From positions 994,688 through 1,058,687 of the forward strand of contig LSYV01000019.1 in NCBI GenBank assembly GCA_001584585.1: 64,000 nucleotides of DNA, read 5' to 3'. The position numbers and the translations under genes are program-made. Positions 1 to 64,000 of this stretch are shown one piece after another (position 1 is the stretch's first letter; every line of letters starts with the position of its first letter). The notes under the pieces were generated by a model. The model had not been told where the DNA came from. It saw only the letters and a program-made list of their open reading frames with translations, and searched no databases. Source of the stretch: Gonium pectorale (Eukaryota; Chlorophyta; Chlorophyceae; Chlamydomonadales; Volvocaceae).

Positions 1-2466
1 CCCCACAGTGCCTGGCGCGCCAGGGCTTCCACCGGATCGTGGCGAGGCCCGGGAGGGTCTGGAGGCCCCGTGCAGCCGCTGCCAAGTGGCGATAGCCGCG
101 GGAGACCAGGATGGCACCGTAATCAACGCTGTCAGTGTCGCTGCTGCTGGAGACCACCATGTCGCTGGGCGCCGGGCGAGGCGCCGGTGGTGCTCGTTGG
201 CGCCCGGGGCCCCCCCAATAGGAACCCAGACCGCAACCCTGCAGTACTGTCACGGCCTGTTGTTCAGCGCTCGGGTGCCGGGGCTGCTGTGGGTGCCCCC
301 GCCTGCCGGCGCCCCCGCAGTGGGTCAACGTCCACGCGGGAAGGCCCTCCTGCTACGTGCCCCGGGGCCCGGGCCACCTGCCGCCGCGACGGACGACCTC
401 ACAACCAAACCGGGCGGTGGGAGGGCGGTGGGTCCGGACGGTGAAAAAATAGTATAATGTATGTTCTGGGACAGCTCCGACTAACCCCCAACTAACTCGA
501 GTACGGCACCCCAACCCCCCGTATATAGGCGTACAGGAGTCGGGCCGGTAGTTGGGCAGCTGTGCAACTGGGAGCAGGCAATTATACAAACAGCCGGCTG
601 GGAAGCTGCGTGCCATGGGCAGCATGGTAGTTGACGCGAGCTGGGTGGCTGCGCGCCGGGTCCCCGTTAGGCCCCACAACGACAGCTATGCCCAGTTGCA
701 CGGACGACTCGACCCGCCTCGGCCCCAAGCCGCCGACGACCCTCACATAGGAACCTCGGGCGAGGGCTGTGCATGGCAGGGGGGCAGCAGGGGGCGCCGC
801 CAAGCTCTCGCCAGCCAGCGCTGCCGGGGCCGTGACGGTAGGGGCCGATCGGGCCGCGGTGACACCACTGCGTTCGTCGGGCGTCGGGTGCAGCAGTGCA
901 TGAGGCATGCGTTGCGCTAGGCCACCCACAGACGCCGCGCCACACGGCGATTCGCATGCATTCAGGACGAGAGTGGAGACCCTGGTGTTGAGAACTATCT
1001 TGAGATCGGTCATCGCTTCCAACTGCTGCCAGCAGCAACTTAGTGCTGTTCTCTCCCTTCGCGTTCCCGGGGGCGTTCTGCTCGGTTCGTTGCACAGCCG
1101 CTCCACCTGCCGGTCGGTCTGGGGCGTGGAAGGCTTTCTTATCTAAGGCTGTCGTTGGTCATGGCCAAATCCATGCCCCACCCGCTGTGTAGCGGCCGTA
1201 CTCTGATAACCGTGTTCGGTGCCCCAGTCCCCAAAACAGGTTGGTCAGCTCGTGCAGGACGGAGGACGGTCGTAGCCGTTACAAAAGCTTCAAAGAATAC
1301 AAATGAAACGCTACTGTATGAAGGAGCCACAGCTTAAACATTTCCCCCAGGGGTCGATGGTGGGGTCGGCGCACGGCAACGCGCGCATGCTGAGATGCAG
1401 CGGCGGACATGGGCGGGCTCCCCTTTACCGGCTTGCTCACCTTGTCTTCTTCCATCCGCCTATTCCACCACCTCCTGTGCACACCCGCGTGCAACGATTG
1501 TTGGGTTACAGCCAGCGCCCTGAAAGGGAACCGAGGGAGTGCTCCCGCGCCCGGCGCACTGCTGCCGTACAGGTGGCCATACCTGAGCTCAAGCGCTAAC
1601 CCCCCTGTCACTGGCTCTCTGCTGGGGGCTGGACATCCATTGCCATCAAAGGGTGTTTACGACTACGGGATTCAATATCTTGCAGAAGCATGTTGACTAG
1701 GGACCAAGATGCCACCTGCATCAAGGCTCCGCAGGCACGATGCCGCAAGGGGCTGGGTGGTTGCCCACTTTTGCGCAGAGCCCAGTATGAGAAATGCGAA
1801 GATTTCGATCCGGGACTAGCGCAAAGGAGAAGTCTAGTGGGATGGGATTCCGTCGCGAGGCCGATCGCACGTTCCCATTACCTACTGACAGGCTTGAGCG
1901 TTGTAGGTGCCCTGTTCCTGTTCTGCCAGCATGCGCGGGCGTGGCCCAGGGGGTGGCTCAGGTGTCAAAGATCCGGTCAGCGTCACATGTCTTGCTCTGT
2001 ACCTGCCCGCCGTACTGGAAACGTCGCGCCTTTGGGTGTGTATGACCGTAGAGGGGGCTCCCTCTTCCTCTGCAGATTTCTCTCTGATCCCGTACTGTGC
2101 AGGAGGCGATGCGGGCCCCGCGTGCTCAGGTAGGGAGAAAGCATGATCGTTATTGGTGCAAATAAAGAAGGAACCGCATGTTGGGCACATAATGGGACAC
2201 CTGACCCCTACGAAGGTCAGTACACGACGACCCATGGGTCGGCCTGCTCCTGAAAACCCTAGTCCAGCCATATGGACGAGCTTTGGGCCCAAGGCCTACC
2301 CATGCGTTGTCACGTCCCAAACCAACGAACGCGCAACCGGTCACCTCCAGTCTTCCAAAAGCTCCCCTCCCAGCCCTACCCCGCATCAAGCGAGGAGGTT
2401 GCAACACCGGCCGACCTTTAAGCGTCCCACTCCGCGCAGCCATCACGCAGCTAGCAACTCAGCATA
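1..2466. other. Intergenic region, no supported gene
   Basis: Several overlapping open frames occur here on both strands (for example 8-457 and 582-1106), as expected in GC-rich DNA. None shows a recognisable domain, and none can be extended through plausible splice sites. The only structure I can support is the dispersed repeat at about 1981-2095. The last few hundred bases should hold the promoter and 5' UTR of the RING-ubiquitin-like gene, but I see no clear core element. Confidence 0.5.
1981..2095 (+). repeat. Dispersed ~100-bp repeat, copy 1
   Basis: This segment shares a core (acatgtcttgctctgtac, then tggaaacgtcgcgcctt, then gtgtgtatg and ccgtagag) with 23416-23515 in the same orientation and with a shorter piece at 37518-37560. 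Inverted, diverged copies lie at about 3125-3243 and 30178-30280. No coding capacity is shared between copies, so it looks like a short non-autonomous element or SINE/MITE-like repeat. The family identity is not known to me. Confidence 0.7.
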
Positions 2467-3767
2467 ATGGAGGCCGAGTGTTTTATCTGCCGCAATGAGT
2501 GGAACGCGACGGCGCATGCGCCGCACGTCATCCCCTGCGGCCACACGCTGTGCCGCGAGTGCCTGCAGCGGCCCGAGATGCGCGAGTGCCCCTTCTGCAA
2601 GGCGGCCATCCGCGGCTGCGCGGACCTGCCCTGCAATCACGCGCTCATGACGCTGCTCGCCAGCAAGGACGCCGGTGCTCCCAGGGGCGTGTGCCCAAAG
2701 GCCTCGCTGCAGCTGACCCAAGTAGGTGCATATGGTGGATCTTGCGGGTTTTGGCAGGAGGCGCTCCCTGATACCGTAACCTGTAGTGCCGATTCCTTAA
2801 TCATGCGTGCCTACAGCACGCCCGTGCTGTAACTTGACCTACCAGTAGCATGCTCTGGCCGTTCATTGGGATTGGCATTGCTGTTGCACGCGGCTGCATG
2901 CCCAGCCCAGCAACGGGTCTCCCCGTACGACGGGTAGGGTGCTGTGCCTCGGCTGCTTGATACGGAATCCTGGCCGTTGGACGCCAACCCAAACCCTTGT
3001 TGCAGATCTTCGTCCGTACCATGACGGACCTAACCATCAACGCGCACGTGGACCTGTACAGCACCGTTGCGGACCTCAAGGCCCTGATCAGAGACATAAC
3101 GGGTGAGCCCACGAGGGTGGAGGCTCGGGTGCGAGAAACAGACAGCAAAGAAAGAGAAAGTCATGCAGCCACCTCTACGGAGATGCACACCCGAAGCATC
3201 GGCATTACCAGTAGGACGGTTGGTACAGGGCATGGCGGGCAATGGCGCCCGGTTTAGTTTTCGTTGTAGCACGGGCGCAGTGCGGGTTGGACATGAAGTG
3301 GCCTGGGCGGTCTGGCGCCTGAGGCGGCGCCGCCTGGCCCGGCTCGCCGCACTGCTCCCGGGCATAATTCGCAGCACGTTGGGGAATCCAACGCCGAACA
3401 CCGTGTGGGTGAGCACTGTGAACCTTGAACCAGGGCACAGACAGCTGGGCCGAACAGGCGAGAGGGAGGCGCATCCAGCGGAACCGGCGTGCACCTTGAA
3501 CCTTCCGTGGTGCCCTTCCGCATCTCTCGTCCATGTTATCGGTATCCTGTAACATGGTCAAGTACCCCCGTCTGCTGTTGACTGCGCCGTTGTCCCAACC
3601 AAGGCCCTCCCAACCCCCACCCTATTGGCCTCCCAGGCGTCCCCTCCAGCCAGCAGCGCCTCATCTACTGCGGGAAACAGCTGGAGGACGAGCGGGACCT
3701 GAGGTCCTATGCGATGAAGGCAAACGACACGGTACACATGATTGTGCGCCTGCGAGGTGGCTGCTGA
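2467..3767 (+). CDS. RING finger-ubiquitin-like fusion protein (three exons)
   Basis: Proposed exons are 2467-2721, 3006-3102 and 3637-3767, giving 160 aa. Exon 1 encodes a compact C3HC4 RING: Cys5, Cys8, Cys24, His26, Cys29, Cys32, Cys41 and Cys44, the pattern of E2-binding ubiquitin ligases. A phase-0 intron (gtaggt to ttgcag) joins it to a ubiquitin-like domain. Residues 85-159 align without a gap to ubiquitin positions 2-76, from QIFVRT to VRLRGG, and a single Cys follows before the stop. Positions matching ubiquitin Ile44, Lys48, His68 and Arg72 are kept; Lys6, 11, 29, 33 and 63 are changed. A C-terminal LRGG plus one residue is the form of a modifier precursor that a deubiquitinase could trim. 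Known RING/UBL fusions such as UHRF1 and parkin carry the UBL at the N-terminus, so this order is unusual. A second possibility is two adjacent genes, but the phase and the rebuilt QIFV argue for one. Function is inferred. Confidence 0.83.
3125..3243 (-). repeat. Dispersed ~100-bp repeat, copy 2 (inside intron 2 of the RING-UBL gene)
   Basis: The stretch running from a purine-rich aaagaaagagaaag, through cctctacgg and acacccgaag, to gtacagggcatggcgggc matches 30178-30280 in the same order. It is the diverged reverse complement of the copies at 1981 and 23416. It lies wholly within the 534-bp second intron, so it does not disturb the coding exons. Confidence 0.6.
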
Positions 3768-6075
3768 GGGGGTCATCGTGCTCCAACGCACGCTTCGCTG
3801 CGACTGACGCGACGGTTGGTGGTTGAAGGGGTCCGCCAGACGCCCGCACAACTTGCATGGAAGGACAATCTTCGTATGCCGCAGGATCCCTCGTTCTTTG
3901 CTGCTTTGTGTTTTGTTGAAACGCAAGTACTGGCGGCGCACGGGTCAGGTTCTGCTCGTGTGCTCAAGGGCATAACCGGGCAAGCTGACGCCATGCCATC
4001 TTGCCGTCGAGCCGTTAGGCGCACCCGGTGGCTGCAGGTTGCGCATGATTTGTGTGCATTGAGCAGCAACCCACGCAACAAATCCGACTGTACAAGGGGA
4101 TTCTTAGTTGGCTAGGTCTGGCACGTAAGGGCATTGCTTGCACGCTGCACTGCTNNNNNNNNNNNNNNNNNNNNNNNNNNNNNNNNNNNNNNNNNNNNNN
4201 NNNNNNNNNNNNNNNNNNNNNNNNNNNNNNNNNNNNNNNNNNNNNNNNNNNNNNNNNNNNNNNNNNNNNNNNNNNNNNNNNNNNNNNNNNNNNNNNNNNN
4301 NNNNNNNNNNNNNNNNNNNNNNNNNNNNNNNNNNNNNNNNNNNNNNNNNTTACCCGGTGTGTCGGACTTCACCTGGTGAACTGTTACTTGTCCAGGTGGA
4401 GCTGCGGTGGTGTTGTTGTCGCGGTCACCGGTCCGACGGCGCTCAGCGGTTACTAGACCGCTTGATGGTCGCTTCGCACGGGAGAACCTGTGTGTGGGAC
4501 ATGCGGCTGGAGCCCTCTGAGCCAGGCAGACAGGAGACGAGCCAGCAGAATGGAGGTCCCGTATGCATGCACCTTGATGCGCTAGTTTGAGGTGTGTCGC
4601 TGCACGCTCACCTGCGATGCAACCCCGCCCGCGCGCCAGTCGACAGGGCGCCTGCAAGATGTGTAACTAGGTTTTGAGTATTCTGCAGCCGTTCCCGTAC
4701 GGCAACGCAACCGACTCAATCCTGGGGCGGACCGCCTGGCTCCGCTTGTGTAGGGTCTGCTGCATTCCATTTACTCCCGTACCCGGCGGGCAGAGGCCGG
4801 GAAAGATGACGGAAAGACAACAGTAAGTAAGCAAACATGCCGGAAAAGAAGCGATCGAGGGGATGGAGGGTGGGTCCCTGCCCCGAACCGGAAAAGGAAA
4901 GAATGCAGGACCCAGGAGAGGAAAAAACAAGCAGAAACAAAAAGCGTCCATCGGAGTTTTGCCAAACGCTCCGAGGGGCCCTCCGGCACGCCGTTCCTTT
5001 GGAACACACATACCCGAGCCTCTCCTTGGCTCTGCGCTTCCCCCTCAAGCTCGTGTTCGCTTTGCGGCTGTGTCTTAGGCCTCGCCCTTGAGTCTGGCCC
5101 CTAACTGATCACTTCAGCCTTTACGTGAGAGCAGTGAAGAGTTTGGGCGCCCACACTGGCGACATCCATATTGCTCAGTCATTTATGCAAAGGATCGTAC
5201 TGGCAAACATGCGGGAGCCTGTGTGGCTGTTGTTCATTGGTATTTCTACGCGATGTGCCGCCAGCCTTCGGGCGCCCTGCGGGCCCTGGCGGGCTGGCGG
5301 CTGCCGGCCGTTCCTGGAAAGTGGAAAGCGTTACAGAGGGCGGACCTAATTCTCGGCAAGAGACTGCACTCTTCTGCGCTCGTTGCAGTTGTCAGCATAG
5401 AGCATACCCACAAGTAGATGGCTGTATGCTGCATCTGTCATCTGCAGCAATGCATGCGGCGTCATGCGGCAGCTGGGACGCCGCAGCCCACACGCTGCGG
5501 CGGGGCCCCTTGAGGCCATGCTGTGTCCATAGTCTGCACATGCACGGATGAGTTGGGGGAAGTTACAGCACACCTTGGCCGCTCCACGTTTGGGCGTGGT
5601 GAATAGGGCTGCGTCGTGCATACGGTAAGATGCTCAGAGCATGGGCTGACCCGCTACCAGCTTTGTGTGTTGCGCCTAAGACATTAAGATAGGACGTTTA
5701 CGCGCGATGGCAAGAGGTCGAGCAGCCGGAACGAGGATGGGAACGCCCTTTTGATACTGTATGGAGACATGGAGTACATGCATGTTTTTTTGGCGCGCGC
5801 CCATCAAACCATAGTATCCTTATTCATGTGCACTGCACGTCACTGCATCACGATGTCCTGGCTGGCCCGGTTACGTACGAGGTGCATCACAGTTGTGAGC
5901 GTTGTCAATATCACAAGCATGCATGATCCTGTAAATACGCCTTCCTTGCAGGCATGATTGGCGTCGATAGGCGCGAGAATAACTTGCTGTTCGTTGGTCG
6001 CTGTTATCTTGGCATTGACTACCTTTAATCCCTTAAATTGCTAGCCTGTAACGATTTAAGAAGCTTGGCAGAGAA
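3768..6075. other. Intergenic region, no supported gene
   Basis: This holds the 3' flank of the RING-UBL gene and the 5' flank of the SET gene, with a run of N at 4155-4349. Open frames such as 4667-5011 (minus) and 5171-5551 (plus) have no recognisable domain and look like shadows. I see no RNA gene or repeat that I can name. Confidence 0.5.
4155..4349. other. Assembly gap (195 N)
   Basis: A run of 195 undetermined bases. The flanks do not repeat each other, unlike the gap at 41574-42335, so this appears to be real missing sequence or an estimated gap. Confidence 0.98.
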
Positions 6076-9000
6076 ATGCGTGCGCTTCAGGGTCACTTGC
6101 CCGTCCCGAACCCATGTCCTTCGGCTTTAGGCCACTTGCCGCGAACTACGCGCAATTGTATCCACGTACGTAGCTCCCATATCGCGCAGCGCAATGGCGC
6201 CGGGCGCGGATGCCCTATCGCTGCAAGCGTCGCCGTCGCTGCCCCACTTCCCACAACTCTCGACCCCGGCGCATCGCGCGAGGAACCACGCGACCAGCTT
6301 GCAGAGCTTGAGGCACTGGCGAAGGCTGCGGGCGTGCAGCGCCTCGTGCGTTGCGGGCCGACGCCGTTGGGTCGCGGGCTCGTCGCCAAGCAAGCTCTGG
6401 ACCGTCAGACTATCGTCTCTGTCCCAATAGAAAACGCACTCGTCATCACAGGTAAACGCGGGTTGCATATGCCGGCTGCGCCCCGTGGGTCATACCGATC
6501 ATTTGAACGTGCCTTGCCACGGGGCCAAGCCCGTCCCAGTGCACCTGACTGCTTCTACTGAGCTTCCTGTCGGGTTTGACATCCTTCAAATCAACAGCTA
6601 CCCCATCATGTGCCCTTGCGCCGTCCACCGACTCGCCCGTGCACTGGTTGCGTGGACAGACGAGCCCCTTGATGGCATCAGCATCTTTGGCGACCGCTGC
6701 CAGGAGGCCTGGCAGAACGCCCACACCCGCATGCCCAGCGAGCTCACGGACTTTCTGACGGGTAAGGGCGCTGTTGGCTGGTCGGGCGGGCGGGCGGGGG
6801 GTTGAGTCAGTGGTTGTGTCCAGGCACGCGGGCAGCCAAGCCAGCGGGCCCGGGCGGGCGTCTCGGGAGCAGGGTCGCAGCTTGGTGCAAGGGGCAGCTG
6901 CTGCAAGGCAGCGCCCACATGGGCGACGTGTCGTAGTCGTATTGCTGTCCCCAACCAGCAGCAGCAATCAACACAACCCCGTTAGCAGCAGAGTTTTTGC
7001 TTATTTTATACAGATACAGATACAGATCTTATGGTTCCTTATGGCTCCTCGTTGCCCCTCCCTCTACTACGACCTTAGCTTATACGATACTACCTAGCTG
7101 TACGCAACTCAGCCATCGACGCGGACGCCGCCGGAAACGGCGGCACACACCTGGCGGCTGCTGGACCTTCGGATCGCCGAAACTCTCGGGAGCCGGCGAA
7201 ACGAGGCAAGGACCGGCTTGGCCGCCGGACTGGACTTACGCTGCTGGCGCCCAGCTCGTCGTTTTTCATTCTCTTTTCCCTTCAACCCCCCTCTGAAACT
7301 TCACCTGGCAAGTCTGGGTCATTCGCTCATTCCCCTGCTGCGGCCCTGACTCTCCCGCAGGCGACGCACGCTGGGACGTGCGCATGACCGCGTGGCTGCT
7401 GTGGGTGGCGTCGGAGCTGCCGGAACACCCCATATGGGGCCCCTACGTGGCCAACCTGCCGCCCGCGGACGAGGTGGGATAGGGCCGTCTAGCCCCTGGG
7501 CCGCTGCCCCAAGACCCGGTCTAGGGCCGGTCTGGGCTTGCGCCTGGGATGTCGCGGGCATGTGCGGATGTTGCAGCTTTTCAGGGGCCGACCTTCCAGA
7601 CAGACGGGTTGCCTGGAGGTGAAAGACGGCTTGCGCGGACACATCGTGCCGCCATGGGTGGCACCGTCGCTAACGACGCGCTGCGTTGCCAAGCCGTCGC
7701 TGCGGTGGCCGCTGCGTACAGGTGACGTGCCTCATCAACTACGGACCCGACGACGCAAAGGAGCTCCAGATGCGGGAGCTGGTCGTGAGTCGGGAGGAGG
7801 GGCGAGGAAGAAGGCGGCATTCGGGTTGCCACTCGGCGGGGGTGTGTGTGAGGAGGAGGGAACCGTGGACGAGATCCAGGGAGTGGGGCGATGGTGGCGC
7901 AAAGGACTGCGGAGCGGGAGCTTGCGTCATGTGCGCGTTGCCGTGTATTGGACCGTGGCGTTGCAGCGTGCTCTCGCTTGGGTGCCGTCGCACTGGAGAC
8001 CCGCCTCCAGCGCACGTTGGTGCGCCACTGCGTTCGTACGTGCGCTGTAAAAGAGCGTGCTGGCCAATGCCGTCGCGTCCTGTGGTGATCCGTAACAACC
8101 ACGGCTTGGGAACGCTGTCAGCGGCGGCCCGTTACCGCGTTCCCGGCCCTCGCAGGACGAGGCAAAGACGCAATACAACTGGGCGACGGGCGTGCACCGC
8201 AGGTGGGGCGGCCGCCGCGTGACCCGGTGGCCCTTCACGTCACAGCCTTCCTTGCTGGGACATATTCTCGCTCTCCGAATGGGGGCAAAGGTGCCGTCAT
8301 GCTGCAAACTCGGTTGCCCTCTGTCTACCCCTGCCTCCCTCGACCCCGCCTCGTCATGTCTATCTATCCGTGAGCACCGGTGAATAACTGCGGCAAAGGT
8401 CCATACGTCCATATGTCGGCCTCACCCTGCCCGCCTCCCGTGTCCCATTCCACGCGCCCCTCATGCCGTGTTTTGCCTCGGTGAACGCAACTGATCCCCG
8501 CTCTCTCCTGGCGTGTTTGCCGTTGAAGGTACTTTTGCTCGGAGCGGGGTGAGCTGCGGCGGCTGCGGCTGGCGGCCTCACAGCGCGACACCCTGTGGGC
8601 CATGTCAATGGTGAGTGCTCCAGGCTGAGTGGACGGGGGCAGTGAAGGGGCGCAGCTTACCTCGCTCAAATTAAGGAGAAGTCTGGGACGACAGTCCGCT
8701 CGAGGGTCCTTCAGCTGGGTGCCAAGTTAGGGGCCAAGGCTTATGAATTCATGGGGAGACCGGCGCTGCGTTACCTGCCGGCCACAAACACCACATACCC
8801 AACCACTTCTCCTGGTGCGCGGCAGGTGCGGACCCGCACCTTCTCCGAGTCGGTCAACGGCGAGAGTTTGACCCTCATGGTGCCGTATGCCGACCTGGCC
8901 AACCACTCGTTCCGCTTCAACTCGACGTTCTGCATGTCGCGGGACAACCGCCGGTGGGTTTGGAAGGATTGCGGCAGGAACTCCTCCCATGTTTTGAATA

Positions 9001-11488
9001 TAATGGGATGGGCGATAGCACGGCGGGTGGATGGGTGCGACACTACTATATGGCTTCGCCCCGCAACCATCCAGCAGTCCCGCCGCGAAACCCAATCGCT
9101 GAGCTCTGTGCTGCGCAAGTACCGCGCTCATGGGTTATAGCCCGCCCTCCGTTTGCAGGTTTGAGCTGCGCCTTCTGAGCACCCTAGCGGCCGGCGAGGA
9201 GGCGGCCATCAGCTACGGCGAGAGCAAACCCAACTTTGAGGTGGGCGCGTGCATGCGGCGGCTGGAGAGCGCGTGAGCGCCAGGCGTCAGGCGGCAGCTG
9301 GGGGCTGGCGCGGCCCTTGGGCCGGTACGCGTCACGTTGATACAGCGAGCCAGCCGGGAGGCTGGTTGGCGCCTGGCGGATTGAAGAATCCTGCGGAGTC
9401 CAAAGTCTCACGCGAGACCGTCTGACCGCATGACTGTGGACGGCAGCTGGTGCGGGGACAGCGTCTTGGCGATTAGCTTGAAGCGGGCCGCAGTCTCGGC
9501 CGCCGAGAATGAGGGTTGTCCTGCTTGGTCGCCGGCCACGATCGGCTAGGTCTTCGCCCGTGGCTTCTTGGCGATGCTTCCGCCGGCTATCAAGCGACGC
9601 GCGACTACCGTACGGCGTACGGCTCCACCGCACTGCGGAGGAGATGGCCTCCTCACCTGGGTGGAGGGTGCCCTCTTGGCGGACTTCCAAACCTTCCTGC
9701 TCGTGCCCCTCCGCCTTCCGCACTCGCAGGTCATGCGCGACTACGGCTTCGTGGTCCCGGGCAACCCCAACGACCGTGTTCCGCTGCCGCAGCAGGAGCA
9801 GCTGCCGCACCTCAACGGGGCGTCGCTCATGGACTCGGTGCGCTGGGGGGTGAGGGGGGCCTGAATGGTTGCAGGTACAGATAAAGGCTCAGATAAAGGC
9901 TCAGGTGTGTAGACTAGGCTGAGATAGAAGTGCAGGGATCCTGGGCGATTGTTAGGACGTGGGCCCTTGGCGGGCCGCCGGCCCTGTTCGTCCTGGAGCG
10001 TGCGCCGAGGGCTCGCTGCACAGGGCGCGCGGGCACGGCTCGGCGGAGCTGCGCGTGGCGGCCACCGGCTTTGCGGCCACGCGCAGCCTCGGCTGCAAGC
10101 TGACTTGTGGCTGTGGGTGGCCTCCTTGGTGGCGCGAGGAGGCCCGGCAGGGGCATGGAGGAAGCGCCCGTCGTTCAGACGCTGCGCCTTTCGCTGCCGC
10201 ACTGCAGCACGAACCCTAAAACCAAGCAAACACTTGCACGGGCCGTGCTGGCCTCCTTGCCATCCAATCGTTCTGGCTGTGTCGCCGGTCCTCCCGCCCC
10301 GCAGATTGGCTTCAAGGGTGACTGGCGCGAGGGCACCGCGGCCCCCAAGCGCCCAGTGCTGGAGGCCTCGGACGGGGACCCGCAGGCGCGCCTCGTACTC
10401 GCGCGACGGAGGTGCGTTGTCGGACCCTCTCCAGCTGGGTGCATGGGTGGGTGGGTGACATGATGGCGCCACTCCATACAGGGCCTCTGCATCCCACGCC
10501 AAGGCCATGCCAAGGCCATGCGGGCCGCAGATTTCTGGCCTGGTAGAACCCTGTGGACTCTCCCCTTCCCCGTTTTCGCACCTGAACCTGCTGCACACGC
10601 GGACCCCACCCCACCCCACACCCGCCCGTCCGCCCGCCCGCCCGCGCGCACAGGTGCGTCTTGCTGTCGCTCAACCTCTCAGACGGCTTCTCGGCGAGCT
10701 CGCAGCCGGCATGTAAGCGACGGGGCTGCAGACCGAAGACGCGTGTGCGTAGATGGGTGGTGTTCCATTGGGTCGCTGCGCCAAGTCCACGTCTTAACAC
10801 CCGCAAGCTTTTACCTCCTCTGGCTGCCCGCACCAGTCCATTTCCGAGTCTTCGTTCCCTGGTGTCATCGGCATTGATTTGCCACCGGTTCCTCTCAACA
10901 TTGCGCTGGTTTTCCGCCGGAAACGGCGTCTGTGGCATTGATTGGCCACCGGTTCCTCTCAACATTGCGCTGATTTTCCGCCGGAAACGGCGTCTGTCCC
11001 TCCGCAACAGCCGGCGGCGGGCTGCTGGGCTCGTGGCCGCCCAAGCCCTGGACCGACGCGGGGCGCGCGCCGCCGCAGCCGCTGCACGCACGCGCCGCCG
11101 GCGCGGAGCGAGCCAAGGTGGCGACCGTTAGGGGGGCCTACCAGGAGGCTCTGCAGGCAGGTGGCGGGGCGTGTATTGGACGGTGTGCATGTCCGCCTTC
11201 GCCACCCTTTGCCAGTGCAGTAAGGGCGCACTCAGGCACGTGGAGGGGTGGTGAGGCAGGGCGGTGCATGGCAGATATTAATGGCTAAAACAATGGTGAT
11301 TGCAGGCGCTACCGAGCAGCATAGAGCTGGACGAGGAGCTGCTATCCGGGCACGACAGGGGTCTGGCTCCACTGCCGGCGCTGCTGGCGGCCGCGGTCCG
11401 TTGCAGGCTGGAGCACAAGCTCCTGTTGCGGGAGGCCGTACGGCTGCTGGACGAGTACGACAGGTGGTTGACGAAGCTGCAACGGTAG
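6076..11488 (+). CDS. SET-domain protein lysine methyltransferase, Rubisco-LSMT-like, probably plastid-targeted
   Basis: Exons by splice signal and phase: 6076-6451, 6660-6761, 7361-7473, 7722-7784, 8156-8202, 8529-8610, 8826-8953, 9159-9240, 9730-9849, one unresolved exon within 9850-10304, then 10305-10411, 10654-10712, 11011-11156 and 11306-11488. The resolved part is about 536 aa. The first ~60 residues are basic, rich in Ser/Ala and poor in acidic residues, like a chloroplast transit peptide. The SET domain is split across exons 1-8: GRGLVAKQAL at the N-side, DLANHS (Asn287-His288) and AISYGE (Tyr323), which are the AdoMet-binding and catalytic motifs. The C-terminal part, ending in a helix-rich segment (LEHKLLLREAVRLLDEYDRW), fits the substrate-binding domain of plastid SET enzymes acting on Rubisco large subunit or fructose-bisphosphate aldolase. 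Which substrate is used cannot be read here. The last intron seems to use a GC donor at 11157, the only way I found to keep frame. Confidence 0.85.
10871..10997 (+). repeat. Two tandem copies of a 64-bp repeat
   Basis: Copies at 10871-10934 and 10935-10997 differ at only about three positions (for example gatttgcc versus gattggcc, and ctggtttt versus ctgatttt). They lie in the intron between the exons at 10654-10712 and 11011-11156 of the SET gene, upstream of that intron's acceptor. Each unit contains a ttccgccggaa palindrome. Confidence 0.9.
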
Positions 11489-14080
11489 ACAGCACCGGCG
11501 GAGGCGGTGTTGGTGCTGGCGGTCTTTGCGACAGAAGCGGCTGCTGGCCCTGCTTCTGGTAATCTAAGAATGCCCCCGCTCAGGGTCCCCTAGGAGCCCA
11601 GAGGGGCCGCCAACGTCATGAATGATGCTGATCTATGGACATCGTATTGCACTGCGAACACGAAACGCGAACGTGTGGAGTGCGCCCTTGGGTAGCGCTA
11701 ATGCTGAGGGGAGCGTGCACAGATGAGGCGTTCCTGCACGGGTATGCGGGAAGGGACCGAAGGGCTCAGGCGCTTACGAATAATGTATAATACACGTGAT
11801 ACGCTTTTGCGGGTGTATTGTTTTCCTTTGTTGCATTTTTTCGGTCCGTCCTCCGTCGGCCGCGTGAACGGGGTCTAGGCGCTACGCGCAAGGCCGCCCG
11901 TGCCCGCCCGTCTGCTGCCATGGGACTTGCTCGGCTGGGGCTGCTGGGGCCAGGCGCCTCCTTAGTCAATGCAAGCTCTGTCGCGGAGCTTCATCTCGTG
12001 GTGGGCTCATGGCGGGGTACCTGCATGTTGCGCTGCTGTTGTTGCGTCGTACGCGGCGTATGGCGTACGGCTCCGTAGTCGATGGAACAGGACACAGGAG
12101 CGTTTGTTAGTTGGTAGTGTACTGCAACTGAGGTCGGTTGATTCAAGGCGATGCGGGGCGGGGAAACACGGTCCACTGTCGAATCTGGCTGGACCTTGTG
12201 CGCTTGTGCTGATGGACTGGCAGCTTTGAATGCGGCACTACTGTGAAACACCACGCGTATTGCGCAGGTGGTCCTGCCACGGCCTGATCTCCTCTCTGCA
12301 ATCTTGAGTGAGGAGGACGCGTGTCGGTTTCAGTTGCTGGGCAGCGGTCAAGTGTGCCAACGATGGGGCGTGGGGTCGTGGACAGTGGCATCTGCTGAAC
12401 AGCCGCAGCGCGCCACTGCCGGCAGCTGCCGCTGCAGCGTTAGGAGGAGCTTCAGGTGCTGGACTTGCTTCCAGTGCCGGCAACCGGCAGGGGTGGGAAG
12501 ACGGGAACCGATCGGCCAGTGCACGGCTTTCCACACGTGGTTCGTTGGGCAGTACCAGGCACAAAGCAGGGCGTACATTTGGGCCATGTCTTTCCGCTTG
12601 CTTAAGATCCTGGCTTCTAGGGCCAGGCTCCCTCCTCGCCCATGCCCCCACCTAGCGAGCTTGCCGGGAAGGAGTCCCTGCGCCACCACCTGCGGCTAGT
12701 GCCCAGCCTCCATCTCCGACTCGAATGAGCGTGTCAGGGGTGGCGCCGGGCCAGTTGGAGCCGGTCCAATTACGCGATCACAACCCCGCTTCAGCGCTGG
12801 GGGTATCGTATGCACAAATGCTTGGGCAATGGTAAAGCTGCAGAGTGCATAGGTAATGAGGCTATTGGCGGAAATGGCAATAGCATTAATGGGCTGGACC
12901 GGCTAAACGAAAAGATGGCGCTGCGCAACAGCAACTGCGCAACAGCAACTGCCGACGGCATTGCAGCGCATACGACGCTACAATGAAAGGCTGGGCCCAG
13001 CACCTCCTGTGAGCCGACCGGGGGATGTGCAACTACCTGCCAACGACGTTGCCACACACGTTGGAACAGAAGGATAGGCCCAACAGCTCCGTGGCCTCGA
13101 GCCTACCTTGCGTCACCAACTTCCTGAGTCTGCAACATCGCCAACGACGCAAGGAGCACAGTCCTGGACGCGTACTGCGCTGAAAAGTTGTGAACTTGAT
13201 TGTGTAACGCTGCCGAGCCCTTCCCAATCCACACGACTTGGCTGGCCCTGCGTGACCTGGCATGCTGTGTAATTGCGCCCGATCTGCATCGATAGCCGTT
13301 ACCGTTACGTGTGGCAGGTTGCACACCTTGGCACTTGCCGATGCTGCACCCAGGCCCATGCCGCAGCCAACCCTCCCCGAAAAGGGGCTCCATACCAAGC
13401 GCGCATATGCGGGTCACACACAAGACGCGGCCGAGTGCCCGCCTCCCTTGCCTGCCGTGTCCGCCGCAGGCTGCACATCACGCACTGATGCACAGTTCAC
13501 ATTGGCGAGGCGCTGTGCTTTGTTCGCCCCTTCTTTTGCCCGATCGTCCGCGCTTATCGCATATCGCATATGCACGACGCACAGTGCCACAGACCAGACA
13601 AGTACGACGCGCCTGCCTGCATGGTGCTAGCTGTTCTGGCTGAAGGATATAGAATGATACAGAGCGGCACCACCTGTAGCGCGCACGATGCCTGCATTTT
13701 AAGGTCGACGCAATGAAACCCTGGCGAGTGGGCACAGGCTACTGCCTCCAGTGCTATCGCGAGCCGATACTCTGCAGACTCTGATTGCAGAAGGCAAACG
13801 GTAGAAATCGATTCTCAGCCTTCTGAATGCGGGGCCCAAGACGCCAGAGCCCGCCAAAACTGCTGTATCGGGAGTGCAACCTGGTGTGGCGGCAAAGCCT
13901 ATTTCGGCTCAGTTCAATGCCTGTTGGCTTGCCAGTGAGGTTGATCCCTGTTGGCTCACCATGTCCATCCTAGTGCGCATGATGCAGTCCAAGTCACCTC
14001 TTCGGAACGTTACTTTGCTTCCCTTCCCAATTGCAACCTCGTAGTAATCAACTGTGTACACACTGGGTTGGCCGCTGCTA
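11489..14080. other. Intergenic region, no supported gene
   Basis: This is the 3' flank of the SET gene and the 5' flank of the F-box-like gene. Open frames at 12238-12699 and 13262-13643 exist on both strands at once and lack domains. The 5' exon of the F-box-like gene could start inside this interval, since its ATG at 14081 is only the best visible choice. Confidence 0.45.
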
Positions 14081-17000
14081 ATGGAAGTGTCCCTGGGCCC
14101 GCTCGCGCTTGGCGCCAGTCCCGCCGACTCCTCATGGCACGCCTGCATGCACGCTGCCGCCAAGCCGCGCCTCGACCCGCCACCTTCAACGCCCAGCCCC
14201 CTTTTGGCGCTAACATGCATCGACTACGAGTCACAGCAGCGCTTCCTGGAGGGGCTGAGCCAGCGCACGCTGGCCGCCCTGCGAGCTGTGTGCAGGCCGC
14301 TGCGCGCGTTTGCGGAACCGCTCCTTGAGAGGGCGGAGCTGCGGTTCCAGGTTAGGGACTCCCGGCCGTCCGACTTGCTTCCCCGCCTGGACCGCTTCTT
14401 TGCGTCCGTGGCGGCGCGGCCGCTGTGTGAGGAGGTGGTCGTGCAGCTGGGTCTGCCAGCGGGCGATGTGGCCGCGTCACACCTGGCGCTCGCGTTCGAG
14501 TCGGGCGCAGAGGCGGGGCGTCTCCCGCAGGTGGGCGCCGTTCCATGTAATGTACGCTCACGAACATACCGTACCGGTGTGTATTCGGGGCGCATGCGCG
14601 TGGAGCCACAGCAGGGCCTCGGCCCATGGGCCAGGTTGCGCCATCTGGGACACTGGACACGCCATACTTCGGTGTCAGGCGCTGAAGCGGGGTCGAGACG
14701 GGGACCGTGAGTCCATGACCCGCTCCCCCATCCCAATATTCGCAACTCTTCCATGGCCCCCCGGGCTTTGACGGACGTGGAACCTGTAACCTGTAGTCTA
14801 GCGTGTTTGGCGGGGGTATGCCGGCGCTGGGCTGGGCGGTGCCAGGCTACAGAGAGGTGCAGGCGCGTGACGGCGGCAAAGGAGGGGCGCAGGCAACATG
14901 GTTGCGAGCCTCCCCGGGGCCAGAATGGCACATACCCATTCCTTGTTTCCTTCAATGCAAGTCTGCGTCATGCAAGGTGTTTCATGCAAGTCAGCGTCAT
15001 GCAAGGTGATTCTCCGTTTGCGGGCCCTAGGCGGCAAATGCCGACTTTCCAGGCCACACACGTGCGGTCATGGACCCGCATGCCTCACGAAATCAATAAC
15101 ACGTCTGGCCCCACGCCGGTCCTGCAGGTTACGCGCCTGGCGCTGCAGATAACATGCGACGACGCCGAGCCCGTTATTGGCAGCACGAGCAGGCCGCGGT
15201 TTGCGCCGCTGCCCCCTGCGGTCGGCTTTGCGCGCTCGCTCTGCCGCCTCTTCCCCTCCGTGGAGCGCCTCGAGGTCAGCGGCTCCTGGGCGGCGGCCTA
15301 CATGTCACAGCTGGAGGGCGCCGACCGGATGTATGCCATCTGGTCTGGGTCCGACCAAGCCAACGCCAACAAGAACAAGGACTACTGGCGGCCGCAGTCC
15401 TGGCCCGGGCGCCTGGCTCGCCTCCGCCACCTGACGATCGAGCTGCTGCTGCACGAGAGGCAGTCAGGCGTCTTGCCGCAAGTCTCCGACCTCGTCCTGC
15501 TGCAGCCGCCGCACGACAAACCACCTCCCCCGCAACTGGAGCAGGGGATCACGGGTCTGGTGTCCCGGGTGGTGGACGTGTTCCAGGGGAGCCTGGAGAG
15601 CCTCACGCTGCGCGGCGGAGGCGGGCGGCACGAGGTGCGGGCGCAGGGCCGGCCGCCCGCCCTGCCGGCGGCGCTGGCGGCGGTGCGGTACAAGGCGTGG
15701 CTGCTGAGGCGCGTGAGGCTGGAGGACTGCCTGGCAGATAGCGATCCGGATCACGAGTACCAACATGACAGGTGGGCGTCACATGCGTGCGTGCGGGCAC
15801 TGGACAAGGGGTGCCGGCTTGGGACGCTGGTGTGCGGTGCGCACGAGCCGTGCGGGTTTCGTTGATCCTCCGACCCCTTGCTCCGGCACTTCCCGGCACG
15901 GTGGTGCGGGTGTGCGGGCGGGCTGGCGTTGTGGTCGCTGTGTGCGCGGCAGTAAGGCGTCAGGGGGTCTGCGCCTCGCGCACATGGGTCGGGGGTGCAT
16001 GTCCGGCGCGGGGCGTTGGCCGTCCGTGAGGCCTCGTTCCCGCCGCAAGGCTGTCGGCGGGCTCCTCGCATCACCGCCTGCGTTACGGGCTGCAGTTCAG
16101 GGCAGCCCCCATGAGGGCCCCGTCACCGGCGGTCTGGCCCCAGGCCGGCCGGCGTCTTGCATTACGCAAGTTACCCGCTGGGCGCTGGCTGGGCCGCGGC
16201 CCTCGCGTCCATGAGCCCCTCCCTGCCTCCGTCGGTCCAAAAGACAGCCCACCCTGTACGCCCGACTTTTGCTTTCGCCTCAGCCCCTTGCTCCCTGCCC
16301 TTCGCCGCCCGCTTTCCGCGCGCCCCCCCACCTGGCCTTTTGGTTGTCCCGGGAACACCGACTCCATGTGCTGTGCTCGGCCCTGGCTCCCGCTCGCCTG
16401 CCGCGCGGGGGGCGGACCTGCCCGCATCATCGCATCCCACGTCCCGTGTTCCGCCATGGACGGCCCAGCCCGCACCCAACCGGCCCCCTCGCCTGGTCCC
16501 GGCCCGCCCCCGTCCGTCCCTGCTCCTCACAGCATGCACCTGGACTCCGCGGAGGTCGTGTGGGACCCGCTCGCCGCGGGCGAGGGCGCCATGGATTACC
16601 GCATCGAGGCCAAGTTCATGGGCCACAGGGACCTCCTTCACTGCGCGACGGCGGCGCAGCAGGGCATTGTCCTGGACCCCGACGAGCAGCCAAACGCTGA
16701 GGGCCCTCCCCTGGCGCTGGGCGCCCCTAGGACCGTGCGAGTGATGGTGGACGTGCTGGAGGGCCCGGGCAGCAGCTTTGCCGACGCAGCGTCTTCGTTG
16801 ACGAGCTGGCAGGCTTTGGTGGTGCTGAGCCCGCCCGGGCTGACGGTCAGGGTGCAGCGCGAGGCGCACGTGGGGCTGGGGTCTCTGGCGCACTTCATGG
16901 ATGCGGTCAATCGAGGCGTGGTGTCCTTGGGCCCCGTGGCGTGGGAGGAAGGGCCGAAAGGGGAACGCGGCCGGGGGGCTGCGGAGCTGGTGGTTCACTG

Positions 17001-17307
17001 GCATGGGTGGCGCGGCGCGACGGCCGTGGACGCGGACCTGGCAAGCGCCCTGCTCCCCAAAGTGGGCGGCGACCCGCAAGCGACGGTGAACGAGCTGGCC
17101 GAGTGGCTGCTGGAGCTGGCACCGGAGCGGCGGCCGGCAGCGCTGCGGCTGGAGATGGGCGGCGGCGGGGGAGCAGGGGCCGAGGCGGAGGCGGCGGAGG
17201 GGGCTGCCGTGCCCACCGAGCAAGCTGCTGGGCGGGGCGGCGCGTCGGCGGCGGTGGCGAGCCTCCAGTCGGCGCTGCAGGGTCTGTGCCCGGTGGTCGT
17301 GGAGTAG
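14081..17307 (+). CDS. F-box-like / leucine-rich repeat protein (three exons)
   Basis: Exons 14081-14530, 15128-15771 and 16533-17307 join in phase (0, then 2) to give about 622 aa. Residues near 50-85 (FLEGLSQRTLAALRAVCRP, then a segment ending LLERAELRF) resemble the degenerate F-box start of chlorophyte LRR proteins, where a helix with a Cys-Arg pair leads into the first strand. Leucine-rich units follow in exon 2: PSVERLEVSG, RLRHLTIELLL, SLESLTLRGG and LLRRVRLEDC. Exon 3 (from SMHLDSAEVVWD) is less repetitive and ends in an Ala/Gly/Glu-rich tail. The architecture matches the two duplicated minus-strand genes downstream, though sequence identity is low. F-box/LRR proteins usually present substrates to SCF ubiquitin ligases; that role is inferred. 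The start is uncertain because an upstream exon is possible. Confidence 0.7.
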
Positions 17308-18042
17308 CGCCGCTGCTCAAACATCCCCGACACACGCACAAAAGGCGCTATTGGGGTACACCCGTGGCTCCCAGCTCCTGATTACGGGCTGCCCATCATG
17401 CGCCGTCGGCAGGGCCGGCCGAGTCGAGAAACTTTCAAGGGCTCAACAGTGTTAGATACCAGAGATTTCTACTTGGCAGGAGGGCACGCATCCGTATGCA
17501 TACGTTGAGGTTGCTGTTATGTAGCGGGCAGGCAAATGCGTGCCGCCGTGCGCGTTGGCTTTCAGCAGGTGGGCCGTGTTGCCGTCAGTCATGCACGGAT
17601 GGGCTGATGGCCGCCTCTTGGGGCGACAGTTGGCTGATGGGTGACGGGAGGCGCTGCCGGCGCAGTTAACAGTTAGCAGTTAGCAGTTAGCGCCCGGTGT
17701 TGTCTATGCTCGGCAGGTGTTGCATGCTACCGTAGGGGCTTTGAGATGGAGCTGGAACGTGGACGTTGGGCGTCGGCTCGCAATCATGCATACTGCACGC
17801 TGTGCGACAGTTAGTGTACGGTAGTTACAGGTTACACGTCCGTCAAAGCCGGGGGGCCATGGACGAATTGGTAGTGCGTGCTGAGCGCATCGTCGAACAA
17901 ACAAGGCTGGTGAGGAGAACTTGCATCAGCGACGGAGCTGGGCATAGCCGCTGTACAGCTGCAAGGGGCCCATGTTATACCATGGTCGGGACGTCGCTTT
18001 GTCAGGTCGGGGCGTGGTGTAGCGAGAGTCGCTATGACTAGC

Positions 18043-18066
18043 GTGTGTGTGTGTGTGTGTGTGTGT
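18043..18066. repeat. (GT)12 microsatellite
   Basis: An uninterrupted GT dinucleotide tract of about 24 bases. Shorter related tracts recur at 18459-18474 and 18725-18748. Confidence 0.95.
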
Positions 18067-18114
18067 TCAAAAGGAACAACGCATACGACGAGCGTAAGCG
18101 CGAAAGTAATGATG

Positions 18115-18760
18115 TCGTTGTCGTGTGTTACGTCGTGCGAATATGCGTGCGTGCTTGCTTGTGGACATGCTGCAAGCGAACAGACAAGGCAAACAGACTA
18201 GGCGAGGAAGGCGAGCGAGGCGAGGCAAACAGTCGAACAGCCGAGCAGTCTGGCATTCTAGCGTTCTAGCCGGCAGCCCAACAACCCATTACGCATTGTA
18301 CCCGCTACCCGCTCCCGCTACATGCCCCCGCTATGTGGCACCCGCTGGCCTGGGGGAACCCGAGTGACTTAACGCTGCAATGGCGGCTGGGCTGGCTGAG
18401 CTGGGCTGGGCTGGGCTGCTCTCCAGACAGCAGAACCGGTAGTGCGGGAGTCGTTGTCGTGTGTGTGTGTGTGTTACGTCATGTGAATGTGCGTGCTTGT
18501 GGCTGCAAACAGGCTAGGCGAGGTAGGCGAGCGAGGCGAGGCAAACAGACTAGGCGAGGTAGGCGAGCGAGGCGAGGCAAACAGACTAGGCGAGGTAGGC
18601 GAGCGAGGCGAGGCAAGCGAGGCGAGGCAAACAGGCGAGCAGTCTGGCATCGTGTGTGTTACGTCATGCGAATGTGCGTGCGTGTGGACAGGCTNNNNNN
18701 NNNNNNNNNNNNNNCGTGGCATCGTGTGTGTGTGTATGTGTGTGTGTCCACAGCGGCATG
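18115..18760. repeat. Composite satellite with 36-bp inner units
   Basis: Three larger blocks start with a gtcgttgtcgtgtgt-like or catcgtgtgtg segment, then ttacgtc, then atgtgcgtgc, then a caaacaggctaggcgagg-like part. They start near 18115, 18447 and 18650. The middle block contains three perfect or near-perfect 36-bp units at 18505-18540, 18541-18576 and 18577-18612 built from aggcgag and caaacag motifs, followed by a partial unit. The 20-N gap lies in the last block, as expected where repeats hinder assembly. Confidence 0.8.
18695..18714. other. Assembly gap (20 N)
   Basis: Twenty undetermined bases inside the composite satellite; the number is probably a placeholder. Confidence 0.95.
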
Positions 18761-19017
18761 ATGCACCGAGGTAGATGTGCGAATGTGTCTTGGCACCCGG
18801 TCATGTTGGCTTGCCGGTAACGGCGCCTTGGTGTTTCGACGGTGGGACACTTGTAGCGTGTGTCACACACGCGCTGGGAGACAAGGTACATGGGTAACCT
18901 GCTTAGTTCCAGGCCTGTGTACCGCCGCTCGGCGTTCAGGGCGTGCGGGCAGGGCACACGCCGATGTACAAACCGCTGGACGCCGACGGAACGGTTGCAG
19001 AACTGACTACCCGCAAG

Positions 19018-20520
19018 GGAGGCAGCACACACCACATTCAGCCATGTGACAATGCAGCCCTGGTAAGGTGAACCTCCGGGATGGGAGGGCCAGTCTGCAC
19101 ATTTCTCGCCCTCCTTGCCTCGTGGCCACCCCTACTGCTGGTAACGCTGGGCCTTCTGGTGTCTGTCGCTCGTCGCCGCCGTATAGCGTTACAGCAAGCA
19201 GGCGACCAACAGCCGAGGCCAGCAGCAGTATCCCCCCCCCCAGGGCGAAGGCCTCACATAACCGGCACTCAAATCCCAAACGCCTACGCCGCCAGGCTAC
19301 CTGTAAAGTTCCATTTTCAGAGTGCGCTAGCGGCCGGAATGCATACAGCTCCATCGCACTCACACCGCACACGCACAGAGCGCGCCATGGAAACGCAAGG
19401 AAACTGATAACCAACGCGCGCCGCCCCTTACTTCGAGCACCGGACCGCACACGGGACTGCACACAGAGCAACCGGGTAGGAGAGTGGGGACCAACGGGCT
19501 ACTGTGTGGAAGGACCAGCCCCAAAAACTATAATGCAAAACAACACATAGCGAGGCACACGAGGCCCGATAGATCCCTGGACTATTGTCGCCGTGCACCA
19601 TGCCCAAACACACACCCTCCTTCCATGCAGCACGGCAGACTCCGCGCAATAAGCGTACGTAAGACCACAAGGGCTCATTCGCCGAGAGGAGTGTAGAATG
19701 CCCTCGGCAAGCCATGGCATGCCTACTGAAGCTCCGGAGCCACGGCAACAAATCCTGACTGCTAACTTCTTCGCAACCTCAGCGCGCTGCGTTGCCTTCG
19801 GCTCCAACCGCAGCAGCGCCTGAAGACACTCACCATGTATAGGGCATTTAAGACGCCCGAGCATTAGTAATAGGGGCCCAACAGTCAACCGTGATCTACC
19901 AATTGCAACCCCAGCTACCTGGATGCAACACCGCTGTCAGCGGCTGACAACATTAATACGGGCCGACGACCGGGCTGCGCTGCGGCTGCCACGGCGGCGC
20001 AGTGCGGTTCGCATGCCAGGCGCGACTGCATAGCCGGCCACGCCGAGCCACGCTCAACCAGTTGTAACAGCGTTGCCAGAAGGCCTCTAGATGCTGGGCC
20101 GGCCCGGGAACTGGTTCTTATTGTGCGGGATAGATACACGCCCCTGCTACACTTGCATTGCAGGAATCGCACCAGCAGCGCGCTCCAGGTGCGCGCCCCG
20201 GACAGCTCCGTACACACGGCCACAAAATCGACCCAATGACATGACAGCTTTTGCGGGCACACGTGAATCGCAATGTAAGCGCATTGTCTTTGCAAGCCCC
20301 ATCCACAGGGTCCATACGTGCATGGTCCATGGTACTCACTGCCCACGGTCTGCCCACGCGCTCTGCACATACTGGCCAACCCTGTGCCAACCGAGTATGA
20401 GCGTTCCTGGCCGCATGCCTGACCACCTGGAATTTGTTAGTGGCCAGTGCGCTCTCCACCGCGAATGTCTCTGACCGACGGAGTGAGATCAAGACAGGGG
20501 CACGGACAGTAGTGCGGGGG
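19018..20520. other. Duplicated noncoding region downstream of F-box-like gene A
   Basis: This is the 3' flank of F-box-like gene A, homologous to 26118-27525. Frames in the two copies drift apart through small insertions and deletions. For example, the plus-strand frames at 19081 and 26181 share only their first ~25 residues. I therefore do not call a gene. A minus-strand segment reading MPWLAEGILHSSRRM is shared by both copies and may be a relic of an older coding sequence. Confidence 0.5.
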
Positions 20521-22792
20521 CTACATCTTCACCTCTGGCGGCATCTCGCCCACCAGCTGCTCCCAGATGCCCAGCAGCCGCAGCAGCAGCACCGCCTCCG
20601 CAGCCGGGTGGCCGCCGCAGCCGGGCAGCCAAGCGTCCCAGCACGATTGCAGCTCCTGCGTGGTGGCACGAGATCCGAGGTCGCACAAGAATCAAGCGTA
20701 GTGCACTATGTAGGCGGCAGAGCCCTCCCTGATTGCGAAGTAAACCGCACGAAATATGCGCGCTGCATAATGGCACCACGTCAGCTTCTGGATAAGGTCA
20801 AATTTCGCTCTGTAACACGACGAGGGGAAGTATACCCAAGTGATCTACAGTGACAATGCAGAAGGAACAGCGGCATTAAGTAATCAGCCGCGCTGCAGCC
20901 TCATCTCAACGAGTGCGGACTCGTAGTGCAACTAAACACGTCCGTACGGGGCCGTGTCGTACCTGCTCCAGCGCCTCCAGCACACCCTTCTCTGCGCTGT
21001 AAGCTGCCGCAGCGCTCGTGACCGTCAAGTCCGGTGATAAGGACGCCGCAACTGCCTCCACGGCGCTCAGCAGCTCCTCTGCGTCCCGAAACGCAGCCAG
21101 CACCGCGCCACACGACCGTGGGAGCACCTGGTACGACACCAGTAGCGCCTCCTGCTCGTCCTCCGAGTCACTGGCATCGCTGCGTCCTGTGCTGCTCGCC
21201 GTGGCGACACGATCTCCCAGGTCCTGCATCCACGCCCGCAGGGCCAGCGGGGATCTCGCCGGCACTGACAGGTAGGGGCCGTGAAGGAGGAGCAGGTGTC
21301 GCTGGCGGCCGCTGAGTTCCTCAACAGGTGGCCTGCTTCGGAGCCGCCGCAACAATGCCGTGCTGAGACCCTCCACCTCCGCCTGCTGCTCCACAGCCTC
21401 TCCGGGCTGTGCGTCCAGCAGGGCCTGCTGTGAGGCCTCCGCCCGCTGTTCCAGGGGCATGCTGTCGTGGGCAGAAGTGCCTGCTGGGCTGCATGGGTGC
21501 ACCCCTGATGAGGCGATGCGCTGTGACTGCTGCTGCAGGCTAGGTGCGGCCTGCTCCTTCAGGGTCAGCCGCAATTTTCCTTTGAACACTACCATTCTTG
21601 GAGCGCCCAGGCGTGCAATGGCCACCTTCATTGCGGCCACTGACGTGGCGTGCAGCGTTGTGACGTCCACTGAATTGCTGCGCCGGGCCAGGGCCCACAG
21701 CGGCCGCAGCTCAGGCGCCTCCAGCGATGATGGGCCGCCCGTGTCGTCAAGACTGAGACCGGAGAGCTGCAAGCGCTCCAGTCGTGGGCCCATGGCGCGG
21801 CTCGACATGATGGCTGCCGCCGCAGAGGCAAAGGCGCTGGCATCCTTGGACGCATACCCATTATCATTGTCAGGGCCGTCCGTTTCGCTGAGGATCATCT
21901 CCTGAATGCGCCCATCCTCAAGTCTGATGCGCACGTCCCCGTAGCCGTTCACACAGTAATCGTAGGTGAGGGTGTGCACGCTAGCTGGGACGTGGTCCAG
22001 TATCAAGCGGAGCACAGCTACGTCGACCAGTGACTTCGAAGAGGACAACTCATAGTACTCACCAACTGACAGGTTGAACTCCTGCAGGCCGTGTAGCTGT
22101 GATAAGCAGGCTGCGCCCTTGGGGGTCACGCCCTCTGCCTCTGGATACGGGGTTGTCACTACGCTCAACTTCCGCAGCCTGCCCGCCAGTGGGCTGAGGT
22201 GCTCCAGGCTGCGGCCGCTGGGCAGCGTCAGCTCCTTCAGCTGCGTAATCGACGCCAGGGCGTTGAACATCAGCTGCTGCCGCACCGGCTCATACGACAT
22301 TCCCTCGAACCCAAACAGGTCCAGGTCCTGTAGCCCTGGCAGCAGCGATGCCAATGCCAGGACGACGTCCTCAGCCTGCCACGCTGCGTGAGACGTGTCA
22401 CCCATCTCCACAAAAAGGCGTAGGTGAGAGATGCGCTGTCGTTGTTGAAGCGCCAGGCCGATGAAGGGGAAGCAGGCCAGGGCTGCCAGGTCCCCGTCGT
22501 CGCCGTTGTCGGAGCTGCCATCCCCCTCGTTGGAGGGCTTCAGCCTAAGGCGGACGCGGGAATACACCGGCCAGCGCTCGAGCGATGGCAGCTGGCCAGT
22601 TGACCAGGGCTCGTGGTCTTGCTGCCTCACGGTCAGCTTGAGCTCTGACACGTTTTCATCGACCAGCGCGCACAGCTCGCGGCACGTCAGCCGGAGGTTC
22701 TTAAGGGTGTGCGTATGGAATGCACTCTGAAGGATGCCAACAAGCTTCCGGGCGGCTGGTTGAGCCGCCTGAAGCACCTCGATCAAGTTCAT
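20521..22792 (-). CDS. F-box-like / leucine-rich repeat protein, duplicate A (two exons)
   Basis: Exon 1 is 20963-22792 read on the minus strand (610 codons) and exon 2 is 20521-20655 (44 codons and stop), joined in phase 0 by gtacga and acgcag, about 654 aa. An in-frame ATG at 22834 would add 14 residues; 22792 is preferred because the paralog aligns from there (MNLIEVLQAAQPAARKLVG). Residues 1-54 form the degenerate F-box-like helix region (LRLTCRELCALVDENVSEL). Leucine-rich units follow: RISHLRLFVEM, GLQDLDLFGFEG, QLKELTLPSGRSLEHLSPL, and LERLQLSGLSLDDTG. The C-terminal exon (WDAWLPGCGGHPAAEAVLLL) is conserved in duplicate B. A likely substrate receptor for an SCF-type ligase, by analogy only. 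It is not a pseudogene by eye: the stop codon near 20693 falls inside the intron. Confidence 0.75.
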
Positions 22793-23415
22793 ACTGGAGC
22801 GACCGTCCCGAACCCGGCCCGTAAACGTGGCCATCAGTGGCTGCTGGGATTCGTTATTGCTGATTTCATATTGCTAACAATTATGGGAGAGCTTGCATAT
22901 GAACAGGATCCAGCAACAGCAGCAGGATACAGAATACAGGATCCACGTACAAAACAGCAGGCAGGCTGGAATGCTGCCCATTGGCCCTTGACTTCGTGGC
23001 CCATGGAAATGGAGCATTATCAAGGGCGCTCCTGTGGGCGGTCCCAATGGGCTGCGTGTCCCAATCACCTGTCCGTTCGTCCGTCAGTGCGTCCACATCA
23101 ATTTCATTGATAGACCCACCCCAAGGTTGCAGTTGTCACCCGACTGTCCTCCCAGATCTAGCTCATCCAATGCCATCAAACCCTCTCGCCGACCCCACCC
23201 TCCCCACCGGCGCTGACTGCCGCGGCTCCACGCCCAATCACAGCGCCACGCGGGACCGGAGAAGGGCACGGAGAAGGGCGAGTGGTGCCCCCGTGGTACC
23301 GGCGTTGCCGAGGGCCCATGCATGCGGCGGCCGCCGTCCTGTCGGCCTTTACCTGTCGGCCGCCGTTACCGTTTAAAGGCAGAAAGCGGCGAGCCTAGGA
23401 TATCAAGGTGCTGCA

Positions 23416-23515
23416 CGTCACATGTCTTGCTCTGTACCCGCCCGCCCTACTGGAAACGTCGCGCCTTTGGGTATGGCCGTAGAGGCGGGCTCCCTCTTTC
23501 TGTGCAGATTACTCT
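23416..23515 (+). repeat. Dispersed ~100-bp repeat, copy 3
   Basis: This copy is about 85-90 percent identical by eye to 1981-2095, in the same orientation. It lies upstream of F-box-like gene A. The corresponding upstream region of duplicate B carries a copy of the same repeat in the opposite orientation (30178-30280). Confidence 0.8.
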
Positions 23516-24661
23516 ATTTTGCTTCACGTCGCGCCGACTGGTGGCGCTGACGGCAATATTGGAGTACAGAATGCCTCGAATCCTCGATGCAATTGGCACC
23601 GTGGGTGCGTTTGTTCCATTGGGTAACCCCGGGGTTGACAGCCGCGTCTGTTGGGTGTTGCATTGGTGATATCTCATATGCCGTAGTAGCTGTGCCCTGC
23701 CACCACATGTTGACATAATAGTAGGGTCGTTTGTCTTATGTGCTAAGCTTAGGCCCGTGCGTGCACGGGACCCAACAAGTACAGTCCGCCATGTGCAGCC
23801 TTAGTTTCCAAACCGCAATTACACGGGCCGGACTGACCGGCCATAGCTCATGAGCGCAACAATGCGGACAGCTCCGCTACCTGCACATGGCAGCCGCACC
23901 CTCTGCCCTACCAGCCCACTACACAACTGCCTCCTGGTGCCCAGCCTAACGGCCTACCAGACCGCAGCTAGCGCAGCAAAAACCGCTTTTAGCGTTCCAC
24001 ATTCCCACGGGCAGAAGGCGGCGCGGCGCGCCAAGCAAACCGCGTCCGCGGGAGGGGCCCCTGCATGGCTCCGTGAGAGCGGAACCGCAACCTCACTACC
24101 GCTAGTAGCTCCCTTTGTGCGTGGAACGTCGAGGGTATGAGCCATACCTGACAGGACAGCTCCTAGCGCCCCCACGCCTTCCGCACGCAGACCTAATGCG
24201 TAATGCCGGTACTAGTTACCTGCCTACACTCCTCCTGCTGTGCCCCACGGGTCTCCCTAGAACAAGCGACGTGAGCGCATCCATGTACAACCTGAAGTTT
24301 AACCATCCAAAGCCCCGCACCTCTCAACCCGTGCAAGGATCCGGCGCTGCCGGCGGCGCGCGGGCTAGCTTGCCGGCCCCTCCCTCGCCACGCTTCACCG
24401 TCACACCACGTGATGCTCTCCACTGCCGCGTTGTTCCGTGAGGCACGGGTCCGGCGTTGCCCCACAGAGGTGCCCCCCTTCCCCAACCTCTGCAGCCCCG
24501 ATGACCTGCGCCGCCTGCCCCGCCTCCTGACCGTCAATTCATTTATGCCCATCCACCCAGTCGGGCTGCACTTAGTCCATTCCCGTCTTCCCTCCTCCCC
24601 ATCGCCACTCCTCGCGTCCCAGCTCTTATTGCTTGCTTGCGCAGTCCTCGTGCTCCAGCTC

Positions 24662-26117
24662 TCATTGCTTGCGCATGTTGATGCCGGCGCGCATCACCTC
24701 GTCCACCAGCAGCAGCTGCCCCGCCAGAACAGGGGCCGACTGCAGGATCTGGCGCTTCACCAGGTAGTTGTCGTACACGCCTGTGGGTGGTTGTTGTACA
24801 CAATAGGACGGGAGGGGGAGCGCTGTTCGCCGGGGCACGCGCTTACGGGTGCTGGATTGTTGAATCGACTTGCAAGGCCAAGCAAGTCAGGCTTGCTGCG
24901 AGCATGACCCCAGCAACCGCATCCAGTTCCTTGTCGCCAGCCGCGCGCAGGGCCGAAAAGGGGCCCTCCCCTCTCGCTCCTATTTGACGCCTTCTAAACC
25001 TCTCGCAAAGCTGTTCCCCCGCCCCAGCCGGCCCCGCTGTCGCAAGCCCAAAACGTCAAGCCCCGCTTGGTAAGAAACCAGATAGAAACCGCTCACCCGC
25101 CGTGGAGGGGTCCATCGGCTCGCCGGTCGCGATGTCCAGCCCCACCACATTGCCGCGCTCGTGCTCCTCCTGCGCCGGTTGGAGGTTGGTGGTCGGTGGT
25201 TGAGACAGCGTCATCAGCCTGGCGCTTGAAAGCACGTGTGCTAGGACCCCCCACTTCCCGACCCCACTCGTCACACAGCCCCCGCACGTGCCGCTTGTTC
25301 GATGTCACGCGTGTCACACTCCCGCACCACACCAGCAGGGACCAACCGTCAGCCTGAGCTCGCACACATGCCGACTTCCGTGCAACGCATGCATGTGCGG
25401 ACACCAAGGACCACCCTGCCACAGCAACATCTCCAGTGCTGCTGCTGGATGCAAGCCCATTTCAGCCAAATCCACGCCCTATAATCCCCCCGGGGCCTCC
25501 ACCCAAAACCCATACCAGGACCACTGCCACCATCCCCCTCCCCACCTGCAGCTTGATGATGGCCTCCTGCGAGTCGTGCCCGCTGTTGTCCGCCAACGCC
25601 TTGGCCAGCCCCAGCAGCGCCTCCGCAAACGCCTCCAGGCCCAGCTTGGCGCGACCCGCCACGCTCTTGCGCGTCACGGTTCGCAGGTGGTGCGCAGCCG
25701 CCACCTCGAAAGCGCCGGCGCCTGGCGGACAGGCAGCCCCAATAGGTTTAGCTTGTGTTTTCACATGTTCAGCAATAACCCGGACGGAGGAACCCTCAGG
25801 TCTCTGGCAAACCGTTTGCTTCACGTTCTTGATTACACGGGTGGGTGGTGGATGAGGCAACTGGTTTACACTTGTCTACTCATAACGGGCGCATGGTTGG
25901 GATGCCAGAAGATGCATCGGCAGCTAGAGCGCATGGTAGCTGCTGGAAGGCAATCCCTGGATCCCCATCTTCTCCACACCACCCGCCCGTTGCGCGCCTG
26001 GCGCCCCGTCGACATGCCAGCCCACAAATCTGTCCACTTCAACCTCCTGTCGAGCCAAGACCCGGGGCGCCTCCCCCTCCCCCTCCCACGCCTCTCACGC
26101 ACCCGGAATGACAGCGC
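24662..26117 (-). pseudogene. CCT6 3'-end fragment (exons 10-12 and 16 bases of exon 9)
   Basis: On the minus strand, 25546-25721, 25097-25169 and 24662-24780 match exons 10, 11 and 12 of the intact CCT6 gene, with identical exon lengths (176, 73 and 119 bp), splice sites and stop. They would encode the last ~121 residues of the chaperonin equatorial domain, from [10 protein letters not shown] to NMRKQ. Homology ends at about 26117, 16 bases into exon 9. Exons 1-8 and the promoter are absent, so it cannot make a working subunit. The reading frame is nevertheless undamaged: I see two base differences in 368 bp of exon, both silent, while introns 9 and 11 have diverged much more. A transcript starting in the neighbouring copy B left end would be needed for expression. 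Confidence 0.93.
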
Positions 26118-27525
26118 GGAGGCAGCACACACCACATTCAGCCATGTGACAATGCAGCCCTGGTAAGGTGAACCTCTGGGATGGGAAGTCCATCCTGCAC
26201 ATTCCACGCCCTCCTTGCCTCGTGCCCACCCGCGCTACTGGTAACGCTTGACCTTCTGGGCTTTGTATGCACCAGAAGACCGCACAGCGTCGCAGCTGTC
26301 ACCGCCGCACAGCGTGACAGCAGCAGGCGTGACCAACAGCCGCGGCCACCAGCAGTACCGTATCTCCCCCAGGGCGAAGGCCGCATATAACCGGCATTTA
26401 GATCCCAGCCGCCTATGCCATGGCAGCTAATTGCGAAGAACTCCCAGGCTATCTGCAACCCTCCAATGGTCAGACTGCGCTAGTGGCCGGAAAGAGTACG
26501 TCCATCGCACGCGCACCGCACACGCCCAGAGTGCGCCTTGGAGAAGTAACCAACGCCCTGCACCCCTCACTTTGACAACCGGACCGCACGCAGAGCGATT
26601 GGGTAGGAAAGCGGGGAACAACTGGCCACAGTAGAAGGACAAGCCCAAAGAACTGTGATGCAACACAGTGAAGAGCGCGGCACACGAGCGAGGCCCGATA
26701 GAACCCCGGAACATCGTCGCCGTACACCATGCCCAAACACGCACCGTCCTTCCACGCAGCACGGCAGACTCTAAGCAGACGTACGACCACAAGGGCCCAT
26801 GCGCCGCGAGGAATGTAGAATGCCCTCGGCAAGCCACGGCATGCCTGCTGAGGCTCGCAAGCCACGACTAAGCAACAAATCCTGCTGCTGGCATCTTCGC
26901 GACCTTAGCGCGCGGCGTTGCCTTCCACCGCAGCAGTAGCCACCATCAGACACACACCATTTATAGGACATCAAAGACACCGAGCACTAGTTATAGGGGC
27001 AACAGTCAACACAGTCAACTGTCATCTACCAATTGCAGTCCCAACTACCTGGATGCACCATCGCTGTCAGCGGCTGACAACAATTAGTACAGGCCGATGG
27101 CCGGGCTGCGCTATGGCTGCCACGGCGGCGCCGAAAGGCTTATGATACATGCAAAGCGCAACTGCATCGCTTGTCAGCCATGCACACATTGGAAGAAACG
27201 CACCAGCAGCACGTTCCAGTGTTGCCCCGGCCACAAACATGATCCAATGACATCACAGCTGATGCAGGCACACGTGAATCACATACAAGCACACAGGTAT
27301 CGTATTCTCGATTCACAGGTCCCATACGTGCATGGTCCATGGGACACACTGCTGGTCTGCCCACGCGCTCTGCACATACTGGCCAACCCTGAGCCAACCA
27401 AGCATGAGCATTCCCGGCAGCATGCCTGACCACCTGGAACCCGGCTAGCGGCCCTTGCGCTCTCTCCCGCTCATGTCTCTGACCGACCGAGCCAGGTCAA
27501 GACAGGGGCACGGACAGTGTGGGGG
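26118..27525. other. Duplicated noncoding region downstream of F-box-like gene B
   Basis: Homologous to 19018-20520. No conserved open frame spans it, and I find no RNA gene. Confidence 0.5.
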
Positions 27526-29805
27526 CTACATCTTCACCTCGCACGGCATCTCGCGGACCAGCTGCTCCCATACGCCCAGCAGCCGCAGCAGCAGCACCGC
27601 CTCCGCAGCCGGGTTGCCGCCGCAGCCGGGCAGCCAAGCGTCCCAGCGCGACTGCAGCTCCTGCGGGTTGACGAAAGATGGCTGTAGGCGCGCGCACAAC
27701 CATCGAGCGAGGTGTACTAGGTAGGCGCCAGAGCCCACTCTGACCGCAAAGCAAAGCATGCAAGACATGCTGCCCAACGGCATCGCGCCAGCTTTTGGGT
27801 ACCGCCAAATGCAGCTCTGTGACACGCCGAAGGGTAGCCTATGTACGTAACCTGAATGGACAACGCAGAAGAAGCGACATTATGCAACCAGCCGTGCTGC
27901 AGCCTCCCCTTAATGCGTGCGGACTTGTAGCGCCGACCTATTTGAAATGCCAACCTAGTAAACACGCTTGTACGGGACGTATGAGCCGTGTCGTACCTGC
28001 TGCAGCGCATCCAGCACTCCCCATTCTGCGCTGGAAGCTGCCGCAGCGCTCGTGACCTTCAGCTCCGGTGACAAGGATGCCGCCACCGCCTTCACTGCGT
28101 CCAGCAGGCCCTCAGCGTCCCGGAACGCCGCCAGTACCGCGCCGCGCCAGCGTGGAAAGACCTGGTACGACAGCAGCAGCGCCTCCTGCTCGTCTTGCGA
28201 GTCACTGTCATCACTGCGTCCTGTGCTGCTCGCCGCCACGGCGACGCGATCCCCCAGGCACCGCATCAACGCCCGCAGGGCCCGCGGGGATCTTGCCCTT
28301 ACTGACAAGAAGGGGCCGTGGAGGAGGAGCATGCGTCGCTCATAGCTCTCGAGCTTCGCAACAGGCGGCCTGCTCCGGAGCCGCCGCAACAACACTGCGA
28401 TGAGCCTCTTCATCTCTGCCTGCTGCGCCACAGCCTCGCCGGGCTGTGCGTCTAGCAGGTCCTGTTCCAGGGGCATGCTGTCGTGGGCAGAAGTGCCTGC
28501 TGGGCTGCATGGGTGCACCCCTGATGAGGCGATGCGCTGTGACTGCTGCTGCAGGCTAGGTGCGGCCTGCCGCCTCAGGGTCAGCTGTAGTTTCCACTTG
28601 AACGCTAGCCTTCTTGGAGCCCCCAGGCGTGCAATGGCCACCTTCATTGCGGCCACTGACGTGGCATGCAGCGTTGTTACGTCCACTGCATTGCTGCGCC
28701 GGGCCAAGGCCCACAGCCGCTGCAGCTCAGGCGCCTCCAGCGATGATGGGCCGCCCGTGTCGTCAAGACTGAGACCGCGGAGCTGCAAGCGCTCCAGTCG
28801 TGGGCCCATGGCGCGGCTCGACATGATGGCTGCCGCAACAGAGGCAAAGGCGCCAGCATCTTCGAACGTATATCCAGTGTCGAAATCAGGACCGTCAGTT
28901 CGGCTGATGGTTACCTCCTTGATGAGCCCACCCTCCAGGGTGATGCGCACGTCCCCGTAGCTGCTTGTAGAGTAAGCGTAGGTGAATGTGTGCACGCTAG
29001 TCGGGACGTGGTCCAGTAGCAAGCGGAGCACAGCTACGTCGACCAGTGACCCCACAGGGAAAGGCATGTCGAAGTCACCCATAACTGACACGTCGAACTC
29101 CTCCAGGCCGTGTAGCTGTGATAAGCAGGCTGCGCCCTTGGGGCTCACGCCGTCTGCGTCTGGATCCTTCATTTCTAAGCTCAGCTTCCGCAGCCGGCCC
29201 GCCAGTGGGCCGAGGTGCTCCAGGTTGCGGCCGCTTGGCAGCGTCAACTTCTGCAGCTGCGTCATGGACGCCAGGGACTTGAACATCAGCTGCTGCTGCA
29301 ACGGCTGATACGACATGCCGGCGAACCACAGGTCCAGGTCCTGCAGCCCTGGCAGCAGCGACGCCAGAGCCAGGACGGCGACCTCCGCCTGCCAAGCAGC
29401 GTGCGGCGTGCGGCCCACCCACATCAGGATCAGGCGAGAGATGCGCTGCCGTTGTTGAAGCGCCAGCTTGATGAAGGGGACGCAGGCCAGGACCGCCAAG
29501 TGCCCGTCGTCGTGGTTGTCGGAGATGCCGCCCCCATCGTGGACGGGCTGCAGCCTGAGGCGAACGCCAGTGCACGCCGGCCAGCGCTCCAGCGACGGCA
29601 GCTGACCAGTGGACCAGAGCTCGTGGTCTTGTTGCCTCACGGTCAGTTCGAGCTCCGACACGTTGTCATCAACCAGCCTGCGCAGCTCGCGGCACGTCAG
29701 CCGCAGGTGCTTCAGGTTGCCGCCATCGGGATATTTTCCCTGGAGAATGCCAACAAGCTTCCGAGCGGCTGGTTGAGCCGCCTGGAGCACTTCGATCAAA
29801 CGCAT
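27526..29805 (-). CDS. F-box-like / leucine-rich repeat protein, duplicate B (two exons)
   Basis: Exon 1 is 27997-29805 (603 codons) and exon 2 is 27526-27660 (44 codons and stop), both minus strand, joined in phase 0 (gtacga donor, cccgcag acceptor), about 647 aa. The start MRLIEVLQAAQPAARK matches duplicate A. The frame stays open upstream to 30036, but that part has no counterpart in A. The F-box-like region reads HLRLTCRELRRLVDDNVSEL. Leucine-rich units parallel A (GLQDLDLWFAGMS, QLQKLTLPSGRNLEHLGPL, LERLQLRGLSLDDTG). Relative to A it has a short deletion in the linker before its QQAEMKRL segment. Coding exons of A and B look roughly 75-80 percent identical at protein level, so the pair has had time to diverge. 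Confidence 0.75.
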
Positions 29806-31276
29806 ATACAGCGACCTTTCCGATGCCGACCCGGAAGTATATGGCTTCTTGTTTTCTGCGTGGGCACGGAATGTGTGTGCTAGGAGTGCTAGGGCTGTAT
29901 GTACGACAGGCTTCACCTGTGCATCAAACCCTCTCGCGGACCCCACATCTGACAGTTGCACCTCGCGCACAGCCACATCAACGACACAATCCTTTGCAAC
30001 TGACATGTGGGCATGGTTGCGCAACGGCCTGTACATATGGTCGTACAGTACATAGCATGTATCAACGTAGTCTGGTCATCACTGGTGATGCGTCTGCCCG
30101 TCCTTCACGCGTAACGGATTGCATCTCATCATAGTCAGCTACACGCAACGTCTGAAGGATTTGTATGTAAGTGCATGTGTAAAGAAGAGAACCAGAAACG
30201 GGGAAGGCAGCCTCTACGGACATATACACCCGAGGGTGTGATGTTTCCAGCAGGGAGCCGAGTACAGGGCATGGCGGGTCTACGAGCAGACGGGCCCTAT
30301 GTAAGTGTACTGTCGTAGCAGTTTGCTGTTGTTCATGACATGGTCAGCGGTAAAGACCCATGGCGCCATGGCACCCCAACCGGCTTAAGGGGGCGTATGT
30401 TCAAGTCTTGTTTGAGTGTTGAAATCGGATGCAGCACCCTTAGATCTTGAGCGCATTTGGCACGGACAGCTCCACTCAGGGGCCCTCCCCTGGCTCCGAC
30501 ACTTGCACATGGCAGCCGCGATTTCAGCCCTTTCAGCCCACAGCACGCCTGCCTAGCGGCGCCCCGCCAAATGGCCTACCATACCGCAGCCAGTGCAGCC
30601 ACGGCCGCGCTAGGCGTTCCCGGATTCACGGGCACAAGGCGGCGCGCGAGACAAGCCAACTGCGCGGGCGGGAGGGGCCCCTAATGGCTCGGTACGCGCG
30701 GAACCGTATCTCCACTGCCATTATGTGCGTGGAACACCGAGCGGTTGAGCCATTACTAACAGGACAGCTCCTAGCGCCCCCACGCCTTCCGCCCGCAGAC
30801 CTAATGCGTAATGCCGGTACTAGTTACCTGCCTATACTCCTCCTGCTGTGCCCCACGGGTCTCGCTAGAACAAGCGACGTGAGCGCATCCATGCACAACC
30901 GGCCTGCCTGGAGTTCAACCATCCAAAGCCCCGCACCTCTCAACCCGTGCAAAGACGCGGCGCTGCCGGGTTAGCTTGCCGGCCCGTCCCTCGCCTCGCC
31001 TCGCCATCACATCACACCGCATGACGCGACGCGCTCCACTGCCGCGTTGTTCCGTGAGGCACGGGTCCGGCGTTGCCCCACAGAGGTGCCCCCCTTCCCC
31101 ACCATCTGCAGCCCCGATGACCTGCGCCGCCTGCCCCGCCTCCTGACCGTCAATTCATTTATGCCCATTCACCCAGTCGGGCTGCCCTAGTCCATTCCCG
31201 TCTTCCCTCCTCCCCATCGCCAATCCTCGCGTCCCAGCTCTTATTGCTTGCTTGCGCAGTCCTCGTGCTCCAGCTC
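29806..31276. other. Intergenic region between F-box-like gene B and CCT6
   Basis: This is the upstream region of the F-box-like gene and the 3' flank of CCT6. It is homologous to 22793-24661 in copy A. The last ~250 bases, next to the CCT6 stop, are almost identical between copies. It contains the repeat at 30178-30280. The plus-strand frames near 30447-30974 are not conserved in copy A. Confidence 0.5.
30178..30280 (-). repeat. Dispersed ~100-bp repeat, copy 4
   Basis: The order aaagaagagaa, cctctacgg, acacccgagg, gatgtttccag and gtacagggcatggcgg matches copy 2 at 3125-3243. It is the reverse complement of the copy 1/copy 3 core. Confidence 0.6.
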
Positions 31277-34200
31277 TCATTGCTTGCGCATGTTGATGCC
31301 GGCGCGCATCACCTCGTCCACCAGCAGCAGCTGCCCCGCCAGAACAGGGGCCGACTGCAGGATCTGGCGCTTCACCAGGTAGTTGTCGTACACGCCTGTG
31401 GACGGTTGCCGTACAAGGAGTTACAGGAAGCAGAGTGCTGTTCGGCGGGGCACGCGCTTACGGGTGCTGGTTCGATGCATCGACTTGCAGAGCGACGCAA
31501 GCCTGACTGCGAGGATGAACCCCAGCAACCGCATCCCGTTCCTTTGTCGCCAGCCGCGCGAAGGGCAAACAAAGGGCTCTCCCCTCTCGCTCCTACTTCT
31601 CGCCTTCTAAACCCCTTGCAAAGCTGTTCGCTCGCGCCAGCCAGCCCCGCTCGTCGCCAGCCCAAACTTCAGGCAGGAACCGCTCACCGGCCGTGGAGGG
31701 GTCCATCGGCTCGCCGGTCGCGATGTCCAGCCCCACCACGTTGCCGCGCTCGTGCTCCTCCTGCGCCGGTTGGAGGTTGGAGGTTGGTGGTTGAGACAGC
31801 GTCATCAGCCTGGCGCTTGAAAGCACGTGTGCTAGGACCCCCCACTTCCCGACCCCACTCGTCACACAACCCCCGCACGTGCCGCTTGTTCGATGTCACG
31901 CGAGTCACACTCCCGCACCACACCAGGAGGGACCAACCGTCAGCCTGAGCTCGCACACATGCCGACTTTCGTGCAACGCATGCATGTGCAGACACCAAGG
32001 ACCACCCTGCCACAGCAACATCTCCAGTGCTGCTGCTGGGTGCAAGCCCATTTCAGCCAAATCCACGCCCTATAATCCCCCCGGGGCCTCCACCCAAAAC
32101 CCATATCAGGACCACTGCCACCATCCCCCTCCCCACCTGCAGCTTGATGATGGCCTCCTGCGAGTCGTGCCCGCTGTTGTCCGCCAACGCCTTGGCCAGC
32201 CCCAGCAGCGCCTCCGCAAACGCCTCCAGGCCCAGCTTGGCGCGACCCGCCACGCTCTTGCGCGTCACGGTTCGCAGGTGGTGCGCAGCCGCCACCTCGA
32301 AAGCGCCGGCGCCTGGCGGACAGGCAGCCCCAATAGGTTTAGCTTGTGTTTTCACATTTTCAGTAACAAACGGAACGGTAGAACAGTATAACCCTCACGA
32401 CTCCGGCAAACCGTTTGCTTCCTATTCTTGATAACATGGGTGGGTGGAGGACGAGGCGACTGCTTTATATTTTTCGATTCACCATGGGCGAGTGGTTGGG
32501 AGCCCGGAAGATGTAGCATCGGCAGCTAAAGCGCATGGTAGCAGGGAGGCAATCCCTAACTCCCCATCTTTTACACACCACCTGCCCATCGCGCACCTGG
32601 CGCCGCGTTGACATGCCAGCCCACAAGACTGTCCACCTCAACCTCCTGTCAAGCCAAGACCCGGGGCGCCTCCCCCTCCCCCTCCCACGCCTCTCACGCA
32701 CCCGGAATGACGGCGCCGTCGTCGATGCCGTTCTTTACGGCCCGGAGCCCGTCGCGGACCGCGTCCTTGATCTGCGCACGGGAGAGGAGGACATTGGCAG
32801 GGTGACTGAGCGGGGGTCTCCTGGCATCCTTGGACAGCGTCGCTCGCCGAAACGCCAACGCGGGCCCACAGCACTTGCCCCTTGCTGGGCTGCGACTTCG
32901 CGCGAAAACACATTAACGACGCGGGCGAGGGCAACAAAGCCCTCGGGCATCACGACCACGCACCTGCGCAATGACGTGATCGGAGGGCCCCTTGATGAGG
33001 ATGGTGCACGAGTGCGGGTTCTTGACGCCCTCCACGAAGGTGTACTTCTCCTCGCCCAGCACGTGCTCGTACACCTCATCCGCGTGGCCCAGGCATTCGG
33101 GGCACAGCTCCTCGACCTGCAGGGCGAGCGGTCCGGTCCGTTGTGTCAGTCAGTTGCGCAGGGTGGGCTCGGCAGGTTTGATTCATTCATTCAAACGCTG
33201 GGGTAACGCCACATGCCAGTGGTCCCGCACCCCACATCCCGGCTCGCTGTTGCCACTTGCTCAGCTCACCGAGTTGACCGAGAAGCCGCCGCACGCCAGC
33301 TGGATGCGCTCCATGTTGCGCTTCTTGGCGCGGCGCAGCGCGATGACGCCCTCCTTGGCCAGCATGTCGAGCGAGATGGGATCGATGCCCTTCTGGTTGA
33401 TCACCACAAAGCCCTGGTCGGGGCTGGTGCACACCTGCGGGAGGGAGGGGAGGAGGAGGAGGGAGGGGACCGGGGGTTTCTCAGTCGTGGGCAAGCTGAA
33501 CGACGACATCTGATAGACAGACACGTGGGAGGGCGGCAGTGGGTACCGTATTACTGAGTGCGGAGGGAGCCGAGGGATGACAGGCGGAGGGCGGGCGGGC
33601 GGTGGCGGGCGGGCGCGGTTGGGCGGGCGTCATGGAGAGGCCGTGGGTGTGGGGGTCCTCTCGTCGGGGTGAGCGTACATCTGGGCAGAACGCCGGTTGG
33701 GGCGGACGAGGGGACGCATGCGTACGGAACGCAGTGTGTGTGGGTGAGGCCCGTGAGGCGGTCTGCAGGAGTCGTCATTCCCGGCCTGCCCGTGCCGGCC
33801 GTCCTGCCCCCGATGGATGCACACCCAGAACTTCGTGTGACGAAGTCCACACCTCCGGGCCCCACCTGCTTCTTGAGCTCCAGGATCTTGCGCACGCGCT
33901 CGTCCGTGTAGGCGCGCTCGGCGGCAACCAGCTTCTCGCGCTGTCGGGGGCAGCAGGCAGGGAAAGAACCAAGGTGGGCCAAGCTGGCAGAGGATCAGGG
34001 GAACTGACAGCCTGGAGTCACGAGGACGAGAATGAGAGGGCGCCAAGTGGAAAAACACGGTTACATGGGGCAGACGCAGCAGCGAGCTGCCCGCTCTTGA
34101 CGGAACGACCGCCGGCAGCGTGTGGTAGAGGGTGGTCAGGCGTTCTCCCTAAAGATGCTTGGGGCGCATGCTTCCCTGGTCGCTTCATCGTAGCCCCACT

Positions 34201-37200
34201 TGAGGCGGCGAGCAGGCGACGCGCGTGAGAAGGCGCCCCCTCGTCTACCGTGTCGCGCGACGCGACGCAAGGGTCTCACAGCCAGCCGGAGTGGTCATCC
34301 TGGTTCAGCAGTGTGCCATGCCAACAACGCTGGCTTGCGCTCCAAGTCTCCCTCCCCCTCCAACACACTTGCATGAGGGATAAGGCAAATGCTGCTTGCG
34401 AACTATGGGGAATCCCGCCGCATGCGCAATGCGCACCGCCACGCGCCCCCACCTGATCAGCCGAGCTGTAGAAGAAACCCGAGTTGACCTCGGACTTCTC
34501 GTACTCCAGGCTGTTGTATGCCATTCGATGAAGCATTACGGCGGGCAGTACGGGATAGGGGGACGACGTTCAACAAAGGATGGCAGAAGGCTTCCCTCAC
34601 AATGGCGGACCAGCTCCACCCAAACCAGCCTGTCAGAGCGCCGGCCGCCAGATTGTCGAAACCTCAACACGCACGCAGTCATAATGCCTCCCAAACACGC
34701 GCCATGCTGTCGCCTTGACACGATTAATCCCTACCCCGTCCTGGTTCACCGCCCCACACCCCGATGGCGCCCCTCCCGCGCTGCAGCCTCCCGCCGCCTC
34801 GCCATTCAGCCCCGCCCCCCACCTGATGTTGCACGAGAGGATGTAGCAGTCCTCGAGGCGCTTGGGCATGTCGGGGTGGCGCGACCCGTGGTCCAGCACC
34901 AGGCCGCGGACCAGCCGCGTGTCGCTGTCCAGCTTGTGCCGCATGTGCATCACCTCCACCTGGGGAGGCGGGGGGTGGGGTGTAGGAGGGCTTTCTCAGT
35001 GAGGAGGCACGTCCCTCCCCTCGACCTTAGTAGGGGCGGACCAGAAGCAATTTTTGATAGTCAGGGGCTGTAGTCACGACCGGCAGCTGCATGCTTCCGG
35101 CCCATTGCTATCAAACCCTCGCCCATTTGCCCGTCAGGTATGTGGGGAGGGGGAGGGCGAGGCCCAGGGTGGGACTCAGCATGCAGCCCCGCCCTCCTGA
35201 TGCTCGCTGACATGACGCTGAACGCCTGTGGGCGTGACCACGGACAACGACGACCGCTGGGGGGACGATGCGCAGCCAGCGGGGGGCGCGGAAGGCGCCT
35301 GGCGCAGCCCTCACCAGGGCCGCCCATCAACCGCCCCGTTGCCGCCCCGCACTCCACATGTGTAACCCAACTGTTTGCGCCGACTACCCTGATTACCATC
35401 CCCCTGACGTGCCCGCATCTGCCGCCCGCCCCTGCCACACCCGGCGCCCTTGCACCAGCACTGCCCGCTCCCGCTACATCGCCACTCCCCTCTTTTCGCC
35501 CCCTCCCCCTCCCCAACCCCGCCTGCCACGTCGTGTACTCCCCCTTGGCCCGGCCGCCGCGCCCCTTCCCCTGCCCACCATGAACAGGTCGATGGGCTGC
35601 CCCGGCCGCCGCACGGTCAGCACCGCGTCCGTCACAATGTCCGTCAGCTGGTCCGCCAGCACCTCAGCCAGCTTGGTGCGCAGCGAGGTGCGCGCCACGC
35701 AGCGGAGCGTCTCGCGGTCCACCGGCGGGGCGGCAGCCTCCGCCGAGGAGGATGGCGCCTCGGCGGGCGGCGCCGGCAGCGGCTGCTTGAAGCTGTCCAG
35801 GAACTCCAGCGTCGCCTTGCGGGCCGTCTCAAAGCCCTGGTGTTTCCGCGCCAAACGGGAAGGTACGTGAGTGAGGGTCTATACATGTACTGAGGTTGGA
35901 GACGGAAGCAAAGTAACGGTTTGCGGGAGGGGAGGAGCTGCGAGCGGGATGGGCGGTTGTTGAAGGTGTCGGGGAGCGTCAGCATCGCAAAGCAGGCAGC
36001 GCTGATGATGAGCTGCGTTCCGCTTGGCCAGGATGCGGGTGGCGGGGGCTCGTAACGTCCAAAGCGCCCCGATGCATATCTCCCTTCCCCATACCCTGCC
36101 AGCCCCCCAAGCCCCACGCACAGCTCCGCCCCCGTTTGCCGTGCTCTTCGGTACCCCACGCACGCCCCTGCCCCCGTCCCCCATCCCCGTTCCCGTCGTT
36201 ACCCCCTCGCACGTCCCCGCCCTTGTCTCTTCACCTCCCCCGCCGCCGCCACCGTCGTCGCCCCAGGCACGCACCTCGACGAGCACGCGCGGGTGCGTCC
36301 CCTCCGACAGGTACCTCTCCGCCTGCTTCATCAGCTCGCCGATAAACAGCACGATCGAGGTGGTGCCATCGCCCGTGATCTCGTCCTGGGCCACCGCCGC
36401 GCGCGCAATCATGACGGCGGTCGGGTTCTGAATCTGCATCTGTGGGGGAAAACGGAGGGTGAGAGGGTGGACGGGTCGAAGGGTGAAAGCAGGTATATGT
36501 TGGATGGACGGTTGCGAGTGGGCGCGAGGCAGGGGGACTCGGGTAAGGGGGATGTGGATAAGCTGACTGTCCGACAGCGCGCGGGAAGGCACGTAGGAGG
36601 GTTGTCGGGGATCGTCAGACATCAGCCCACGCCCACGCCCACCGCGCCGCGTTAGGCGCACATGCCTCAGTAATGCTAAACACGGCAATTCACGCGCATA
36701 CCGTCGTACGTGCTCGAGGCCAGAACTGCACAAGCCGAGCCAAGCTAGGCAGCCGACTTGAGGGGGGGGGGGCACCGCCCACGTGTTTCACCACCCCGGT
36801 TTTCAAGCTTCCGACGCAACCACCATGCAGCTTTAGCGTTACGTATACATGTCTTCCGTGACATGATCGGCAACGCCTCCGCCCCGCCACCAGTCCTCTT
36901 CAAGGTCCGACCGCAGCCGCAGGGGGATATGGGGTCTGCGGGTGTGGGGCTGCCCTACTGTCCCTACCACCCCGCCCAAGCCCAGTAAGGGACTCAGTCC
37001 GGACCTCCGGACCTCCGAGCCACCGAGCAAAGATGATCAGACATCTCCGCTCACTATGGGAGCCGTACGGTCCTCTCTCACTGCGACCGCGGCTCCCGGC
37101 CCGCGTCCCGCCTTAACCGCGCACCTCCCGCAGGAGCACGTTCCCGTCCTTCGTGAGCTTGATATCCCCAGCTCCGCTAACAAGCATCTTAATGGTGCCC

Positions 37201-37322
37201 TTGGGGCCGTAGTTGCTGCGCATGACGTCCATGAGGCCCTTTGCCGCGTTGATGTTCATAAAGAGCGCGGCGGCCCGGTTCATGACCTCCGCATTTGCAT
37301 TCAATGTCTTCACGGACGACAT
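31277..37322 (-). CDS. CCT6: T-complex protein 1 subunit zeta (CCT6), 12 exons
   Basis: Minus-strand exons in order: 37125-37322, 36275-36439, 35579-35836, 34823-34959, 34453-34510, 33866-33940, 33270-33434, 32964-33116, 32702-32771, 32137-32312, 31688-31760 and 31277-31395. All junctions keep phase, giving 548 aa against about 530-540 for the family. CCT6 is one of eight subunits of the cytosolic double-ring ATP-dependent chaperonin TRiC that folds actin, tubulin and others. Diagnostic segments: [20 protein letters not shown] at the start, [10 protein letters not shown], the nucleotide-binding GDGTT at residues 89-93, [20 protein letters not shown], the apical-domain segment [20 protein letters not shown], and the end NMRKQ. 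Exon 3 carries a Pro/Ala/Ser insertion ([18 protein letters not shown]) that is longer than in animal and plant orthologs. The gene is head-to-head with the gene at 38351, about 1 kb apart. Its 3' end was copied into duplication copy A. Confidence 0.97.
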
Positions 37323-38350
37323 TTCTGCTAGAGTGACACAAAGCGGCCGCGGATGAGCTCACGAATGCCCAAGATCTCTTTGTCTCGAAGCGTCAGCTAA
37401 GGAAGCGGCACTTGGATAATGCGAGTATCTTGAGAACCAGAAACAACAGCAGACGGATCGCACTGGCTTGTGCAAGTCGGCACCGTGCCTCAGAAACCCG
37501 CGCCTTCCGTACAGTTTACGTCGCGCCTTCGGGTGTGTATGTCCGTAGAGGTGTGACTTCCCCACCTTCGGTTTACATCTTTTCGCTGCGTGGCAGGTGA
37601 ACTGGAGTCGTACATCCCGTACGGACAAGTGAGCGCAAACACTGCGGCGAGAATGGCCAGGGTGCTACTGGCGTCGGCTTGTTGCCACGTGAACTGACTC
37701 TTACCGGCCAAGATAATCCTGTTCAGTGACGAGTCAGCGACCATGCAGCGCTGCGGGCAATTCCCTTCATTCCCACCTTAGTTGCACTCCAAGAATCAAA
37801 TAATGCACCAATTCAGTCGCATTTCAGAGTAGTTGGCACGGTCGGGGCCAATGTCGCTGTCCGCTTCATGCATACAGGCAGGCGTTGCAGATTTCAATAA
37901 ACGGAGTACAATTGGATAGGGTGGCGCAGCCGTCCGCGTAGCGGCCGGCCGAGGGAAGCGACCGGCGAGCGGCTGTCCTTCCTTGGCACGAAACCGACAG
38001 CTGTGGCGGCTGGGTAGACCTGCCAGTCCTTGCCGCCAGCTGCTCGAGCAGGGCTAGGACTTGGATATCGCGGCGGCTCCCGACACCCAACGTCCGACCC
38101 CAACGGAAACGACAGGCCCGGGCACCCCGCACATCCGCGTCGTTGACCGGCAATTCCTCGGCTTTTGATTCCACAAAGATCGTTGGCTTTGGTCACGCGC
38201 CCAAGTTGCCGACCCAGCCTGGCCAGGCTGTGAAACCCCCGCACGACGCGTGCAACGGAGTCGTGCGCGAGAGTCCAGCCGTTGCGCCGCCTGTGAGCGT
38301 GAAACCTCTTGGTGGGCCCCCTCGCGCCCCAGCACGTTGGCTTATAAGTC
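37323..38350. other. Divergent intergenic region between CCT6 and the A_thal_3526-domain gene
   Basis: This 1.03-kb region must contain the promoters of both flanking genes. I see no unambiguous TATA element. It includes a short copy of the dispersed repeat at 37518-37560. The minus-strand frame 37894-38958 is a shadow of the plus-strand gene. Confidence 0.5.
37518..37560 (+). repeat. Dispersed repeat, copy 5 (short)
   Basis: The stretch acgtcgcgccttcgggtgtg, then tatgtccgtagag, matches the core of copies 1 and 3 in the same orientation. Similarity fades on both sides, so this is a partial copy. Confidence 0.65.
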
Positions 38351-41300
38351 ATGCTGGCAAGCGGAGCTCTGCCCCCTATGCCGCCGGCCGCGGCCATGGC
38401 AGCGGCAACGGCGGCAGCCGCGGCCGCAGCCGCGGCGGCCGCAGCAGCAGCTACCGGCGGCCAGCCTCCAAGCGTTTCCTCGCCGCCACTACCGGATCCT
38501 GCCGCCGCCGCTGCGGCGGCGGCTGCGGCGGCGTACGGCTTGCCGCCGGGGGTCATGCCGATGCCGCCGGGCATGATGGCTATGCCCATGCCTATGCCCG
38601 GCCTGCCGCCCCCGGCACCGGTACCCACGCCAGCGCCGGCGCCGGTCCCTGTCCCCGTCCCACCCCCGCCGGCAGCCCTGCCTACGCCCGCGCCTGCGGC
38701 CGTCCCGCCGCCCGCGGGCGGCGGCAGCAGCGGCAGTAGCAATGGCGCGGGCGCTGCTGCCGCAGGCAGTGGGGCCGCCGCCGCCGCTGCCGCCGCCGGA
38801 GGCGGCGGCGCTGCTGCCGGCGGCGGCGGCCGCAAGGTGTCTACGTCGGACATCCAGCTGGTGCAGAACCTGATTGAGCGGTGCATGCAGATGTACATGC
38901 CGCTCAAGGAGGTGGTCAGTACGCTGCAGAGCCAGGCCAAGATCGAGCCGGGCTTCACGCAGCTGGTGTGGCAGAAGCTGGAGGAGCAGGTGCGGCGGAG
39001 TGCTGGCGGGAGGGGGGGGCCTCACCGCGGGACACCGCGGGTATCGACCAAACCCACCCACCCCGGTATATGTCTGCGGAACAGAGAGGCAGACACACCG
39101 CTGTCCCTCTTGCCCCACACTCAATCCCTTGCCTCAGCCCCACTTGCCAGGGTGGGTACGCGGTACCCTTCTCACCGCGAACGCGGCCCCCTGCCTCTGC
39201 CCCACCTGCCAGAACGCCGAATTCTTCAAGGCTTACTACCTGCGCCTTAAGATCAAGGACCAGATCGTCATGTTCAACTACCTGCTGGGAGAGCAGGTGG
39301 GTGCACACGCGTCAGGTCTGATGTGGATTGGGATCGGCGGGTCAGAAGGCGGGTGCCTGAGAGTAGCTGCCTGTGATGCTGCTGGCTGGGCTAGGCGGAG
39401 CAAGGGGGCAGGGGCAGCGCTCCCACAGAAACGCGCTGCGGGTCTTTCCTCGATGCGGGTGCTCGCTCGTGCAAAACCGCTCGCCACAGCCATTGCGCTC
39501 AACCACGACTCCGGTCGCGTCCCACTGCGCCTCGTGCACCCAACGGTTTTCTCCCGGTTTTCATCCCTGGCGCCCTACGCTCATCACCATCCTCTGCATC
39601 ATCATCATCCCCCCCCCAGGTCAGCATGGTGCAGAAGCTGCACATGAGCTGGATGCAGGCGCTGCCAGGCATGCTGCCGCCGGGCATGGCGGCTGCGGCC
39701 GCCGCCGCCGCGGCGGCGAGCATGGCGGCGGCGCGGCCGCCGGGCACCGGTGGCGCCGCTGGCGCGTCGCCGGCGGGCCCCGGGATGGCGCCGCCGGCGG
39801 GAATGCCCCCCGGCATGATGCCGCCCGGGATGATGCCGCCGGGCGCGGCCATGCCGCCGTTCCCCTTTGCAATGGGACCCATGGGTCCGATGGGCGCGCC
39901 GCCGGGAATGTCCTGGTCGGCGCCGGCGGCGGCAGCGGCCGCGGCGATGCAGCCCAACATGGCGGCGATGGCGGCGGCTGCAGCCGCCAGCCAGGCCGCG
40001 TCAATGGCGGCGGCGGGACAGGCTGTCGCCGGGGTCATGGGGCCCGCCGGCATGATGGGCCAGATGATGGCGCAGATGCACGGCCAGCCGCCGGCGCCGC
40101 AGGGGGCGGCGGGCGCGCCGACGCCGTTCGGGCAGTCGGCGCTGCAGCAGATGCCGCCGGGCGCCGCGCCGCCCGGTTTCGCGGCGCCGTCCATCCCGGG
40201 CATGCCACCGGGCGCGATGCCGCCGCCGGGCATGTTCAATCACGCGGCGGCCGCGGCGGCAGCAGCGGCGGCGGCGGCGGCGCAGATGGCGGCGATGCAG
40301 GGGGCGGGGCAGCCCATGACAGTGGCGGGGGCTGGCGCGCAACCCATGGACCTGAGCGCATCCCAAGCGCAGCAGCAGCAAGCTCTGCAGCAGCAGCAGC
40401 CGGGGTCTGTGCCGGACGCGAGCATGGCGGGGCAGGAGGCGCAGCAGGGACAGCAGGCGGCGGGCGCTGGCGGCGTCGGCGGCGGCATGTACCAGGGCTC
40501 TGCAGACCAGCTTATGTCGTTGCAGGACGCGTCGTTGGACCTGGGGGCGGCGATGGGGATGGGAGACCTCTCTATGCTGGCAGGTGGGGTGAGGGGCGCC
40601 GAGAGCGCAGGGGGCGGGTGGGGGTGGAGGCCTCAGATGCCAAGGCGCGCTCGAATCCGTGGGAAGGGGAGACGGTCGTCAGCGGTCGTGCCGGGCTGCG
40701 AGCCGCCGGCAAGGGGCTGCGAGCCATGCGAGACCGGATGGCTTAACTGCCAGTTTCCTTCACGACCACATTAGGACGGTCGCGTTTACACAGTCGATTC
40801 ACTGCTTCGACCCGTCATGTGCCGCTCCCCATCGTGCAAAGGAACATGACGAGGTCGCGTAGCCCTCCTCCCATCCGCCAAGGACCACCGTCTGTATACC
40901 GCGAATGTCCACCCGCGCGCGCCCGCAGGCTCCGACCACGACCTCATGCAGTCTCTGGGGCTCGGCTCGGGCGGCCTGGGCAACCTGTCGGACCATGCCG
41001 CCGGCGCCTTCCACCTCAATCTCAACATGTCGCCCCTCGACGGCACGACCGGCAGCAGCGGCACCGACCCGCCGGGTCCCGGCGGCGGCAGCGCCGGCGC
41101 GCCGCCGCCAGGCGGCGACGGCGCAGGTGGCGGCGGAGCCGCCACCGGGGCCGACGGCGGCGGCGGCGGCATGGGCAAGAACTTTTCCTTCTCGGACCTC
41201 AGCAACATGGGCCTGGGCGTGGGAATGGGTGGCTTTGGGGATATGGAGCACGGCCATGCCGCCGATGGCGACGGCGATGCCATGATGCTCGGCGGCGCCG

Positions 41301-41455
41301 GCGGTGGCGGCGCTGGCGGTGGGGGCGGCGGCGCCGTCGACGGCGGGGGCGACGGCGGGCTCATGGGCGGCGCGCTGGCGGACTTCGACCTCGGCAAGCA
41401 CGAGCATGACATGCGGGACTTTGATCTGGACTTTTCGTTGGATGGACCAAAATAG
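38351..41455 (+). CDS. Plant-type A_thal_3526 (TIGR01589) domain protein with long Ala/Met/Gly/Pro regions
   Basis: Exons 38351-38989, 39213-39296, 39620-40583 and 40929-41455 join in phase to give about 737 aa. Residues ~165-241 are the domain known as plant protein 1589 of unknown function: IQLVQNLIERCMQMYMPLKE, then KIEPGFTQLVWQKLEEQ, then (exon 2) NAEFFKAYYLRLKIKDQIVM. Exon 1 ends and exon 2 starts inside it. Land-plant members are mostly short, with little outside the domain. Here it is preceded by ~165 residues of Ala/Pro/Gly runs and followed by ~320 residues of Ala and Met-Pro-Gly repeats, a Gln-rich patch (QAQQQQALQQQQ), and a C-terminal Gly-rich acidic region ending LDFSLDGPK. Low-complexity Gln/Ala and acidic regions suggest a transcriptional co-regulator; that is inference. 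The last 77 coding bases (41379-41455) are repeated after the gap at 42336 by an assembly error. Confidence 0.9.
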
Positions 41456-41563
41456 CCGCGAGCCAGGTAGGATTTGGCTGATGGTGCTGGCCCCCGGTGC
41501 GGCCGGCAGGCGCGCCCGCTGCGATGCGCCGGCCAAGCGGTGCGGCGAGGTGCCAGTGAATTC
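41379..41563 (+). repeat. 185-bp contig-end overlap, left copy
   Basis: This segment contains the end of the preceding gene and its 3' flank, up to a GAATTC site. It recurs at 42336-42520 with no difference that I can see. The identity and the vector sequence beyond the site point to unmerged overlapping contigs. Confidence 0.93.
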
Positions 41564-41573
41564 GCCCTATAGT
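41558..41573 (-). other. Cloning-vector remnant (EcoRI site plus T7 promoter end)
   Basis: The bases gaattcgccctatagt just before the gap are the reverse complement of the 3' end of the phage T7 promoter followed by the EcoRI polylinker site used in many BAC, fosmid and plasmid vectors. In the right copy the genome reads gaattcaagagg instead. The left contig therefore ends at a cloned EcoRI site and runs into vector. Confidence 0.92.
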
Positions 41574-42335
41574 NNNNNNNNNNNNNNNNNNNNNNNNNNN
41601 NNNNNNNNNNNNNNNNNNNNNNNNNNNNNNNNNNNNNNNNNNNNNNNNNNNNNNNNNNNNNNNNNNNNNNNNNNNNNNNNNNNNNNNNNNNNNNNNNNNN
41701 NNNNNNNNNNNNNNNNNNNNNNNNNNNNNNNNNNNNNNNNNNNNNNNNNNNNNNNNNNNNNNNNNNNNNNNNNNNNNNNNNNNNNNNNNNNNNNNNNNNN
41801 NNNNNNNNNNNNNNNNNNNNNNNNNNNNNNNNNNNNNNNNNNNNNNNNNNNNNNNNNNNNNNNNNNNNNNNNNNNNNNNNNNNNNNNNNNNNNNNNNNNN
41901 NNNNNNNNNNNNNNNNNNNNNNNNNNNNNNNNNNNNNNNNNNNNNNNNNNNNNNNNNNNNNNNNNNNNNNNNNNNNNNNNNNNNNNNNNNNNNNNNNNNN
42001 NNNNNNNNNNNNNNNNNNNNNNNNNNNNNNNNNNNNNNNNNNNNNNNNNNNNNNNNNNNNNNNNNNNNNNNNNNNNNNNNNNNNNNNNNNNNNNNNNNNN
42101 NNNNNNNNNNNNNNNNNNNNNNNNNNNNNNNNNNNNNNNNNNNNNNNNNNNNNNNNNNNNNNNNNNNNNNNNNNNNNNNNNNNNNNNNNNNNNNNNNNNN
42201 NNNNNNNNNNNNNNNNNNNNNNNNNNNNNNNNNNNNNNNNNNNNNNNNNNNNNNNNNNNNNNNNNNNNNNNNNNNNNNNNNNNNNNNNNNNNNNNNNNNN
42301 NNNNNNNNNNNNNNNNNNNNNNNNNNNNNNNNNNN
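41574..42335. other. Assembly gap (762 N), probably false
   Basis: Because the sequence on both sides is the same 185 bp, this gap most likely has no missing DNA. The two contigs overlap and should be merged, removing the gap, the vector bases and one copy. Confidence 0.9.
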
Positions 42336-42520
42336 CGGACTTCGACCTCGGCAAGCACGAGCATGACATGCGGGACTTTGATCTGGACTTTTCGTTGGAT
42401 GGACCAAAATAGCCGCGAGCCAGGTAGGATTTGGCTGATGGTGCTGGCCCCCGGTGCGGCCGGCAGGCGCGCCCGCTGCGATGCGCCGGCCAAGCGGTGC
42501 GGCGAGGTGCCAGTGAATTC
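42336..42520 (+). repeat. 185-bp contig-end overlap, right copy
   Basis: Repeats 41379-41563, including the last 25 codons and stop of the A_thal_3526-domain gene. It should not be annotated as a second gene. Confidence 0.93.
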
Positions 42521-45044
42521 AAGAGGCAGATATACGAGCGGACGCCGGCGGGGTCATGGGGACCGGGCGGAGCCCGCGATGGATGTCGGGCCAAGCGCAG
42601 CGCTAGAGGCTCGGCCAGTTTGACAACGGGTGCTGGCCGGCATTGGTGCCGGGAGGGACCAAACTGTATGCCGCCAGTGCAACCCAGCACTGCGGCCGAA
42701 GGGCCCTCCCAACGGAGCAGGCTTTTGCGGCTGCTCCACGCCAGCGCAGGAGCGAGCGCTGCCGGGGCTTGGTGCCGTAGTGCTTAATGCCGTGGTGGCG
42801 GCGGCGACGCTGGTGATGTTGTATGCGAGGGAGATGGCGTCGGGAGTGCGGCCGCCGGCTGCGTCTGTGGAGCGCACCCGCCGTGCGGCCGGTCCCCCTT
42901 ATGGGTGGGGTGGAGAGCAAGGAAGGCTCGAGGCTCGAAGGATTGCACGGGAGGCTCGCAGTACCAGGCTGAAGCGGGGCCCCCTGCACATGGGGCGGTC
43001 GGACGTGCATCGCGTGATAGGCCCAGGCAACGGCGGAGGGGGGGGGGATTTGGAAGGTGCCGATTTGAGGCAGGCCGGTCTGCACGGCCCACGGGTCGAT
43101 GTGTGGTCTGGGCCCAGGCGCAAAATCGCCCAAGCTCCCGTGCATATCGATGGACTTCACTTTGAATCGCTCCTGCACAGCCGCCGCGCCGCGTGGCTGG
43201 GCGTTGAGTATGAGCAAGTGCAGCAGCACCCTCGGCTGCTAATGTACGACAGGTTTCGGGGCATGACGCTGACTGGCAGACGGGCGTGGATTTTGCCGCC
43301 ACCTGGAGGCGCCTTGGCAGGTGCTGCTCTCGCTAGCAGACCTAGACCCGGGGGCGTTCTTCAGTCATGCATCATGTGCCCTCTCTGCCAGGCGCGTTTG
43401 GGCCGACGTGTGCGATGTGGGAACGACCGCCGAACGCGGATGAGGGGACCACGTACCTCGGATTGCCTCGCCGCTTGCTTGCAATGCACGCTGGCAACAG
43501 CCGGGCCTTGCGGCTGGGGATGAGACCTGCCAACATGCTTGTATCGTGGGCCATGGTGCAGGCTGCAGCTTTCGTACTGCGCGTATGGGTGCCATTTGCG
43601 TTGAGAAGTAATGTTGAGGGTCTGGTGCCCGCCTTGGCGCCATGTCATCGCGCCTCGAGGCGGCTTTCGCTGTGCGTCCATCGGGCGCTGAAGGCAGCTT
43701 GCCGGCTGCCGGAGAGCAAGTGCATGGCGGGCGGGGTGTGGGGGGGCTTATCCCCGAAATTCCCCGGCATTAGACGTAATTTATTATTATCTGATCATGT
43801 GTGTTGAGACTGCTGCAGGGGTCCCCCCTGACGGATATGGGTAGCTGGACCTGCAGCGTAGCCACCAGGGGTGTAACTGTCCAGAAACGGCGCTGCAGAC
43901 GCCCGTGTCCTTGGGAGTTGGGACGTGCTTTGTGCCGCTTGCCCTTGTGTGGGCTGTGGTAAGGGGAGCTGCCGGGGTTCGCTGCTGGGGGTCTGGGGGC
44001 CGATGCTGCAGTGAAGCCGGTGGACTTTCATGTCCGTCCGCGCCTCCACTCCGTTCTCTGCATACATGAGGATGTAGCTTCGAGCTGTGCACTTCCTGAC
44101 GCACTCTACTTGGCGCTAGCTCCAGCCCGGCTTTCCCGACGAGCGTGGTGCAAGCCCGGTAGGATTGATCCAGATCGGGCCTGCAGATCGCTGGCCAAGG
44201 CGTACGATGGCTGCGGGGCCATTGCTGGCCCCCCACGGGCCGCCGCGTTCGAGGGCCCGACCCCGCCGGCCGTGGGCAATCCCTGCATCAGCCCACCCTG
44301 CCCATCAACCTCAAGAGCCGCGCAACGCGGTCACCATACATGGAGTCCGTGAGCCAGCGACCCCGCCAGGGTAGTGGCTGCACCAATGGCTGTGGGAGCC
44401 AAGGTGTACACGTAAGTTTGGGACAGGCATATCGGGGCAACGCGCAGCCATACCGGTACGCGGTGCACGCACTTCCGATGTATTGACCAAGGCCTCAAAC
44501 ACACCCACCAGACCTCCCAAACTGTGCCCCTCTGTGCCTGACCGTGCCGGCGGGGGCACCACCGCCCAGCAATTGTGCCGCGAATGTTGCGCGTCGTCGA
44601 CATGCAGCTGCGCCAGGCCTGACGCACAGCACCATGAGCACTCGCATGCACCCGAGTCGCTGACGAGGGGTCCAGTTGGGAGGTGAACCGCCTGTCAAGT
44701 GGCACGTGGAAGGGCGGCTCAAAATAGCGGGTCATGCATGAAACCCGCAACTCTTCGGACTTGCCCATTGCCTTGTTGTGCTGTCTATTCGGTTTGAATG
44801 GTTCCAACGTTGCAAAGCTTGAAGGCGAACCCAAGGTTTTACAAATCGGACATGAACCAACAACCGGCACACGGAAGTCGGAACGCCGCACGAACCTTTG
44901 GTAGGGCGCACTGTCCATCATTCATGTTCATTGTATGAATCGGGACTTAGCGGTGCCACCTGGAAGAGCATCAGCAAAGGACATGTTGGCGCTCCCTAGT
45001 TCAAGGCTGTTGGCGCGAACACAGTCAAGGTGTAGTTCTGGTCG
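42521..45044. other. Intergenic region, no supported gene
   Basis: Long frames exist on both strands (for example 42630-43523 plus and 42603-43229 minus), but none has a domain or plausible exon continuation. Short G runs occur near 43041. I see no RNA gene. Confidence 0.45.
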
Positions 45045-48000
45045 ATGAGTCCTCCAGCTGCGGGAGACGCCGAGGGCGCCCGTCGGCGCCTCGACAAGAT
45101 CTGTAGGGACTGTTGCGACGGAGTCAGCCCTGAACCTGTGAAACTTCAAGCCGCAGTGGATGCGCTTGGACGCCTTACCACTGGCACAGGGGGCGCCACG
45201 GGCGGCAGTGACTTGACCAATCACCTCGTTGTCACTCGAAAGGACTGCGTCGGGCTGTTGGCCCTGTTTGGGTACGCATGTCGTCTCTCGGACTCCAAGG
45301 ACTCTAAGACCGCCGAGCCAGCCAGACAGCTCCGCCGGCGCCTTGCGGCCTTCATCCACGGAAGGCTGCTCCCCGGCACCACGCAGCCCCCAGCCAGCCA
45401 CCGTCACCACACGGCCAATGTGCCAGGAGAGCCGCCTTCCGGCTCTGGGCCGGCGGCCGAAGCATCGCCGGTGGCACCGAGCTCCTCCATGGTGGACCTG
45501 TCTCTGGCGCTAGTCCGCGGCCACGCCCTCGACTGCTACTGCCCGCTGCTGCAAGGCGCCGCCGAATCGGTCGCACAGGCCTTGAGCCGCCACCACGGCG
45601 ACCCACGCGCCCGCGCTGGCGCCGCAGCAGGCGCGCTGGCGCTGCTGACCGAGGCATTGCAGCTCTTCGCCGCCATGGTCGCGGCGGCGGCGGCGTCAAC
45701 GGTGGCGGCAGCGTTGGAAGCGATAGAGGTGGCGGCGGGTGAGGCGGAGGTGGAGGCGGAGGTTGAGGCGGAGGGTGAGGCCGAGGGTTCCGTAGAGGGC
45801 TGCAGCGAGTGTGATTTTCCGGCGACGGCGGCGGCGGCAGAGCTGTGCTTTGCGCTAAACAATGAGTCCTTCCTGCAGTACCTGTGCCTCCTGGCGCAGG
45901 CGCTGGCGGCGCTGCCAGAGGCGCGGCAGCGGCTGGCAGCACAGCTGGCGGTGCTGGGCGCTTCGTTACGCCGGCTGCTGGGGCTCACCCCGTTCGGGGA
46001 CCTGGACGGCGCCGCCGCCCCAGACGCGAGTGAATATGACGCCGGCGCCAGTAGCGCCGACGGCGGTGCTCCCGTCGACGCCGGCGCCCCTGCAGGTGGC
46101 GCTGGGCTTCCGGCCGACGGTCCCGGCGTCGCACCTCTGGCGACGCCGGCGACGCCAGCGCCAGCACCGCCGCCGCCCCCGCAGCGGCTGAAGCCCTTCC
46201 TGGATTACCTCCTGGCCAACCACCTTGTCGGGCTGTGCTGCGCACTGGACGGAAGGCGGGAGGCGTACGGGCTGCCGGCGGCGCTGGGCAGTGCGGACGA
46301 GCTGCCGCGCCACCCCGCCGCCGCCGCAGCCGCGGCCTGGTCCTGGCTGCCCCTCGCAGCCGTCGCCGCCGCTCCGCTGCCGCTCTTCACACCGGAGGGC
46401 CGCGCCTTCGAGCGCCACCTGCAGCCGTCGACAATGCCCTCAGCGCCGCCCGCAAGCGCCGCCGGCGGCGGCGGCGCCGCCGGGTCGGCGACGGCGGCGG
46501 AATCGGGTCGCATAAGGGAACATGAGCGACCCGCGGGCCAGGCGATCACAGTAGTAAGCGCGCAGCTGGCTCTGGCGGCGCTGGAGTCTTGGACGCGGGA
46601 GATCATTGGGCTGTGCGTTTCCGACCGCACATCGCGCACTGCGCAACCGCCAGCACCTGCCCCGTCAGCTGCTGGCACCAGCGGCGCCGGCTCCGACGGC
46701 AACTCCGCTGTCCGGCCCCCAGTCCAGGAGCCTGGCGGCGGCGCAAAGTTGGACGTCGACACAGGTACCCTGGGCGATGCGGCGAAAGGAGCAGGTGCGG
46801 CAGAAGCGGCGGCGGAATCCGATGGGACTGATGACGGCCATTCCGTCGGCGCCGCCGCTGCAGCCGCCGCTGCCGCAGCGGCGGCGGTAGGCGCTGCAGC
46901 GGCGGCGCCAGACGGTGACAGCGGCGGCCGCGCCGGCGGCAGCGGCCGCGAGCGGAGCCGGCGGCAGCAGGCGCTCTTTGAGGCGTGCGCCGCCTACGCC
47001 AGCGCGCGGCGCGCCGAAGCGGACGCGATAGCGCAGCTGCATGAGAACACCGCTGCGCAAAAGGCGCGCACCGCCGCCCTATCGGCCGCGACGCAGGAAT
47101 TTTCGCGCTGGAAGGACATTGTGGTGGAGAACTCCCGGAGCTCCTCCGTACCGGCCGCCATGAAGCGTATGCAGGACGTTAAGGCGCTCGTCAAGAACCA
47201 CAGCGGGAAAGTCCAGGAGTCCTCCCGCCGGCTGGACGAGGGCTCCGCGCGGAGCGACGCGCTGGAGCGGCAGCTCTCGGAGGCGACGGCCGCCGCGGCA
47301 GCAAGCCGGCCGGCCGAGCTTTACCGCTTCGCGCCGCCGCACGCCCACGCCGCGGTCCACGCGTTGTGCTGCCGCCTCGTCCGCGCGGCGCTGTCGGCGT
47401 GGCCTGCGCTCCCTGCGCCGACGGGTGCAGCCGCTGGCGGCGCTGCGGGAGGCAGCGGCAGCGGCGAAGGCGGCGAAGGCGGCGAAGGCGGCGAAGGCGG
47501 CGGCAGCGGCGAAGGCGATGGCGATGGCATGGGGGTAGCTGCAGGGACAGGGCCATTGTCGAGCGGGCCGCCACCAGCGGCGGTGGCAGCCGCATGCGCC
47601 GCGCCGGTCCTGCCCGCTCCCGCATCATTGCCGTCTCCGCCCCGTCCGTCGTCTCCGCCGGCGGCGGCGGCGCCGGCGGCCGTGCCCGTGGCGACGCTTG
47701 CGTCCGCCGAAGTGCCCATGGTCGTTCATGCCGCGCTGCGCTGCTCACGGGCGGCGGCGCTGGCGGCGGCGAACCGGTGGCGCGCCGCCCACGCATCGTC
47801 TGGGCGGTGTGGCCAGCGACCCACGGGTCTGCCGCCTGCGCTGTCGCGCCGACTGGAGGAGTGGTGGGGGCTGATCTTGCAGGCAGCTGAGGCCATTGTA
47901 ACCGGCCCCGATTTCATCATTGAAGTCGCGCCCGCCGCCTCTCAAGCTATGGCCGATGCCGATGCCGCCCGACAGCCGCCGCCGGTTGGGTCGGCGCCAC

Positions 48001-50987
48001 GTCCATCCGCAGGTGGCGACGCCGCACGGCAGTGGGGGTCGCTGATGCACGTTGATAGTGCCTGCTGCGACGTAGCCACGTGGCTGAGCAGCTGCTTGGA
48101 CGGCGGGCACTGCGAGTGGTACTACACGGAGCCAGTGGAGGAGGCGGATATGGACGCTTGTGCGAAGGCGAAGGCGGAGGCGGAGGCGGAGGCGGAGGGG
48201 GAGGAGGTAGAGGGCTGCGATATGAGCTCGGAGATGGAGGGGGAGGGGCCGGCAGATGCGGAGGACGAGCTGCTGCTGCGCGCGGCGGGAGGCGGCGGGC
48301 AGGCGGCAGGCGCGGCGGCCCAAGGATGCGTCGGTACGTGCCATGGGGCAGGCTGCTCGCGCCATCACCGCTGCAAGCAGGGCCCATACGGCATGTTGGT
48401 GGCTTGCCGCTTGCACGGCGCGCCGGCCGGCGACAGGTGCATGCAAACCTCCCCCACCCCGACCCGCCCCGCTCGTGCGCGGCAGCGTGCGGCACCGAAA
48501 GGACCGTAGAGCACCAAGAACAGGAAGAAACGGCACGGCCGCAGGGCTGGCGAACGATGCTGGGCGTCACCTTTATACCCGTCACTGATCAAACCCCACC
48601 GCGCGTGTATGGCACCGCAAGGGCCGTAGCAGCCGAGAGGAAAGTGCAGCGCATGCGCGTGCGACGGCTCGCTCGCGGTCGCGGGGCTGTTAGGGTTTGA
48701 AGCAGCAGCGGGTGGGACGCTCGCCAAACGGCAACCACACAGGAAACCACTGCGGCAGCGAACGTCTTTCAGTGCAGGTTTCTCTTTTTTCGTACGCTAC
48801 GGCACACACCGGCAGGCCGCCCGCGCGTCCCATTAGTCACGCTGGGGCCTGGGCGGGGCTGGGCTCGGCTGGGCTCGGCTGTGTGGTACCGCGTCGGCGT
48901 GTTTGGCCACCTGCCCACCCAAGCGCACGGCACATGCTGAGCTGCACGCACTGACATGCAGGCACGACGGTTACTGAACCCGCCGACCCGCGTGAACGCC
49001 CAAGCCATGTAACACACCCCTCGCGCGCCCCCCCCTCCGAACACCCCAAACCCTGTGCCCGACGGCAGCGAGCAGCGTCGCCTTGGGGCGCGAGGGCTCC
49101 GACGGCGGCAGCACTGCGGAAGCGGAGGTGGATGCCAAAGAGGGGATCGCTGTCCCCACGTGGCCGACCGCCGCCGCGCAACTCCCGTTCGAGCCAGGCG
49201 TGTTCCCGGACGTCTCGGCTGCCCTGTCCGCCGGCTGGCTGGCCTTTGTGGTCCGGATGATACGGCGCGGCGTGGACTGGTTGCGCGCGGACGCTGCCTC
49301 AGGCTCCGACGCGGACTGCAGCAATGAAGGCGCCGCCAGGGCCGAGGCGCATGCCGAGGCCGAGGCGCCGCCGGGTCTGCCGGTGGTGCCCCTGGCGATG
49401 CACGTCCCGGGGCCGGAGTGGTCGCTGGCGTGGTGCGCGCTGCTGGCGGCGGCGCCCCGGGAGCAGGAGGCGCTGGCGCTGCTGGACACAGCGGCGGAGC
49501 TGATCGAGCTGACTGCGGCCGGACTGGCGGTGGGCTCGGCGACGGCAACGCTGTCTGCGCCTGTGCCGTTGCCGGGCGGCGGCGGCGGCGGGGAGTCGGA
49601 GACGGCGCCGGGCAGAGGCAGCGGCCGCGGCCGCGCGGGTGGTGAGGGCGGTGGCGGTAAAATCGCGTCCTGCACGCCCCTGGCGTCGCCGCCGCGGCAA
49701 CCGCAGCGCGCGCTACGGGCGCAGTCGGTGGCCAGGTTTGGCCTTCAGGCCGGCTGTAACCTCCTGTCCGCCCTATCCCCAGAGGTGGACGCCTGGGTTT
49801 CGCAGTCGCGGGCGGAGACACGGCGGCCAGGGGCCGTCCACGTCAGCGGAGGAGGTAGCAGCCTCTGCTCTTCGGAAGAAGCGGGTGGGCCGCAGGACGG
49901 CGCCGGCGGCCCCGCCGCCGCCAAGGACGCCGCCGCCGTCGCGAACACTGCCGCCGCCGCCGCGCCCAGTCGCGAGCTGCAGCACCAGGAGCAGCAGCGG
50001 CAGCAGCTGGAGCGCCTGCGCGCGTACACGGCGATCCGAGTGCTGCCTGCCCTCAGCCGGTGTGTGCGCGCGACGGCGGGGCACCTGCGGCCTAGCTCGG
50101 AGGCGAGCATCCCCCTGCCCGACGCGCACCGCAAGGCGGACCATGACCACCTCGAGGGTGCGTATACGCGTGTGGCACTGGTGCTGGCCATGGGCAGGGT
50201 GCTGGAGTGTGTGCCACACATGGTACAGCATGCCGTACCGGTCATCGGCGGCGGCGCACGTACGCGCGCAGAGGAGGGTCAAGCGACGGCAACACCCTGG
50301 CCTGAAGCCGCCCGGGCGACGGCCGGCGACGGTGTCGCCTGCACGGGCGACGGTGTCGCCTGCCCGCCGGCGGCGCCTTCCCTCCTGCAGCAGGTGGATC
50401 CGATGCAGCTGCTGTCTCTGCTGCTCCGTCAGGCGCACGACCACTGGGGCGGCGATGGCGTTGCGGGCGCGCGCCGCCGCCGCGGTGGCGGTGGCGGCGA
50501 CGGCGGCTGGCGGGCGCAGCGAGAGTATGCCATGGTTTCGGATGTGCTCAAGGATGCCCTCGCCCTCGCGTGCCAAGCGCTGGCCTGTCTGTGGATCCGC
50601 GCACCGGACGAGCTGCGACGGGCCTGGGGCGCCGCGTGCTGCGAGGGCGCAGGTGGCGGCGTTGGCGGCTGCGGTGGCCGCGATTCCACACCAGCAGCGG
50701 CACCTGAGCCGCGCCTGTCGGCGGCGGCCGCCGCTGCCGCTGCTGCTGCCACGTCCTCGCAGCCGCCACCCGCGCCGGCGGCCGGCCCCGAGTGGCGCAC
50801 GCTGGCTTGGCTGCTGGGCCCGGGCGGTCGCCTCCCGCGGCCTCGGCTCCTGGCGGCCCTGCGAAGGGCGCTGCTGGAGGAAGGTTGGGTGCTAGCGGCG
50901 GAGGGCGGGGGCGGGCGGGAGGCGCGGGCGGTGCTGGAGGAGGTCGGGCTGCCTGGGTGGAACGGGCTGGCTGTGACAGGGTCCTGA
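45045..50987 (+). CDS. Large orphan low-complexity protein (two exons, ~1767 aa)
   Basis: I do not recognise this protein. A frame of 1154 codons opens at 45045, and another runs to a stop at 50987. A phase-2 intron from 48437 (gtgcat) to 49075 (cag) joins them in frame: 45045-48436 and 49076-50987 sum to 1768 codons. Visible parts: an N-terminal helical region (RRRLDKICRDCCDGV); many Ala runs; an acidic repeat (AEVEAEVEAEGEAEG, ~residues 235-250); a charged coiled-coil-like segment around residues 650-750 (QLHENTAAQKARTAALSAAT, then MKRMQDVKALVKNHSGKVQE); Gly-Glu repeats (GEGGEGGEGG); an acidic Ala-Glu tract near 1045; and Leu/Ala-rich helices in exon 2. Codon bias, with C or G at third positions, and the length over which the frame stays open support real coding. 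No membrane segment or signal peptide is obvious. The two frames could instead be separate genes. Confidence 0.62.
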
Positions 50988-53900
50988 GCGCTCAACAAGC
51001 TGTGTACGTGCGCCGTACACGTGTGCATTCGGGGACTGGAAAGCAAAGTAGTGTCCGCGTCGAGTTCGGTTGAGTTAGGCCTACCGTGAATTGGGGCCAA
51101 GTTAAAGACCGAGCTGTTGGACCTACCGGTAACCAAATATCTGCTTTGTGTTCTTCGACGCGTCGCTTGGCCGTTGGGAACAGCATACGGCTTGCGGGGC
51201 AGGTATTGGTGGTGCCTTCTACGCTGCGGGATGCGCCGTGCGCATTCGCCTCACAGGGCTGCGCCCCGTGAGCCCCGGGCAGCCGTATGCCGGTTTGCGC
51301 CGAGATGGCGCCGCCTTTGGGAGGGAAAGCGAGGCAGGGGCGCATGGGGCATGGCCGGCGGAACATCCGCGCGAGGAGTCCGGCGGGCGTAGAGGACCAG
51401 GCCTTTTGAAGCGGCTGCTATGCTGTGTTGGCCCTCCCGCAAAAGAAGTTGTTGTATGACCGTACATTGGCCCATGTCCACGGTCGTACGGACGTACGCG
51501 TACATGCTATCTGTCGAGTAGGCTCGGAATTTGTCGCACATTGGGCTATCCTGGTTTAAGGGTACCCGATCGCCGAACTCCCTTGCGCCGGACAACTTCC
51601 CGTTCACGGGGATGCTGGCCACACACAGTGCACTTACGGCCGGGGCAAGGGCAGTCGGAGTCTTCCTTTCCACGTAGGCGTGTGAGGGGCGCCTGGGGAG
51701 CCCCAGACAGCACGCAGAGTAGTCGCGGTGGCTGGCTGCCACCGAGCGATTGTTGCAAGTGCGCGGGGCTACAAACCCCGAATCCTGTCCTGCGGGTCCT
51801 GCGCACGCTCGGATGACCTGCCTCCGCAAGACGCCGGGGGGTGTGGCGGCGCCGATGAGGCTGTCCTGTGGTCAACATCGAGTTGAACGATTGCCCTAAC
51901 ACTGCCAAGTTTTGTACAGTCTTGTCGTACAGTTGTCGTACAGCTCAGCTAGGCATACACGACTGCCAACCACCAACTGTTAGGGTTCCGCACAAACCCC
52001 CAGCATGGCATACGGTACAGCGTACTGGCCTTTGCATGCCCTCGGCTACATAGTCCCGTTTCCGTGCAGTGGCCAGGCGTGTACGGTACGTGACATGTGT
52101 GTACGCAGCGCGCCTGGAGTGTAACAGGGCGCGCAAGGCCACCACCATTTACAGCCGTACGTGCACTGCAATCGACATTACTTTTCCAGGCTCCGGAGGT
52201 CAGGTGCTGCAGCGCTTGGCAGAGCTCGGCAATTCAGCGCGCCCGCCCAACCAGCCGTCGGTTCAACAGGCACTGTTGCCACCTGCCAAGAACCCAGTGG
52301 CGAAGCTGATGTGATGCTCACCGACTGAGTCCACCGTGACGCATCCCCACATTGCTGCGCCAGGCACTGAAGGCGCAGGAACGTTACTCAATGAACCCAT
52401 TATCCCCGTCGAATCCTGGCCGACTAACCGCAACTCATCCCGTAAACCGGTATCCGCCCTGTCCGGAGCAACAGGCCATCAAAACGACCGTAGCAGCGTT
52501 TGCGCAAGGGTCAAACGCTTGGTGGCACCGTTGCCGCTGCCGCCGCTGCTGCCGGTGGCAATTGATCTACCGCCGCTGCATGTGCTGCACACCCTCCAGC
52601 AAACCACGCGCAGGCCGCCCCTCCGGAGGCAAACCGCACGAATCGACGCCCCGGGGCCGCTTTCGCTGCGAGAAGCGCTTCGGCTCCGCCCCACGGACAT
52701 CCTACAGCTCACTCACGTTGCAAATTGCAATCTCACTAAATCTGCTTTGTCCCCGCCGGCATCCCCATCTTGCTCGCCGTGAGTGGGGTGCAAACGAGAA
52801 ATCGCGAGCGATGCCAGATTACCGGTGAGCGTAAGTGGATTTAGCATATTGCCTAAACATCAAGCGTTGTGGGAGATCCGTGGGGTAGAACGAGGGCGCT
52901 TCAGCGGGAGCAGTCCAGGGGCGTCGACCCGCGCGGGCTAGCTCCCGAGGACGGCCAGAGCCGTGGGTCGCTGGAGGCCATGGAGGGGCCACCACCTCGT
53001 CCACCGGAAGAGGCGCATACGCAGATGCCCCAGGTGACGGTAATCCTCGGCAGCCACGGAGTCAGCGCTTATCCCACTGCCGTCGCGCCGCTCCCCTCCG
53101 AAACAACACGCCTTACCACCGCCAACCACAAGCCAGGTCACGGACCTGACAACGGCGTGCCCCCGTAGTGGTTTTGGAAAGCTGCATTTGTACGGCGCTG
53201 TAACCTGGCCGTGTGTGCGGTGTCTGCGTGTGGGGTTAGCAGGCATGGAGGACATAATTGCATATGTGGACGGACAGGGGCGCCAGCGGTGCCAAGGTCG
53301 TTAAACGGAGGGACAACACCGCTGCACCGGCGTCCGTCTACTAGCGTCTGCCGAACATCCACATCCAGTCTGTTTATTCTCCCCAACAATGTACTTGCAT
53401 AACGTGCTTCCCGTGTACCCTGCGCGCTGCGCGTCACAAACACAAGCGATGGCAGCAGCCAGCCTGCCAGGTCGGCTGTATCAACATATACACAAGCACA
53501 GCGTCTGCGGGAGCAAGGGTCAAGCTATGGCATGAGCGCAGCGTCGTGTACATGCATGCTTGACGGCTGTACACCCATCGCAGAAGCAGCATCACGGGGG
53601 CATTACAACCAGGCACATCGGCAAGACTGGTCCCTCGCTCAAGCCATGCGCCCAGCACTCGGGCCGGCCGGCCCCAACGGAAGCATCGGGTGTTGCATGC
53701 ATTGATGCGACAAGGAGTGGGCTGGAGCACTGTTGGGGGCAGGGCCGGAAGGTGGCTAGTAGCAACCAAGGCATGCCGAGCGAATGCGGTCCGCAGTTCA
53801 CCCACGGCACCGCTGCTACCGTGCGTAAACGTGGCCCTGTAGCCGATACCGAAGCGTAGTGCCATGTAAGGATGTGCAACTTCACGTTAGCTACGACGGT

Positions 53901-54550
53901 GCAGAGCTCTAGCGCTTCCGTCAGACAATGCACGGTACGCATGGTGCATTTTCATCCGTTACGTAACACTACAAGCGGGCGCATGCATGCCAGCATGCCA
54001 GCGCGAACCGCCGCGACGGACGTCGATGCACGGATGGAACGGTACGCTCAACTGCCGAGGAATGTGCACTCACCCAGCCGCCAATTGCGCTAATTTACAA
54101 AGACACATTCTCGGTTGACAGGAGCCACAAGTACTTTACCCAGCTTCGCTGAAGGTCGCCTCTGCTCCGCTGGCACCTACCGAGCATATCCGACCGGCAC
54201 CATTGCCCCGTAGTTCGACACAACGCTTTACTTACAAGCTTTTGTACACAATTGATATCGCACGCTTTGCTGGGTCAAGGCAACCGACTCCCAGTCGTCG
54301 GAAACTCCTCCAGTTCCACCCCCAACGCGAGCGACCGACTAGACTCTCCTCCAGGAACCTGTAACGTCTTGCAGCACCTTCAATCCGGTTCTGCTGGCGT
54401 TCCAGTTGGACTAGGGCCCCGCACCACGGGACACGAGGCCATCGGAGGCGCGCACTGCCTGCGTGTGCTTCCTGAGTGGATAGGCGTACACAGCCGCTGT
54501 CCTCTGGTGCTGCGGCGCGGTCCTGTCGCGCCCATCCGCGACAAGTGGCA
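50988..54550. other. Intergenic region, no firmly supported gene
   Basis: Most frames here look random. One possible terminal exon is 52190-52314 on the plus strand: a good acceptor (acttttccag) is followed by a short open stretch (VLQRLAELGNSARPPNQPSV) that ends in TGA. No partner exon was found. Short repeats of gtcgtacag occur at 51920-51945. Confidence 0.45.
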
Positions 54551-57500
54551 ATGGCGAACGCCACGCAGCTTCAACGGCAGCTTCCGCCATCGCTGGCGGC
54601 CCATCTGCCCCGGCGTCCGGCGGTGCTCAGCACCTTTAGCACCTCCTCGCTCTGCCGCCTTCGCGGCGGCCACTCGCATGCCGCCTCACCGCTCGTCCCC
54701 CGGGCACACGACAACGGGAGGCACCAGCCCAACCGCACCGTGCGGATAGCCCGCCCTCAGCGCCGCGCTCCCGGTTCCCCTCCACCGCCTTCATCGCCCC
54801 AGCTCGGACGGCCGGCGGGGCCTGGGACCGCGCACCCCTTCCCGCAGAATCGTGACGCCCCCGTGTCGCTGCCGGTCCCCGTCGCCGGCGACCCCTCGGC
54901 CCGCGGCCACAGCCATGGCCACGGCGCCATTGCGGTGGCGCAATCTCCCCAAGCTGGCGACGGCGGGGCCAACGGCGCCTCCGACGGCGCCGCCGGCCCG
55001 GCGCTGGCGCTGCCGCAGTGGGCCGCGTGGGAGGCGCTGCCCTCCCGCTACAAGCTCATCCTGGCGACCTCCATGTCCTTCGTGATCTGCAATCTGGACA
55101 AGGTGCGGGGGTTGCGTCAACGCTCGATTTTGGTGGTGTGTTGGCGGTGCGGTGGTGGTGGTGTGGTGGTGGTGGCGGTGGTGTGCCTGGCGGAGCAGGC
55201 AGCCATCCTTGCCGGGTGGGGCGGGTGGGCTGAAGGGGCGGGTCCGGGGCAGGCGGGGCCGGGAGCGGGCGGGTCTGGCAAGCAGGCATGCGGCTGCGGC
55301 CTGGGCCGTGGTATGGGCGGACTGGGGGCCTGTGTGGAAGCTGGGAGCAGCTGGGTGGGTCCCCCTCCTGTTGCCCCCCCCTCCTTTCTGGCGCGCCCTC
55401 ACCCGGCCCCACCTTCTGTGCTTCCCCCCCCCCCCCGCCGCCTCCCCCGGTTGCCTCGCCCCGCGCCGGCTCCCGCGCAGGTCAACCTGTCCGTGTGTAT
55501 CATCCCCATGGCGCGCGACTACGGCTGGAGCCCCACCACTGTGGGCCTGGTGCAGAGCGCCTTCTTCTGGGGCTACATGCTGTGCCAGCTGCCGGGCGGC
55601 TACTTCAACAGCCGGCTGGGCGGGCGGCGCATCCTGCCGGCGGGCGTGCTGCTGTACAGCGCCGCCACGGGGGTGGTGCCCGCGGTGGCGGGCAGCCTGG
55701 CGGGTGGGTGGGTGGGTGGATGGGAGGGTGGGTGGGTGGGTGGGGGGATGAATGCAGTAATAGGTGGGTGGGTGGTTTTCACTGGGTGAAAGTGGGTGTG
55801 GGCGGGTGGGTGTGGGTGGGTGTGGTTATGTAAGTGGGCGAATGAGTGGGTAACGCCTGTGGCCAGGGAGATCTGTTTGCCTGCGCTGAGGGCCGGGTCC
55901 TCCCTTCTCCTCGAGCGAGGCTGCCCCTCACGCCCCTCACGCCCTAAACTCCTCCTCTCACTCCACCATCCCACTCGCCCCCTACCCTGTGTTGCAGGGC
56001 TCTGCCTCTCCCGCGCTGTGGTAGGATTTGGCCAGGCCACCGCGCCCTCGGCCGCCACCGATATCGTGGCACGCGCCGTGCCGGCTTCGGAGCGCGCCCG
56101 GGCGGTCACCTTCATCTTCTCCGGCTTCCACGTGGGATCGATCCTGGGTCTGCTGGCGGCGCCCTGGCTCATTGCGCACGCCGGCTGGCGCTCCGTGTTC
56201 CTGACCTTTGGGGCGCTGGGGCTGGTGTGGTGGCTGTGGTTTGAGCAGGTGCGGTGCGGGGCCGCGAGGACGGGGTCCGGGCGGGGGCGGGGCGGGCGCT
56301 GGGTTGCAGTGCGGGGCATTGCCCCGGTCGCACGAGGGCGAATGGCAGCCGCGCGACTGACCGACTTCCCGTGCGGCTCCCGCGCGCGGCGGAGCGCGCT
56401 GTCTGGCATCTTTGTGTGGCGCTCCGGAACCCAACCCAGCCCATCGCAACGCAATTTACCCCCGCCCCCCGCAGGCCATCATGTCGAGCATCACGGCGGC
56501 GGAGCCCGACTTCGCGGCCCGACTGGTCGCCGACTCGCGCAGCCTGGCGCCGCAGCAGCCCGCCTCCGCCCCCGCTTCCGCCTCCCCTGCCGTCGAGTCA
56601 TCCGCGGCGGCGGCCGCCGCTCAGCCTCCGCCGCTCCCCTGGCGCGCCTTCCTGCGCTCCACGCCCGTCCGCGCGCTGGCCTATACCCACTTTGCCAACA
56701 ACTGGTTCCACTACACCATGCTGGCCTGGCTGCCCACCTATTTTGTGGACACGCTATCGGTGGACCTGCTACACGCCTCGCAGGTACGGCCGGCCCGTAC
56801 GGTTGTACGGCCGCGTCGTATGGTGTGGACGCGTGGGAGCAAGCGCGCTGCCGCCGGCGCGCCGCCGAACCAGCCGCTCTCCTTCACCAGGACCGCCACC
56901 CGCCTCTGAAGATGCCTATCCGCCCCGCCCGGCGCGCGCTGCTTGACCGTCTCTCCCCTGCCTCCCCGTCCCCCTGCCCCTTCCCTCCCCTCCCCCCTTC
57001 AGACCGCGCTGCTGCCGCCGCTGGCCGGCATCGTGGCGGGCGCAGCGGCGGGCGCGGGCGCGGATGCTCTCATCAGCAGCGGTGTGCCGGTGCCGGCGGT
57101 GCGCAAGCTGGTGCAGGTGGGGCCGGGGCGGGGCGGGGCGGGGCGGGGCGGGGCGGGGTGGGATGGGCGCGAGGAATCGGGTCGCAGGACGGCGCGGCAA
57201 AGGGTGGCCAGCCCAGGCTCTCCCTGGCCTTATAGTCCCCGGGCATTCGCCGCGAGGAGGCCTGCCTAACTCTGTGTTGTTGGCGGGATCGTTCACTGGT
57301 CGCTCGCTCACTCACTGTCCTGACCGACCGACCATGCCTTCGCTTCTGCTGCCGCTGCCTGCTGCGGCCGGACGCAGAACACCGCCTTCGTGCTGCCCAC
57401 GGCGCTGCTGCTGGCTGCCTGCCACCCCGTCGTGGCCGACAACCCCGCCGCCACCACTGCCGCCATCACCGCCGCGCTGGGCATCTCGTCGGGCAGCCTG

Positions 57501-59267
57501 GCGGGGCTGTTCTGCACGCACCAGGTGAGGAAACGACTCGTCGCCTAATCATCTAGGACTTCACCATCTAGGAGTTATGCGAGACCAAGGGGTCTAACAG
57601 CTTTTTGGGATATGGGTCGCCAAGCGCCGCCGGGTGGTCACCCCGGGACTACAGGGCGCAGCGGTGATGGTTTGGTCGGCGAATGGAAGGGCACTATAAA
57701 CGCGTGTGTTGTGTCCCGCGCGGCCTTGCGCTTGGAGCCGGGACAGGTTAAACCGCGACCGAAGATTGCAACCGTTCGATTGCCGTTTCACGAGCATAGC
57801 ACCACCCACCCAGCAAATTTCCACGCACCCATAAAACCCGGCACCCCACCGCCCTCGCCCCACAACACCCCTCCCCTCCCCCGCACCCCCACACCCCGCT
57901 GCAGGACATGTCGCCCAAGTACGCCCCCATCCTGCTGGGCCTGACCAACACCACCGCCGCCATCCCCGGCGTGCTGGGCGTGGCGGCGGTGGGCTACCTA
58001 TTCGAGCACACGCAGAGCTGGGAGGTGGCGCTGTTCCTGCCCAGGTGTGTGTGCGGTAGAGGGGCGGCGGGGGCCCGGGCGGGCGGGGGGCGGGCGGGGG
58101 CGAGTTAAGAAAGGGGTGGGCGTGGGAGGTGGGACGGGTGCCGCGGGGCGTATGCCACGCCTCCCGCAGCAGCGCTCCGGGCCGTGCTGGCCAACGCCCC
58201 CCGTCAATGCTTCCCCGCTAACCCGCTGCGCCGCACGACTGTCGGCCTCCATGAAGCTGGCGCCGTGTTGCGAGTGCGCTTGCGTCACCACCGCGTGGCG
58301 AACGCAACCCCTGCTCGTGCCTGGGAGAGGCGCAGCTCCGCGCCATGCCGTTTGCGTTGCGCCGCCAGCGACCCGTGCCCGCTCGACCGCTCGTGCCTGA
58401 CCGCCTGCCCGCCCGCCCTCAGCGCCTTCTTCATGGTCACCGCCGCGTTCGCCTACACGCTGTGGGGCCGCAACGAGCCCATCGACTTCGACGCAGCCGA
58501 CAACAGCCCCTTCAGGTGCGCGGGCATGTCGCGCGTGCGTGCGTGCGTGCGTATTGTGCACCCTGCGTGCATGCATATGTATGTATGCATGTAAGGATAT
58601 GTGTGCGTATGTTGGGAAGCGGCGTTGGTCGATCCGGGGACACCCCGGTAGGGTGTGTGCGTGTGTGTGCGGGCTGGGCTGGGCTGGGCTGGGCTCGAAG
58701 CTTGCGCGAGGATTGGGCAGGCAGTCGCTGCAACTGGGGCCGTCTCCGCGTCGGAGCGAGGAGGAAGCACACGCACTGCCAGGGGTTGGGGTCAGAGGAG
58801 GGGCGCGGGCGGGTGGCCCGGAACACCCCAGGAGAAACTGCAACCCGCCGCCGCCCAGCGCCCGCCTCCGTGCTCTCCGGTCGCCGCCCTCAACCCGCAC
58901 CCGACCCCGCCGCTCCCGACGTTCGTTTTTGCGCTTCTCGACCTTCGACGATTCGGGGACGGCTGGGGATGACATGCGCCTCGGGCTTCTCTTCTGAGGA
59001 CGCCTTCCAATACCCAAATCCCCTCGTGCTGACTCCCCCGCATGCAGGTTTGAGGCTCGCATTCGGGAGCTGCGCCAGGCGCTGGAGCACCTCGTCGGGA
59101 CGGGCTCGGGGCCGGAGCCGGATTCGGGCTCGGCCGGCTCCAGGGAGCCGGGGGCAGAGGTTGAGGCTGAGGCAGAGGTGGTGGTGGAGGGCGGGGTGGC
59201 CGGACCGCTGGCGGGCGTGCGACGCGCGGTGCGGCGGGTGCGGGGGCTGCTGTCCCGCCGGGATTGA
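54551..59267 (+). CDS. PHT4-type plastid anion/phosphate transporter, SLC17 family of MFS (nine exons)
   Basis: Exons 54551-55102, 55481-55703, 55998-56248, 56475-56783, 57003-57116, 57378-57524, 57905-58044, 58423-58515 and 59048-59267 keep phase throughout, giving 682 aa. The first ~165 residues are Ser/Ala/Arg/Pro-rich with few acidic residues, in keeping with a chloroplast transit peptide plus linker. Family marks: CNLDKVNLSV in TM1, DYGWSPTTVGLVQSAFFWGY and QLPGGYF in TM2, then RAVVGFGQATAPSAATDIVA, PASERARAVTFIFSG, and, after a Pro/Ala-rich central loop, NNWFHYTMLAWLPTYFVDTL. Plant PHT4 proteins carry inorganic phosphate or ascorbate across plastid or Golgi membranes, driven by Na+ or H+. 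Two differences stand out: Lys where plants have Arg in the TM1 motif, and Gln271 where SLC17 proteins have a conserved Glu in TM4. The ~75-residue charged C-terminal tail is unusual. The substrate is not determined. Confidence 0.92.
55700..55830 (+). repeat. GGGT/GGGTG minisatellite in intron 2 of the PHT4-like gene
   Basis: Repeated ggtgggtgg and gggtgtgggtgg units begin right at the splice donor (gtgggtgggt), so the donor itself is part of the repeat. Slippage could create alternative donors. Several G4 runs could form G-quadruplex structure in the coding-sense RNA. Confidence 0.8.
57117..57165 (+). repeat. GGGGC simple repeat at the start of intron 5 of the PHT4-like gene
   Basis: About nine ggggc/ggggcg units directly follow the gtgggg donor of the intron between 57116 and 57378. 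It is a slippage-prone, G-rich tract. Confidence 0.85.
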
Positions 59268-62200
59268 GCAAGGAGCATTGGGCGGTTCGGATTCCCCGCT
59301 CCCCGCTCTTCGACCGCCAGCGAGCGGAGCGGGTTGATGTGGCTTCACCGCTTCCTCTTGGGCCATCTTTGGTCGTACAGATGCAGAATACATACCGGGC
59401 AGTGCAGTACAGCGGATGCGCTCGCAATGGCCCCTCCGTTCTCGGGGGCCTTGGGCGCGGACTCGGACTCGGATACGCCGGAGAAAGGAGGAGGGGAAAG
59501 AGGACGATCGAAGATGCGATTTTGTCATTTTGCACGTTTTCCCGGGCTGCGGCTGACAGCCCGGACCTTTTGTGTACCGCGGGAAGCCGGTGCTGGCAGG
59601 CAGGCAGGCATATGCCAGCTGGGGAAAAGCGCAGGGGCGCAAGGCCCGGAGGCCTGGGTCTGCGTCTGCTGCTTCCGTCGCGTGCCTGGACGTGTACTTT
59701 GCGGCGCCTCCCGCCGCCTCTCATCCTCAGCCCCATGCCTCAGGGTGGAGGCGCAGGTCGCAGCTGCGGCTTCGCCTGGCTGTGCTCTTTTGTGAAGTCT
59801 TTACCGCTCGCAAGCGGGTTGACTCTACGTATGCAGTCCTTCTTTTGCTCCTGTGTGTGGCCGTTTGTCGCTGGCCGGCTGCAACGGCACACTGGCTGGT
59901 ACAACGGCAGCTTGGCTGGGGCGATGGCGGTAGTGGTTTCGCGACCATGCGGTGCCGCATGGCACATCGCGTTTTGTTTGCCCGTGCCGCGAATCTTGCA
60001 TTCCCTTCGCAGCTATCGAACGGAATCTCGGCTGAGAAGGGAAGGTTTGAGGAAGGGGCTGGAAAGGAGAACATGGTCCGGGAGTTCGAGGGGTTTGGCC
60101 CCTTGGCAATTGGCATGTGACCTTGTTTCCGGACCTTTTTTGCGCTTTAGCAACGTTTCATGCGGGATCTGGTGGCACGCTCCTTGCGGCCCGTTGCGGC
60201 CGCTTTTATACGGCAGTACGGCGTTTCGTACGCAGCGTGTGAGTCCATTGCTTAACCGTTCCGCCTGTGACCTTTTGTGCCTCCATTCACCAGAAGGAGG
60301 AAGCTCCGAAGCTTCCGAAATGGCACTGACGCGTGTACCGCGTGTATTTTTACGACGACGTCAGTATATATATTCTGCTGTGTGGCTGCTGTGTTGTGTG
60401 GGCCCCGCCGTTCGTACAGGCACCGCGTTCCTTGCCTGTGCGCGCCCGGCGCTTGGCGGCAGCCGAACCGGCCCGTTGGCGGCGCCGCAACTCACGTCGC
60501 GCGCTGTGTCTTCATCCACCTAAATCGTGCATCCCCTTTCAAAGCACTGTGACGTAAGGGGACCTTTCAGTGTGTGAGACCCGTGGGGCTGTGCGGGGCC
60601 GCAGGGGTGGCGCGCCGGGTGTCGTTCAGGGGTAGTCCGCACCCGGGGCCTTGTTGGCACCTCGGCCCGCAGACACGATGCGTGTGGCGCCTCTCGAGGA
60701 TCTGCAGTTGGCTTTGCTTCTGACGTGACAATTTGTTGCCGGCGGTCGCGCGGGCCGGGAGGCCGCCGTCGATCGTCGAGGCTGTTGGTTATGAGCACGC
60801 CGCATACCAATGTACGGAGCACGCCGGTACGATGTGGCGGTGTGCGGCGAGTGTACGGCCGAGCATGGCGCGGCATCACGGGAACGGGGCGCTTGGCCGT
60901 CGCATTGACGGCCTGTGTGGGAGCTCTTGTCGGGGCGCCGGCCGTGTGCGGCGCCCCACATGCACATGTCGGCATGTGCCCCTCGCGCATTGGTGCTTTG
61001 AAGATGAGTGCTACTAGGGGCGATGGTTTAGCGGATTGCAAGCCTGGGAGCTCCTGGATGCACTCTGTAAGCACGCGCGAGGATTACAGGTTACAGGTTA
61101 CAGCGAGGAGCGCTCAATCCCGGGGCTTCGGGGACCTATGAGAGAGCGGGAATGGGCATTAGCGGTAGCAATGCGGGCAGAGGCTGAGGGTCACCGCACG
61201 CCCTCTAGGACCGGACCCGGAGGGAGGGGCAGCAGGCCCAGCAGCCCCCAGCGGGTCCTGCGGCCGCCAGCCCACGCAGCCCGCCCCTGCACCTTGCGTC
61301 CGAACTCCTAAGCGGAGGGAGTGGGATGGCAAAGAGCGGTGGGCAGCCAATTGGGCCAGCTCCTCGGGAGTTCTCTGCCGTTGAAACATGGAGCGAGGTT
61401 CTTGGGCTGTGCTTTCGCCAGTTTCTGACTCTCAATGCTCGGACTTGCGGGAGCCGTGGATTCCACCCTGCCAGAGCGCGGATTCCGCCCGGGCTCCCCA
61501 CTCACGCTCCCCCTCCTCAACGCGGGTCATTACCCGCGAGATGTACGGGATTCAACGGCCCGGGGCGGCACCGTATCTCAGCAATGGGCCCTGAGAATTG
61601 ACCCATGGGTCAGCGTTAGGGTGCACGTGTTCCTAGTCGGGTCCATCTGGCATGCACTACACCGCATTATCCGTGAACGCCCGTTACAACTACACAGTGT
61701 TAAGCCTCAAGGGCGCATTGCGTATACGCTCGGTAATGATCGCCACGAAGGGAGGGGGCGACCGCTTGTTGTGTCTGAACCAGCGCCTCCTGCGTGTGAT
61801 CCTACCGCCGGCGGCAGCAGGCGGCAGTGGCGGCGCAGCTCGTGCAAACGCGCACGCTACATGCTCCCAGCCGGCAGAGCTGAAATCAACTCAGAAATGA
61901 TGATGACAGGGAAATGTGTGGACAACTCTTAGGCCCTGGCCCATCTCCGGCAGCGCCGTCGCAGTTTTTTTGGTACGGCAGAAATACATACAAGCGAAGA
62001 TGCCCCTAACCACATGGTCGTAACATATCATAATCGCCACAAATCCACTATCACATGATTGGCCCTCGGCAGCCCGTCAACAGTTACGCTCCACGCCCAT
62101 CGCTCTTCGTTGCTCAAGCGCTACGTGAAACGGTGGAGTCCGGGCCATCCGCTCCCCGAAGAAAGCGCGCACGACACGGTGTCAAACGCTCCCCACACTC

Positions 62201-63001
62201 CACTCGGCATGCATGCAGTGCACGTGGCTTCTCAAGACCGTACGACGTAAGCAGCCTCGCCGTACGGCGGCGGCGCGAGTGAAGGCACTCCCGGCCTCCC
62301 CGGCAGACACGGTGCGCGGGTGGCTCCGTACTGCACAGCTGCGCGCCAAGCCAAGCCAGCCGAACGGCCTCAGCGTTCCGCCGACGTAGCAACAGCGCAA
62401 GTCAACAACCATGAAGCTAGAATACTATTGGTGTTGTGGTGATCATCAATTCTTCGGGCAGCCTGAAATGCGGCCATTCTAGGGCGGGCACTCTAGGCCG
62501 AAATAGGATTGAGTTTCGGAGGAGATTCGCCTGATTCAGCACACCGGCTCAGTTTGTACACAACAAGCAAAAACGCCCAGCGAGGGCGGCCGCTAATGCA
62601 AAACTGCGAGGAGTACGGCGCCGGCGGTGCAAGCCGTTCGAGTTAGAGCCGCAAGACTGGCCCACTCGCCGCTATGTCGCCCGCAGTCAACCCGGAACCC
62701 CTAGCCCGCCAGGCCCGCCAAAACGTGTGAAACGATGCTTTACCATGCCGCTGCCACACAGTCGCATCTCGGAACTTGCAGATAGATGCTGCGCACTGCC
62801 ATCGTGCCATGTCAGAGAGCAAGGGTACTTTGTAGTCGCACAGTCGCCTGTCCTTGCTGCCGGCAACCGCGAGCACTCAGCCGTCTCTTTAATCCATCTC
62901 CATCTAGCACTCCTGAGACTAAGCCGCTCCATGTAAAGCTCCGTGTACAATCGACAGCCGCTCCTCCGAGCGCCTAGCCCCTAGGTCCAAGTTCCCACCT
63001 C
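59268..63001. other. Intergenic region, no supported gene
   Basis: This is the 3' flank of the PHT4-like gene and, on the right, the 3' flank of the minus-strand ABC transporter. A long plus frame at 59264-60523 starts within the transporter's last codons and continues into its 3' flank without any domain, so I treat it as a shadow or UTR. Other frames (60520-61074, 61435-61932) show nothing recognisable. Confidence 0.5.
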
Positions 63002-64000
63002 CTAGCGCTTCTGGAAGTTGAGGCGCGTAAGCCCCAGGTGCGACAGCGCCCGCGCAAACACGATGAAGCCCAGAACGATAAGCACGATCCAGCCGCGGAA
63101 GTCGTAACTGTCGTACGTTCAGGAGGTGGCGGGGGCAGGCGCAGGCGCGGGAAGGGAAGGGAAGGCAGGAGGGGGGGCGGGGATGTGTTGGTGGATTGAT
63201 TGGTGGTTTGGGGAGGACGGTTGGCATGCGGAGCGGAGGCCATACCTTCCGCACCTGCACATGTCCCGGCTACCCACCGGAAGCCGTGATCAAAGCCGAG
63301 GCCAACGGCCACCGTACCTGTGCTTGCCGCATTCCCCCCCTTAACATGGCCACCGGAACGCAGGTAAGTCGGGAGCGCTCGGCGCTCTCTCAGCACTCGA
63401 TGGCTCCCACTGTACCTAGCTCTCCGCGGCTCACGGTTTTCTTTCCCGACACGCACGTCACAGCAGTCCCGCACCTGTAGCTGAATGCGTCGTGAATGTA
63501 CTGCGAGACGCTCGTCGTGCTGGATCCGACGGCTATGGTCTCGGTCACCAGGTCGCCCATCTGGCTGACCGCGCAGCCGTAGATGATGTAGGTGGGCGGG
63601 TTGAAGTAGTACGCCCACAGGTACCAGGGCTTAATGTCCTGAGCGGGCGAGGGGGACAACAGGTTGGGGTTGGGGCCGCGGGGCGGAGAAGTGAGGCTGG
63701 TGAGGCGTCAGAGGGGTCATGTGTCGCTACGGGGTGCCATCTGTCTGTAGGCACACGTATGGCTCGGGTTCCGGTATACATGACGAGACGCCATGATGGG
63801 GGAACGCGTCCGGACGCCCGACCCCCGCCCGAACCCCGCCCGAACCCCGCCAGAATCCTGCCGCCAGTACGACGCCGCGCACGCCCCGGGCCCCACCGAG
63901 CCCCGCCCCACCCCGCCCGCCAAGCGCCCCGCCCACCAAGCGCAGTCCCGCACCACCACAGAGTGGCCCGGCAACCCGCAGTCACAATGGCGGCTATGGC
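63002..64000 (-). CDS. PDR-type ABC transporter, ABCG family, C-terminal two exons (partial)
   Basis: On the minus strand, 63475-63638 encodes DIKPWYLWAYYFNPPTYIIY followed by GCAVSQMGDLVTETI. This is the extracellular-loop/TM segment that in full-size PDR transporters reads as W-W-W-Y/N-P-T-Y then S-Q-G-D. A phase-2 intron (gtgcgg to gacag) leads to the last exon, 63002-63107, with YDFRGWIVLIVLGFIVFARA and the family-typical end RLNFQKR. The remainder, including both nucleotide-binding domains, lies beyond the right edge. 63639-64000 is intron as far as I can see, with tandem cgcccgaacccc units near 63828-63850. Full-size ABCG pumps export lipids, terpenoids or drugs across the plasma membrane; the substrate cannot be told from this end. 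Confidence 0.9.

What the first reader, a model, noticed from the sequence alone, without database searches (positions are those of the whole stretch)
2467..3767. RING finger fused to a C-terminal ubiquitin-like domain ending LRGG-C
One short gene seems to encode both a C3HC4 RING, which recruits an E2 enzyme, and a ubiquitin-like domain that aligns without gaps to ubiquitin 2-76 and ends in the diglycine plus one extra residue. Known eukaryotic UBL/RING fusions put the UBL first and lack a free diglycine. Here the UBL is last and could be cut by a deubiquitinase to give a conjugatable modifier, made one-to-one with its own candidate ligase. The splice phase (0) and the rebuilt QIFV at the junction support one protein.
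Basis: partly seen in the sequence, partly recalled or inferred. Interest (0 to 1): 0.8.

Follow-up and report, generated by a model that had tools for sequence, protein, structure and literature searches.

The report
RING and ubiquitin-like fusion gene
A small gene of what appears to be the colonial green alga Gonium pectorale joins a RING finger (the docking part of many ubiquitin ligases) to a ubiquitin look-alike with an intact tail, so the two would stay in one protein; it is an unusual but not unprecedented fusion, and nothing yet shows that it is expressed or works.

Summary
Three exons (2467-2721, 3006-3102, 3637-3767) encode a 160-aa protein: a C3HC4 RING, then a ubiquitin-like domain (UBL; 37 of 75 residues identical to human ubiquitin, no gaps) ending LRGG-C. 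The same protein is annotated in Gonium pectorale (GPECTOR_18g115). No diglycine precedes the UBL, so ordinary processing could remove the final Cys but not free the UBL: any modifier would be the whole RING-UBL. 'UBL after RING' is not unique: Astrephomene (annotated) and Gonium (my exon models) have long RING-kinase-UBL-GG-KPV proteins, and ubiquitin-RING fusions are published for Bigelowiella and Guillardia. The window gene differs from the long family: its UBL intron lies in the Gly35 codon, as in Gonium polyubiquitin; intron 1 ends TTG-CAG, where ubiquitin has ATG-CAG; and it stops one residue after GG, as a Gonium polyubiquitin gene does. Best reading: a chimera of a RING exon and a polyubiquitin-derived unit, plausibly an E3 with a conjugatable tail. 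The trees do not settle the origin; function is inference. No other short RING-UBL was seen, but the wider search was swamped by polyubiquitins. No expression data could be checked.

The parts
2467..2721 (+). Exon 1: start codon, C3HC4 RING (residues 4-45), linker ending ...PKASLQLT-Q
   Evidence: linker lines up with the RING-to-kinase linker of a C16 gene, P0012 and P0013
2722..3005 (+). Intron 1 (phase 0), gtaggt...ttgcag
3000..3005 (+). TTG CAG, in frame with exon 2: probable relic of the ubiquitin start codons ATG CAG (Met1-Gln2), CAG now being the splice acceptor
   Evidence: inference from comparison with Gonium polyubiquitin
3006..3102 (+). Exon 2: UBL residues 3-34 and first base of the Gly35 codon
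3103..3636 (+). Intron 2 (phase 1, inside the Gly35 codon), same position as in Gonium polyubiquitin genes
3637..3767 (+). Exon 3: rest of the UBL, LRGG, one Cys, stop codon TGA
3756..3764 (+). Gly-Gly-Cys codons of the C-terminus (GGT GGC TGC)

Best explanation
GPECTOR_18g115 is a chimeric gene. Its first exon is a RING exon related to those of volvocine RING-kinase genes; exons 2 and 3 are a diverged ubiquitin unit that keeps the polyubiquitin Gly35 intron and the one-residue tail, brought in when the RING exon began to splice to the CAG of the unit's Gln2 codon. The product is a small RING protein with a UBL permanently on its C-terminal side, whose tail is used covalently. Mechanism proposed, step by step: (1) a ubiquitin C-terminal hydrolase trims the last Cys, exposing LRGG (inferred); (2) because the tail (R72, R74, G75, G76), R42, Q40 and I44 are kept and ubiquitin tolerates fusions on its N-terminus (recalled), the ubiquitin E1 may charge the whole RING-UBL like N-terminally tagged ubiquitin (inferred); (3) the RING, with all zinc ligands and a Lys just after the last ligand, binds an E2 and promotes transfer of the RING-UBL, to itself or to substrates (inferred). 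Shown: the gene structure, the domains and the kept residues. Not shown: expression, processing, activity. The confidence is for chimera plus covalent use of the tail in some form.
For: Exon structure and frame; identical annotated protein; 37/75 identity to ubiquitin with R42, I44, K48, H68 and the tail RLRGG kept; model of the UBL at pLDDT about 97, closest to ubiquitin among the 50 listed PDB matches (TM-score by target up to 0.97). Origin: the Gly35 phase-1 intron is shared with Gonium polyubiquitin and differs from the phase-0 intron between UBL residues 29 and 30 of the long C6 and C8 genes (same joints in annotated P0008, P0009); intron 1 ends TTG-CAG before ATC TTC GTC; stop one residue after GG, as in a polyubiquitin gene of C20. 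The RING is nearest to two C16 genes (41% identity; 7-row tree, where the window row has a flagged long branch). RING relatives in the PDB include ligases (Roquin-1 E 3.3e-7, TRIM32 E 3.6e-6).
Against: No transcript or protein evidence. Only one species has the short form among what was seen. The UBL has lost half of ubiquitin's residues, including five of seven lysines, and L8 and L71 (to M and V), so E1 recognition is doubtful. The UBL tree does not resolve its origin: holding it with the Gonium long-family UBLs is not rejected (AU p 0.379; with eight rows 0.253), and C8 is as close to it (37) as ubiquitin is (37). Its sister in the tree is a fungal UBL, P0021_2 (91/93, not starred), which fits no simple origin. 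The RING was poorly modelled (block means 39-55 pLDDT over residues 1-80).
Confidence: 0.4

Rival explanations
1. The protein is a RING E3 whose UBL acts only without covalent attachment: it docks proteasome subunits, ubiquitin receptors or the E2, or restrains the RING, as UBLs of Parkin-type ligases do (recalled), and the LRGG tail is a leftover of its polyubiquitin ancestry.
For: The hydrophobic patch is largely kept (I44 and H68 same, V70 to I, L8 to M); long volvocine relatives carry an internal UBL that follows RING and kinase, so a UBL in cis with RING is a family habit.
Against: The tail RLRGG is fully kept here, which only a conjugated UBL is expected to need; but GG is also kept in 14 of 14 internal UBL-KPV joints (13 proteins), so GG alone proves little.
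Confidence: 0.33
2. A decaying or very young gene: a by-product of gene shuffling or a shortened copy of a RING-kinase-UBL-KPV gene without a lasting function.
For: Only this copy of the short form was found in the genome, no short relative seen elsewhere, half of the ubiquitin residues changed. Weak likenesses to a kinase glycine loop (start of intron 1) and to the KPV segment (after the stop) appear.
Against: Frame, splice sites, all zinc ligands and the UBL tail are intact and third-position GC is coding-like. The two likenesses are not clearly better than shuffles (p 0.17 and 0.058); the second is borderline. The intron position differs from the long family.
Confidence: 0.2
3. Two genes wrongly joined: the RING exon and the UBL exons belong to separate transcripts.
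For: No read evidence was available to prove the junction; fusions can arise in annotation.
Against: The UBL frame upstream of 3006 has no ATG back to the stop at 2958-2960 (ORF 2961-3257), so a lone UBL gene would need another upstream exon or lack its first strand; the RING exon has a donor in phase with the acceptor; the annotation made with RNA-seq hints gives the same protein.
Confidence: 0.07

Closest known systems
Ubiquitin-zinc RING finger fusions of Bigelowiella natans (273 aa, 2 ubiquitins) and Guillardia theta (145 and 199 aa, 1 and 2 ubiquitins), PMC6332867 (section 4 read)
   Same: One short algal gene encodes a RING and ubiquitin; the paper reports RNA-seq support for its fusions
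   Different: Sequences not seen here; other phyla; two of three carry two ubiquitins; [quoted passage not shown] Here the UBL is C-terminal and shares only 37 of 75 residues with ubiquitin
Long volvocine RING-kinase-UBL-GG-KPV proteins (Astrephomene Agub_g5239 and Agub_g5237; Gonium C6 and C8 loci by my models; Tetrabaena P0014 has kinase and UBL, no RING in its annotation)
   Same: RING at the N-terminus, UBL with diglycine on its C-terminal side, same lineage
   Different: Kinase or pseudokinase between RING and UBL, KPV segment after GG, UBL intron at 29/30 instead of Gly35 in the two Gonium genes
Gonium polyubiquitin genes (C19:1128469 region; C20:962-969 kb)
   Same: Phase-1 intron in Gly35; in C20 LRGG plus one residue, stop
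   Different: Start at Met1, tandem units, nearly identical to human ubiquitin, no RING
UBL-first RING ligases (Parkin, UHRF1, HOIL-1; recalled)
   Same: RING-type domain and UBL in one protein
   Different: UBL at the N-terminus and no free diglycine tail (recalled)

Membership tests
RING finger (C3HC4) | Eight zinc ligands in C3HC4 order and a profile match over cut-off | tested here: met
   zf-RING_5 33.0 bits, cut-off 27.9; ligands read from the sequence
RING finger (C3HC4) | E2 binding and ligase activity | not testable with these tools
   Only likeness to solved ligase RINGs
Ubiquitin-like proteins | Beta-grasp fold and profile match | tested here: met
   PF00240 72.9 bits; model pLDDT about 97, listed PDB matches are ubiquitin or ubiquitin variants
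Conjugatable (type I) modifier | C-terminal diglycine with at most a short tail | tested here: met
   LRGG-C-stop
Conjugatable (type I) modifier | Free or releasable N-terminus, so that the UBL is a separate protein | tested here: not met
   No diglycine before the UBL; RING linker runs into QIFV
Conjugatable (type I) modifier | Charged by an E1 and found on substrates | not testable with these tools
   Needs biochemistry
Polyubiquitin-derived unit | Gly35 phase-1 intron as in the species' ubiquitin genes | tested here: met
Polyubiquitin-derived unit | Grouping with ubiquitin in a tree | tested here: inconclusive
   Drawn on the side of the ubiquitins, sister to P0021_2, but weakly, and the rival grouping is not rejected
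Volvocine RING-kinase-UBL-KPV family | Kinase domain between RING and UBL | tested here: not met
   No kinase domain match in the window; a weak glycine-loop likeness in intron 1 has p 0.17
Volvocine RING-kinase-UBL-KPV family | KPV segment after the diglycine | tested here: not met
   Stop after LRGGC; likeness after the stop has p 0.058
UBL-first RING ligases | UBL at the N-terminus | tested here: not met
   UBL is residues 85-159 of 160
Algal ubiquitin-RING fusions (PMC6332867) | RING and ubiquitin domain in one expressed gene | tested here: inconclusive
   Both domains in one gene model; expression not tested; sequences of the published fusions not seen

The most novel reading that the evidence does not exclude
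A ligase that is its own modifier: after trimming of the last Cys, the whole RING-UBL is charged by E1 and E2 and attached to substrates, delivering an E2-recruiting RING to the tagged site, where it builds further chains (the kept K48 of the UBL being one possible acceptor).
Probability: 0.2. Interest if true: 0.8.

Novelty: new variant of a known kind. Interest (0 to 1): 0.42.

Why it matters
If the whole protein is conjugated, a modifier would bring its own ligase to the target, an arrangement that I know only from engineered fusions (recalled). Even if not, the gene suggests step by step how a ubiquitin unit can be captured as downstream exons by a RING exon, with the Gln2 codon turned into a splice acceptor, in a lineage that already mixes RING, kinase and UBL modules. 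The side result, RING, kinase and UBL-GG in single volvocine proteins, puts the ingredients of a kinase-UBL-ligase circuit in one chain and can be tested directly.

Tried and rejected
Shortened copy of a long RING-kinase-UBL-KPV gene: looked for kinase remains in intron 1 (readthrough VGAYGGSCG beside a glycine loop) and KPV remains after the stop (APTHASLRL beside APTDAIVRL), both suggested. Against 3000 dinucleotide shuffles each, p 0.17 and 0.058: not accepted, though the second is borderline.

Uniqueness search: one search gave 7 proteins among 57 candidates; only the self hit has RING labels. (profile of the window protein and four in-silico joined relatives) was swamped: 7966 candidates were scored, all passed, and the 120 listed all carry PF00240. 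The other 7846 were not seen, so absence elsewhere is not shown. Viral contigs: 6 loci encode a ubiquitin relative, 0 of 6 with a RING pattern in the same open frame; the one whose match seemed to reach further (L037) has ubiquitin in a longer frame without RING. Prokaryote genomes were not scanned.

Trees: 24 UBL rows and 7 RING rows are too short to settle origins; rows P0004, P0006, P0020 and the first unit of P0002 and P0003 were not put in. The model of the full protein is useful for the UBL only. The C2 UBL locus (LRGG-KGGFG...) looks like an SDE2-type gene (recalled, not tested) and was set aside. Two pieces of an open frame downstream (about 6190-6560) gave no Pfam match. Paper searches; no paper on this Gonium gene was seen in their listings. 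Searches returned nothing.

Full report
What is there. Residues 4-45 are a C3HC4 RING with all eight ligands; residues 85-159 are a ubiquitin-like domain with 37 of 75 residues identical to human ubiquitin, no gaps, ending LRGG, then Cys and stop. An identical protein is annotated in Gonium pectorale as hypothetical GPECTOR_18g115, from which the species of the window is inferred; that annotation used AUGUSTUS with RNA-seq intron hints (PMC4844696, passages only). The exons have coding-like third positions (GC 0.863) against intron GC of 0.585 and 0.622. There was no read to check; expression is unknown.

Relatives in the same genome. With the RING exon as query, 5 of 12 scored places match at E <= 0.01: itself, two loci on C16 (41% identity), C8 and C6. 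With the UBL, 11 of 20 scored places match, two of them the window exons, and among the rest again C6 and C8, 3.4 to 3.8 kb downstream of the RING matches on the same strand. Reading these two loci gives RING, protein kinase-like domain, an unnamed region, UBL, diglycine, then a segment starting KPVIC (Pfam on the C8 model, where its RING scores stay under the curated cut-offs, best E 0.00011). The C8 and C6 products are annotated without the RING (P0008, P0009), so the RING in them rests on my models; in C6 the RING and the annotated start lie in one open frame. By sequence, the HRD Asp and DFG Phe are replaced in both (inference: pseudokinases) and kept in the two C16 genes; one of the C16 genes, as a piece that I joined, scores as RING plus kinase.

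Relatives elsewhere. A search with the C8 model listed 83 proteins at E <= 0.001 out of 7991 scored. I fetched 13 (P0008-P0019 and P0021). P0020 (a ubiquitin-bearing protein labelled Eukaryota) and the 69 rows below P0021 were dropped; by eye 65 of these 69 carry kinase labels and 4 ubiquitin labels. Two Astrephomene proteins have RING, kinase and UBL in that order (P0013 RING over two Pfam cut-offs; P0012 just under, zf-RING_5 E 2e-5). Tetrabaena P0014 has kinase and UBL; Edaphochlamys P0015 has ankyrin repeats and UBL; Chlamydomonas P0016 has the UBL alone by Pfam; a fungus (Moniliophthora, P0021) has two UBL-GG-KPV units. All 14 UBL-KPV joints in the 13 proteins keep GG, though one UBL (P0018) keeps only 13 residues of ubiquitin in an ungapped register.

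Where the window gene stands. It lacks the kinase and KPV parts. Its UBL intron is inside the Gly35 codon, phase 1, exactly as in Gonium polyubiquitin (AAG GAG G|gt...ag|GC ATC), while the C6 and C8 UBLs are split between residues 29 and 30 (same joints in the annotated proteins); the Tetrabaena protein carries an insert at that same place that looks like a retained intron. Intron 1 ends TTG CAG just before ATC TTC GTC, where ubiquitin has ATG CAG ATC; so the unit's Met1 has been lost and its Gln2 codon serves as acceptor, the Gln of the protein being supplied by exon 1 (inference). A Gonium polyubiquitin gene of C20 ends GGT GGC CAG TGA, the window gene GGT GGC TGC TGA. I take this as evidence for a chimera between a RING exon and a polyubiquitin unit. 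Against it, the tree does not reject a place with the Gonium long-family UBLs (AU p 0.379), C8 is as similar as ubiquitin (37 each), and the row drawn as its sister is fungal.

How it may work. Trimming of one Cys would leave RING-UBL-GG. Ubiquitin with large N-terminal tags is widely used in cells and is conjugated (recalled), so an N-terminal RING is no obstacle in principle; R72, the residue that the ubiquitin E1 reads (recalled), is kept. I therefore put chimera plus covalent use of the tail first, at 0.4, with the full ligase-as-modifier reading at 0.2, and non-covalent use of the UBL second at 0.33. The predicted structure supports a ubiquitin fold and says nothing useful about the RING.

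Novelty. Ubiquitin-RING fusions in algae are in print (PMC6332867, section 4 read; its figure is not held). That paper's targeted search of Chlamydomonas found no ubiquitin fusion beyond the two ribosomal ones; the diverged P0016 here would escape a search for clear ubiquitin. The same paper reports a ubiquitin-IMP fusion common in fungi, mostly with ubiquitin in the middle (passages of section 6); the KPV proteins may be that family, which I did not test. What seems new is the short RING-UBL of a green alga with a strongly diverged UBL, and the volvocine RING-kinase-UBL proteins; no paper on either was seen in the listings.

Noticed in passing
L025 (G000:C6:505500-514500) and L026 (G000:C8:327000-336500): Genes with RING, kinase-like domain lacking the usual HRD Asp and DFG Phe, UBL-GG and a KPVIC segment; annotated without the RING.
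   Followed up: partly
P0008-P0019 and P0021 (13 proteins): The diglycine before KPV is kept in 14 of 14 UBL-KPV joints although the UBLs have drifted far from ubiquitin; a cleavage or structural role of this joint is untested.
   Followed up: partly
G000:C16:2081378 and 2136143 (L027, L028): Two similar RING-kinase genes about 55 kb apart with kinase motifs kept; in the first the third RING Cys reads Arg; open frames downstream resemble ankyrin repeats (by eye).
   Followed up: partly
G000:C19:1128469-1131367 (L030): Polyubiquitin units followed by a RUB/NEDD8-like unit about 130 kb downstream of the window gene on the same contig; a possible source of the captured unit.
   Followed up: no
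L031 (G000:C2, minus strand): A UBL ending LRGG followed by KGGFG and a charged region, reminiscent of SDE2 (recalled).
   Followed up: no
window 4155-4349, 18695-18714, 41574-42335: Three runs of N, the first 388 bases downstream of the stop codon of the finding.
   Followed up: no
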